Shown here: piece after piece, positions 1-64,000 of the stretch
Numbering within the stretch: position 1 is the stretch's first letter
How the letters are laid out: each line of letters opens with the position of its first letter
From: Phoenix dactylifera
Lineage: Eukaryota; Streptophyta; Magnoliopsida; Arecales; Arecaceae
NCBI RefSeq assembly: GCF_009389715.1
Contig: NC_052400.1
Coordinates: forward strand, 21,235,674 to 21,299,673
Length of the DNA: 64,000 bases
Reading direction: 5' to 3'
Made by a program: the position numbers and the translations under genes
The notes under the pieces: generated by a model
What the model was told of the DNA's origin: nothing
Database searches by the model: none
What the model saw: only the letters and a program-made list of their open reading frames with translations

Positions 1-865
1 ATGGCTTATCCTTTCCTCTACATGTGAATTTTCTTTCCTTTTTTTTCTCCTTCGGAAGTACACTAATTTAAACAAGAAAGAAAAACCTTTAAAGTGGTAT
101 AAGACGGGTATGCAGGAAACAAACCCAAGACACCTAGTTGGCCAACAAGTACACTTGTAGTAAACTTATAGGCCAGAGTTGGAATGTAACCATCTAGGAT
201 TAAAATTTGATTGAGAAAGATTTTGTACCTGATAGTATTCATGCATACATACATACCCATGTATATTCATACATACGGATAATTCTCCTTCCCTCCTTCA
301 ATAGCTTGATCAGAAAAATTAGGAGAATGTTACCATCTTTGTTGCTAGTTTAACTCCTTTATCACAATGAGCTGGATTTTAGAGGGATTCACTAGTTGTT
401 TGGCAGTTTGGCTCCTTATTTCTGTTGTTATAGTCAACTGTCAATGCACTCTTCAACAGAATCCGATACTATGACTTCTGGTCTTCAACTTACATGGATA
501 GAACTGCCTGCTAATCTTTTGTTTGCATTGTCTGCTGACAAGCCTAACTAGAAAGTTTGATGTATACTAATTTTTAACATTCCAAAACAGAGGCAAGAAT
601 GTAAAGAAAAACAATGAATTACTCATGGAAGCTATATATTCAGTGATCAAGAAATCAAAACCAGTACTCCGAAAATTGTTTCTTGTTAAACAAGAATTAC
701 AAAGAAATAGTAATTTGCTTTAATATATCCTTCTTAACTCGAAATTGGGTCATAGCTGTACTTAAACTCAGCAAGGCCTGTTACTCTTTTTTTGTTTTCA
801 ACTTCACCATTCTGGTTTCAATTGCCATCATTGTGCCAAGTATATCATAGTCTCTCTGGTCCTTG
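1..865. other. No gene recognised at left edge
   Basis: AT-rich sequence with only short chance reading frames. I see no conserved motif on either strand. Its right border is the downstream end of the broken RNA polymerase III subunit relic. Confidence 0.5.
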
Positions 866-1408
866 CAAGAGAGTCTTCCTTCCCACTTGCGGCATTGCAC
901 AAATATTCTGCTGTCTTCTCAAATGATGCCAGCATTAAGGTAAGGCTTTTCTTCATCTCTGCCATGCCATACCTAGTTAGTTGCCCGCAGCACCCGACCT
1001 CTGCAAGTCATCAACCCTGCCAAGAGCATCGTATGCTGGCTATTAATTTTCATCCTATGCCTGTCCATGGTAAACTGGATCTCTTTGATGATGCACTTCC
1101 TTGCTGCTTCAATGCCAAGCATGTGTTCCACGTAGAGGACATGACTGCTAGTTGTTTGAGCCCATCCAGAGGCCTCATCACCTTCTGGAGGTCCATGCGC
1201 TGATGATCAAAGCGTGTGTTCCTTTCTCATCTCTAATCACAGCATGTTCGGCCATGGGAATAACTTGCATAGCCACCTTTAGAAGCACAGATTTCAGATC
1301 ATGCAGCAGGGAAAGGAGCTTGGTCCAATCTAATTCTGGAGGGAATGCTAGTAGTTTGTTAGTGTAATCAGGCTTATACCTGATATCTCTTCCTTTCAGT
1401 TTAATCAT
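866..1408 (-). pseudogene. RNA polymerase III largest subunit (RPC1/NRPC1) fragment, broken
   Basis: Read on the minus strand, this stretch carries a recognisable piece of the C-terminal third of the Pol III largest subunit, the catalytic core protein that makes tRNA and 5S RNA. In order one reads LLHDLKSVLLKVAMQVIPMA and EHAVIRDEKGTHALII. A change of frame near 1195 follows, then MLGIEAARKCIIKEIQFTM and SQHTMLLAGLMTCRGRVL, another break with an in-frame TAG near 985, then YGMAEMKKSLTLMLASFEKT and AEYLCNAA. The GIEAARK, RHxMLLxDLMTxxGEVLxIT and SFEKTAxxLxxAA blocks are characteristic of RPC1 rather than of the Pol II subunit. At least two frameshifts and a stop disrupt it, conserved residues are changed (LLAGLMTCRGRVLRAT), and no flanking exons were found. 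I call it a pseudogene fragment. The family assignment is from memory of the conserved blocks. Confidence 0.72.
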
Positions 1409-2300
1409 AGGACGTTCAAAGGATTATTTGCTGCAATCGAAGAAGTATGGATTGGAAAGCCACAGTTCTCGAGGAGGCACATCGTCTGTTGCTCGCACTT
1501 GCTGAGAGCGGAGCTCGATGCCTAGCTTGATTAGAAGCATTGATTCATCGGCGTTTGTATTGCACGTTTTCCATTGAGAGCCAGAGCTCATACACACAGA
1601 CCGTTGGAAAGGTTAAAGTCGAGGTTGCTGCAAGCGATGAAGGCAACCCAAAACCAGTATCTATATATAATAGAGAATAGACCCAGTATGCATGAAAATG
1701 CTGTGGGGTTATCAGGGAACAATGTTAGAAATCATCTATTATATCACTCACCGATCTGTTATATAAATTGATAGTTGCCTGGACAATTCTGGGACATGAT
1801 CTACCTTTTATGTATAGCACCAATTTCCATCAGTCCAGTGAAATGAGCAGTGAAGAGATGGGTGAATGGTAGTAGGACTTGATTAGCAAAACCCCTCTTG
1901 ATTTTTATATTTGAATTGAGTTTAGCACCAATGGTGAATGATCTACCTAGCCCGACTTGTCCTACTTTATTTGGGTGAGATTAGGCCAAGCCTATGTCTT
2001 TATTCTTTCCCATTGAACCAGGCTCAGGGTTTGGTTTTTAAGCCCAAGGTCAAGCGGTTTGGTTTTTAAGCCCAAGGTCAAGCTAGGTGGAGCTCAGACC
2101 TGGTGATCTCTTGATATTAGACCTCGCACGACTCATTGGCTCGGCCAGACGGATGGTCAGGGCTAGCATGTGGCATGTCCAAATGAAAACTAGATACGAC
2201 TATTTACGCATATTCAGATAATCTGAATACAGATATGGTTTATGACGGATATTATCCGGCCTTCATTTGTTTGGTTGAATCAGCTGGTTTACAAAGCCTT
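1409..2300. other. Intergenic; one short tandem duplication
   Basis: No gene is recognised. A 28-bp unit beginning GGTTTGGTTTTTAAGCCCAA is duplicated head to tail at 2028-2055 and 2056-2083. The surrounding 1900-2200 stretch looks like decayed repeat sequence. Confidence 0.45.
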
Positions 2301-2309
2301 TGAGTAAAC

Positions 2310-2690
2310 ACAACCACTAGAACGCAAAATATCCCGGAACTAGCCTGGTAGGTCACAAGGAGTAGGTCAGGAGTCTCTCACAATCCTGATGCCATATGCT
2401 CTGCCACAAATGACACCACCCAATTAGCCATTTTGTTAGCCTCTTAGAAGATGCATCTAACAGTGCATAAGATAATACTCGGTCTGAGTCTCCAAATATC
2501 TATCATCTGATGATGATTAAATCTCTGATCTGGAGAATCTGAAGCAATCCGTGAAATATTTTCAGCCATACTGTGGCCCCTATTTTAGCTCCACATCAGG
2601 CCCTGATAATAAGGGAAAACCTGGACTGGATCTATGCAGCCATCTTAATAAGCTGAGACCGAGTTCTCTATATTCAATAAACTGAGCTCA
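2310..2690 (-). mobile_element. Possible LINE RNase H-like remnant
   Basis: On the minus strand near 2445-2400 one reads NKMANWVVSFVAEHM. This resembles the C-terminal block of the RNase H domain of plant LINE ORF2 proteins (REAN..ADWVA). The frame is interrupted on both sides and the rest is too decayed to align by eye, so this is a tentative call. Confidence 0.35.
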
Positions 2691-2699
2691 AGCAGGATA

Positions 2700-3752
2700 T
2701 GTTTTGTTTCTGAAATGAGCCAAACTGAATCCAACTTGCTCATGTCTGCAGTATGCTGTTTAACCCACGAGTAAGGCAGGATGTAATACTACACTATAAA
2801 CGGACAAGACTTCTACACAAACACAAGGCAGATGGATGCAACTTTTAGAAACTGAGTGGGTTAAGGTTATGTATATAAACCTGAAGAAGATCAAAAAACA
2901 TTCAACCCATTGGCTCAAGAAGTTCGACCTCATATGGCCCTGAACCATGATGTTTGCCCCTCCTTTTATCAATTAATTGCATGTAGAAACCTATGAGTTA
3001 TATATTTGCAAAACGAGACATCTCAGTCTTAAAAACTTTTCATAGGACTCATTAACTTTCCATCAGCCATACTGAAAATGTTTATTGGGGTTTTCCCCAT
3101 TTCTCCACTCACTCGGCCCTTTGAAGTTGTTAGCTATCTGACTTCCATACGCTCCACACCTACAAGGCCTTCTCGCATCACATATAGCTACCAAAGGACA
3201 AGACGACTTGCCAACGGATTCAGGTGTACCGGGCATAATGCAAATAGACCAATTGTTATCCAGAAGAATTCTAAGAGCTGCTTCGGAAAGTAACTATAGC
3301 TTATGTGGACGTTACTTACCTGACATCTTTGGTATAGCGTGCAGTTCTTTCAAAGGCTTGTTGAAATCGCAAACTTCACAACTTTCGAACAAACTGCAGC
3401 AGCTCTTTTGCCTCAACCATGCCTCAGCATACCGTTGCTGCTGTCCGCAAAAGAAAATGAAAGAGAAGAATCACTGACGAAAAGTTCCAAGTGATTTCTA
3501 GAGTTAAATGATCATTCAATTGGCTGTACAACTGAGAGAGCCCGTGTATTTGTTTCAGTATGTCATCATGGCAACTCTAGCACAAGACCCTGTTTATAGT
3601 TTAATTTATGACAAGATTCTCAAGATGGTGATTCTAACATGTTTGATCATAAATATAGGAGCATAAAAAAAATGAAATGGCAGGAAACCTTTCACAGCTA
3701 TGCACAGAAATCATCCCCTTATACATCAACTACTCGGCGACCTTATGTGTAC
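2700..3752. other. 3' flank of histone deacetylase gene
   Basis: No gene is recognised. This stretch lies downstream of the histone deacetylase stop codon and should hold its 3' untranslated region. I did not identify a convincing polyadenylation signal. Confidence 0.5.
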
Positions 3753-6278
3753 TTAGGATTTTGGGTACATCATAAGAGGTACAGCAGACAACTTGTTCGT
3801 GTTATCCTGTTCAGCCTTTATACTGCTTGGCTCATCTATAGCCATGGGGCCAATCTCTGAAGCCTGGTACATGACAATAAGGAGAATGTTGTCTAAAACG
3901 AGCACAAAAATCATTTTGTATGATAGTCTGATTTCAGTTAGATGTCTATAATAGTCACCTTCAAGGATGAGATCTCCTCGGCCATAGGCTCCACAGCTTT
4001 GGCAAGGTCTGCAGCAACTTTGTGAGGTTCCTGCATGGTCAAGGAATTGAATAGTAAGAAAAAAGAGAAGGGAAAAAACAAGAACATATAGAACTGGATG
4101 GCACATCAGTAGCAACCCTGAGTGCTATAAAATTTTCGCTGCTGCAGCTTAACTAATTTGAGAAGATAATTTGAAAAAATGTACAATATCTAAGAACCAT
4201 TCTTAAAGTTGATTCTTCTAGAGTTCTATCATAACTCATTTTTTTGTCATTCAAAAATTTTGTTAAGTCATTTGAGTCTTTTGATCATTACAATAATATT
4301 TTTTGTTCCAAGTTCAGATGATGGGTTCCATCAAACATCCCAGGAAAGACATAATTCATAATAAATCTTCAAACATGTTTGAACTGGTGTTAAAAACAAA
4401 ATAAAGTAAATTAGAAAAAAACAAAGAATAATAGAGAATGAGTTGTCATATTTCTTTTCATTCTTCATTATGAAGAGAATAAAGCTGCCATTTTTGATAC
4501 AAAGCATTGTAAACAAGGAGTTTTCTTCCCCCTTTCCTCCTTTTCTTCTCATTTTAAAAAGAATCCAGCTATTATTTTGAACTTCAAAAGGATTCTTTAC
4601 CCATCACTTAGCAACGGTCTTCTGAGTTACATAGTGTTAATGACAGACACCGGGGCGATTTAGGGCCTCTTTTTAGGGATCAACCTAGGATCCAAAGAAT
4701 AGGCAGGCGAGACCCTTCACTAGGGTCAATAGGTCTTTTAGAGAGAGAAGAGGGAGATGAGAGAGAAAGAACAGAGGAAATAAGCGCGAGAGAAAGGGGT
4801 GGTTTCTCTCTCCCTCTTTTTTTTCTTTTCTTTTCTTCTTTACGCTCTCCTCCATTGCGAAACAGGGGTGGGGGGCGAGAGCGCACCCCACCGACGGCGG
4901 CTATAGCCGGAGGACCAGCGGCACAAGGGCAAGAGAACGACCGCCGATGGTGACAAACACAGAGAGAGGTAGAGGATTTTCCGATGATCTTTCACTGGAT
5001 TTTGGCCATTGTTGGGTCAATTGGAAAAAGGAAGAACAAGAGAGGAGACAGGGACCTTACCTTGACTCTGAGGAGGCGTCGGCAACCCCGATTTTCGGCG
5101 AGAATGGAGACGGGCAGCTGCGAACTCAGGGAGAAAAAGAGGGAGAGGAAAAGAGGAGGATTACTCAGAATGGAGAGCTTAGGAGGGAGAGAGCTCTCCC
5201 TTTATAGAGGAGCCTTAGGGTCTCGGCGACCTAAAACTTCGACTCCTAGTCGGAATCACTGAAGGAGAAGACTCCCAGAGGGAGTCTTCCGTGCTTAGCC
5301 ACTCCATAGGCCAGGCCTCAGGTCAGGCCGATCGAGTGGATCGGACCCAGACCAGGCCTTCACATTCTTTCCCCCTTAAAAGAGGTTTGTCCTCGAAACT
5401 TAATGCACCTTCATTCTTAAACAAATGGGGGTATTGAGTCTTTATCTAATACTCCACCATACTTCCACTGCGCGACTTTGATCTATACTAACTCTTCTAT
5501 ACTTGTCCTATGCCTACTTTATGAATCATAACCCTAAGCTTAATTTTCTACCCATGATCAAGCCTATTGCTCTGATACCATATTATAACAACCAAGGACC
5601 TCACCTAAAATGGCTAGTCGGAAGGTATTATTTGAATTTCTTGATCTTATATAAGTACCCAAGATTTACCTAGCGGAAAAACGATGTGGGACTAAATACA
5701 CACCCGCACAGGTCTCCACATGAACACTACCCCGTCACTGTTTTCTCCTACTCCCTAGTCGACTAACCTCCTCTAGTCTCTCTGGCCAAAATCGCCTTGG
5801 CTCTACCGACAGCCATCACCAACTTCTTGATCGTGGCAAACCTTGTCCTATGTTCCTCTCCTTGTTTCCCTCTCACCAATGTCCTTGCAAACGTAAACTG
5901 TAGTTCCACTAGATCTAAATAAGCCCTATGCCCCAACGTCCTACCCTTGCTAGAATACTGACTCCTCTAATGCTATCCAGGTTTAAGACCAACCCTAACA
6001 AGCCACCATCTCTATCTTCCATTGCCAAGGAGAAATTATTGGTGGGACTCGGTCCACCAGCTTAGCGGTGGACAGGTCCGACCACGTAGCAACACGCGCA
6101 AACATGATAAAAAAAGAAAGAGGGGGAACATAGTAATATAGGCGTGTTTGCGCGTGTTGCTCTGTGGTTGGACTGGTCCACCGTTGAGATGGTGGACTTG
6201 GTCCAACCAATAATTTTTTCTTGTCAAGGCCCTGATGTCATTCTATGGACCTTCTCCATCTCCAACAAGAAGCTGAGC

Positions 6279-6317
<39 letters not shown>

Positions 6318-8262
6318 GGAGGGGGGGGGGGATGTGCACGTGCATTTGCACGGGCACTCTAGCAAGAGACCAGAGGTCAAGCTCAGTTTGGAAAAAAGTT
6401 GCTGAGCCAAAAATGCCCAAAATTTGACTTCAAAAGCAACCCCCTATGCTACAACTGAGTTGATTTGCAAAGTATCAAACAACCACTTGCAGGTGGGCAG
6501 GTTGCAAGGATCCAAATAGCACCTTTAGGAAAAATATTTTTCAGGCTCTATCGAAGGCATCTGTTAATATCATGGTTTAGTGAAACATTTTGAGACCATT
6601 TTTCGTATCCAAATGCAAACTTATCTCTACCATGTAGAATGAAGAATAATTTTCCATGATTACATAAACTGTACAAACAGAAACTGTTGCAACAACACGT
6701 GTCTGCCTTACTCTTTACCAGTCAAAATTGTGTTTGAAATTACAAAACTGAGCAATCTTGCTAGAACTTGTTTTGGCCTCATCAATAGTTTCCAATGAAC
6801 TTTGAAGCATACATATCCCTCAACAGTAAAGATGGATTGGCAACCTAGTTAGCTCAAGACTCCATTCTGGAGAAATACAAAAGGCTGAGTAGTAGATTTA
6901 GATCATCAAAGTTTCATGTACATGCTACAGCTTGCATCTATGCCAACAAAAGGAACAATTGGTCTGATACTGTATAGGATCTTCATTAGTACATAAAAGA
7001 TCCATAAATCCATCTCACAACCATATAGAAGAGTGAGAGGGTACCAACTGTCCAAGTTGGTAGGACTTCTTGTTTTGATAGAAGAGACCTTGCTTCAATC
7101 CTGCCCTCTGATATTCAGCTGGGCTTCCACCCATCCTAGTTCTCAAAATATATGTACCCGTCCTACTGTTTCTTACAGAAAGGAAGTTGAGCTGCGACTT
7201 ATAACTCATTACATTCTGCTGTAGAAAAGAACAATTCTTCATTACAATATCAACTTTCTTCTAATTTTATATGTACATATATAACTAAATGTAACTGGTT
7301 CTTCAAAGTCCACAAGGAGCAAATCAACATCGATGACAAATATCACACATTAAAAGCATTAATAAATTTAAGCCATATAAATGATGAAAAAGAAGAATTG
7401 AACAAACAGATACCTGATCTTTTAACTCGTTTTCAATGTTCTCCCTCTTGATTTTTATGTTCTGAATACTGTTTGATGGAGGTTCCCAATAAGGCAAACA
7501 CAGTCTGTCAGCAGAAAGTGTAACAATAACAACATAAAGTGAGGGAAGGGTACAGAAAATGAGTACCGAGATGACTCATCTAGTTGCTTGGGATCATCCA
7601 TTTCCATATCAGAATCAGGATCATGTCTTGCATCTGGATCCTCCAAGTCTTCATCTGGCTGAACATATCAATCATATAGTTGATGGTTAATCATTAAAGT
7701 TAATATTGTCAACCTTTATCTTTGATCTTTCACCCATTTTTACATTTTATCCCAATGATTAGAACATATAACAAACATATGCATGACAAGATTTTCATTT
7801 ATGACAGTATCACCTAGTACTGAGATGGTAGGGGGGTTCAGTTTAGGGCCATACAGGCACATGGTACAGCTACCGTGCCTACTCCAACAGCATACCACAT
7901 GTCGACGTGGGTGCATGTACTGTACCACCCCGACGTATATTGGTTAAATTACTGATACAAGATCCAATACCAAGAATGCAAACCTTGTGACACACTATCA
8001 TGACATGTTCGTAGATAGCAAGAAACCTCACTAAAAGCATTCCACCAAGAAATCGCAGGAAAAAATACCATAAAGAAGTTCAATTGTTCTTAGTAACACA
8101 AAACATGCGATCATGATAGAGGACACTAGTTTTTAATATCTTTAATTAACCAAAAATGATGACAAATTCTATAGTTAGTGCCAATATAACAAATTGTTTA
8201 TGATCTTAAAAATATTACCTTCTAATAAAGAACTATTTCAATATATATATATATATATATAT

Positions 8263-8294
<32 letters not shown>

Positions 8295-11200
8295 TTCATT
8301 TTCCATTGCATGTTATTAAATTAATTGTTTTATAAAAAACAATAAAGAAGATAAGAACTTATGCAAAGATTAATGCTAGAAATATTACAGTGATGAACAA
8401 TCGACTGAACAGCAAGGGGTGATCCAGTATGGAAGATGAAAATAATGCCAAGCTACAAGTAGGCCTATAAACTTCTTTCGCACCCCCAACTAGTACAATG
8501 AATCAATAAAATTTTTAGAAAGTCATGATTACTGCATAATGGTTATGATAGTTTAGTAGTTTACATATGCTATTAAAAGAAAATGGCACAAAACCCTTGA
8601 TTTCCTGCATGTCTCTTCATTCAAAGAGAAACAAGGGCACTAGCATAAACGATCCAATATCTTCTCAACTCATTCACAATATTCTCCTCTTTTACTCTTT
8701 CTGAACTCAGTGTCATGACATAAAAGTGTCAAATATTCTCCAACCACCCATGAGCAGAAAATTGCCTGGTTTAACATTGCACGTACTGATTTTAGCAAAC
8801 CCAACAACAGAGTGGCAGAAAAGGGGACATTTCTCGCTGAATTTTAGTCTCTTTCTTGAAGACAAGATTTCTCCCACCTGCCACCAACTAAAATTCATAA
8901 AAATGCTGGTACTAGGTTTGTGGTCGCAGCCTTGAAGGATATTAATGGTGGTTACAATCCCTTTGAGAACAAAGGCCTGGGCTAGCCTGTTCTGCATCCT
9001 CAACCACCTAACTGCAGAGTGAGCTTAGTTTGAGGAGGGACTTGGGTACTATCATGTGATGGGTTACCAATAGAGCAGCAACTAATAACCCATACTTCTC
9101 AGATATTCAGAGCATAGGCAGAAGCTTGATTGGGTCTCTGGTGAGAAGGGGATCAGGCGGCAGATAACATGGCTCGAATGTCATAAGCTTTGCATAGCAT
9201 AACAATTTGGACCTCCAAATACCCTACTAGGCTACAGGCCAAGGTCCTAGCATATGTTTGGGGCATTTCCATTGGGCAAGAAAAGCATCATTAGCTTGCC
9301 ATTTCAAACATGGTCAGAGAACTAGTCCATCAACTAAGGGACATCTTCCACATGACATGAATTACAATGCAAGTTGAGCATTGTTTTACGTGCATTGCAC
9401 TTAAGCTTTTGCTTTATTCATCCATATTCCATACCAACTAAAGATAACAATTGACTAAATTTGAATCTTGACTTCAGTAGGCTTCCTCAATTAGAGTTAG
9501 AACTTCTCAATGGTCTTACAGGATGCAGTCCACCTCTCTCACCCCAAGCATGTATGAAGATTAGCATGCTATACAATCAGTCTCCGCCTCACAATTTACA
9601 ACCCACTTTCCAGCAATGTCACCAAAATGATACTAACAGACCTCCCTCAAAGCTAAAGCCAAAAAGTTAAGATACAGTAAATTTATGAATGAACTGTATG
9701 AAAAGGAAAAACCAACTCAACCAGCTATTCTAGTATTGTTGTCGAGTGTTCAGTTGTAACACGTGCATCCAACAAAAGAGTGGACTGGGTTGGAAAGCCA
9801 AGTGCACAGGGACATTATTTACATATAGATTATAATAGAAATATTTAGCATTCTCTTTTTCAGATAACCAACTTGATCATATATAGATATCAATGTACTA
9901 TAATGTGCCCTTTTAATGCATACAGAAAAAGTACTCCACCAAGAAATTAGTAAAAAAATAGGAGAATTCAAGCATAATAAAAGGACAAAGAAAGAACAAA
10001 ATGGTCACTATGAAATATACATGGATGGAGTAGCACATGCAAGTACTAGCACGGTGCATCTTTGCATCAACCAATGCTCTTTAAAACCAACCAAAATAAT
10101 TTGATGCATCTGTAAAAGATGATATTCCTTTTTAATAAATTTAAAACATAAGACTTAAAACATTAAAACCACTATATGCCTCAAAAGATGCGAAAACTCT
10201 ATCAAGCTCCATGAAAAAGGCAACTATCATCCTCACTACACAGTCAAGTACATCTAGCAAAGCTCTTGTCAGTTTTGTTCGAGTAACATTTCCCCCCAAA
10301 CATGATTCATGGCCATAAGTCTGTCTCCTAATTTTAATTGAAGTCTGTCTCCTAATTTTAATTGAATCTCTTCAAAAGAGATTAATTTCTTGGTGCTCAC
10401 TTAATAGTGACTTTTCTGACAACTACAACTTCCGACTGAATGGTAAAGTCCCAGAAGAAAATGAGCCATTTTAATTAGCTTAAAAGAATTGGACATTTTA
10501 GTCAATTCAATAGCATTTACAGCTTCTACTCGTGTCTTAGCTTGCTTGAGAGCAACATTCACTTCAATTTCTTGTCTCTTACCCTCAGCCCTACTCAAGC
10601 TAGCTTCAGCTATTTCAAGAGCTTGCTGATCTTCTTGCAGATCAATACAATACTTATCTCTGCATCATTTCCTAAAAAATGCTGATCTCATTATTACCTA
10701 TTCTAGAGAAACCACCAATGACAGCCACCATTAACCATTGGTTATTGAGGCATACTTTTCAAAGGCCTATACCAAAACCCATGGCAATAGGGGCGTGGTT
10801 TGGCAGTACACTAATTTGGCCAATACCATGAGCGCTTTTGTGCAGCCCGAAGATATGTTTTAGATACCGCTATACAATTATAAACCATCTTTTCTCAATG
10901 GTTACAAAACATCCTTGCATTTGCACCAGCATAACAACTCCTTGTGCAACAAGCACCGGCTTAACTTGGAGGGGGTGGTGAGTTATAGTAGCAGTAGGCG
11001 ACTAGAGTTAGACACCAAACTGCTCCAGTTTGATTTATCCGAGTGTTGCCTTATATATATTGAAAGGATCCATACCTTATGAATACTTTTACATGCACAT
11101 TATGACTTCGCACAAAGAAAACATAAAAGATACTATTATGGCATTTAATCCTCCTTTTTTTACAAATACTATTGAGCCTTCTACCTTTAGAGGCAAGTAT

Positions 11201-14200
11201 TATTGTAAAATTCTATCCATGCATTCTTCAATGCACAGTGAAACACTAATACATGTTATGAGCAAACAAAAATTAAATACATATTTCCCTGATGTTATAA
11301 CCTGAGTGAAGATGTTAACCATAGGAATGTAGCCATAACAAGGGTTTCTAGCAGTGGATCAAAATATGTGAAAGAAAAAGATTATATGGCTGACCAACAA
11401 TCTATGGAAAGGCTCAACAGAGAAGATTATTAGTACCTCTGGAAACTCCGTATCAGGTGGTCGTTCCTGAAATTGGACGCTAGGAGCATGCCGGAGCTTT
11501 GAAAGATTATCTAAAAGTTTTGCTCTTATTTCCTCCAATTGCTGGCGTGTATTCTTATTCTCCATATTACTTGGTGCAACATGAAGAGTATAGTCGGGAC
11601 CAAAATACTCATAATATTCATTTTGAGGCATCTTGTCATCAATCTCTACACCGAGTGCAACACCTGTCTGTTCAAAAAAAAAAAAAATTGGAAAAAAAAA
11701 GCATCAAGACACAAAAATTGAATAATGGTGAAATCTGCCACTATAGCAAACTGAATGCCAATACTACCAGAGCCCAGCAAAGATGACTAAGTGACAAAGC
11801 CATTGTGTAAGACCTGGTGCGTCATGCTAGGGTTTTATTCATCAATTTCAGGTTTTTGCATAAAATATAATTGAACAAATATGTGGAAAGAATATCCTTC
11901 AATGGTCTAACAATGTTAAGGATCATGTATCCTATTCCAAAGCGACTTAAAAAAAGGAAAGAAAATGACAACAACCACATCAACAAATATAAGTCCAGTC
12001 CTCCAATACAGATGCAAAGATTTAACAGAAATCTGTTTGAGTTCCAGGTATCTTGATTATAGAAATGAATTTAGAGAAACTTTAGAATAAACAAGAGAAG
12101 GAAAAAGGAGAACTGCATAAGTTTGGTGTTACTTTCAATAGGTGCCATGGTTTTTTTTTTAAGAAGATTAAGAGTGCCAATATTGGAAATTAAAAATTGT
12201 GCTATTGCAGAGGTAAATTGTCAAAATAAAATATGTTACTTATATAACAAGATAGGATTTCAAGGTGTTTGCTGTCAAAAGATCAACTTGACCATAGAAA
12301 CTGACAACAATTAAGCACTTGTAAGTATAGTAGAAAGACAAGGTGGTCTAATCTTTAACGATCTAAAATAGTGTTGAATAAATACCTCATAGCACCAACA
12401 GCGTGCAACATTCCGAATGGTGTATCCACCACCACCCAGCAGCAACAATGGCACATTGAAAGATCTCATAAATCTCACACACTCCGCATGACCTCTGATG
12501 GAAAGGTTAAAACAGCCCAAGCGATCTCCAGATAAAGAATCAGCACCACATTGAAGCACCACGGCACCAGGCCGGAAAACTTCCATCACTTTTCCCACTA
12601 TTGGTTTGAATAGAGATTGATAGCTTTCATCATCAATTCCATCATCTAATGGAATATTTAGAGAGTAATATTTTCCTTTTGCATAGCCAATGTCATGTAT
12701 ATCTCCAGTTCCAGGGAAGTAATCCCCAAATTTATGAAATGAAACAGTCATTACTCTGTCCGTTGTATAGAAAGCCTCCTCGACACCATCTCCATGGTGG
12801 ATATCAATGTCCACATACAGTACACGCTGTAAACAGATGAGAAAGACATACATAACATAAAATGAAGCGTAAATAACAAACAGTGACGCTTGAAATAACA
12901 AAAATACTAAATAATACTAGCAAAAAATATATTATAGGCAACTGCTTGTAACCAAGGTATGCCGTTTTGGTACCGACCCCATACGGTGCCACTCTATTAC
13001 TATACCAGTATGCACGGTATGGGGACCGGTTCAGCGTACTGAGTATCGGTACACCCTCTATACTGCATTACCGGTACAGAATGGGTACAGTACGATATAT
13101 TCTGTGCCGCCTAGTTCGGTGCAATAATGGCATACCTTGCTTGTAACTTATCATTTAATTAACAACTGAAGTTGAAAGAGCATAACATACAGCATAAAAG
13201 TTGCTAAATAATAGTTGTTTATGTCTCTAGTTTTCTCAGGATGCTATTAAGTTAACTTATATAACAATGATTTTTAAAGAATAAAGCTGCAGGGTATGTA
13301 AGCTGACTCACTATTGGACTAAAGATACTAACATAAGGATTTAAAAATGTGCTCACTTTGTAGTTCTATCACTTTAGTTTCATTAGATTATAATAGTAGC
13401 ACCTTGCCCACTTTAACAAGAACACATCCAATGAGCCTAAAGGCAAATAGCCTAGGTAAAAAGCATCTAGGGCTTATATGATGAATAGGACAGGTAAGTT
13501 ACTGTTTTTAATTATATTTAAGTTGGTTTAAGTACATTTCAGTAGATCCCAAAAGTGGGATTATATCATTCATTATTATTTAAACTGCTACTTATGGACA
13601 GTCGACCCTATCTTGAAATCAAATACTAAAGATACTTTTCAGAATGCTTATGAAGCTGTGAGTAGTTTTGTAAGAGGAAAAAACGGAGGGATACGAATTT
13701 AGATTTGCCTTTATGAATCATCAACATATCATCCAAGCCTTCTCAAATAAAAGAGGGGCTGGCAATTCAGTGCCGCACTAAGAGCAGAAAGCTAACATAA
13801 GAAAAGAGCAAATTTTACGCAATTGGTCATCAACTCGGTTTCAAATCTTAAATAATTGGTTCCAAACTCCTGGCCAAGCATTTTAAGGAAACAGTGAAGC
13901 CAAGTACAAACAAGCCCTATTAGATGCAATATGAACTCAAATATGGAAAGGGCAATATTTTGAAGTTTGAGTTGTATTTTACTATTAATGATATTTTACT
14001 CATAGAACTCTAATGTTTCCCTTAACATTTTCACCTCTAGTTATCTCTCTACATCTTATATTCTGCATCTTCCTTTTCTTTCCTACATCTTCTTGTTTTT
14101 CCCTGCTTCAAAAATAATCATATTCGACAAATCAAAAAATGGATAGGATCTTTATGTTCTTCTCCTTCTCTCTTCCCCATCAATCTTCCTTAAGTCTCTC

Positions 14201-16195
14201 ACCTATGCTCTATTTCTTCTCTCCTTACCATCAAATTTGATTGAAAAAATTATAGGTTTACTCCATCATAGGATTTCACCACCATCATTTTGTCGAACAG
14301 AGTATAGCAGATTAACTGTTTCCTAGGTTTAAACTCCCTCCAGAAAATGCTAAGTGGTGAATCCATACATCACCATCGGCTAGCGATCAATGCCAACTTC
14401 TCTATATCTGAACAAATCCTTTTGAGGATCCTTTAGCTCCAGTTAGTTCTATATATTGAAAGATTTCATTTTAATTGTGTGAGATCGAATAGATAATTGT
14501 TTCATTCTATTGTGTCTAATATCACTTTCCTGGTCCCCTATTAAAACAACATTCTTTATCTGTTGTTATCTACCTCTAAAAGTCCCACCTTTCGTTCGTT
14601 TTCTTTCTGGGATTTCTACCGTTTGAACTATTAATTCGTACAATTCTTTGTGATTCACGTGAATGTACTACGCATTTTTCACTTTCTGATACTTCTTGGA
14701 CTTGATTAGCCTTAGAGCCATTTCCCCCACAATCCTCCTAGCTCCTCTTATCTTATATTTTGATCTTATTTTCCCTCTTCTACATTTACCATCATTTACA
14801 TTAGCATAAAAAAATCCGATGCACAGCAAAGAACCACAAAAACACAAAAGGCAGCAAACAAGCATCCAAGATATAAACAGGGATCCAAATTGACATCTTC
14901 ATCTTCACTGTGCTTATTGAATGCTTTATCTCAAAGTCTAGATACAATACTTATGACCCATAAATTTTGCCACATCTTTTCAGTGTCAGCGATAAAGCCA
15001 GAAGAAAGGCAAGCTGCCACCACAGGTTCATAACAATGAGATGCATCTTATCTATCAAGGGCAGTATCACCATTATCAAAAAGTGACAAAATGAACAATC
15101 AAATAATCTTCTTCTCAGATATGCTCAGCACCAAGAGACAATTATTACATGATGATGGAGGACTTGCCAAAAGCAGCTTGATAATTTCTTATGTAAATAC
15201 ACAGGATGATAAAAAACTAGCAAAAACAGCCAAATCATTTAATGTTCTTAAGAGTAAAAGCTTGCAGAAATGTAACACAGAAAATTTGGCCTCAGATGGC
15301 ATATTAATCAAATAAAAAAAAAGGCAGTGAAAAAAGGCCAAAAAGATTTCAAGAACCAATTTGTTGTGTTTTCAACTAAATTCTCTCCACAGAAGCTCCA
15401 GCACAGCCATTCTCTACTGTTTCCATGACTCTAGACATATCAACATGGAAGGAAAATTGAAAAAAATTTCAAGAACCAAAACTTCTCCTTCCAGAAACTC
15501 ACAGAAGCTCTGGCATAGCCAGACTCTACACTATTTCTCTTAGAATATCAATCTATCACTCCATAAAAAGAAAAGGGGAAATAAAAATCTCTAAGAACAC
15601 AAACAAAGCCAAAACAAAAACAAGAAAAAGAAAAGAAAAAAAGCCTTAAAAGATGCGAGAAGCGCACCTCATGCCTCTTGAGGAGCTCGAGGATGGCAAG
15701 GACGATGTCGTTGACATAGCAGAACCCGGAGGCCTCGCACTTCTTGGCATGGTGGAGTCCGCCCGCCCAGTTGATGGCGATATCATGCCCATGGTTGAGC
15801 TTGATGGCGCCGCCGACAGAGCCACCGGCGTAGGTCTGACAGAAGCTATAGAGGCCGTCGAAGACGGGGCAGTCCTCGCCGACGTTGAAGCGCTTGAGGG
15901 CGCGGATCTGGTCCTGCTGCGTCTCCGGCGTGATCGACCTCAGAAAGCCGATATAGTCGTCGGCGTGGAAGCGGCAGAGGTCGCGCTCGCGAGCGGGTAG
16001 GGGCTTGAGGACCTGCAAGTGGTGGAGGAGGCCGTAGTGGGCAAGGAGGGAGTGGGTCATCCGGATCCGGTGGGGCTTCATCGGGTGGCCCTGGCCGTAG
16101 TAGTAGTTCCCCACCTCCGTATCGTAGAAGTAGCACACCTTTCGCTTCGTTCCATCCGTCCCCACCGACGGCAACGAGTTGCCCCCCGTCTCCAT
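3753..16195 (-). CDS. HDA19: Class I (RPD3-type) histone deacetylase, HDA19-like
   Basis: Zinc-dependent nuclear lysine deacetylase that represses transcription within corepressor complexes. The exons I deduce (minus, 5' to 3') are 16195-15668, 12826-12386, 11667-11437, 7658-7567, 7468-7414, 4030-3959 and 3863-3753. All introns are GT-AG and the phases close, giving 509 residues against about 501 for Arabidopsis HDA19. The start [12 protein letters not shown] matches the family N-terminus. Catalytic and zinc-site blocks are present: [19 protein letters not shown] (tandem His) in exon 1; [28 protein letters not shown] and GGGGYTIRN in exon 2. Exon 3 has [18 protein letters not shown], exon 4 the acidic [10 protein letters not shown] tail, and exon 7 ends in [10 protein letters not shown]...YPKS. 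One residue is missing in exon 1 at [11 protein letters not shown], where the family has two residues before DIAINW. Exon 6 is the least certain. Introns 1, 3 and 5 are long and repeat-laden. The family is certain; HDA19 rather than another class I paralogue is likely. Confidence 0.93.
4641..5364 (-). mobile_element. Gypsy-type 3' LTR with polypurine tract and polyprotein tail
   Basis: On the minus strand the purine run AAGGGGGAAAGAA (about 5377-5365) directly precedes TGTGAAGGCC, as a polypurine tract precedes a 3' LTR. Just upstream the frame reads [11 protein letters not shown], resembling the extreme C-terminus of a gypsy polyprotein. The LTR would be about 720 bp. The lower boundary near 4641 is approximate and the 5' LTR is not in the window. 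It is GC-rich with purine-rich blocks, unlike its surroundings. Confidence 0.5.
5569..5720 (-). mobile_element. TRIM-family LTR (copy A) with Met-tRNA primer-binding site
   Basis: On the minus strand an LTR of about 138 bp starts TGTGGAGACCTGTGCGGG at 5720 and ends near 5583. It is followed by TGGTATCAGAGC (5580-5569), the usual primer-binding site complementary to initiator Met-tRNA. Inside lie AGTCCCACATCG (5693-5682) and CTTATATAAG (5647 region), about 27 bases apart. The internal region and the second LTR were not found, so it is truncated next to the gypsy LTR. Confidence 0.7.
6035..6214. mobile_element. Foldback MITE-like element
   Basis: Two arms of about 72 bases (6035-6106 and 6143-6214) are near-perfect reverse complements around a 36-base centre. 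They start ATTATTGG and end CCAATAAT. Each arm contains its own smaller palindrome (GTCCACC...GGTGGAC). I saw no obvious target duplication beyond the A/T-rich flanks. Confidence 0.75.
6281..6330. repeat. CT microsatellite followed by G run
   Basis: About fifteen CT dinucleotides are followed by a short GT stretch and a run of about ten G. It sits in intron 5 of the histone deacetylase gene. Confidence 0.95.
7041..7110 (+). mobile_element. tRNA-derived (SINE-like) relic
   Basis: CCAAGTTGGTAGGAC resembles a Pol III A box. A stem CTTCT...AGAAG stands where the anticodon arm would be, and TTGCTTCAATCC resembles a B box with normal tRNA spacing. It does not fold as a functional tRNA, having mismatched acceptor ends, so a SINE head or tRNA pseudogene is likelier. 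Confidence 0.45.
8241..8294. repeat. TA then GT microsatellite
   Basis: About ten TA units pass into about sixteen mostly GT units. It lies in intron 3 of the histone deacetylase gene. Confidence 0.95.
10317..10364. repeat. 24-bp direct tandem duplication
   Basis: The unit AAGTCTGTCTCCTAATTTTA plus four bases occurs twice head to tail with no mismatch (10317-10340 and 10341-10364). Confidence 0.9.
10470..10640 (-). other. Coding-like fragment of unknown origin inside an intron
   Basis: The minus strand reads [20 protein letters not shown] then [20 protein letters not shown]. This alternating charged and alanine-rich pattern looks like an alpha-helical coiled coil rather than random AT-rich sequence. 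I do not recognise the protein. The frame stays open into 10401, but the upstream part is unclear. It could be a captured exon, a retrocopy scrap or part of a transposon protein. Confidence 0.3.
12827..15667 (-). other. Intron 1 of histone deacetylase gene
   Basis: This 2.8-kb AT-rich intron contains one clearly bounded hAT-like MITE (12953-13139). No other coding signal was seen. Confidence 0.7.
12945..13147. mobile_element. hAT-like MITE with 8-bp target duplication
   Basis: The element spans 12953-13139 (187 bp) and has perfect 11-bp inverted ends, CAAGGTATGCC and GGCATACCTTG. It is flanked by the direct repeat CTTGTAAC at 12945-12952 and 13140-13147. The 8-bp duplication and the CAAGG-type terminus are the hallmarks of the hAT superfamily. 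The interior is rich in GGTACC-like and CGGTAC motifs and has no coding capacity. Confidence 0.88.
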
Positions 16196-17964
16196 ATCAC
16201 CGCCGCCCCCGCCCCCGCCGCCCCGCTGCCGCCGAGCCTATTGCTCTCTCTCTCCCTCTCTGGAAACCCCAATCGAAGAAGCATGCAACGAACCCTTTTC
16301 CCTGCCTCTCTGAAGCGGGAACTCGATCTTCCCTTCTCTCTTTCCGGAAACCCTAATCGGGCTTGCTCGGGATAAAGAAGAAGTCGGCGATCGACGTCTT
16401 CGAGGAGAAAGAGGTAGAGCGTATTTACGACAACGGGAGGGCGAAGCTGAGCAGAGAATTCGGCTTTGGACGCTCGCTCTGATGAAGAGAGAAGAGTTGG
16501 GAGTTGGATTGTCGGGGGATTTATGTGAGAGCAGGGTCAGGCGGTTTTCTTTCTTTCCTACAGAAGAGACCGGTTGTCGGGGCTTCTGCGCCGCTGCCAA
16601 GTGAGTGGATTTTTATCGGCTCCGCTCATCCAGTCGCGCACGCATGGAGATAGGATGAAAGGTCTAGGTGCCACTCCCGGGCAAACTCAGGATGAACTTT
16701 GAGACTAGCCTCGGTGATAAAAGGCACAGAAGGGACGAGACTTGTGATCTCTGGAATCACGATTCACGACTCTAGGTTGGCTGCAGTAGACGGGCGGTGC
16801 ATCTATGATATAAGCTCAGGCCGGTACGGAAGAGAGTCATCCTTAGGACAGACTACCGAGTGATTTCATGACATCGGGCGATAGAGCGATGGCCACCTCC
16901 TACTCAAGAATATCTAGCTGATGGTTGGTTGCAACTCATTTTAGAATGCTCATTTATTTCGAAAGGCAAATACGACAGCGGACTAAATCGCCTTCTTTGC
17001 TACTCACCATTTGAAAAATGTTATATAAACAAGGATTAGTTCTGCTTTCCTACTCTTATGTACTCTTATTTCTCTTGATACTAATGGTAGAATTCGTGCG
17101 TGAGCTACTGTAGTACTTTTTTTTTAAAAAAAAAAACCCTCTAGGTGCCCCAAAGACTTGGGCTGACGTGGCAGCATATGATTGGAAGAAAATGACATTA
17201 TTTATTTTTGTGGTTCTATTGCTGTTTCCAGCCATTATGCTTCCAGATCAATAATACGTAACAAGAAGTACTAATAGTTCATGGAATTTTAATTTTTTTT
17301 TTTGCTGCACCCGTCGATATATGCCCATGATGGTTTAGCTTAACTATGTGATGATAACAAGGGGTCTAAAAAAAGGTGGGACATCTGGATGTTCCGGAAG
17401 TCGAACACACTTGGATGCTAATGCCATATCTCAGGAAAAAAAAAAAGTTATACCTAGCACCACTTGCAAGCAGAAAAACAATCAAAAATTAAAAAAAAAA
17501 AAAAAATCATGGTGGCGTGTAATTGATATTACTGCATGCTGATTGAAAATTTCACTTCTTCCTCACATCTCACTTTGTTTCAGGTTATAATCCTTCAAGT
17601 GTATGGCTGGAAATTGAATCTTGGACTTCCACACACATCCCTCTCATTGCCAATAATTTGGTGGAATGTATTGAGAGTCACATGGATCAGTGCATAAATC
17701 CTAGAGAACAGCAGATAGAACAGCATGCAACTTTCTAGGCAGTGGAGCTGCTCGAAATACTCGGTGACAGCTTCCAATCGGCTCTTGGAGCTGGAGAACA
17801 AGAGATCTTAGAGATGGTCTCCGTATTAAAAGAGAGTTTTGATCGTTTCCACCTTGTCTTTGAGAACATATAAGGTGTATGCTCCTTCTCTGTCTCTCTC
17901 TCAGACATGAGGTTAAATAGTGTCCATAATGTCACAGAAATTAGTGTCCTGGAGCTGCTTCCTT
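16196..17964. other. Histone deacetylase 5' flank and pentatricopeptide gene 3' flank
   Basis: The 16196-16600 part is GC-rich with pyrimidine runs and should contain the histone deacetylase promoter and leader. The remainder shows no gene. Short A/T homopolymers occur at 17119-17136 and 17490-17506. Confidence 0.5.
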
Positions 17965-20004
17965 CTAGGTGAGTTGCAACTCCTGTGCTCCAATCCAACT
18001 GCAACCAGGAACTTTGTAGAGTCCCCTATCTAACATCATCTTCCTTAGTTTTCCCACATCATTCCATCTTCCCTGCCCAGCATATATATTGGATAGTATC
18101 ACCAAAGGAGTCGGACTTTTAGGCTCCAACTTAGAAAGCCTGTCAGCCATCACTGTAGCAAGTGCAGCATCAGAATAACACCCACAAGCACCAAGTAAAG
18201 AAGAATATACAGAAGCTGAAGGCTCAGGAATCTCTTGTATCAGTTTCCAGGCTTCAGCAAGCTTCCCAGCTCGACTCAATAGATCAACCATGCAACCAAA
18301 ATGTTTGGCAGTTGGATTAATACCATAATCTCTACTCATCATCTTAAATAATTCCCAGCCTTTCTCAACCTGACCGGTATGACTACAAACTGAAAGTAGG
18401 ACTAGAAAAGTAGCTGAATTGGGCTCCACCTTTTGCTCTCGCATTATTCTGAAAATTTCAAGCGCTAAGCCATTCTCTCCATTCTTGCCATATCCAGAAA
18501 TTATCGCATTCCATAATGCTGGATCGCCTGATTTTCTTTCATTGCCACCAAATATCCTACGAGCATGAAGAGAACGTCCGCATTTCATGTACAAATCTAT
18601 CAGGGCTGTTTGGAAATACTCATCTCCATAATCCGCTCGAGTTCTAATGACATGGCAGTGGATCTCTTTGCCATGTTGGAGATCTGAAATGGATGAACAA
18701 GCCTGTAGAAGACTTGTTATGGAATCTAAACTTGGATGCGCAGCTCCCTCTAATTGCATCTGAGAGAAGAACCTAAAAGCTTCAGCCACATTCCCCTGTT
18801 GTGAAAACCCATAAATCAGCACATTCCATGAAGTCATATCAGGTTTGAAACCTTCTGATCTTAACCGGTGGAACAACTTCATGGCAATTTCAGGGCATCC
18901 ATTCGAGAGCAACCCTGAAATCATCGTGTTCCATGTTACCAAATTCCTGTCTTTGATTTTTGAAAATACCCGATCAGCCAATTCCACAGACCCGCATTTG
19001 CAATACATGTCAAGCAGAGCTGTTTCTATCTTGACATCGTCGCCCACTTCATATTTCAAGTAATAACAGTGTATCTGTTTACCAAGCAGCAAAGCCAATA
19101 GTTTTGAGCACGCAGAGAGAATAGAAAGCAATGTCGACGAATTGGTCTGTTGCCCATGCAAAGTTGTGACTTCCCTAAACAAATCCAAAGCCATGGAAAA
19201 GGCCCCATTGCGTAGAAATCCCGAAATCATTGCATTGTAGCTGACTATATTCTTTTCATCAATCAGTGCAAAGACCCTTCGAGCCGGACCTAAGTCTGCA
19301 CAATTTGAGTACATGGTCAGGAGCGCCGTCGCAACATAGCCATCCGATTCATGCCCCATTTTTATCGAAAGGCCATGCAGCTGCTTTCCTTGCTCTGACG
19401 TTCCACAGGCAGGCAGCACACTCGCAATGGTAACAGAATTCGGGCGGAACCCTTCCATCCTAAGGCGTTTGAAGGCGCGCAGAGATTCCTCGAAATGCCC
19501 GCATTGGGAGAAGCCAGAGATGATAGCATTAAAAGAAGGGAGGGTTGGGTTGGGAATTCTGTCGAACATTTTGAGGGCATCTTGTAGTAGCCGTAGCTTC
19601 ATATAGGCCCCTGTAAGAGCGGTGGCCGTGTAGATATGGGTCTCGAAGCCGCATCTTATGATGTGGGCGTGGAGCTGTCGGGCTTGTGGGATCGATTGGA
19701 GGTTCCCACATGATTTGAGGAGGAAGGGGAAGGTAAAGCTATCGGGTTGGATGGAAGCGGCGTGGATTCGGGCGTAGAACGAGAGGGCTTCTCGGTATCG
19801 CCCGTTAGAGACCAGCTTCGAAATTTCGCGCCTCATCGGGACGTTGGGTTGCATCTCCCATGCAAATAAGTAACGGATGGCCGTAAATTGCTGAAAGAGA
19901 TGGTCGCTACGACGCCAGCATCTTGCCTGGGGTTCTTTAAAGGAAGGGCGGTGATTCGGGACACGCCCGGTTGCGCCCAAAGCTACGGCCTCCGCCCATC
20001 TCAT
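17965..20004 (-). CDS. Pentatricopeptide repeat protein, PLS class with E domain
   Basis: Intronless gene of 679 residues. Pentatricopeptide proteins bind organellar RNA base by base and guide editing, splicing or stability. The N-terminus is arginine-rich and poor in acids, fitting a mitochondrial or plastid targeting peptide; a second possible start is Met51 (MQPNVPMRR). Repeats run from about residue 60 to 590 with typical blocks such as PSFNAIISGFSQCGHFEESL, VSYNAMISGFLRNGAFSMAL, VTWNTMISGLLSNGCPEIAM and LWNAIISGYGKNGENGLALE. An E-type tail follows: SVYSSLLGACG, then LVILSNIYAGQGRWNDVGKL and VPGCSWI. The protein stops at GAQELQLT, so there is no DYW deaminase domain. If it is an editing factor it would need a partner deaminase. 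The frame is uninterrupted. Target RNA and organelle cannot be read from the sequence. Confidence 0.93.
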   Translation of the reverse strand: MRWAEAVALGATGRVPNHRPSFKEPQARCWRRSDHLFQQFTAIRYLFAWEMQPNVPMRREISKLVSNGRYREALSFYARIHAASIQPDSFTFPFLLKSCGNLQSIPQARQLHAHIIRCGFETHIYTATALTGAYMKLRLLQDALKMFDRIPNPTLPSFNAIISGFSQCGHFEESLRAFKRLRMEGFRPNSVTIASVLPACGTSEQGKQLHGLSIKMGHESDGYVATALLTMYSNCADLGPARRVFALIDEKNIVSYNAMISGFLRNGAFSMALDLFREVTTLHGQQTNSSTLLSILSACSKLLALLLGKQIHCYYLKYEVGDDVKIETALLDMYCKCGSVELADRVFSKIKDRNLVTWNTMISGLLSNGCPEIAMKLFHRLRSEGFKPDMTSWNVLIYGFSQQGNVAEAFRFFSQMQLEGAAHPSLDSITSLLQACSSISDLQHGKEIHCHVIRTRADYGDEYFQTALIDLYMKCGRSLHARRIFGGNERKSGDPALWNAIISGYGKNGENGLALEIFRIMREQKVEPNSATFLVLLSVCSHTGQVEKGWELFKMMSRDYGINPTAKHFGCMVDLLSRAGKLAEAWKLIQEIPEPSASVYSSLLGACGCYSDAALATVMADRLSKLEPKSPTPLVILSNIYAGQGRWNDVGKLRKMMLDRGLYKVPGCSWIGAQELQLT

Positions 20005-20970
20005 TCTATGTATATCTTTGCATGCCAGCCACTGGAATATCTTTTTCGCCAGCTAGCAGCGCGCCTACTTTGGTGGTACCAATAAGTATTTAATATTTTT
20101 ATAGAATATATTAATAATTAATACATAAATAAATATATTAATAATTTATTATAATGTATTTTATATGATTAATAAATATGTTTTTATGGAATGTATCATG
20201 GGATAAATTTTGATACTATGATGAGTGATCCTAAATTTTCATTGAATACCAACCACATTACTTATGGATATTCCGAAATGAACATAGCATATCAAATGTG
20301 GTCTTAAATTATTGAGGATCAGTTTACCTCAAGATAAGGATCACCAGTGATCTAAGATCATATCTATGATTCCATTTGGGTCACCAAACGCTATCATAAG
20401 GTAGAATATAATATTCACTAATAAACAAATAATTTTAGTCCTCAAATGGGAATTTAGCAACAGAAACTCAGCACAAAATTAATTCAAGCACAATAAAAAA
20501 CTAAGTTTCCTGCTTCAAGATACAAACAAGAAGCATCCCTCCGCTTTCCACCACCTGCTCATTAATAGGTTTATCACTAATTTTAAAATTTAAAACCTAA
20601 ATAATCATCATAAACCAAACTATAATCTTTTAAAAGAAAAGCATATCAAACTATATCGGAAACTCACCAGATGTACAAATTGTAAGCACTTTCTGATGAA
20701 TCGATTTGAGCCAGACATTTCTGACTAATTTAACAGGAAGTTTATATGAATTCCTTGATTTTTTTCAGTTGGTTGAACAATGCATTTTATGGACCTCTGA
20801 GCTGCCTTACATGAAGACTATCCATAACAGATTCATACTCCAGAAGGTACCGCCTTCCAAGTACATATATTAAAAAGAAGAAAAAAAAGGAAAACATAAC
20901 CATAAAACTAATTGGCAATTGGACATTGTCTTTTGCTGTCTTCAGCTGCAATACCATTGCTTTGACTCTA
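20005..20970. other. AT-rich spacer with one copy of a dispersed repeat
   Basis: Upstream of the pentatricopeptide gene. 20085-20200 is extremely AT-rich, and 20170-20400 is one member of an inverted repeat pair (partner at 27958-28200). No gene was seen. Confidence 0.6.
20170..20400 (+). repeat. Dispersed AT-rich repeat, copy 1
   Basis: Shares an ordered series of blocks with the minus strand of 27958-28200: TTTTTATGGAAT, ACTTATGGATA or ACTCATGGATA, ATTGAGGATCAG or ATCGAGGATCAG, AGGATCA, GTGATCTAAG or GTGATCCAAG, and ATTTGGGTCACCAA. It ends TTTGGGTCACCAAACG. This is probably a non-autonomous DNA element; the termini were not resolved. Confidence 0.65.
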
Positions 20971-21534
20971 CTACATATGCAAATCTAACTGGTTGATCAT
21001 CTCCTTCATATCAAACCCAAAATAGCTGTCAAAGTGATCAAGGGGTCATAGACGAAGCAAGAGACTACATCCTTCAGTGTCACAACACCAATAACTTCCA
21101 GGTCATCACCCTTAACTACGTAAGCCCGGTGAACTGATCTTGATGCCAAACTCTATCACACTTCCAAGGGAAGCAACACGTGCACATGTTACTGGTGCCA
21201 CTAATGTTCTCGCTGAGTCCATATCAACTGAACTTTGGTCTTTATGCAATCCATTACTGTTAGATGCCTGAAAGAAGCAAAGAAACCATTAAAAGCTATA
21301 AACATGAAAGAAAAGTTCACTAGTTGAATGCATGCAGGTAACAAGCATAAGAGCTCAATATAATGTGGCAAAAAATACAGAAGAGTTGCGGCTTGGTGAA
21401 AGGCCAAATCATGCATTCACTTCGACAAAAATATGAACATGTACAGCCCCTCAATGCAAAACCATCCATTTCTGGTCATTTGTTTTATTGGCCCTGGCCG
21501 ATCTACAGGCCACCTATTAAGTTGAACATGTTTC

Positions 21535-21655
21535 TGAGAGACAAGGCGGGAATGCCGCCAACCTGGTTCAAACCCAGAAACCCTCCAGTGGGAGAGGAAT
21601 GCCAGCCCGCTGATCTATGTCTTGTTGGTCATAATCATTTGAGCATAGCTGGATC
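21535..21655 (+). mobile_element. SINE-like repeat with B-box motif
   Basis: CTGGTTCAAACCCAG (21561-21575) fits the Pol III B-box consensus GGTTCRANNCC exactly. A GCGGGAATGCCGC hairpin lies just upstream. No convincing A box and no tRNA fold is present. It lies inside an intron of the CBS pseudogene. Confidence 0.35.
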
Positions 21656-22732
21656 AAGATAGTAATAACACTACAAAAAATAATGTCTATTGATATCTGA
21701 GCACCCTGCCAAGAGTATTTGTGTCAAAATAGCTCGCTCAGAAAATTGTACATAGATTGCCTTGAAAAAGCCAAAAAGAATAGCTTATATTATCTGATGC
21801 ACATTGGAGGAAAGAGGAAAAATTTCAACAGCCCTCTTCATTGAATTTTTAAAGCAAGTCATGACAAATATTCATTCATAAGCAGCTCTCCTGTCTGGTA
21901 TAATTTTGCAGGGGCCCCATATAAAAAATATGCAGCCAGACTCACAAATGACTTAATAATCTTTTCTGTTTAGATGAGTGAAATAGTTTTATGTAACTTA
22001 GAGTCTGACTATCAATTGTTATCACAGATAATTCACAACAATCACCAGAAATTGGAGAAGAGTGCAGGCCAAAGCAACAAAGATCTGATATCACGTATCC
22101 TCTTCTCTCTTTGGTTATACTGGTTCCACGTTTATCTCTCTTTCTTTTCAAACTACACTGATGTTTGAGTTTCTTTCTTCCTTTTAATTATCTTCATAGA
22201 TCTCTCTCAACATCCCCTGGAAATTCTTCCTTACACTTCTGATGTAAATAATCTATCCTATCAATAAATAGCTGGTGGCATCACTGCCTCCTTTTACAGA
22301 AAAAACAACATATGTTCATACCACCAACAATCTTCCTGTTGGCTTCCTCTGTAACTGGAAGTCCTACTAGTTGATTGTCTTTCATGCGTTTGAAAGTTTC
22401 TAGGATCAACTCATCACTCTTGATGCTAATGACCTGACAATGTGAATATAAATTAACCAGAACAAGCACAAGACACAGTTTTGTATGAACATGGATGTTA
22501 CAACTTAGTTCTTTACCGCATTTCCAGAAAAACAATAAGTACCCAAGAATAATAAATGAATTAAGAAATATGAATGTTATCATAAGTTCGCCATGAATTT
22601 GGTTTATCAGATAGTCTCATTTGCCTTTCATGGTGCAGTGTGCAGCAAACTCATCGACTCATCACTGTATTGGAGGCATAATGCTATAGAAAAGTGAGTC
22701 AGAAACAAAGTAGTTCCAGGAATATTCTCAAA

Positions 22733-23072
22733 AAATAGAGTAATGTGCTAAGTTATTCAAGGAAGATATCTGCAAGTTTGGATGCATGTAACCTTATAGT
22801 GTAATGGATAGAACAAGATAAAAAAATAATATTGCAATAGTGAACATATAACCTCTTTATATGAGATAGAAGGAAGCACAAAATCTGAAAGCGGGCCTGC
22901 ATAAATAGAATAATGTGCTAAGTTATTCAAGGAAGATGTCTGCAAGTTTGGGTGCATGTAGACCTTACATGTAATGGATAGAAGAAGGTAAGAAATGATA
23001 TTGCGATAGTGAAAATATAACCTCTTTATATGACATGAAAGGAAGCCCAAAATCTGAAATAGGGCCTGCAGC
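22733..23072. repeat. 170-bp tandem duplication covering an exon end
   Basis: Units 22733-22902 and 22903-23072 align with an offset of 170 bases. Anchors are AATGTGCTAAGTTATTCAAG at 22742 and 22912, and CCTCTTTATATGA at 22852 and 23021. The unit includes the last 16 or so codons of a CBS-protein exon, its GT donor and following intron sequence. The outer copy has diverged by several substitutions. Confidence 0.9.
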
Positions 23073-24169
23073 TATGCAATCAAAACAGTTGCTTCCCTTG
23101 AAATGCTTGAGACCTTGAACAATTGCTGACTGGGTAATGAAATTTTTAATACAAGAATTTCCAACTTCAATTATTGGGACGTTTCTCAATCCATATTTTG
23201 AGAGCAATAGAAAAACAATAAGCATGAAACTATCCAGTGCAACAGGGAGGAATGGGGCCAGCAGTATGACATGACAATTGATTTTACCTCCAATAAGAAG
23301 TTAAATGAGAATTACAGAAAACAAAATGCTTTGCTAGTCTGCTGGAAACCTCAACACACTCAAGTATATAATCGAATTGATGGGAGATGCACCCTTCAAA
23401 TTCTATAATGTTGCTCATGACAAGAAGCCTCAGCACATCAAGTTCCTATGTATAATGTGTACTCTAAAAGACTAAAAGAGTAATGATACGCTTGGAAACC
23501 GACCACAGCCAACGTGGAGGACCGGTCAATCAGACCTTTCTGCAAAGCCTTTATCTAATCAACCAAGGCCGGCCACATGGCCAGCCTAGAAGCGCATGAA
23601 GAGTTCTTTGAATTTCAAAATCTCCCCCTAGCTGGCAACACCTTAGCCACGATAGCAGGCGGTTTCCCAAACCGTGCATGTGAGATGTACAGGGCATAAT
23701 GCACGTGCAAAACGATCACATATAATCCTTAGAACGTAATGGGTTGCCAAAAATGGCCAACCCACATGCCTGAATCCTTCGGCGACAAGCGTCGGCCTTC
23801 GCCTACACAATCCAATCCCAAGGGGACCATCTAGGTAAGTGCTCTCGAGCTCTCACACGCCACCATATTGTTGCTCTACCACTCTCAACTTCCACCGTTT
23901 CCTAAGAGTCTTTCTGACTTGGACATCGGAAGATCCCCTACCAGACATTCTCCGATTATTTTCACATTAGTTTCACATTATTTGTTTTTGCCTACTTATT
24001 TGCAAAGCTCCCTAGAAGATGCAGTTGTAAGCACAATAAAATTTGTCTTTTTCAATTTCAGGTGACTGCTGCTGGAAGTCTCTTTTTTTTTTTAATGGAA
24101 AATGGAGGAAGCAAGTAACTTCCCCCTAGATGCCAGAAGTCACATAAGTCATGTACGTAGTTTGGCAAA

Positions 24170-24330
24170 AGGACATGGGCCCACCGCTTGGCACCTCTCT
24201 CCTCAGCATGTTGCTGGGGAGAGGTTCTAGGTTTGAACCTAGAAGGTGGCTCTCCGACTGTATTTCTATGGAAGGAAAGTCACGATAGGGGTCCACTTCC
24301 AAATGTTGGGTGCAGCATAAGTTATTTTAA
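24170..24330 (+). mobile_element. SINE-like repeat with hairpin and B-box motif
   Basis: CTCTCTCCTCAGCATGTTGC followed by TGGGGAGAG forms a hairpin. It is followed by TTCTAGGTTTGAACCTAGAA, a palindrome containing a B-box-like GGTTTGAACC. The order resembles tRNA-derived SINE heads. No tRNA fold and no target duplication was seen. Confidence 0.4.
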
Positions 24331-25614
24331 CTTATGTTGCTCACTTTTTTGCCTCCTACTTCCAAGAAATGAAGTAGTTAAAAAAGAAGCTACAGAGTCA
24401 TTAAAAAAAGACCAAAACGATACCATAGACTCTATATTATGATAACATTATTGACCACGGCAATGTGGTTGGCTATATTTGATACATTGATATGTTTGAC
24501 CATAGTCAATCATGTCAAATCATCTGCACAGGCTCAATTCAATCAAGCAAAATTTATGGAACTGAAACTTGCCTTTCAGGAAATCACTTCCCTAAAATTC
24601 ACTGCTACTAAGTACTGACATTCAACCCAACTGACCTAAATAAAGCACTTTTTGTGGCTATATACTTGTGGAAGCCAATACTATTGAGAAATCAAGGACT
24701 CTGATCACCCACTTCTTTCACATGTTTTGTTGAACATTTCTTTTAACTACCATTGGTGGGACTAGAACCCAACAATCTGCTGTCTGAGAAATTGACGGAC
24801 ACATGGTCATTGCTGCAATCAACATGTCATCAGCCCATCATCATGCAATCAGGTACAGCCACATTCTATTTGCTAGCATTTTCAATAATGCAGGAAAACT
24901 TGTGGACCATTTTCTGGTCTTGGCGTTTCTAGGTTAAACATGAATCAATTGTTTTACTGCTTTGTCGACTAAATGTCTGCATATCAGAAAGCAACACCCA
25001 CTTCATACCCATTCTCAGGAATTAAATAGTTATTTAACTGAGATGAAAACGCAATTGAGTATGGTATGACCAGTCAAGCCTGAAAAACGAAACCTGCCCT
25101 GTATATTACTAAGCCTAAAAGAACCTAGAAGTTAGAAGTTTATTTCGGGATAAAAAGAAAAGCTTTAGGCATATGCTGATGGGGCATATTAGAATTTGAA
25201 AGAGCATCGAAAGAGTCATGAAACAAAAATATTTTATAAACACCAATTCTGGGGATAAAAGTAGAAACACAAAAAGTAAAGAGTATCTTTGATGCATTTA
25301 CCATTGTTGACTTGAAAGGCTCTTCTTGAAGGAGGTTTTTGTAGGAATCCTTCCCCATATTATCAGCTGGAGTTGGACCATCTTCTGCTATTCCACTTTC
25401 TGCTGCCAATCCTCCAGCCACTGTAGCACCAATTGCAGCAACAGCGCAGCAACTGCAATTGTACCAGTTGCACCGAGCGCAACTGCTCGAACTCCAGAGC
25501 ACCAAGAGCACCTGCCCCTACTTGAGCAGCTATTGCTGATCCTGCAGATACCGCAGCAGCAGCCAGCTCTGCATTATTTAGTACCCAGAAAATGATCTGA
25601 GTAATCTATAATTC

Positions 25615-27957
25615 CTAAATTTGTTACAGCCATTATATTACGTTCAGATATAAATCAAACAGCATCAACAATGGATATATGCTGAAATTTCAATTACTGT
25701 ACAGGAAACAAATGAACCGTGAGGCTAAATGTGTCCCCCAGATGAAGAAAAAACTACAGAAAAAATTCCTTTGCCCCCTGGAACTTGTGGGAAAGATGAA
25801 ACTGGAAAGTGCAAATATAGATGCTGCGAAGAAAATGGCAGCCATATTTTTATATTCTCAATATAAGAATTGCAGCTTGGAATTCTCAAACTTGATACAG
25901 CTTAATGTCACATTTTGAGCAGTAAACCAAGTCTTTCAGGGTTCCCAAGACCAGGCAGAGATTAATATGAAGGTGCACAATTTTATATCCATGACAATTG
26001 GATGCAGTCATATCACGCTGTCAACAATGAAAAAACATTCCACAAATCAAACAAGAAGCTTCCACATTACCAAATAAAAAGTGGAGCTCCACGAAGGAGT
26101 GAAAAAGAAAAGGAATCCTTGATTACTTTCATATCCGTAAGCACGCTCTGATTAAGCTTTAACAACATAAATAATTACCTAGCAGACAATATGATAGTCA
26201 AAAATATGAAAGTTACCGACTCGACCAGTATCAAATGTGTTTTCTATAGTAATTATTACACTTGCCTAAACATATGAGCCTTCTGTTAAGGTAACCTCAA
26301 GTGACACTAGATTTATTGCTACTTACCTCCCAGAACAGTAGAATTATTCCATCGTTATAAAATAAGAACCTAAAACCCAGCACAGAAAGTTATCACAGTT
26401 ATAATGGAGAAAGATTCTTATAGTTCTATTTGACTAATATAACACCTGAGACAAATAAATAGCCAGAAATAAAGAAAAAGAACCCACTTTTCGCCAAGAG
26501 CGCTTTCATAGCACAATTTGAGCTTCTCTAATAACTTAATACAAAGTGCAAACCCCATGATGACAATACTTTATAGGAGGAAGAATCATCCCAAAAAAAA
26601 AAAAAAGAATTAATGAAGAATCATGCATCGCATCTCAGGATCAGCTTATCAAAGAACATTCACATCATGAACATGTGCACACAAATACCAAAGATATCAA
26701 CCAAAGAAAAAAGAAAAGAATCCACCAGCTGGTCTCTTTCTCGGCTTACCCTAAAAACCACTGTCGACCTTTAGACAGCAAGGCATTACATCAAACAGAA
26801 GACTCTCAACATTCACCAAAACCCAAAATCATCACAACGTTTGCTCCCACCAAAAATGACACGCTAAAACACACAACATCTTATCGATTCAACTCTATCT
26901 TTTTCAAAAGAACACCAAAATGGAAACCCGTCATGACAATAGGAATCTTTTTCAGATCGTAAACCACAACCATGGGCAAAAGCATCTTGTAATAATAGTA
27001 ATTATTTACACAAAAAAATAGAGATCAAATTGTGCAATTTGCAAATAAAAAAAAAAGGAAAAAAGAAATATCCACATGAATTGCTTGCCAAGAAACCCTA
27101 AAGCGATTTAAAGAGATAGTACCGATCCAACCGACAAAAGAGAGCGGCATTTGCCTCCATAGGGTCGGATTCTTGGTATTGATAAGACCGAGCGAAGTAA
27201 GAAACGATTGCTAAATGATGAAAAAGATATCGAACTTAGAAAGGATTGGATGAAGAAAAATCGAATTAAGAGAGATCATGGAAGGAAACACCACTGCTTT
27301 TTTTTATTATTATTTTCCCCCCTTTTTCCCCTTTCTATTTCTGGCATGGCTTCCCCGGTTCCCTTCCGGACCGTTGTAGAAGCCTGCGAGCAAGACAACT
27401 CTTGCGTGCCACGTGTCAGTCTGAGATGGACATGGCCATGAGTGGTCAGTTAAAACACGGACAAAAAAAATGCATGAATATTCCGAATCAAGCCCCACGC
27501 CAATACATGAATGACCCAACGACGTGGACTGATCTAATTGGCTAAGCAACGAGAATATTGACTTTTCGGAAGTGACATAACGAAGAATATCTTTCTACAT
27601 GACAGCATAATTGTTGCATTTATACCGATGGACAAAAAATATAAAAATATTGATACATAAAAATATAAAAATAAATAAAATCAGATTCGTCCTTCCACAT
27701 ATATCCCAGAAACTTGTAAGGCAAACTCTATTTATAATTCCATCAATTAAATCTCTATAAGAAAAAAAAAAACTAAGTTAACTTATTTAATCCTTTTATC
27801 CGTAATCACAATTATATAACTAATTGTATATAACACTTTTTATTTGGTCTAGGTAGATTAAGATTCCAAGAACCGACGAAGAATATTGTAGCAATTTTGG
27901 TACATGATGAATGAGGTGTAATGTATGGCTAGTTTTCTTAAGATCACTTAGATGATA
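25615..27957. other. No intact gene; possible 5' region of CBS pseudogene
   Basis: The missing first CBS exon of the degenerate gene would be expected here on the minus strand, but I could not find it. The rest is AT-rich with only chance frames. Confidence 0.45.
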
Positions 27958-28770
27958 CTTGGTGACCCAAATAGAATCACCGAGGCGAACTTGGATCACT
28001 TATGATCTTTATCCTGAAATAATCTGATCCTCGATGATTTAAGATTATCGCGTTTGGTATGCTATATTTCAGTGATTAAAAATTTTTAGGTATCCATGAG
28101 TAACATATTTGATATTCTATGAAAATCCAAGATTACTCTTCATATAATACCAAAATTAGCTCTGATGTATTCCATAAAAATATATTTATTAGTACTATAA
28201 ATTATTAATCTTATAAAGATATATTAACTGTTATTATGGAATTAATATTTTTATTCATACTTATAATATATTATTTTTAATACTAATAATTATTTTGATT
28301 AGAAAAATAAGGCAAATAGAAGTAATATATTAAATACTTCCATTATATAAATATAAAATACAACAATATATTTGTACTATAATATAAAATTATCATTAAA
28401 TAATAATATGACAATAATATGATTAATAATATATTGTAATAGAATATATCATAAATATAATATACAATATCAATACAATATAATATTATATATAATATTG
28501 ATATAATATAATAATGATATATTGAGATGCCAATTTTTTCTGTAGAATTGAGGAGTATTTTTATCTTCAACTTTCAACCCAAGATCATTGCCCTGGAGTG
28601 ATTTTGGACTTCCGACCTTAAAGAGAGGCATGTCGTCACTGGTTAGACGGTGATTTTAGAAGTGGAAGTGATTTAGGATCATCGTAGTGCAATCAAATAC
28701 GATGATCTTATCACTTTTACCTACATCACTCTTAATTTTAGGATGATCACTCCATACCAAATGTCCCTTA
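27958..28770 (-). repeat. Dispersed AT-rich repeat, copy 2, with AT-only core
   Basis: 27958-28200 is the reverse-orientation partner of 20170-20400, beginning TTGGTGACCCAAATAG. It runs into a nearly pure A/T core (28200-28530) and then a distinct block ending CATACCAAATGTCCC near 28768. The outer boundaries are uncertain. Confidence 0.55.
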
Positions 28771-29684
28771 GCTTATTAATTGAGATTAAGTTTGATAACT
28801 AGAGAAAGTGATTTTATTGTTCCCATTTAATCAACTTGTCTGTTCTTTATTTTTTAGCATCCATTTGTCTACTTTTTCATATTAATAAATTACGGTTAGC
28901 ATTTTATAAAAAAGAAACTAAAAAGAAAATAGAAAAAAAACTCACAAGCATCAATCAAGAAGTTTAAATGCATCAACTCAACTCTGAATGTGTTTGTGCA
29001 TATGCGTGTATGACATATACGCAGACATGCATGGACACAAATGCGCAAGTGCAACATTCTCAAAATGAACATGAATATATTTAAAGCTATTTATATGTCA
29101 AGGATTGCCATTCATTCAACCTTTATCCATTAGTCTGAGGCTTGCTGAATCATATAGCGTTTCTTGCCTATAAAAACTACTTGATCACATTAATTTTCAG
29201 ATGCTGATCAGTTGTTGTCAGTAATTTATCATGTACAACATGCCCAGAATAATATCCGAATAAATGTATACGTAGTTCAAATCTGTAGAAAGATATATGA
29301 TGAAATACACTATTTGATGCATTCTAATAATTAGTTGAACCTCGAAACGGAGAGGAGAGCCATGCGGAGAAAATGATAAAATAATGAAGCATGCTTTATC
29401 AAAAAAAAATTGAAGATAAAATTATGGTGTATGTAGCTGAAGGCCCGGTATATTGCTTTACACCTAGCTCACCATCACCATTTTATTCACATGCATGGAG
29501 AGACCCAGTTGTCTTGCCTGTACTGTACATTATGAAACAACAATACCTGTACTTCCTTAATTATCTTACCCCATTCCCCAACACTCATTCAGAGCTTCTC
29601 AAGTGACTGCATATATATTGAGCCTGGATAAATTCCAAAATTCCCAAAACAAAATGAAAATAGAACTGAATCCAAAAAGGGCCT
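28771..29684. other. 3' flank of WRKY gene
   Basis: No gene is recognised. This stretch lies just downstream of the WRKY stop codon, and part of it should be its 3' untranslated region. Confidence 0.5.
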
Positions 29685-35457
<5,773 letters not shown>

Positions 35458-35533
35458 TGCAAACAACCCAAGGTTTCCTCCTATTTTCTAATATTTCTCG
35501 TGCCTTGCCTCTTGTCATTTCGCTCCCTCTTCT

Positions 35534-35540
35534 TATAGAG
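35534..35540 (-). promoter_or_regulatory. Possible TATA box of WRKY gene
   Basis: CTATAAG on the minus strand lies about 80 bases upstream of the WRKY start codon, a plausible distance for a short leader. No transcript evidence. Confidence 0.35.
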
Positions 35541-36505
35541 GAAAGCCTCCTGTTCTTGACTTGCTTAAGGAATTAACATCGGAGAGCCTATCTCCGTTAG
35601 GCTGTACGCACCCAAATGTCAGCATGACCAAGGGGACTCAGAGAGGCAAAAAAAAAAAAAAAAATTACGGGGATTTCAACGCGTGAGGCATGCGGTTAGG
35701 CGGCGTCCTTAGGAGGGCTTCCAGCCGCACTCCCCGGATCCATTCGATGCTTCTCCCTCCGCCACCTTTTGCCTGCCAATCGTCGCGACGCACGTGTCCT
35801 CGCCGTCCTCCTCAGGCCAAGCCCATCGCCTTATGTCAAGGTTGCAGGAGAGGTGGGCCTCACCGCTATTTGTCGGTCTTCTAGGACCCGCAGCGGTCGA
35901 TGACAGCTCGCGGAGAACTCGGAAAGGACCTTCCTCCATTATGATCATACTCGTAGTCCAAAGCGTATGCTCGTGCATGACCTATCGCTCGTAGACTGCT
36001 TTAGGTGAAGTGAGAACATGTAGCTGTTTGATCTACTGGCTCTGTCCTCTATCACGATCGAAGACGCAAAAATGACAGCAAACAGTACTGTCATTTAAGG
36101 CACCAAGTTTAGACATATCTGATGGAAGATACCTACTTCCGATTTTAAAACAAAACACAAAATGTGCGAGCGTAGCATTGAAGTTGGTGGGATATATAGT
36201 TGACCACTGGCTGGTGGTTTAGCAAGTCCGAATGGCTTGATCTTACAATTTTTTTTTTAAAAAAAAAGGAAAATCACAAACTGACATGATCACTATATTC
36301 TCCAAATCAGTGAAAAACATTCACATTCTATATCCAGAAATACATTATCGGCAAAACGATCCTCCAAGTCATTCTTCCATTCTTATAAACTAAATAAACA
36401 GTCATGAATTTTATGAATTATTCATTGTTAATTCCTGAATGAGTCTACATCTTCTTAGAAACTCCCACATGGTTTAGTTAGATAAACAACTTTTTTTTTT
36501 GTTTG
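35541..36505. other. WRKY upstream region
   Basis: A GC-richer block at 35690-35960 has no recognisable product. TTGACC, a W-box core, lies at 36200-36205, about 740 bases upstream of the WRKY start. Many WRKY genes are self-regulated through such boxes, but one hit is weak evidence. Confidence 0.35.
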
Positions 36506-36506
36506 T

Positions 36507-36626
<120 letters not shown>

Positions 36627-36959
36627 TGCAATAGTGTGTGAACTAGCATTCTTCTGACATCCTTTTCATCCGTATCATATTTCATTTCTCTTTCTATTTC
36701 TTGAGACAAGCTGTTCAGAGGGGATGGAGGGTTTGGTTACATGGCTGACGCTTTGATTGTTTTTTTTTTTTCATTTGTTGATGGAACGGGAGGTCAAGCC
36801 ACCCGGTAGATATATTAAAGAAAAAAGGCATGCAGAAAGTCCCACTCCCTGAAGCACTTGACAGCAGTTGGTGTAGTAGAAGTCCAACTTTCCAGCAAAA
36901 AAAATGCTTTGCTTCAGGATTTGAGAGTTTGCCTCGAATCAAAATATTCGCCCATTTCG

Positions 36960-39120
36960 TTCAGCAACAACAAATTACAGATATGCTAAGCAATTCCATG
37001 TAGTCTTTGATGCATCCTTGGGCATTTATTTCTCCATGTCGTCCACAGTTCTTCTATACCACTTAGTGATTGTGGTGTGTGAAGCGCCTTCATGATTTGC
37101 TGCCAAATATGTTTGATTCCCATTCATCCTGCTAGAAGGCTGTTTGATTCCCATCTCCAACCTTGAGACGTAAGCTTTGAAAGAACTAATTTCTGGACTT
37201 CATCACACTCTTCCAATTAGTGGATGCCGACCCTGATTGATAGAGGGGTTATCTGATTTGGTAATCTACTTGCATAATCTGCATTCTAAATAATCCTTCT
37301 CCGAGGCCTGTCGTGTTCTCTATAGTATCTCCACCATCTCTTTATTAATAGACATTAATTGGTTAAAGATTTTGAGATTAATAAGTCCCAATCCTCCTAT
37401 TTCCTTGGGTCTGCAAACCTGCGACCGCCTAACAAGACAATGGCACCCATAGCACGTCATACTTCCTCTCCACAAGAAGTCCCTACGATTCTTCTCAATT
37501 TTCTTGATTATCTCAGCCGGTATGAGGAGAGAAGACATCCAATGGACTAGTATATGATCCAAGTATCCAATTGATGAAGGCCAGCCTTCCTCCAATGGAC
37601 AGAACCTTAGCCTTCCATGCTGATAGTTTTTTCTCTATTTTCTCTACTAAGGAGATACATCTGAATTTCTGAGTTTGGTTAAATGTAAGGGAAGACTCGA
37701 GTACGTTAATTGTTGGCAATTTTGATAAGCTACAGCCCATCAGGTCAGCAAAAGATTTGCATTTCGAATCTGATATCCCCACTCCAATCAACGAATTTTT
37801 TTAAGAGTTTATTTGGAGCCCTGTAAGAAGTTCAAAAGAGTATAAAATAAACTTGAGATCAGATGCGTACCTCTTGCTTGTGCTGTATAGAACTAGAGTA
37901 TCATCTGCATGTTGTATAAGAATTTCAGCTGAGTTATTTGAGGTTCCCATTACTTTAATCATCTTGTTCCTTACTGCCACCTTTAGCATGCGATCTAAAA
38001 CATCAGTCGCCAAAATAAAAAAAGAGGGAAGGGAGGGGACCTCCTTGCTTAATTCCATTTTTAGTCTGAATCCAGTTTGTGCGCGGGTTCTCCATTTATG
38101 AGGAGTGCAATTTTGCTCATTTGTAGGATTGAAGCAACCATTTTGCACCAAATCTTCTTGCTCCAAGGAGGGAGATAAGGAAATGGTTCTTGAAGATCAT
38201 CCTCAAGAGATTGAAATAATCCTTGAAGATCTTTCTGGCCTACGATTGTTCAAAAAATAATCGAACTTTGTTGCAGTGTCCCCTAGTCATAATCACCATG
38301 ATCGGCCCATGGTCGGCTGCAATGTATCCATGCTGTAGTGTCCTCTTGCCTATATAGATTATGAGTTAGGTCCGCTTTGATACCATTTGTCACAATACAT
38401 GACTTTACCTAAAATGGCTAGCCGGAAGGTATTATTTGAGTTCTTGATTTTATATTATAAGTACCTAAGATCTACTCAACGAATAACTGATGTGGGGCTA
38501 AACACATGCCCGTAAGGATCCTCACAAACAGAGTTCTAACAGGTTAAAATTTCTCATACTGAGCCAACTGCATACTGATACCCATGAATCAAAGGTCGTT
38601 CCATATGCTGAAGAGATTATATCTGATGTGATCCGATTGAGTTTAGTTTCTTGAAAACAAACCACTGAGCATTTAGAGATATTCATAGTGTCCCTAATCT
38701 AAGTTCATTTTGCTAGTTTCCTCGTTCCCCTCACATTCCAAAATAATATTCCCATTATTTCTTACAATAAAAACTGACTTATATATTTCCCGGTGGGAAA
38801 AAAGAGTATGAGCATAGATATTGCATGCGGATCATAATAAAAGGATTCTTGATGAACACTTCTTTGGTTGTCCTTCGACATCTGCCCACGAAACTAGAAA
38901 AAATAGAGGTTGTATCCCGTCGAGATTCTTCCATAAGACTTGTTAAGATGAGGGAATCAGAAGGGGATGGCTCGGTCATCAAGGCAATGACCAAAACCGG
39001 AGCCACTAGTTGCACTGCAAGAGAGGGGATCATGCTCAAACTACCACATATAGAATTAGGGAATAGCATCCTGCATCTCTTTCTTAGGGACCTTATTTCA
39101 ACCACTGTGAGAGAATTTAA
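36960..39120 (-). mobile_element. LINE (L1-type) fragment, broken and interrupted
   Basis: From the right, the minus strand shows MGILFWNVRGTRKLAK (38756-38709), the start of an apurinic endonuclease domain. The TRIM LTR at 38526-38388 then interrupts it. Reverse-transcriptase pieces follow: LIQHADDTLVLYSTS (about 37925-37880; the usual F/Y before ADD is His), VEKIEKKLSAWKAKVLSIGG and RLAFINWILGSY (37660-37560), then LIPAEIIKKIEKNRRDFLWR and CRPKEIGGLGLINLKIFNQL (37525-37360). It has many frameshifts and stops and is clearly dead. Confidence 0.8.
38374..38526 (-). mobile_element. TRIM-family LTR (copy D) with primer-binding site
   Basis: A minus-strand LTR of 139 bases starts TGTGAGGATCC (38526) and ends TGTGACA (38388), followed by TGGTATCAAAGC (38385-38374). 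It contains AGCCCCACATCA and a TATAATATAAA box 28 bases apart. It sits inside the LINE fragment, so it is younger than that LINE. Confidence 0.75.
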
Positions 39121-39131
39121 AAGCGAATATA

Positions 39132-39762
39132 TGATGACTTGTGCATACATGTGTTTAGTTCCATATTAGTTATTCATTGGAAAGATCTTGGATATTTATA
39201 TAGAACTAAGGAGCCCAAAAGATACCTTCAGGTTAACCTTTTTGGATAAGATTCTGGGTTGTGATACATAGTATTAGAGCAGACCCAATCCATAACTTAT
39301 ATAGACTAGTTGATACTACTGCACGGATATATTTGAGCTAACCCCGAGCTGATTGTGATATTTGTGCTTGAATTTGAATGGATTTGACTCTTTAGTCTAA
39401 CGAGGACACTAGAGCTTAAACAGGTTAGCCTTTTTAGGTGAGATCCTAGGTTGTTATAAAATGATATCAGAGTGGATCCGGCCTATGGTCCATGTGGACT
39501 AGGGGATACTCCAACACGGGCTCATTGAGGCTGATTACAGGCTAATTTTCATGGTTGTGATTGGATTTGAATAAATTTATACTCTTAGTCTGACGAGAAT
39601 GTCACGACTTAAACGGAGGAAGTATGTGAGGACTTGTGCAGGTGTATGTTTAATCTCATATCGATTATTCGCCGGAAAAATTTTGAATACTTATACAGAA
39701 GTAAAAAAACTCCCAAAATACATTCAAGCTAGCTTTTTTGGGTAACATTTTTAGTTGTGACA
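39132..39762 (+). mobile_element. TRIM chain: LTR-internal-partial LTR-internal-LTR
   Basis: Plus orientation. LTR E is 39132-39268, with primer-binding-like TAGTATTAGAGC (39269-39280). An internal region of about 140 bases is followed by only the last 39 bases of an LTR (F, 39421-39459). TGATATCAGAGT (39462-39473) and a second internal region follow, then the polypurine tract AAACGGAGGAAGTA (39611-39624) and LTR G (39625-39762, 138 bases, TGTGAGGA...TGACA). The two internal regions share TAGTCTAACGAGGACACTAG or TAGTCTGACGAGAATGTCAC and other blocks. Unequal recombination between TRIM copies explains the layout. Confidence 0.78.
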
Positions 39763-40216
39763 AAATATCTTCCGGCTATAGAGTATCTTATTCTGATCCA
39801 AAGAGTTTTTTTTTTTTTTTGCACACAACCTTGTACTTCTTTTAGAGGTTTGGCGGGCTATTTCCTGGTTGGTTGGAAGTAGGTTCTTCCAAACCCTAGA
39901 GAAGGAGGAGGGTAGCTTCTATGAAGACTCATTGCAGTCGTCTCCTAGGGTGGCAGACCTTTAGGTTTTGGTAGGGCGTTGGCATAGCCCATTTCATCCC
40001 ACACTTGGATAGTTAAGTCTTACCTAATATATTTTCAAATTTTGGTGCGTTTTTGAATTTCCCAAATGTTGAATTTTCTTTCTTGTGGTGTAAAACCAAG
40101 ATGCCAAACTCGCGATTATATGTCAAGAATCATTACATGATCCAAGATCCAAGGACCCTTCCAAGCAAATAAAGTATAAGAAGCTTTGTATGTGTATGTA
40201 TGTGTGTGTATGTATG

Positions 40217-40275
<59 letters not shown>

Positions 40276-41590
40276 GTATAGAGATAACTTGAAAAATAAA
40301 CAAATACGCAACCACAGACTGAAAGATGATTAGAAGAATCGAATAGCATAGATTATTAGTGCTGTGATCTTAGTTAGCTGTACCATTTACATAGAGAAGC
40401 ATAAAATAATGCAGAGGCGCCGGAGGTCTCGCGCAAGATTCCGATCAGCAGATTCCGGCGAGCCGGCTGGTGTTCGAGAAGGACGGTGGGTAATATAATC
40501 GAATTATTTTAAGATCCCAAGGCGTTGAAACGTTGGGTTGGCGAACTCGCGCGGGGATTCCGGTCATATCTCGACGGCCTCCAGCTGATTTTTTTTCCGA
40601 TGTTGACCAAAATGGCCCCACCCCGTCGTGCCCAAAATCAAAATGCCTCGGCTTCTAATTTCTCCTTGGGTTTCAACGTTTGCCAATTTTTTTTGGTAGT
40701 ACGGGTTAGGTAGTTGCGGCTCCGTTCAAGCTACGGACGCGCTCCGTGCGCCGCTTTCTTCGCCAGGACCAATAGCTTTCGCACTCGGTTTTTCTTGGAC
40801 TTCTTCTTTTCTCAACAAGTGGGAAGAGAAATCGTGTAAATGGTAGCTTTATTTTAATTCCTGCGAGCACATGCACCGTCACCTGTTTATTTTTCAGAGA
40901 TGACCGTATACACGACCAAGCTGTTAACCATAGGGCAATTTATGGGGTATTTAATGTTGACCAACAAAACCAATTCATATAACATGATGCCACATCCTTC
41001 TATACATTATTATTTTTTTTCTTCTTAGGGACAAAGAGTTCTTACTAAGACATAGAGATAATTATTTATCCTATCCAACTAGTTGTACTATAGGATGGAC
41101 TCTTGAAACGCTATACCATATTGGATCTGGTGGCGCAGATGGGCGTCGCCCTCTACTTCGGAATATTCGGGTTATGGTGAAGGGTGATGTTAAGTTTCAG
41201 ATTAGGCTGATTATTCTGGAAGTATTCTGTGGATCGAAGAAATGGAGTTGCCTAGCGCTCTCTATGATGTATTATTTTTTAATTTTTTTGGATGTATCTA
41301 CACTAGATGGTATTTAGGGCATTTAGACTTTTGATAGCAATAGCGCAAGCAAATGAAAGCTAAAACCAATCCTTATTGGTTAGAAACTCGAGACGTGGGG
41401 TAGTGATTAGATAGTTTAGGAGGCGTTTTTGGGTGTCTAATGTTGGACGCGTAGATCGGGTGCTTGGAATCCCACTTTAGATCCAATTTCTGAGGTTAGG
41501 GATTGGATTCAAAACCGGAAGCGATAAGGCTTCGCCGTTTGAGAACACCGGAGGTTTGGAGGATGGGCCCCCCGGCCTTTCGTCTAGTTG
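39763..41590. other. No gene recognised; GC-rich island at 40415-40760
   Basis: 40415-40760 is markedly GC-rich (CGCCGGAGGTCTCGCGC and similar), as first exons are in this window. I could not find a conserved frame on either strand. It could be a relic of a gene start or part of a repeat. Confidence 0.4.
40190..40282. repeat. TATG/TA compound microsatellite
   Basis: TGTA and TGTG units pass into about 26 TA units and back into TATG units. Confidence 0.95.
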
Positions 41591-41604
41591 AATTACCTCC
41601 TATT

Positions 41605-41629
41605 CCCCCCCCCCCCCCCCCCCCCCCCC
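41605..41629. repeat. Run of 25 C
   Basis: Uninterrupted poly-C followed by GAGGGGGG. It is bracketed by the inverted pair TTACCTCC (41594-41601 region) and GGGAGGTAA (41643-41651 region). The true length may differ because such runs are hard to sequence. Confidence 0.85.
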
Positions 41630-41720
41630 GAGGGGGGCTTTAGGGAGGTAACGTTCCATAGCCTAATAAGAAAGGGGAGGGGGTTCGGGGGAGGGAAAAC
41701 CATCCCATCCCCTGATATCC

Positions 41721-42207
41721 TGAGGGCTCGTTTGGTTCGCGAGAAGCATTTTTCTTCCTAGGAATATGATTCCTGGGAAACAAATTCCTAGGAAGAGGAT
41801 GCCTAGAAAAGTACTTTTGGCATGTTTGGTTGATCATGGAAAAGTGACAAATTTCCAAGGTGCTTATGTTTGGTTGGCCATCCACTTTCCTAAGAAAGTT
41901 ATATATAATTCCTATTATGCCCTTAATAAAAATTAGATTTTTAATGCCTCTTTAATGCTTCTTTAATGCTGAAGGGACTTTTTGGGAAAAAGTAAAAATG
42001 GAGTGATTTCCGCCTCATGGGAAAGTAACTTTCCCATGTTTCTCATGGGAAAGACTTTCTCATGAAATGTGGGAATCACATTCCCATGGGAATACAACTT
42101 TCCCTTCTCTCTCCTTTGAAAACTCCAACCAAACAAGAGGCATCTCATTACTTTCCCGTTGACCACACTTTCCCCCTTTCTTTTCCCGCGAACCAAACGA
42201 GCCCTGA
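41721..42207. mobile_element. Tourist-like MITE with 18-bp perfect inverted ends
   Basis: The element is 41724-42204 (481 bp). Its termini GGGCTCGTTTGGTTCGCG and CGCGAACCAAACGAGCCC are exact reverse complements. TGA flanks both sides (41721-41723 and 42205-42207), fitting the 3-bp duplication of PIF/Harbinger-type elements, although those prefer TAA or TTA. The interior repeats CCTAGGAA and TTTCCCATG motifs. No transposase. Confidence 0.85.
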
Positions 42208-45200
42208 AAGTTTCCGAACGTAAGGTTACGAGGTTTGGGTTCCCTAACCCTTAGAAGGGGAGGGGGTTCGGGGGAGGGGAAACCTTCCCTTTCCTAGATC
42301 TCGACGGTGAATTCATACACGCCTTAGGTCGCTTCCCCTACCCTCCACTGCCAACTCCTGTGCAAACAAACTATGTACAGACTTGAGATACCAACCAAGA
42401 CTTCAGATTGGCTGGAAAGTCGTTGGATGCATGATACTTTAGTAATTGGCGGTCTTGCAGGCCCACCCATTGGACTCTATTCCTAAGCGAACTTTCAACA
42501 CTTGATTTGATGAAAACAACCAATCAAAATATATACTTGATTTGATGCAAACAAATGGATCATCAATTAACGAAATTCCTCATTTATACGATAATTCTTA
42601 TGTGCGACAACATTAACTACAGATAGGGACAAGCGTAGGTCCAACATTTATGATATCACTCGAATGTTTGGTGCAGCAAACATCAACTACAACACATGGG
42701 GGCATTAAAATGCATACAAAGTGTAATGTATTGATGCGATATGTATATGTGTGTGTGTATATATATATATATAGATAATCATATCCATCTCAAATCTTGA
42801 AATATAGCCAGACGCATTATCTAATTATCAAATAGTCTAATAACCATTTGACCAAATTCAGTCTCATGGAATTGATGTCATTTTCTTTTGATGTAAAGGG
42901 AGACATTGCCGCCCATTTTATTATGAGAGAAGGTCCAACATGGAATTAATGTCATTGCTATCAAATAAAACGGGCACGGTGGATTCAAAGAAGAAGTAGG
43001 TACCTCGCATGGTTGTCAAGGCCTTTGGCGGACTTTTTTTATTAAAATACTGTACGTGCGACATCATGCTAATACGTGCAGTGATGGACTTGGAAAATCT
43101 TTAGTGGCGCAGCTTAATAAGATAAACAATTAGTCAATGTATCTATTATTTAAGGGGGATCGCTCGTCAATAGATTGAATCAAAGGAAGGGGAGAAAGGG
43201 GAGCAAGCTGAAGGAGTCAATGAGATTGAAGAGACCTCCCTTCTGAACCGTCTTACTTCAACTTATCGGACCGTGCGAGGCCGAGCTTTCAACGCCTTTG
43301 TCAAACCAGCCCCGAGAGGGAGAAACGTGAAGACAATAATTAATAGTTTATCAAACTCCATAGGTATTTGATGCTTGGAAGGTATTATTTCATCAAGGGT
43401 TTGGTCTTTATTTAATTGTTTCTGGTCTTCCGTTGACCGGGTTTGGCTTGGAAAGTGCTATGCCATAGCACAGAAATTTGGCGCCTTTGCCAAAATTACC
43501 GATATTTTTACCTAGCGTCGGTAGAAAAGAGTTGGAAAAACCCTCTGTTTCTGTAGTGCTACCAGCCAGACAAAAAAATATAGCAGAGTGAATAAATATC
43601 ATATGATAAAATAATATTAAGGTCAGAATTTTCTCTCTCTAATGAAAAAGGTTACTTCATATAAAATGTTTGTTTGTACCGCAAGAATTTCATAGTGTCA
43701 TATATATATTTATATATTTATAGATTTTTTTATATAAATACCTTCTTAAATATCAAATTTTGCATGCATATCCTTTCAAATCGATAGTTGCATGTATACC
43801 TTTGTAAAATACTTGTTTTGCTATTCTATCCTTTTTTATCCTTATTTTTGCTTATGTATCCATACTATCTAATGCCGTTAAAAAATTAATGGTTGTAAAT
43901 TAAAATGACTAGACTATTCTTAATGAATAGATGTGTAAAAAAAAAATATTTATAAGATAATCGTGATGAAGGACAAAAAAGTAATTTTTAAATTTTATTT
44001 TATTTTAATTAAAATAAAATTTTGATTTTTATTAACGGTGTTCGAAAACAGTTATATTAGGAGCATTTGCGCAAAAATAATATTTTATGATAGAAATAAA
44101 TATAAATTGTAAAATGTTATTCATATAAATTTAAATTTGTAGGAGGATATTTATGTAAGAAAAATTATATATTTATTCTTTACAAATGTTTTTCATGTAC
44201 GTACCACAACCCAGGAACTGCTGAAATTGTTTTCAGAGAGATATTGGTTTCCCACCTAAGGTGGGCCATTGGATGTTTGATCTGAGTTGGTCTTCTCACG
44301 ATAGCCATGGTATTATGAAGACTTTTTAGGACAGATTAGAGTCAGCAAGATTGTTCCGAACAGCGTTGGGTAGTTGTCGGTCTTAATTGATAGCTATTTG
44401 CCTTTATTATTTATTAGTAGCTCAAAACATGAATAATTTTTCTCACATATCGAATCCAATCTTTTACAAATGAACTCAGACAATTTCCAACCATATATAT
44501 TGGAAGGAGCACCTTCCTTTGGCATTCCATCCCCCAAATTTAATATAAAAAGAATCCTAGTTAAGTTAATCAGAGGTGTAACTACCCTAAATTGGTCTCA
44601 ACCCGGGTCCACGACTTTAAATCCATATTAATTGATACTGAATTCAGCTGCAAGGATGGCTGCCAAGACCATCTCCAATGGGCCTCTCCTTATACTATAT
44701 ACCTTGACTTCGTTCGATCTAAATAATATTTTAATATTTTTTGGGGAGAAAAAAAAAAAAAAGGAGGGGGAGGGGATTTCACTCCTCGAGATCTAATAAC
44801 TTGGAGAGGAAAGAAGAAAGAAGTAGAAGAAGAAAAAGAAGAAAGGTACTTTTATTATAAAATATAAATGACACCCGTAACATCTAAGATAAGGTCTTGA
44901 TCCCGATTTGTTGATCGAAAACTTGACCTAAGATATTTTTTGCAGGAGCTTGAGAAGGTAACATAAGTTATAAATAATTTTGAGAAATATGGGTCCAATA
45001 TGCGAAAAGCCCAAAGAAGAAGTGTGCTTAACGATGTAAACTGACCTTGGGATTTGGATTTGGTATACCATGACCTGTCACTCCAGTCAAATTGATTAGT
45101 GGTGTATGAATGGCCTGGTGGGATTAATACCATCTGCAACAATTGATGTTGTCGACAACCATTGCTCTTCTTCATGAGGCCAATATTACTCGTCCAATGT

Positions 45201-48200
45201 AATTAATTAAGTCATTTAGTTGACAATATGATTTGGCCCAGCCAAGCAGCTCTAATTATTCTAATTAGTAAGAATAATAACCTGACAAAGTCCTTGGATC
45301 CTAATGCCTTCTTTTATGCAACAAGTGGTCAATGATTACTGAGATATAAAATGACTTAGGTCATGCATTTATCATTGTAACTCAAGTTTTGTTATCTAAC
45401 TTAATATTTGAATAAAAGAAGGCTAGGTTCTTTAGTGACCTAATGCGTTCTTTCATTCTTTCTTCCTCTTTTTATTCTTTCTTTTGAGAAAAAAGAACCC
45501 AATGCCTTTGATCTTTACATTCTCAAAAATTGCACTAAACATTTTGAACATTATAAGAAAGGGAGAGAACCAGGATTTAAGCATTCCTTAAAAAGCCAGG
45601 ACTCGAGCAGAAACCTCCAAGTTCACCTCATGATTGTAGTGTCCTTTTTCGTGTGGAACTTACAACAAGTTTAATGTTAGTACAAAGTCAAGCAGCTGCA
45701 ACTTGTCTGCTTTGCATGCTCTTGTTTTTGGGACTCAAGTAGGATCCTGCAATGAGCTTGAATTATTAGATAGACCAGATCGATTGTAGACCTAGGATGA
45801 AATCATCCTAGATGGATTCATTTCATCCCAGGATTAAATTATTAGGTGGATTCATTTCGCCCTACGTCCATGGTGGACCTAATCGACCTAATAATTTCTC
45901 CGGCGATAGGTCCAGAGTGCATTGGAAGCTGCCCATTCGCTATTGTTGTTTTCAGTTTAGACAGCAGGTTTGAGACTTTTTAACATGAATAAGCAAGCAA
46001 GCAAGCATCACCTAATAAGATTCATGGGTTCCACTTTATGCTAACTCATTATTACTTTCTCCAAGCATTATCGGGTCCATAACAATATTCTATGATAGGT
46101 TAAGCTTACTCCTATATAAGTTAGTGACTATTACTTCAAACCATCAAAGAAAAATTAAACTGATTTAAAAGTTTTCATGTGTACAAGGAGCCCAATCAAT
46201 TGTATAATGGCCCACAGGCAATTATTATATATAAGGGGTGTTCTGCAGCTTGTTGAAGCTTTTTAACTTTGAAGTTCTTGTTATAAAACAAATAGGTCAC
46301 GTCAAATTGCCTTTATCATATTGAAGTAGGTCATATGCTTTGATCAAGCATTGAATTGAGCACATCAATTGAGGTTGGACCTCTTGTTTTCTTTAGTGTT
46401 ATGCACCTTGATGCACAACTTCAACTAAGATTTGCTTCCTAATGTTGCGAAGAAAATAGATAGCCCTAAACAAAGACTGGTCCCTACATAGTGAGTGCGA
46501 CCTGACTTGTTTTCTATAGGCACGATCCATCCACTGCTGGAGTGATTGGATTGTTGTTGTAACCATCACCAACATGACTTGAAAACAAGGGTTTATTAAA
46601 TCTACTTTCAGAAAGTCTACTGCCATTATTAGTTCTTTATCAAAAAAATGACATACTTGGATGATGCCACGATCTACTAAAGTCAAGAACTCCACGGGCC
46701 GGATGCATTTGTGCTTCATCTGTTTAGCTACATAGCTTTATCTTTCTTCATGAATGGTTCGGGCTGCATCTTTCTCGCAAGATAGTTGACCATTGGATCT
46801 AATCATATGTAGGTCTCAAAGAACTCCGAACCTTCTAATTCATCTTCATGTATGGATCTCTAAGCATTCATTGTGTGATCTAACAGTTGATTCACACAAA
46901 GGAAGGTTAATCCTTTTTTCATGCGAAAGATAAAAAAATGCCCGAAAGAGTTGTTGCACCAATAGATGAGCAATGAGTAATGAACATTGCATAAAGCCTA
47001 CCACTTTATTTTTAAGTTCACATGGTATTACTCTAAGGTCTAGTATTACTCTTAGGTCCTTTTAAGGTCCCATTTTCCTATAGATCCAAGCCTTTGGCTG
47101 GCATTGATTATTATTTGTGGTGACAAAAACGTGAAAAATAGAACCTTTTCAACTCAGGTTGCCTTTCTTCCAAATCAATTTTTATACATAACCAGATGAT
47201 GAAATTAGATTGGGATGAAACAAATCAAAGTGTATCACTTGAACTTGATGAAACCAATTATTGCACCAACTTAGGTGAACAAGTTGACCTAAGAGATCTA
47301 GGCTTCGGCCGATCAAATTAAAATATAACCATCTCCCTGGAAGATTGGTTACTATATTCACTATTGAACAGGTTTCTCTTTTTTTTTTTTCTTGTGACGC
47401 AACACTATTGAGCAGACTAATTATCTGCAATAAGAATAACCCAAGTGTCTTTCTTGAAAACAAGAACAATCCAAGCGTCAAAGGAGGATTACGTCTTCCA
47501 TTGTAGGAGCCAGGAAATTAGGCTATGAACATGTCAATGAACAAATTCACACCGGGAAGAAGAGAAAATTCTCACTTTGGTGTTATTAAATGGGGGGAGA
47601 GATTGTGGAAGTGAGATTGGAACACCGACTCTCTGAGTTCAGATGATGTTTAAAAATGGCTAGGAAAGTATTAAGTATTAAAAGGTCATCTATGTCCTTC
47701 TCTTTTGGAATCATATGCGAAACATTTGGAAGAACTTAGAAAGCCATGGGCATGAATTTTACTGTTTTATGACACACCATAAGCCTTACAGGTCAGGGCT
47801 TAGGCATGTTAAATCAGAACCGTTTGATCGATAAATCAGGTGTTTCGGACACTATGATAGTAATTAATTAATCTTGCCTTCGACCGTCGTAAATGGGAAA
47901 GCACCTCGTGGGTAATGAAAATGGTCCTCCTTTCCCAAAGGACGTAGTTGGAGACCCCTGAGTTGATTCATAGTGATCTCAAGCTTTTATTGGAATTTGA
48001 AAAAAAATAAAAGAATATTCAGAAAGTTATTGGAAGAAAATACAAATTTACCAAAAACTTGTATATCTTCCCAAGCATGAGCCTTCCATAAAGAATATAT
48101 CAAACTCCTAAGTAGTACAGCCCATTGGATGAGCCATGGGCCAAGACCTGGCTATTTTACTATGACCAAGTTCGTCTATGGGCCACAACCGCGCCGATTT

Positions 48201-50805
48201 GATAGCTGCCGAACACTGCGGGAGGCCATTTTGGGCCAAAGACATGATATTGAGCCCATGAGCCCATTTATGTTCATCCAAGGAAACAAGAACTAGTGCA
48301 TCATTCTCTTCAAGCTTATCAGTTGGATATTCTACCCTGACTTAAGCTGCATACACAATGTTATAATTTAAGCTGTACATTAAGGAAATGTCTTCATCGA
48401 GCTTGGGATGGACGGTTATTGAATGGATTAAGTTGGATGGAAACTCGGCAAGCAAGATAGGTTAAAACCATTACATCACATTCTTCCAGGGTTAGCTCTT
48501 ATTAGAGGGGATATTGGAGCGTGCCAGATGGCCATGTATAACATGGGAAAAGAAACACAGTCCAGACTCCATGAACAAACCATAATTAACGACGACAACT
48601 CACGGTTTTTAGCCTTTCGATTAGGGCGAGCTAGGGTTCGAAATTTTCGAAAGATGACTATGTTTTCTTTTTCTATATATTTTTTGGTTTTTCTTTGGAA
48701 AAACCAAAGAGGGAGAAGAGATAGTCTCTGACTAAGCTAATTGTTGAGATAATGAAAAACAATAAATTGACAAGCAAACAACTCTTACAAATTATCCAAT
48801 AGCTAGTTGAAAAACAATAAATGGCTCAACCTTTCCTGCATCCTCTTTAGCAACCTCAGGAAATAAACGAAAGATAACACCCACCTTAGCACTGTCAAAA
48901 TCTCCCGCAAGATGATAATATTTTTCAAAAAAGGCTTTGTCATTCATGATAAACTTTAGTCATTCCTAACCACGTCAGAAATAACATCAGTATTAAAACC
49001 TACAGTATTTGCAATGCATGCTTTGCCCCACTTGCAATCGATTATCAGCAAGCAGTCTACTTGGGCTGCAATGATCAAAACAACAACCGAGACGACAAAT
49101 AAAGAAGAGAAGTAACAAGTCTACGTGAGAAACTGTGGGCAATGAGCACAAGGGTTCCATTGAGTCCAGTTGGAAGTAGCAAAACCATTCGAATCAGCCA
49201 TACCGAGTGCCACCCACCGGAATGGCACCTGACGGGCGACAAATAGAACAAGCCGAGTCCACAGGGGGAGTCCAGGGAAAACTAGAAAGATCACTCTCCA
49301 GTCTTCCAAAATGATACAGGTTATAAACTACGATTGAAGAATTTAATTCTCTTGCAGTTGTCGCATGTGGTCGTGGTATTAAATCTGTCTTCTTTGTAGC
49401 CCAAGTGTGGTTGGTTCCTGGAAAAATAAAGATACATGGTTATAGTTAAGCGCATGAATCTTTAATTTGGAATTATGGAATTTTGCGAAAAAAAAACTTC
49501 ATAATTGATTTTACACAAAAAGATAGGATTAGATTTTTTTTTTTTTCTTTTTCTTCTCATATGATGACATTGATCTAGTGTATGCACGCATCACCGTATG
49601 ACTTCGGATAAAGATAGATGCGAACCACCATCCATGTATCCTCCACCATGAACTTGGCAAACTCATGGAACACGCAAACACAACAATGTATGACGCCATA
49701 AGCCCTAGCTCCCCACTGCATGGTCGAATCATTGGAGCCTGCAGTTTGGCAAATTCAACCTCAATTCTGCTATATGTTTGAATCTAGGGAGGAAAGATGC
49801 AATCTTGGAAGGCTACAAAGATATATATTGGTGGAGGACAGGGTTGATGTAGAGTTCGACCTCGTATGTGGGAGGCAAGACGAACATCATAGGAGATAAT
49901 GGTGCGGAAGGCAGCAGCAGCAGCGGCAAACTAGATGGCGAGGTTGTTAACGACGGTGAAGCAATAGACAATACGGAGTATTCAAGTAGTAGAGGGTGGA
50001 GAAGAAGATGTAGAGAGCCATCATGCCATTGCACATTTGCTCTGATCTCCGCACACAATTTTATAAACCAATGATGTACACTTATTTGTAAGTGTACAAG
50101 GAGCTCAGCAGGAACAAGGGCATTATTCCTTGTAGGATGCAACAGATAAGAAAGACCTTCGACAACAACCAAGAGACTATTACAAAGCATCGGCTTGCGA
50201 GAAGGTCGGTGCACGCCCTAAATCCAACGGACGCTATTCTCCGTCAACCCATGCCAAAATTTTGGATGTCTAAAACGTGAGCTCGCGATGGATGAGAAGA
50301 AGCCTTTGGAGTTCAGAGGACATAAAGTTACAGAACATACATACAAAGGCAAGTAGATGCTGAAATGATAAAATCCTCTAGAATCCTAGGATGTCAGGCT
50401 CATCTTAATGGACCCCATATTGCTGTGGGTGGATAAGAATTCAGAACAAGAATAAAGCACCACATAAAAGAAAAAGAAACCCTTGAATTAAATTATGATT
50501 AATGCCTGGAATACATGTTTCATGATTTTGCTAAACAGAGAACACGTTTGACAAAAATAAGATGACGAGAACTTGAATTCTTCCCTATGAAGCGATGATA
50601 CCTGAGATAAACTTAAGATACAAGCTTTTCGGTGCCACAGCAATCCTTCCACTAAGGTCTACCTTGGAAACAAAGGATCTGTCGAAGAGCGTGCACAACC
50701 CCTCCGGGAATTTTATTCTTTCATCCCTTTCTTTTCAAGTCTGTGTATATACACTCAAACTGCAGAGAACCTTGTTTTTCTTAGCTGCCAAAATCATCAT
50801 ATAAA
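42208..50805. other. 8.6 kb without a recognisable gene
   Basis: Short chance frames only, the longest being about 130 codons. None shows a domain, a plausible splice context or a repeated motif I know. AT-rich stretches occur at 42753-42772 and 43700-44170. A stretch at 46399-46719 (minus) has a 106-codon frame of unknown nature. It could contain decayed retroelements. Confidence 0.5.
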
Positions 50806-53800
50806 TTAGCGCTCCATGATTCTTGGACCGCTATATTTTGCCCCAAATACGACGAAGTCATCTGGCTTCTCCCTCTCTTCCAGCCAAGCATACCCCTCAC
50901 CCTCACCAGGCACCAGAACCGCAGTTTCTGAAACAAAGAATCCAATAACATCCTATCATCCAGTTAGTTTGTTTGTTATGTCGACGTAATGCAAAATTGT
51001 TTTAATAAACTCCTAAAAAATGCCTGAGGATCTTTTCTTTTGTTTTGCTTGAGCAGGGAAGAGAAGTCATCAAACACTAAATTCATGTGCAAGAAGATGG
51101 TGTTTTAGCAGCCTCTTGAGACGAGCATCAATGCTTCAAGATAGAGGAGAAATAGAATTTTCAAAGCTTGAAGGATGTACCTATCAATGTGTGCAAACAA
51201 GAAGTTCCCATAGCCTAAAAATCTAGGCAACGGCATGTGGTACCCACTAGGGCAAATTGACCAAGAAAAACTTACCAGTCTACTAAAAAAGTTTGAAAAA
51301 GGTGAGAAAACTGCATGCAGAACATCAATAGTATCACATGGAGTCGGGGAAGGATGCGTAAGTGCGAAAGGATTTGATTTTTTTTTCTTTCTTTTAGGGA
51401 AATGGTTTCTTGGGGGCCATAGGACCCAACACCATGGTGCAGGTCCCACCCCTCGATTAAACAACTTTGATTAAGAACCTATGCTGACTTCCCATGCAAA
51501 GTACTCCAACATGATTATTAAGTTCGCTCGATATAGATAAACAATATCGACACAATTCCTAACCTGTTAGTCCAACTACACATTCAAACAGGAAAAAGTT
51601 GTGGGACAAGGAATCACAGGTATGATGGTGGAAATGCAAATGCAATTACTTAAGATAATGACAGGTACGACAACAACGACGACGGCATGAAAAATTATAA
51701 TATATTTATTGTGATGCTGAAGAAAAGAAGCAGAGATGTAAAAAAAAAAGATTAATCCCTTATTGACACTGTTTGTTTATATTCAAACATGTATGCCCCT
51801 TGCTAAACTCCAAACAGGTCATAAATGAACGTACCATTAGAATAAATTAAACATGTGAAAGGATACAAACCATACCAGGAAAACTTGCATAGGGAAAATT
51901 ATTGTAATAGGTGCAATGCCTTCCTTCAGGGTCGGAATAAGGAGGACCTAGGACATCCAGCACCGCACAAGATGTCCTTGCAGTAAAACAGTGCATGTTG
52001 CCACCATCCGCTGGATAAAGTATGGAGGCCTCGCATGGTGCTGTAAAGATGGCATTGGTCTTTACTTTTGCCAAGCACACTCCTGGGGATTGTACTGCTA
52101 CAGCACCCCCCAAAAGAACGTGGATTATCATAAAATTAGTTGGAAAAGAAAAGTTATGAGGATTAGACTACAACTAGATATATGGAAAAAGCACGAAAGA
52201 TAGTGAGAAGACAAGCATAATGATTAATCATAAAATAAAATGGAAGTCAGAAATAACCTATTTTTGTAATAATTAGAAAGGATATCAACAGAGCTTACAG
52301 TGTGCAGGGTTGATGACATCATTGGAGTATTTAGGAACATCAACCCAGTCATACGACTTGATGTGCATGGAGCCAAAGAGAAGCTTGCTAAATACAGTCA
52401 TACCAGGGTGATTATGAAGTGGAATGACACCTGACGGAGGCAAACAGAAAATACCAATCTGCAGGAAACAAGCATAATGTGAGGCAGTTGAACACCCAAA
52501 AAAAAAAGTAAAAATATGTAGAGGGTTTTCACTATGATTAAAACAATATTCTCTCAAGTATGAGAGATACCGAGAACTTATCACACTCGTAAAGGTGTAG
52601 GTATGTTATCGGAGGTGTTCCTTGGGGCTCCACATTCCAAAAATATGGCATGTTTTGACTTAGACCAACATCTGATGCATTCATGTTATCTGCATAAAAG
52701 CAAACATAGTTACAATCAACAACTAAAGAAGAGTCTACATATTAATATAGTCAGCAGCCTTTTCTAGAGATGCAAGTATGTTATATATGTAAATGAAAAT
52801 TAGAGACATGACATACACACATTGCATGCAGTTGTACACCCAGCAACAATAATAAGATAAGAAAATGCTTCTGGATTTGACCAATAAAATAGACCTACTC
52901 ATAATCATTTAAAGCAAATATAGTAGACCGAAAAATATTGCCCCTAATCCTGTGGTTGTCCCTATCTAAACATATAGGATGAGTTGCTTCGGGCCTTCCA
53001 GAATAAGACATCACAGGGGCGGCATTTGAAAATGGATCAAGTGCTTGTGCAGCAGTTTTAGTGGAAGGCCAAATGTAGAAGAATGATGCACAATGATAGA
53101 GCACACGCTTCGCGATGTGATCATCACCTTCACATGCTTGCATAATGTACAGATTTAGTATGCACATGTACAGATTTGAAAGTGTATGTAATATAAGTAA
53201 TAAGTATGAGAGATAATGTACTAACTTATCTCAAGTATGATAGAGGGTCATTTAGTATGCACATGTACAGATTCGAAAGTGTATGTAATATAAGTAATAA
53301 GTGTATCTACATGCTTAACAGGCAATAGACTCGATTCTGAAAGTGAAAAGCAAGAAATAAGAGAAACCTAAGAGGCAAATTACTAAACTAGCCTTGCTTG
53401 GAAAATTGCAAAATACTAATTGAAAATGGCAAAGGATGAAACAAGGAGGTAAAGTGTTAAAAAGTAACAACCATATAAAGCATAGACATGTTAGATGGGG
53501 CAGATTTTGAAATGTCTGCCCTATGGATCCCCGCTTGCCGTCATTGGCGCAGGTGCCAGAACTTCGTCCCAAGAGCTCAAACTTTATAAGCTGTAACTAC
53601 TGGGCCTCCCATCTAGTGTTTTAAAACGTAAGACATACCACAATTTGGTATCCTCTATTGTGTATGGAAGTTCAAAGCCAACTTCTAATTATCATAACCA
53701 ACAAGCTTCAAGCTTCGACAAGTACTATTGAACAAGGAAAAGAACACTGATCTGTAGGTTTCCTTGCAAAGCAGCCTGTTTATTGAGTAGTCAATACAGC

Positions 53801-54771
53801 ATTGCACATGATCATGAAATCAAAATCGTACAAGTGTTACAAGGAGAATGAAATCAACAAGAATACATTGAGAATAAGGTGCAGCTCTAAAGCACTATAT
53901 AAAAATCAATCAGGTAAGCTTTCTCTCAATGCATGCTTTCCATTAAGATTTAAGCACTCATGAGATTTTGCATTGCATGGGAAAGGCTTAAAAACAGCGG
54001 AAAGGAAGCAACGTAAGCAATCACCCCAAGTTATAACGTCCTACAATGTATTGTTTTTTGTGTGAAAGGCAATGGGAGGTCACCATAAAATTTCAAATGG
54101 ATGCAGGGTGCTAAATAACCTTAAAATTTTATTCCTAACCAACAAAAAAAAAGGATAAAATATAATCAATATTAAACAATGAATGATCCTTAAATCTTTT
54201 GCTCGACATCAATTGATTCTTTAAGCAACAAAGCGGTCCAAATTTAGTGCTCAGGTCCAATTGAGAGCCCACAGACAGGATTTGCATTGAAGGAAGAGAA
54301 AAAAAAAGACGTGGTAAACAACACACTTTCATCCAATCTACCAAATTTAAATCAGTACAATTGATGCAATATGATTTTTTTTTTATTGGATGTAAAAAAC
54401 CTGACGCAATATGGTTCTTCTAATCATATTCTTATAGGCTAAAAACTCATATAAATCTTATCAGATAACACACACAAACAAAACTATATTGTTACTCCAA
54501 TCCTGGAAACCCTAAGTCACAGCTTTCACATCCAACGACGAGGGAGCAGCAAGATACCTAGAATGGACCGGAGTCGAACGACGTCCTCCGGGGAGGGCAG
54601 GAAACCGGCCCGGCCATCGGCGAACACCTCCTTGCAGGTCTCGAACAGCCGCTGGACCAGCCCCGGCATCGAGCCCGGCCTCCTCCGGCGCTTCCTGCTC
54701 TTCTTCGTCGACGGCCTGCCCCTCTCCGACGCCAATTCTCTTCCCGACGCCAGGCTGCTTTCAATTTTCAT
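50806..54771 (-). CDS. PCO: Plant cysteine oxidase (N-terminal cysteine dioxygenase)
   Basis: Fe(II) thiol dioxygenase that oxidises N-terminal Cys of ERF-VII factors with O2, marking them for the N-degron pathway; it is the plant oxygen sensor. Exons (minus): 54771-54558, 52689-52571, 52458-52299, 52094-51876 and 50927-50806. All are GT-AG and the phases close, giving 277 residues, normal for the family. The first ATG of the open frame is at 54771; the base triplet before it is TTG. Residues 22-32 ([11 protein letters not shown]) look like a nuclear localisation signal. [12 protein letters not shown] and the SPEDV.RLR block form the usual N-terminal helix. The cupin has [20 protein letters not shown] (two iron His) and GGNMHCFTA (third iron His), followed by [20 protein letters not shown], with the conserved Asp and Cys near the active site. 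The C-terminus [15 protein letters not shown] is typical. Intron 1 is about 1.9 kb. The subtype (PCO1/2 versus 4/5) is not assigned. Confidence 0.93.
52690..54557 (-). other. Intron 1 of cysteine oxidase gene
   Basis: AT-rich. It contains a separated direct repeat of about 52 bases (53154-53205 and 53251-53302, offset 97). The junction joins codon Asp72 in phase, so no further exon is needed. Confidence 0.7.
53154..53302. repeat. Two 52-bp direct repeats, offset 97 bp
   Basis: TTTAGTATGCACATGTACAG and the following 32 bases recur with one or two changes at 53154 and 53251, separated by a 45-base spacer. Confidence 0.9.
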
Positions 54772-55000
54772 CAAGAAAGAAGTAACCCTAGGCCGAGGAA
54801 CCGATCACCCGCGCCCACCACAGCAGCAGAGAAGGAAATTAGAAACCCTAGAGAACGCCCCGCTTCTGCAACCTCAGAATGGGGAAAAAGATGGCACTTT
54901 TAGACCAGAGCACGGGACCGGTGTCTATTCTACTGGGAGGGAGGGGGAAAGAAAGGAGGAGACGAGTTGCCTTAGGTCGATACGTATATGTAAACCATTC

Positions 55001-55010
55001 TTATATAAAT
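55001..55010 (-). promoter_or_regulatory. Possible TATA box of cysteine oxidase gene
   Basis: ATTTATATAA on the minus strand lies about 230 bases upstream of the start codon. A plausible core promoter; no transcript evidence. Confidence 0.4.
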
Positions 55011-55339
55011 GGTTTAGGTTTCAGAAGCTTTTTATGTATGATAATGAATCGAAGCCTTTCTCCAGTAATGGTGGGGTTGGTGGCTACGTTGATCCCATCA
55101 GTTTGGGACGAGAAACCTCGGGCCATGGCGACCGAGAGTCTCCGCTTTCCTGTGGGCTGCAGCAAAACAGCCTTCGCTACCAAGATCCTTCTTTCACCAC
55201 TTCCCCTCTTTCTTTCTTTCTTCTTTTTTTTTACTTTTTTTTTTTCGGGCACATGTGGACCAATACAAGTGCAGATACCAAACTAATACTTAATTTCCAT
55301 AAAATTAATTTAATCCACAATGTTGTGGAAAGATACTAG

Positions 55340-57890
55340 CCATGAGAAGTATCATTTGTTTTCTCATTTTTAATTGCTACAGCTACTTGGACAACTTAAA
55401 CAATTTCAAGATATTTGAAGATGGAGGCGAGTTTGGCTGGAGAGGATGCTCAACCTAGGACATGGTAATCGTATTTAGGACTAGATCATCTAAATCCATG
55501 GGTATTGCTGGCAAAAATTAGGGCTGTTTAATTTGTTTTAATTTATTGCAAATTGATTGGACTATTTATTTAATGGAATGAGCAGGTTTGAAAGTTGATT
55601 TTTGATCCATTTAATTAATAAATTAGATTTGTTGATAAATTTTTAATAAATTATGTATCCGATCTGATTAGTATTTGATCCAACCCTGCATACCAAACAA
55701 CTAAAATATGTAACTTTTTATTCATGGTAACGTATAATTGGTGTATGTGATGGGGCTCGTGCACTGCATCAATCGAGGGCACGTAAGAACACTGATGGAT
55801 GCAGCCTATAGGCTATAGGCTAATGCATGCATCAATCGTATAACATGCTAAATCATACTCTTTTTTTAACTTTTTTTTTTTACTTTTTTCAAGGAATAAA
55901 GGAGCCATATTCATTAAAGTATTTATATTTTTGTATGATTTGGACACCACAAATTGGCCAATCAAGTGTTATATTTTTTTTTTTTATTTTGAAAATCAAG
56001 CATTATATGTCCATGCCATTCTATCTATTGCTATTATTTCAGTTAATTTATCAATTTATACTATATATTTTTCTTATCTCTGCCTCTTGCAATACAATAC
56101 TGGGGGTAACGCAAATTGAGTGGGTAATCCAAGATTGTCCTTGGTGTCCATTACAAACAGACAATCAAGTTTGTCACTAAGTCATTGAAGCTGGTGTAGA
56201 CCGTCAGAATGAGAAGCTAAATTTCGAAAAAATTGTATGAGAAGGCTTGAGTTGAGATTGATTTCAAATATCTCCCCGTTACAGGTGAAATTCATTAAGT
56301 GAACTCTTTAAAATCATAATTGTAATAAGACATAGCCACAAGCATCATGGAACATTGATTAATTTTGATATCATGTTTTATGATATTATAATTGCAAAAT
56401 AAAATACAAAAAAGTGACCTACAATCAATACAAACATGTTGAGTATTTTTTCTAAAAAAAATTGTTATACAAATTTTGCAGTCCCGTAAATGGGTTTAAC
56501 TTGTGGCACGTCAACAATGGTTAATGAATATATGATTAAACAACTCATGCTCAAGTAAATAAGATGCGCAAATGGCCATCTGAAAAAAAATGAAATTTAA
56601 AAAAACTCTCTATGCATATTTAAAGTCGCCCATATGGTAAGCTTTAATGGTTGATCGAAAGCATCAGGGCGAGTTCCGGTGCGTTGGTCTGCCATTTGGG
56701 CTATATATGGGTGATTCCGAAGTGGAACTCATGCAGTGTGATGCCAGAAGAAACCTCCAGTGCATTAATAATATAAATTTCGACTCAAATTTGGACGAAC
56801 GGGGAGAGACATTTTCACGCAATTGTAAGATAGAAGTCCTCCGTCCCACTAGTCCATTTCATCAACAAGGCACTAAAAGTAGAAAACAACGACGATAAAA
56901 GATGACGGACTATATGCAAATTCGACTAACCATATGGAAACAATCTTTAGAGCTGCTCGGATTTTTTTTTAAAAAAAAAATTATGTATTTTATTTTCTGA
57001 TTCATACAGATATATAGACTAGATTGAAGTATGGGATTACGCAGTACAAGCGTATTTATCGTCACGGTAACTGAAAACAAAACACCAAACCTCGAAACAT
57101 ACCAGCTTAGTTGACTCACAAGTCAAGAAAGAAAAATTGTTCTTGTCGTTGTCGTTGAGGCTGCGGCAGCTGCCGTCATCGTCCTTCTTACTAATCGTTA
57201 TTATCGATTGTTACTTTTGAAGAAATATAATTGAAAATTGCCACCATTCACGTTTTTAACCGAGACCTCTGCGGGCCTTGGCGGCGCGGCTAAGTTGACG
57301 AGCTTTGTGTCTCAAAAACATCCCATGACCCCATATATATATATATAAAATATAACTCTAAGTAACGGATGTCTTCCCATTATCCATTATGATGATCATG
57401 ATATAATAACAACAGTTGTTACTGTACATTTTCATTGTTCATCTCATGTTAATCCAGAAATATTATATGAAAACTCAGAGTTCATAAAAGCTGGATATTG
57501 TCTAGAAAAAAACATATAAGGCATATGGTATTGAAGCTGACAAGCCAAGACACCATTAGGTCTACAATATAAGACCTTTCTAGTATAAGTGGAGGTGGGG
57601 CTTCGACTCATTGACTTGTTTTATGTCGTTTGTGGATAGATCAATTCATAATCCTGATTCCAATCTGATACGGGCCATACGGCTACTGTCAGCTTCTCCG
57701 AGTTAGAGTGCATTTGGTCCCCATTACTGAGAGTTGGCAGAAGAGCCTTGCTGGGGATCCAACGTTTGATTGGACGTCTTCGACCTTTCGGCGGGGTAAG
57801 GACTTCGTATGGGATTCTTTGATGAAAGGGATAAAGAAGACAAGATAATATCAACCTCCTCCTTATCCCAGCGGGTGTGCATGAGGATTC
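55340..57890. other. No gene recognised
   Basis: AT-rich intergenic sequence between the cysteine oxidase promoter and the LINE. No motif was supported on either strand. Confidence 0.5.
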
Positions 57891-57899
57891 CTAGCTAGT

Positions 57900-60705
57900 G
57901 TCTTATTCTTCTCGTGAATCTTTCATGGATAGGCATTCGATGGTTTCCTCCTGTTGACCCACTTGATATTTGTGTTGCGGGCTATCAACTTGTCGTAACA
58001 ATGTAAAAAGCCTGGAGCAAAAGTTTCTAGGCCACCTTCATCACGCTCATACCGAAACGTCAGGATGCAGCTGAACCTTGTCACTTCAGGCTCATTAGTT
58101 TGTGCACAACCTTATACAAGGTTATGGCAAAAATAATTATGGGCAGGATGAAGCCCCTACTGCCTGGCATTATTAGCCGTAAGCAGGGAGCTTTTATAGC
58201 CGGCAGGAACATTTCCCACAATGTCATGTTAGCCTAGGAGATGATGTGGGATCTTCAGCGAGCATCGCAGCGGAAAAGTTTGATGGCAGTCAAGCTGGAT
58301 ATGGGGAGAGCTTATGACAGGATCAGGTGGAGTTTTCTTCAGCGGGCACTGGAGGCGTATGGCTTCCACAGGCAGTGGATTGGATGGGTTATGGGGTGTG
58401 TCCGGGGGCCAAGATTTTCTATCTTAGTCAATGGCTCTCCATCATTTTTCTTCGAGTCCACCATGGGTTTGCGTCAGGGATGTCCATTATCCCCATATTT
58501 ATTATTTGTGCTGACACTTTGTCTCGTACCTCGCAGAGAGTGTGCGCCAGTCATGAGCTGGAGGCCTATGCTCCGGCACCAGGGGCTGGGCCTATTTCTC
58601 ACTTACTCTTTGCTGATGATTGTCTTCTTCTGACCAGGGCGCAGGCTACTGAGGCACGGGTCCTTCGCAGGGTGTTGGCGGGCTACTGCGCAGCGTCCGG
58701 CGAGAGAGTGAACTTCTTGAAGTCAGCAATCTCCTTCAGCCCCAGCACGGAGACCAAAGTCGGACAGGAGATCCGAGGGATATTGCAGATACCGGAGCAG
58801 GAGGAGACGCTGACCTACCTAGGAGTCCCTATCACTGGCCGGAGGCTCCGGGTGGCAGAGTGCTCGGGCCTGGTACAGCGAGTCCAAAGTAGGTTGGAGG
58901 GATGGAGGGCATCCTCCCTATCCATGATGGGGAGATTGACGCTGGTCAGATCGGTATTTGGGTCCATGCCGGTGTATCGCATAGCCAATACTGTGGTACC
59001 AAAGACGGTTCTGTTGAGGATTGAGCGTCTTCTTCGGAGCTTCTTGTGGGGCTCACACAGTAGAGGTCATGGGGTGCATATGGTGGCCTAGGAGCAGATC
59101 TGTCTGCCCACCAACGAGGGCGGCCTAGGGGTGCAGTCCCTTTTGGAGAGGCATAAGGCGTTTATTGCTCGGCTTGCAGTTCGGTTCATGTTAGAGCCGC
59201 ACGAATTTTGGAGTCAGATGATGGCAGCCAGATACGGTCGAGGGGGTTCAGAGGTGCCATAGAGTTGTTGAGTCTCCTTCATGTGGCGCGAGATCGGAAG
59301 GTACCTGCCGACAGCGTCGGCGAATACCAGGTGGCTGATCAGCGATGGGTAGAGCGTTGATGTGACCAGTGATCCATGGGTGGACGCCCTTCCTTTGAGG
59401 TGTTGGCCGACCATGGTTGATACAAAGGCAATGGAGGGGCTGCGGGTGTGCGACCTCCTAACACCAGGAGGGGCAGAGTGGGACGGGGCCAGACTTCGAC
59501 AGCTATTCGGGACACACCTAGCAAAGAGGATCTATTCTATTCCGGTACCAGGTTGTGCGGGGCTAGATGTCAGAGTGTGGGGTACCTCGTGTTGGGCCAG
59601 TGTTAGATTGGGTGATCTCTCTCGTGTCATCCAGCAGGAGCATGAGCCGGGGCCGGATTGCACATGGATCTGGAGGTCCGGGCTTCACCCGAGGGCAGCC
59701 CTATTCTTATGGAAGGTGTTTTGGGATTGCCTTCCGACGAGAACAGTGCTGAGCAGGCGTGGCTTTGGGCTCCCCGCAGAGTGTGAGACATGTGGAGCTG
59801 AGGAATCGGTGGACCATGTGCTCTTCCAGTGCACATGGGCGAGGTCGGCATGGCAGTGGTTAGGGATCCCGCAGGAGGCTTAGAGTGCTAGGACACAGTT
59901 TCTACAGGTGATGAGACAGTGGCTAGCCAGTTCGCAGACTTGTCAGGAGGCTATTAGAGCAACTTGCACGGCATATCAGATCTAGCTGGCAAGGAACGCT
60001 CGTATACTCGATGAGCATAGGGTGTCACCGAGGTTTGTTGCGGAGTTTGCTCAGGCACAGGCCACGGAGATCAGGCCCACCCACCCCTCAGATAGACCTT
60101 TGTTAGCTTGGGACACCTGGGGTTCTCTCTCTGCTTCGGCAGCTTCCCAGATGGTGTTTTTCACCTAGGAGCCCCCACCCCCGAGCTTCTTCAAGGTCAA
60201 CTTCGATGGCTCGGTGCTGGATGGCGGTATACGGGGCGGTGCTGGTTTTGTGATTCGGGACCTGCACTCCAGGGTGGTAGCGGCAGGTGGCTGCCAGCTG
60301 TTTGACACATCGGTTCCAGGAGCAGAGTTGTAAGCAGTCTGGACGGGCCTTCGACATGTTCGGGTGGTGCTGCAGGCCCGTTCGATCATCTTGGAGGGCG
60401 ACTCGGCCACAGTCATCGGATGGATTCAGAGGGAGTCGAGGGGTGAGGGCACAGACCGCCCCCTGATCCGAGACATAGAGATGATGATGAGAGATGGGGG
60501 GCCTTCCAGGCAAAGCATGTATTGAGAGAAGCCAATGGGGCGGCTGACTGGGTAGCTGCCTACGCGGCCTACCACTCAAAGTATACCATTTGGTCTGGAG
60601 AGGGGGAGTTGCTATTGGCACTCCATGAACTTTTATATTTTGACTTTATTAGGTATATTCGTACACGTATTGTATGAAACACCCGTCTTAAGCAAAAAAA
60701 AAAAA
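57900..60705 (+). mobile_element. Degenerate L1-type LINE with reverse transcriptase and RNase H
   Basis: 5'-truncated ORF2. In order: LIPKRQDAAEPCHFRLISLC (about 58045), AFIAGRNISHNVMLA, VKLDMGRAYDRIRWSFLQRA (58288), GLRQGCPLSPYL (58465), HLLFADDCLLL (FADD catalytic box, 58599), YLGVPITGRRLRVAECSGLV, LSMMGRLTLVRSVFGSMPVY, a zinc-knuckle-like zf-RVT block (ECETCGAEESVDHVLFQCTW, 59780-59840), and an RNase H domain from 60183. The latter has FKVNFDGSV, GAEL and EGDSATVIGWIQ, and after a frameshift near 60505, AKHVLREANGAADWVAAYAA. It ends in a 13-A tail at about 60692-60704. Stops interrupt it at 58235, 59089, 59260, 59881, 59983 and 60166, with frameshifts near 58505 and 60505. Not functional. 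Confidence 0.9.
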
Positions 60706-63482
60706 AGTTCCTACAGATTTCCCCCCAGTTGAAATAAAAAAAAAAGTGGGCCACCATGCTATTTACAATGCCTTTTGTATATTTAAGTTGTCCGTGAAGG
60801 ATTATACTTGTTGATTGTGTGAAATTATGCTTTAGGGCAACCGCTCATGATCGCTCCGTGAGGATAATGCATGGTTTGTTCATTCTTATATACTTATTTA
60901 TTTTTATACAATAAAATTTGAGCATGGTCATTTATCGCTCTTTCAACATTCTCATGCTTATTCTTATACAATAAAATACGGCTTAGGATAATTTTATTTT
61001 AGGTCCATGATGGATCTAATCCAACTAATAATTTTTCTAGAAGAAGAGCCTGAATAAGAGAATCAGAAGCAAAAGCCAGGCAGAAGAACTTTCATTCTTT
61101 TATTATAAGAGACACGGTACAACAACTTGATGGTTTTCTAAATGCCATGACTTTGGCCTTTTCTTATTCCTGGTAGATAACTAATATCAGCAATATTTCA
61201 TCAAAAAACTAATATCAGCATGGCAACCTTGGGGTTGAGTAAAGGCACGTTCAACCCTAGGAACTGATCTTCTACCAAGAGCGAGACGTTCACGAGCAAT
61301 ACCATGGGTGCATACCAGAAACAGTGGGTGGCAAAACTTGATTCCATTCATTAAATAAGTGTTAGGAGAGCAAATAGCTGGAGATCAATATTTTTCCATT
61401 TACATGCAAGCTTGGCTCGACCAACGATGGTTGACGGATTTGACATGCAATAAAGCTAGTTCTAGCCCAGCGCCAGCTGGCTAATTTGAACAACTAGTTA
61501 ATATCATGTTAAAAAGGTTTAGTCTGTTAGGAAAAGCAATCGGCAAGAAATTAAGGTCAAACTTAAGCATATATTGCTCAAGCTCAGGAATATCATTCTG
61601 GTCAAGGCAGTGCAAGCTACGTGCTTCAGCCTACTAATTAGCATCCGTCATGCTTGCTTGAGTTGGGTTTGTTTATGAAAGTCCGTCCAACCCAAATTGA
61701 ATAAAAAACTAGCTAGTCTGACACAAGACAAAGGTTAGCGGCATAGCAATCCTGTGTCATTAGGACAGGCTGATTCTACTCTGGAGGTTAAAATTATAAG
61801 AAATTTTCCATTTCTTCGGCTGTGCAAGGGCCCTCCTCTTTTACTTTATCATCACGTTTTATCAATTGTAAATTATCAAAGGCAAAAACCCATAACTTTT
61901 CCTTCTTCGGGTGGACAAGATTCTATGGCTTTGGAAACTATAGTTTAAGAGCTAAACGATGTGGTTTCCTCTTTGGCCCATAGGAAACCAAGATCCTGTC
62001 GACGAATCATAGCCCTCCAGTCGAGGAGAACGAGAGGAAAGTTTCAAATGGTAAATATATTTACGCAGAAGCATCCGCAGGTCGGTTCGAAGGGATAATT
62101 ATTAGTAGAGGTGGGATCGTTAAAATTTCTGTCATGAATAGATCTTGCACAATGATAGGCCTTCAAAACTATGAAAATCATTAGAATACTATGATAGCCA
62201 TAATTTCGAACCTTGCATCATTAGCATTCTCCCTTTATTCTTTTTTGTAGCATGTACACTTTGTTTTATTGAGCATGGCCAAGCAAGAAATATAAGTGTT
62301 TATATGATGCCCTCTTCCGTTCAGTTCTCCCCCCCAGCTTCATTCAGAAGTCAGGATCTTTATAAAACAAGAAAAGAGAGGGAAAAAAAAGGCTGAGGAA
62401 GGATTTTTGGTTGGAAGAGTTTTCAAGGTCGTCCAAGAAATGGACATCCGGCAAGCATTAGGCTGGAAATCTTTGCTCGCGCCATGGGAGACCCCCACGG
62501 GCTCTTTTTGGAGAAAAGCTCGTCACAATCTTTGGTGAAACCAACTCCGTCGCTGGTGGCGTCACAAAATGTGCGCAGTTTTCAGGGAACAACCTGGGGA
62601 GAGCTAATCAAACACCTGCACGCTAAGGGCGCTGTCATTTGATTACGTTTTACATGAAAAAGATATCAACGTACACTATACATGACTGGTTCTTAATCTC
62701 ATTATCACAAAAAAAAATAACGTATTGGAAGCAAAATAAAGAAATAAAAAATCTGCAATTAGTTGCTGCTATGCAATCAAATTCCAAAACTGGGTCTCCA
62801 AAAATAAAAATCTAGATCCCTACATACGGCCTGTAAATCCTGAAGATCACAACCAAAATCAGACAGCATAAGACAATGCATTTAAAATGAATAACTTCAT
62901 TACTCAAGGGGGAAGCTTCACAACAAAACTTGCCCATCCGACCGGCTGAACAGTGAAATAATTTGTGGAACTGTGCATATTGCTAGAATTTGTAGGTGAG
63001 CATCCAATTCATCAAAGTGTGCTTTGATATCCAAAATATGGCAAATGACTTCCAGAACCTGTATGCACATACATCCTAGCATTTGCACCAAGCAAGAAAA
63101 ACCTTAGTCCGAAGGACGGACGATGTAGTTTAGGTCTAAATTAGGCTTAGTTATATTCTAGTTTTATGGAGTCTTACAAAGTTAGTTAAGTATTTTATTT
63201 TCTCGCAATTTTGTACCAATTTTTTCAGAGCTATTTTTCTAGTGGATCTTTGAGTCTTATTATGAGTATATAATGTCATCTAAAAGTCCTACCTTAGGTC
63301 TAGGTCGGTTAGGAAAGTTTTAAACTCTTTAGAATTGTGATTTGGAAAGATTTTTGGTCTTTTATGTGGAACTCAATGGAGTTTCGAATTTACTCTCGCC
63401 TAAAAGTCTTTGATATTTTTGTCGGAAAGGTGAACCAAGTTGATACAATAGAAATTTTGGTTGAATACGAGTCCAATTTTGA
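60706..63482. other. No gene recognised
   Basis: AT-rich sequence with chance frames only. From about 63110 on, the style (T-rich, many short direct repeats, pyrimidine-rich 63755-63800) may be a retroelement LTR or leader, but I could not find its ends. Confidence 0.4.
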
Positions 63483-63678
63483 GTCACAGTGTAAGTTGTA
63501 GATCCATTATAGGCATGTCTGAAGTCCTTTTATGATTAGAAAACATTGTGTTAGGGTTGTTTGAATGACTATAAATACAGGTCACAGCATAAGTTGTAGG
63601 ACCATTATAGGCATGTCTGACGTCCTTTAATGATTAGAAAACATTGTCTTAGGGTTGTTTGAATGACAATAAATATAG
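63483..63678. repeat. 98-bp tandem duplication
   Basis: Units 63483-63580 and 63581-63678 share CCATTATAGGCATGTCTGA, ATGATTAGAAAACATTGT and TTAGGGTTGTTTGAATGAC, with a few substitutions. Confidence 0.92.
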
Positions 63679-64000
63679 GACAATGCGGACGAACAAATTT
63701 TGTATGATTTATTTATTTATTGAATAAAGTGACTCCTTTGTGGATATTTTAATCTCTATTATTCTCTCTCTTCTCTCTATTATTCCTCTTCTCTATTCAA
63801 CCCCTTGTTCTCAACAGGGAAAAGTTAATCAGCAAGCAGAAAGCCAATGCTTAAGAAGATGGGCAAGGACAAACATGGCTGATGAACACAAAAAAGAAGA
63901 GGAACATATGACACTACTCCACATTATGTGCTTCATGAAAAGAGCACATCGTATAATGGCCATCAAAGCTATCAAAACTGCAGAATTTTTTCATTAGGTA
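63679..64000. other. Right edge, no supported gene
   Basis: An open frame of 85 codons at 63740-63997 (plus) shows no domain. It contains ATG-proximal hydrophobic residues but no evidence of being coding. Confidence 0.4.

Follow-up and report, generated by a model that had tools for sequence, protein, structure and literature searches.

TRIMs encode no proteins. The closest elements described, those of Kojima's TRIMp3 class (Cassandra, Helenus and Ajax), are tiny non-autonomous LTR elements, in which an LTR promoter of the small-RNA-gene type is thought to be used; in the available text of PMC10886601 only Pol III promoters derived from 5S or tRNA genes are described for them, and Cassandra is counted as the sole lineage for which Pol III-driven transcription is validated. 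The family described here, F1, is like TRIMp3 in these general traits, but differs from what that text reports in the origin of its putative promoter: no Rfam match with E<=1 was found in the F1 element of locus L017 or in the element of a second family, F3, at locus L021, no tRNA was found in the former, and an upstream sequence element (USE) followed by a TATA-like box is present instead. In plant U6/U3 and U2/U5 genes, as presented in the accessible parts of PMC9845283 and PMC545797, the same extended USE is found, with a TATA-like box at a comparable distance, and, according to the former, the USE of Pol III snRNA genes is closer by one helical turn. F1 differs from these promoters in its weaker box, in a spacing that falls between the two classes and in being embedded in an LTR.

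Two other systems offer partial parallels. The SMART elements of grasses are very small and TRIM-like, with a TATA box in the LTR, and their authors identified no polyadenylation or termination sequence; the accessible portion of the paper (PMC3281118) mentions no USE, and reports an unspecified 11-bp LTR motif common to SMART and FRetro64. F3 resembles SMART in layout, with a period of 289 bp, the comparison being one of layout alone. A functional parallel is found in trypanosomatids, where, in the sections available from PMC8190864, the retrotransposon promoter Pr77 is bound by TBP and by the snRNA activator subunit SNAP50; unlike the F1 arrangement, it belongs to protist non-LTR elements, is a 77-nt promoter located at the 5' end and is served by Pol II. 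The words promoter, TATA and snRNA did not occur in a term search of the accessible text of Gao et al. (PMC4717578), and none of the listed titles and abstract openings of open-licence papers described a plant LTR with a promoter of the snRNA type, which does not prove that no such description exists.

The analysis started from a window, the whole stretch of 64,000 nt of Phoenix dactylifera DNA under study (GCF_009389715.1, NC_052400.1:21,235,674-21,299,673, forward strand). One F1 LTR, copy A, lies in it at 5584..5720, with the element sense on the minus strand. It is 137 bp long, as defined by its sequence, the LTR structure of the family and target site duplications (TSDs); a sequence-only reading had placed it at 5583..5720, with a size of 138 bp, and its limits are here corrected to about 5720-5584. 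The same reading had noticed, on the minus strand, GTCCCACATCG, 27 bases and then TTATATAA, and this order was confirmed at 5692-5682 and 5654-5647. The USE GTCCCACATCG (5682..5692, minus strand) has TTA immediately before it, like the USE of snRNA genes, and the TATA-like box TTATATAA, 27 nt past it (5647..5654, minus strand), has mostly the form TTATACAGG in the family. Further downstream, a TTTT within CCATTTTAGG (5607..5610, minus strand), 82 nt from the USE start, is a candidate Pol III terminator, and the primer binding site TGGTATCAGAGC, which we take to be of the initiator-Met tRNA type, is at 5569..5580 on the same strand.

Additional, degenerate F1 sequences were located in the window by BLAST. 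An element at 32227..32671 (minus strand) includes copies B1 and B2, a pair of LTRs at a distance of about 302 bp, and single LTRs are found at 38374..38526 (copy D, minus strand), 39129..39281 (copy E, plus strand) and 39624..39766 (copy G, plus strand). The USE carries one mismatch in B1 (32.3 kb), two in B2 (32.6 kb, absent from the earlier list), two in D (38.5 kb), four in E (39.13 kb), all of them C>T or G>A, and two in G (39.63 kb). The distance from USE to box is 27 in B1, E and G and 28 in B2; for D it is 27 according to the BLAST alignment and 30 according to the box chosen by the script. The view that B, D, E and G keep the same order of USE and box is thus upheld, with gaps of 27-28 if the alignment of D is followed. 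Copy A contains the sole exact RTCCCACATCG of the window, and near-matches are not in excess within it, 15 being found with up to two mismatches vs 17.3 expected. The window also contains two two-copy tandem duplications, one of 98 bp at 63483-63678 (91% identical) and one of about 170 bp at 22733-23070 (86-88% identical).

F1 is a genuine, complete TRIM, with a short LTR pair, TSDs, a primer binding site and a polypurine tract (PPT). The element at L017 is 439 bp overall and has two 137-bp LTRs, 98.5% identical, with TG..CA ends; TSDs of 5 bp were found in all three F1 elements examined (GTATG in L017, GTAGC in L025, ACTTT in L012). The primer binding site TGGTATCAGAGC starts two nt past the LTR, and the PPT is GGGGGGAGTA. 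Since the interior is only 165 bp long, the family presumably has no coding region. The L012 element has three LTRs in tandem; tandem LTR arrays were seen in both F3 (289-bp period) and F1 (302-bp period), at C1:3096125-3098562 and L012.

A whole-genome search with the F1 LTR gave 3515 candidates at first look, 40 of which, copy A included, were scored and showed 84-100% identity. The exact USE was found in 19 of 20 close copies fetched, so that RTCCCACATCG proves to belong to the family, and the box lies at a near-fixed distance from it. Among the first 100 listed of 793 sites with both flanks of the box intact, the box is TTATACA in 86, TTATATA in 7 and another sequence in 7. At a gap of 27, TTATACA was found in 14 and TTATATA in 5 of the 19 exact-USE copies picked by BLAST, and the distinct F1 copies of the contig C1 sample gave 26 TTATACA, one TTATATA and 9 other sequences out of 36. 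When TATATA was looked for 15-45 nt after the USE, it started at exactly 28 in 67 of 83 F1-like cases among the first 100 listed of 536 places. A TATA-like box whose distance from the USE hardly varies is therefore a trait of the family, but the perfect TATA box of copy A is a minority form; the two forms differ by a C>T change, and TTATACA, the family form, is a weak TATA match.

Preservation of the USE within the family was considered as a sign of function, and rejected. The first 100 listed of 1101 USE sites and of 950 control-block sites, with intact flanks and from the same LTR, were compared: the USE (R allowed) was exact in 60 of 100, and the control 11-mer, for which the second base could be A or C, in 47 of 100 (35 of 100 otherwise; Fisher p 0.09). 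Changes at positions 2-11 of the USE are C>T or G>A in 52 of 62 cases. Dead copies all decay in the same way, so that evidence has to come from comparing families.

In the whole genome, the exact USE occurs at 6252 sites, vs 626 for the reversed motif and about 391 expected from the window composition; followed by TATATA within 15-45 nt, it occurs at 536 sites vs 11, the reversed motif being the only control in these whole-genome counts. Of 100 exact-USE sites listed from the start of contig C1, 76 were read and assigned to families by comparison with strings from the sampled sites, the threshold being 50% identity over 36 nt. Six repeat families were obtained: F1 (37 sites, one of them called "other" by the script and assigned by eye), F2 (16), F3 (13), F4 (4), F5 (4) and a CACTA-like one (2). 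In F1, F2 and F3 the host sequence is a TRIM-like LTR, at the start of which 14-28 bp precede the USE (28 bp in F1). In F5, a larger repeat, the USE is internal and antisense to the primer binding site. F4, an LTR element of roughly 9 kb, has the 11-mer in the middle of a 1.6-kb LTR, preceded by CGC and followed by no box; this probably represents a coincidental match.

All families but F4 have the extended USE WTAGTCCCACATCG, and an AT-rich box follows it, in most cases at 23-28 nt. The trinucleotide WTA (TTA or ATA) precedes the USE in 67 of the 76 sites, and in the representatives of F1, F2, F3, F5 and the CACTA-like family; at the base composition of the window, chance would give it in at least five of six families with a probability of about 3e-6, and in at least four of five with about 5e-5, the families being taken as independent and the test having been chosen post hoc. 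Measured from the end of the USE, the box is found at 28 in F1, 24-26 in F2, 24-26 in F3, 23-25 in F5 and 22-29 in the CACTA-like family (23-26 in 12 of 15); the boxes of F2a, F2c and F3 are two mismatches away from TATAWA.

The CACTA-like family (L007, about 1225-1925, in the C1:457466 region; L060) has ATCCCACATCG or GTCCCACATCG and, at a U6-like distance beyond an A-rich spacer, TTTATATA. This kind accounts for 15 of the 100 listed of the 536 USE plus TATATA places, with spacers of 22-29; in the copy at L007, which includes the USE, Rfam gave matches only below the gathering scores. At L100-L103, a repeat of more than 1.2 kb looks as though it had an internal antisense promoter, with a USE and a TTTAAATAAC/TAAATA box oriented against its TGGTATCAGAGC primer site; in L100 a further USE, degenerate, lies upstream. 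The LTRs of F2 and F3 (L018-L021) have a short GGACAATA motif in common, and show, as judged by eye, an apparent small TTTTG/CAAAA hairpin 3' of the box.

Families were also compared by BLAST, with both F2a and F2b used. In 14 of 20 comparisons the best shared stretch, 12-35 nt long, was anchored on the USE; upon masking it, the best E was 6.6e-4, for the LTR end and primer binding site of F1-F3, all others being 0.016 or worse. Between F1 and F2b, a 35-nt match of 80% identity includes the USE and part of the spacer; because it extends beyond the USE, their promoters may not be independent, and a distant kinship may link them.

The genome's own snRNA genes provided a calibration. Searches gave 48 hits for U6, 29 for U2, 9 for U5 and 28 for U3, and a subset of the upstream stretches was read. 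Sixteen of the 48 U6 promoters were examined (L089-L099 and L127-L131), and seven, with no recognisable USE (L097, L099, L127-L131), were left out; these hits may therefore be pseudogenes. Fourteen of the 29 U2 stretches were examined: two were used, L105, whose USE is one base short, was only described, and eleven had no recognisable promoter or were masked. All nine U5 promoters were examined, and the nine U3 promoters fetched, out of 28, were all kept. WTA precedes the USE in each of the 29 usable promoters, and the extended USE of two U2 genes and of most U5 genes read, TTTAGTCCCACATCGG, is identical to that of F1. An snRNA-like architecture had been proposed for the LTR of copy A; it is now borne out by a USE and box that are family-wide, recur in other repeats and have an extended form matching the genome's own snRNA promoters.

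The two classes of genes differ in spacing. In the Pol III genes, U6 and U3, the box is 22-27 nt from the USE in nine of the ten promoters with a clear one, and at 28 or 30 in one U6; the range rests on ten genes, since eight of the 18 promoters used had no clear box (for one U3 a wider scan gave a one-mismatch box at 17). In the Pol II genes, U2 and U5, the distance is mostly 31-35, with 40 in one U2 and 30 or 32 in L105. The USE starts at -64/-65 in U6/U3 and between -76 and -83 in U2/U5. An initial leaning towards Pol II, derived from U2 and U5, was dropped because the U3 genes, transcribed by Pol III, showed boxes at 25-27. By this yardstick, spacing appears to favour Pol III for F2, F3, F5 and the CACTA-like family, and the value of 28 in F1 lies between the two classes. 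The suggestion that the F1 spacing is nearer to the Pol III arrangement is hence retained in a mild form, on the basis of own Pol III genes at 22-27 and of the other families, mostly at 23-26; for F1 itself, 28 remains intermediate with respect to a Pol II range of mostly 31-35.

The explanation considered best, with modest confidence, is that the F1 LTR holds an snRNA-type core promoter, whose spacing, taken together with that in the other repeat families, points more to Pol III than to Pol II, and that its RNA is mobilised by the proteins of another element. The promoter would consist of the extended USE WTAGTCCCACATCG, 28 bp inside the LTR, and of the TATA-like box 27-28 nt downstream, to which the host snRNA activating complex and TBP would bind. 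Counted from the USE start, transcription would begin some 64-65 nt downstream, around LTR position 93-94. The polymerase would cross the primer binding site and the body and reach the 3' LTR, where the predicted RNA, of about 320 nt, would end; proteins supplied by another element would then mobilise it. For the repeat promoters as a group, a Pol III-like activity seems likelier than a Pol II-like one, judging from the arrangement of the motifs.

Termination is less straightforward. In the two intact elements examined, the TTTT at LTR 111-114 is the only run of four or more T in each LTR, and none is found in the body. The candidate terminator pointed out earlier is thus present downstream of the box, but in both LTRs it falls 17-18 nt past the expected start, so Pol III would stop within the 5' LTR unless this copy is read through. 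Avoidance of T-runs was tried as evidence for Pol III, and discarded: T-run counts were within those of shuffled sequences in six stretches, being not below the shuffle mean in five and well inside the shuffles in the sixth. A more specific proposal, advanced only tentatively, is that of a new TRIM class, in which the LTR would be an external, type-3 (USE plus TATA) Pol III promoter, R would run from the start near LTR 93-94, and Pol III would ignore the TTTT 17-18 nt later in the 5' LTR but stop at it in the 3' one; the arrangement would be common to three TRIM families of this single plant, in at least two of them independently, and to a CACTA-like transposon.

It is unlikely, but deserves more weight than the other alternatives, that the same snRNA-type element directs Pol II, with the TRIM RNA being polyadenylated, as in ordinary retrotransposons, through the AATAAT found at LTR 89-94. 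Box quality points in this direction, as the weak boxes of the repeats seem to resemble those of the genome's own Pol II U5 genes L118, L124 and L125 (TATATGAAA, TATAATGCG and TATACATGG, with TATACA in L125), and so does the identity of the extended USE of F1 with the TTTAGTCCCACATCGG of U2 and U5 genes. The spacing, 28 in F1 and 24-26 in F2 and F3, is however below that of the genome's U2/U5 genes, 30-35 (40 in one U2), and a start 76 to 83 nt from the USE, at about LTR 105-112, would make R very short. A plant snRNA 3' box was not found in four F1, F2 and F3 stretches.

Quite improbable is an ordinary Pol II LTR promoter, not of the snRNA type, in which the USE-like sequence serves as an activator site for some other factor, for example a TCP-type one. 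TCP sites look similar (GTCCCAC), and F4 does carry the 11-mer within its long LTR with neither WTA nor box; against this, the extended snRNA form and a box at similar spacing are found together in five families, two of which have them outside LTR promoters. Chance, with the 11-mer sitting in a few high-copy repeats and amplified with them to a genome-wide excess, is very improbable: copy number alone does turn a few chance occurrences into thousands, F4 probably being one, and only the reversed motif serves as whole-genome control, but WTA is present in five of six families, a box at 22-29 also in five of six, and in three TRIM families the distance from the LTR start to the USE is 14-28 bp.

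Should the snRNA-type core promoter, favoured above, be used by several TRIM families, thousands of dispersed copies would be potential small-RNA promoters. Searches for new plant snRNA-type genes based on the USE would then be swamped by repeats, and the natural variants would allow a test of the classic rule of USE-TATA spacing. Repeats equipped with the switch of splicing-RNA genes suggest, as far as their motifs tell, that such elements may borrow the small-RNA transcription machinery of the host for copying themselves.
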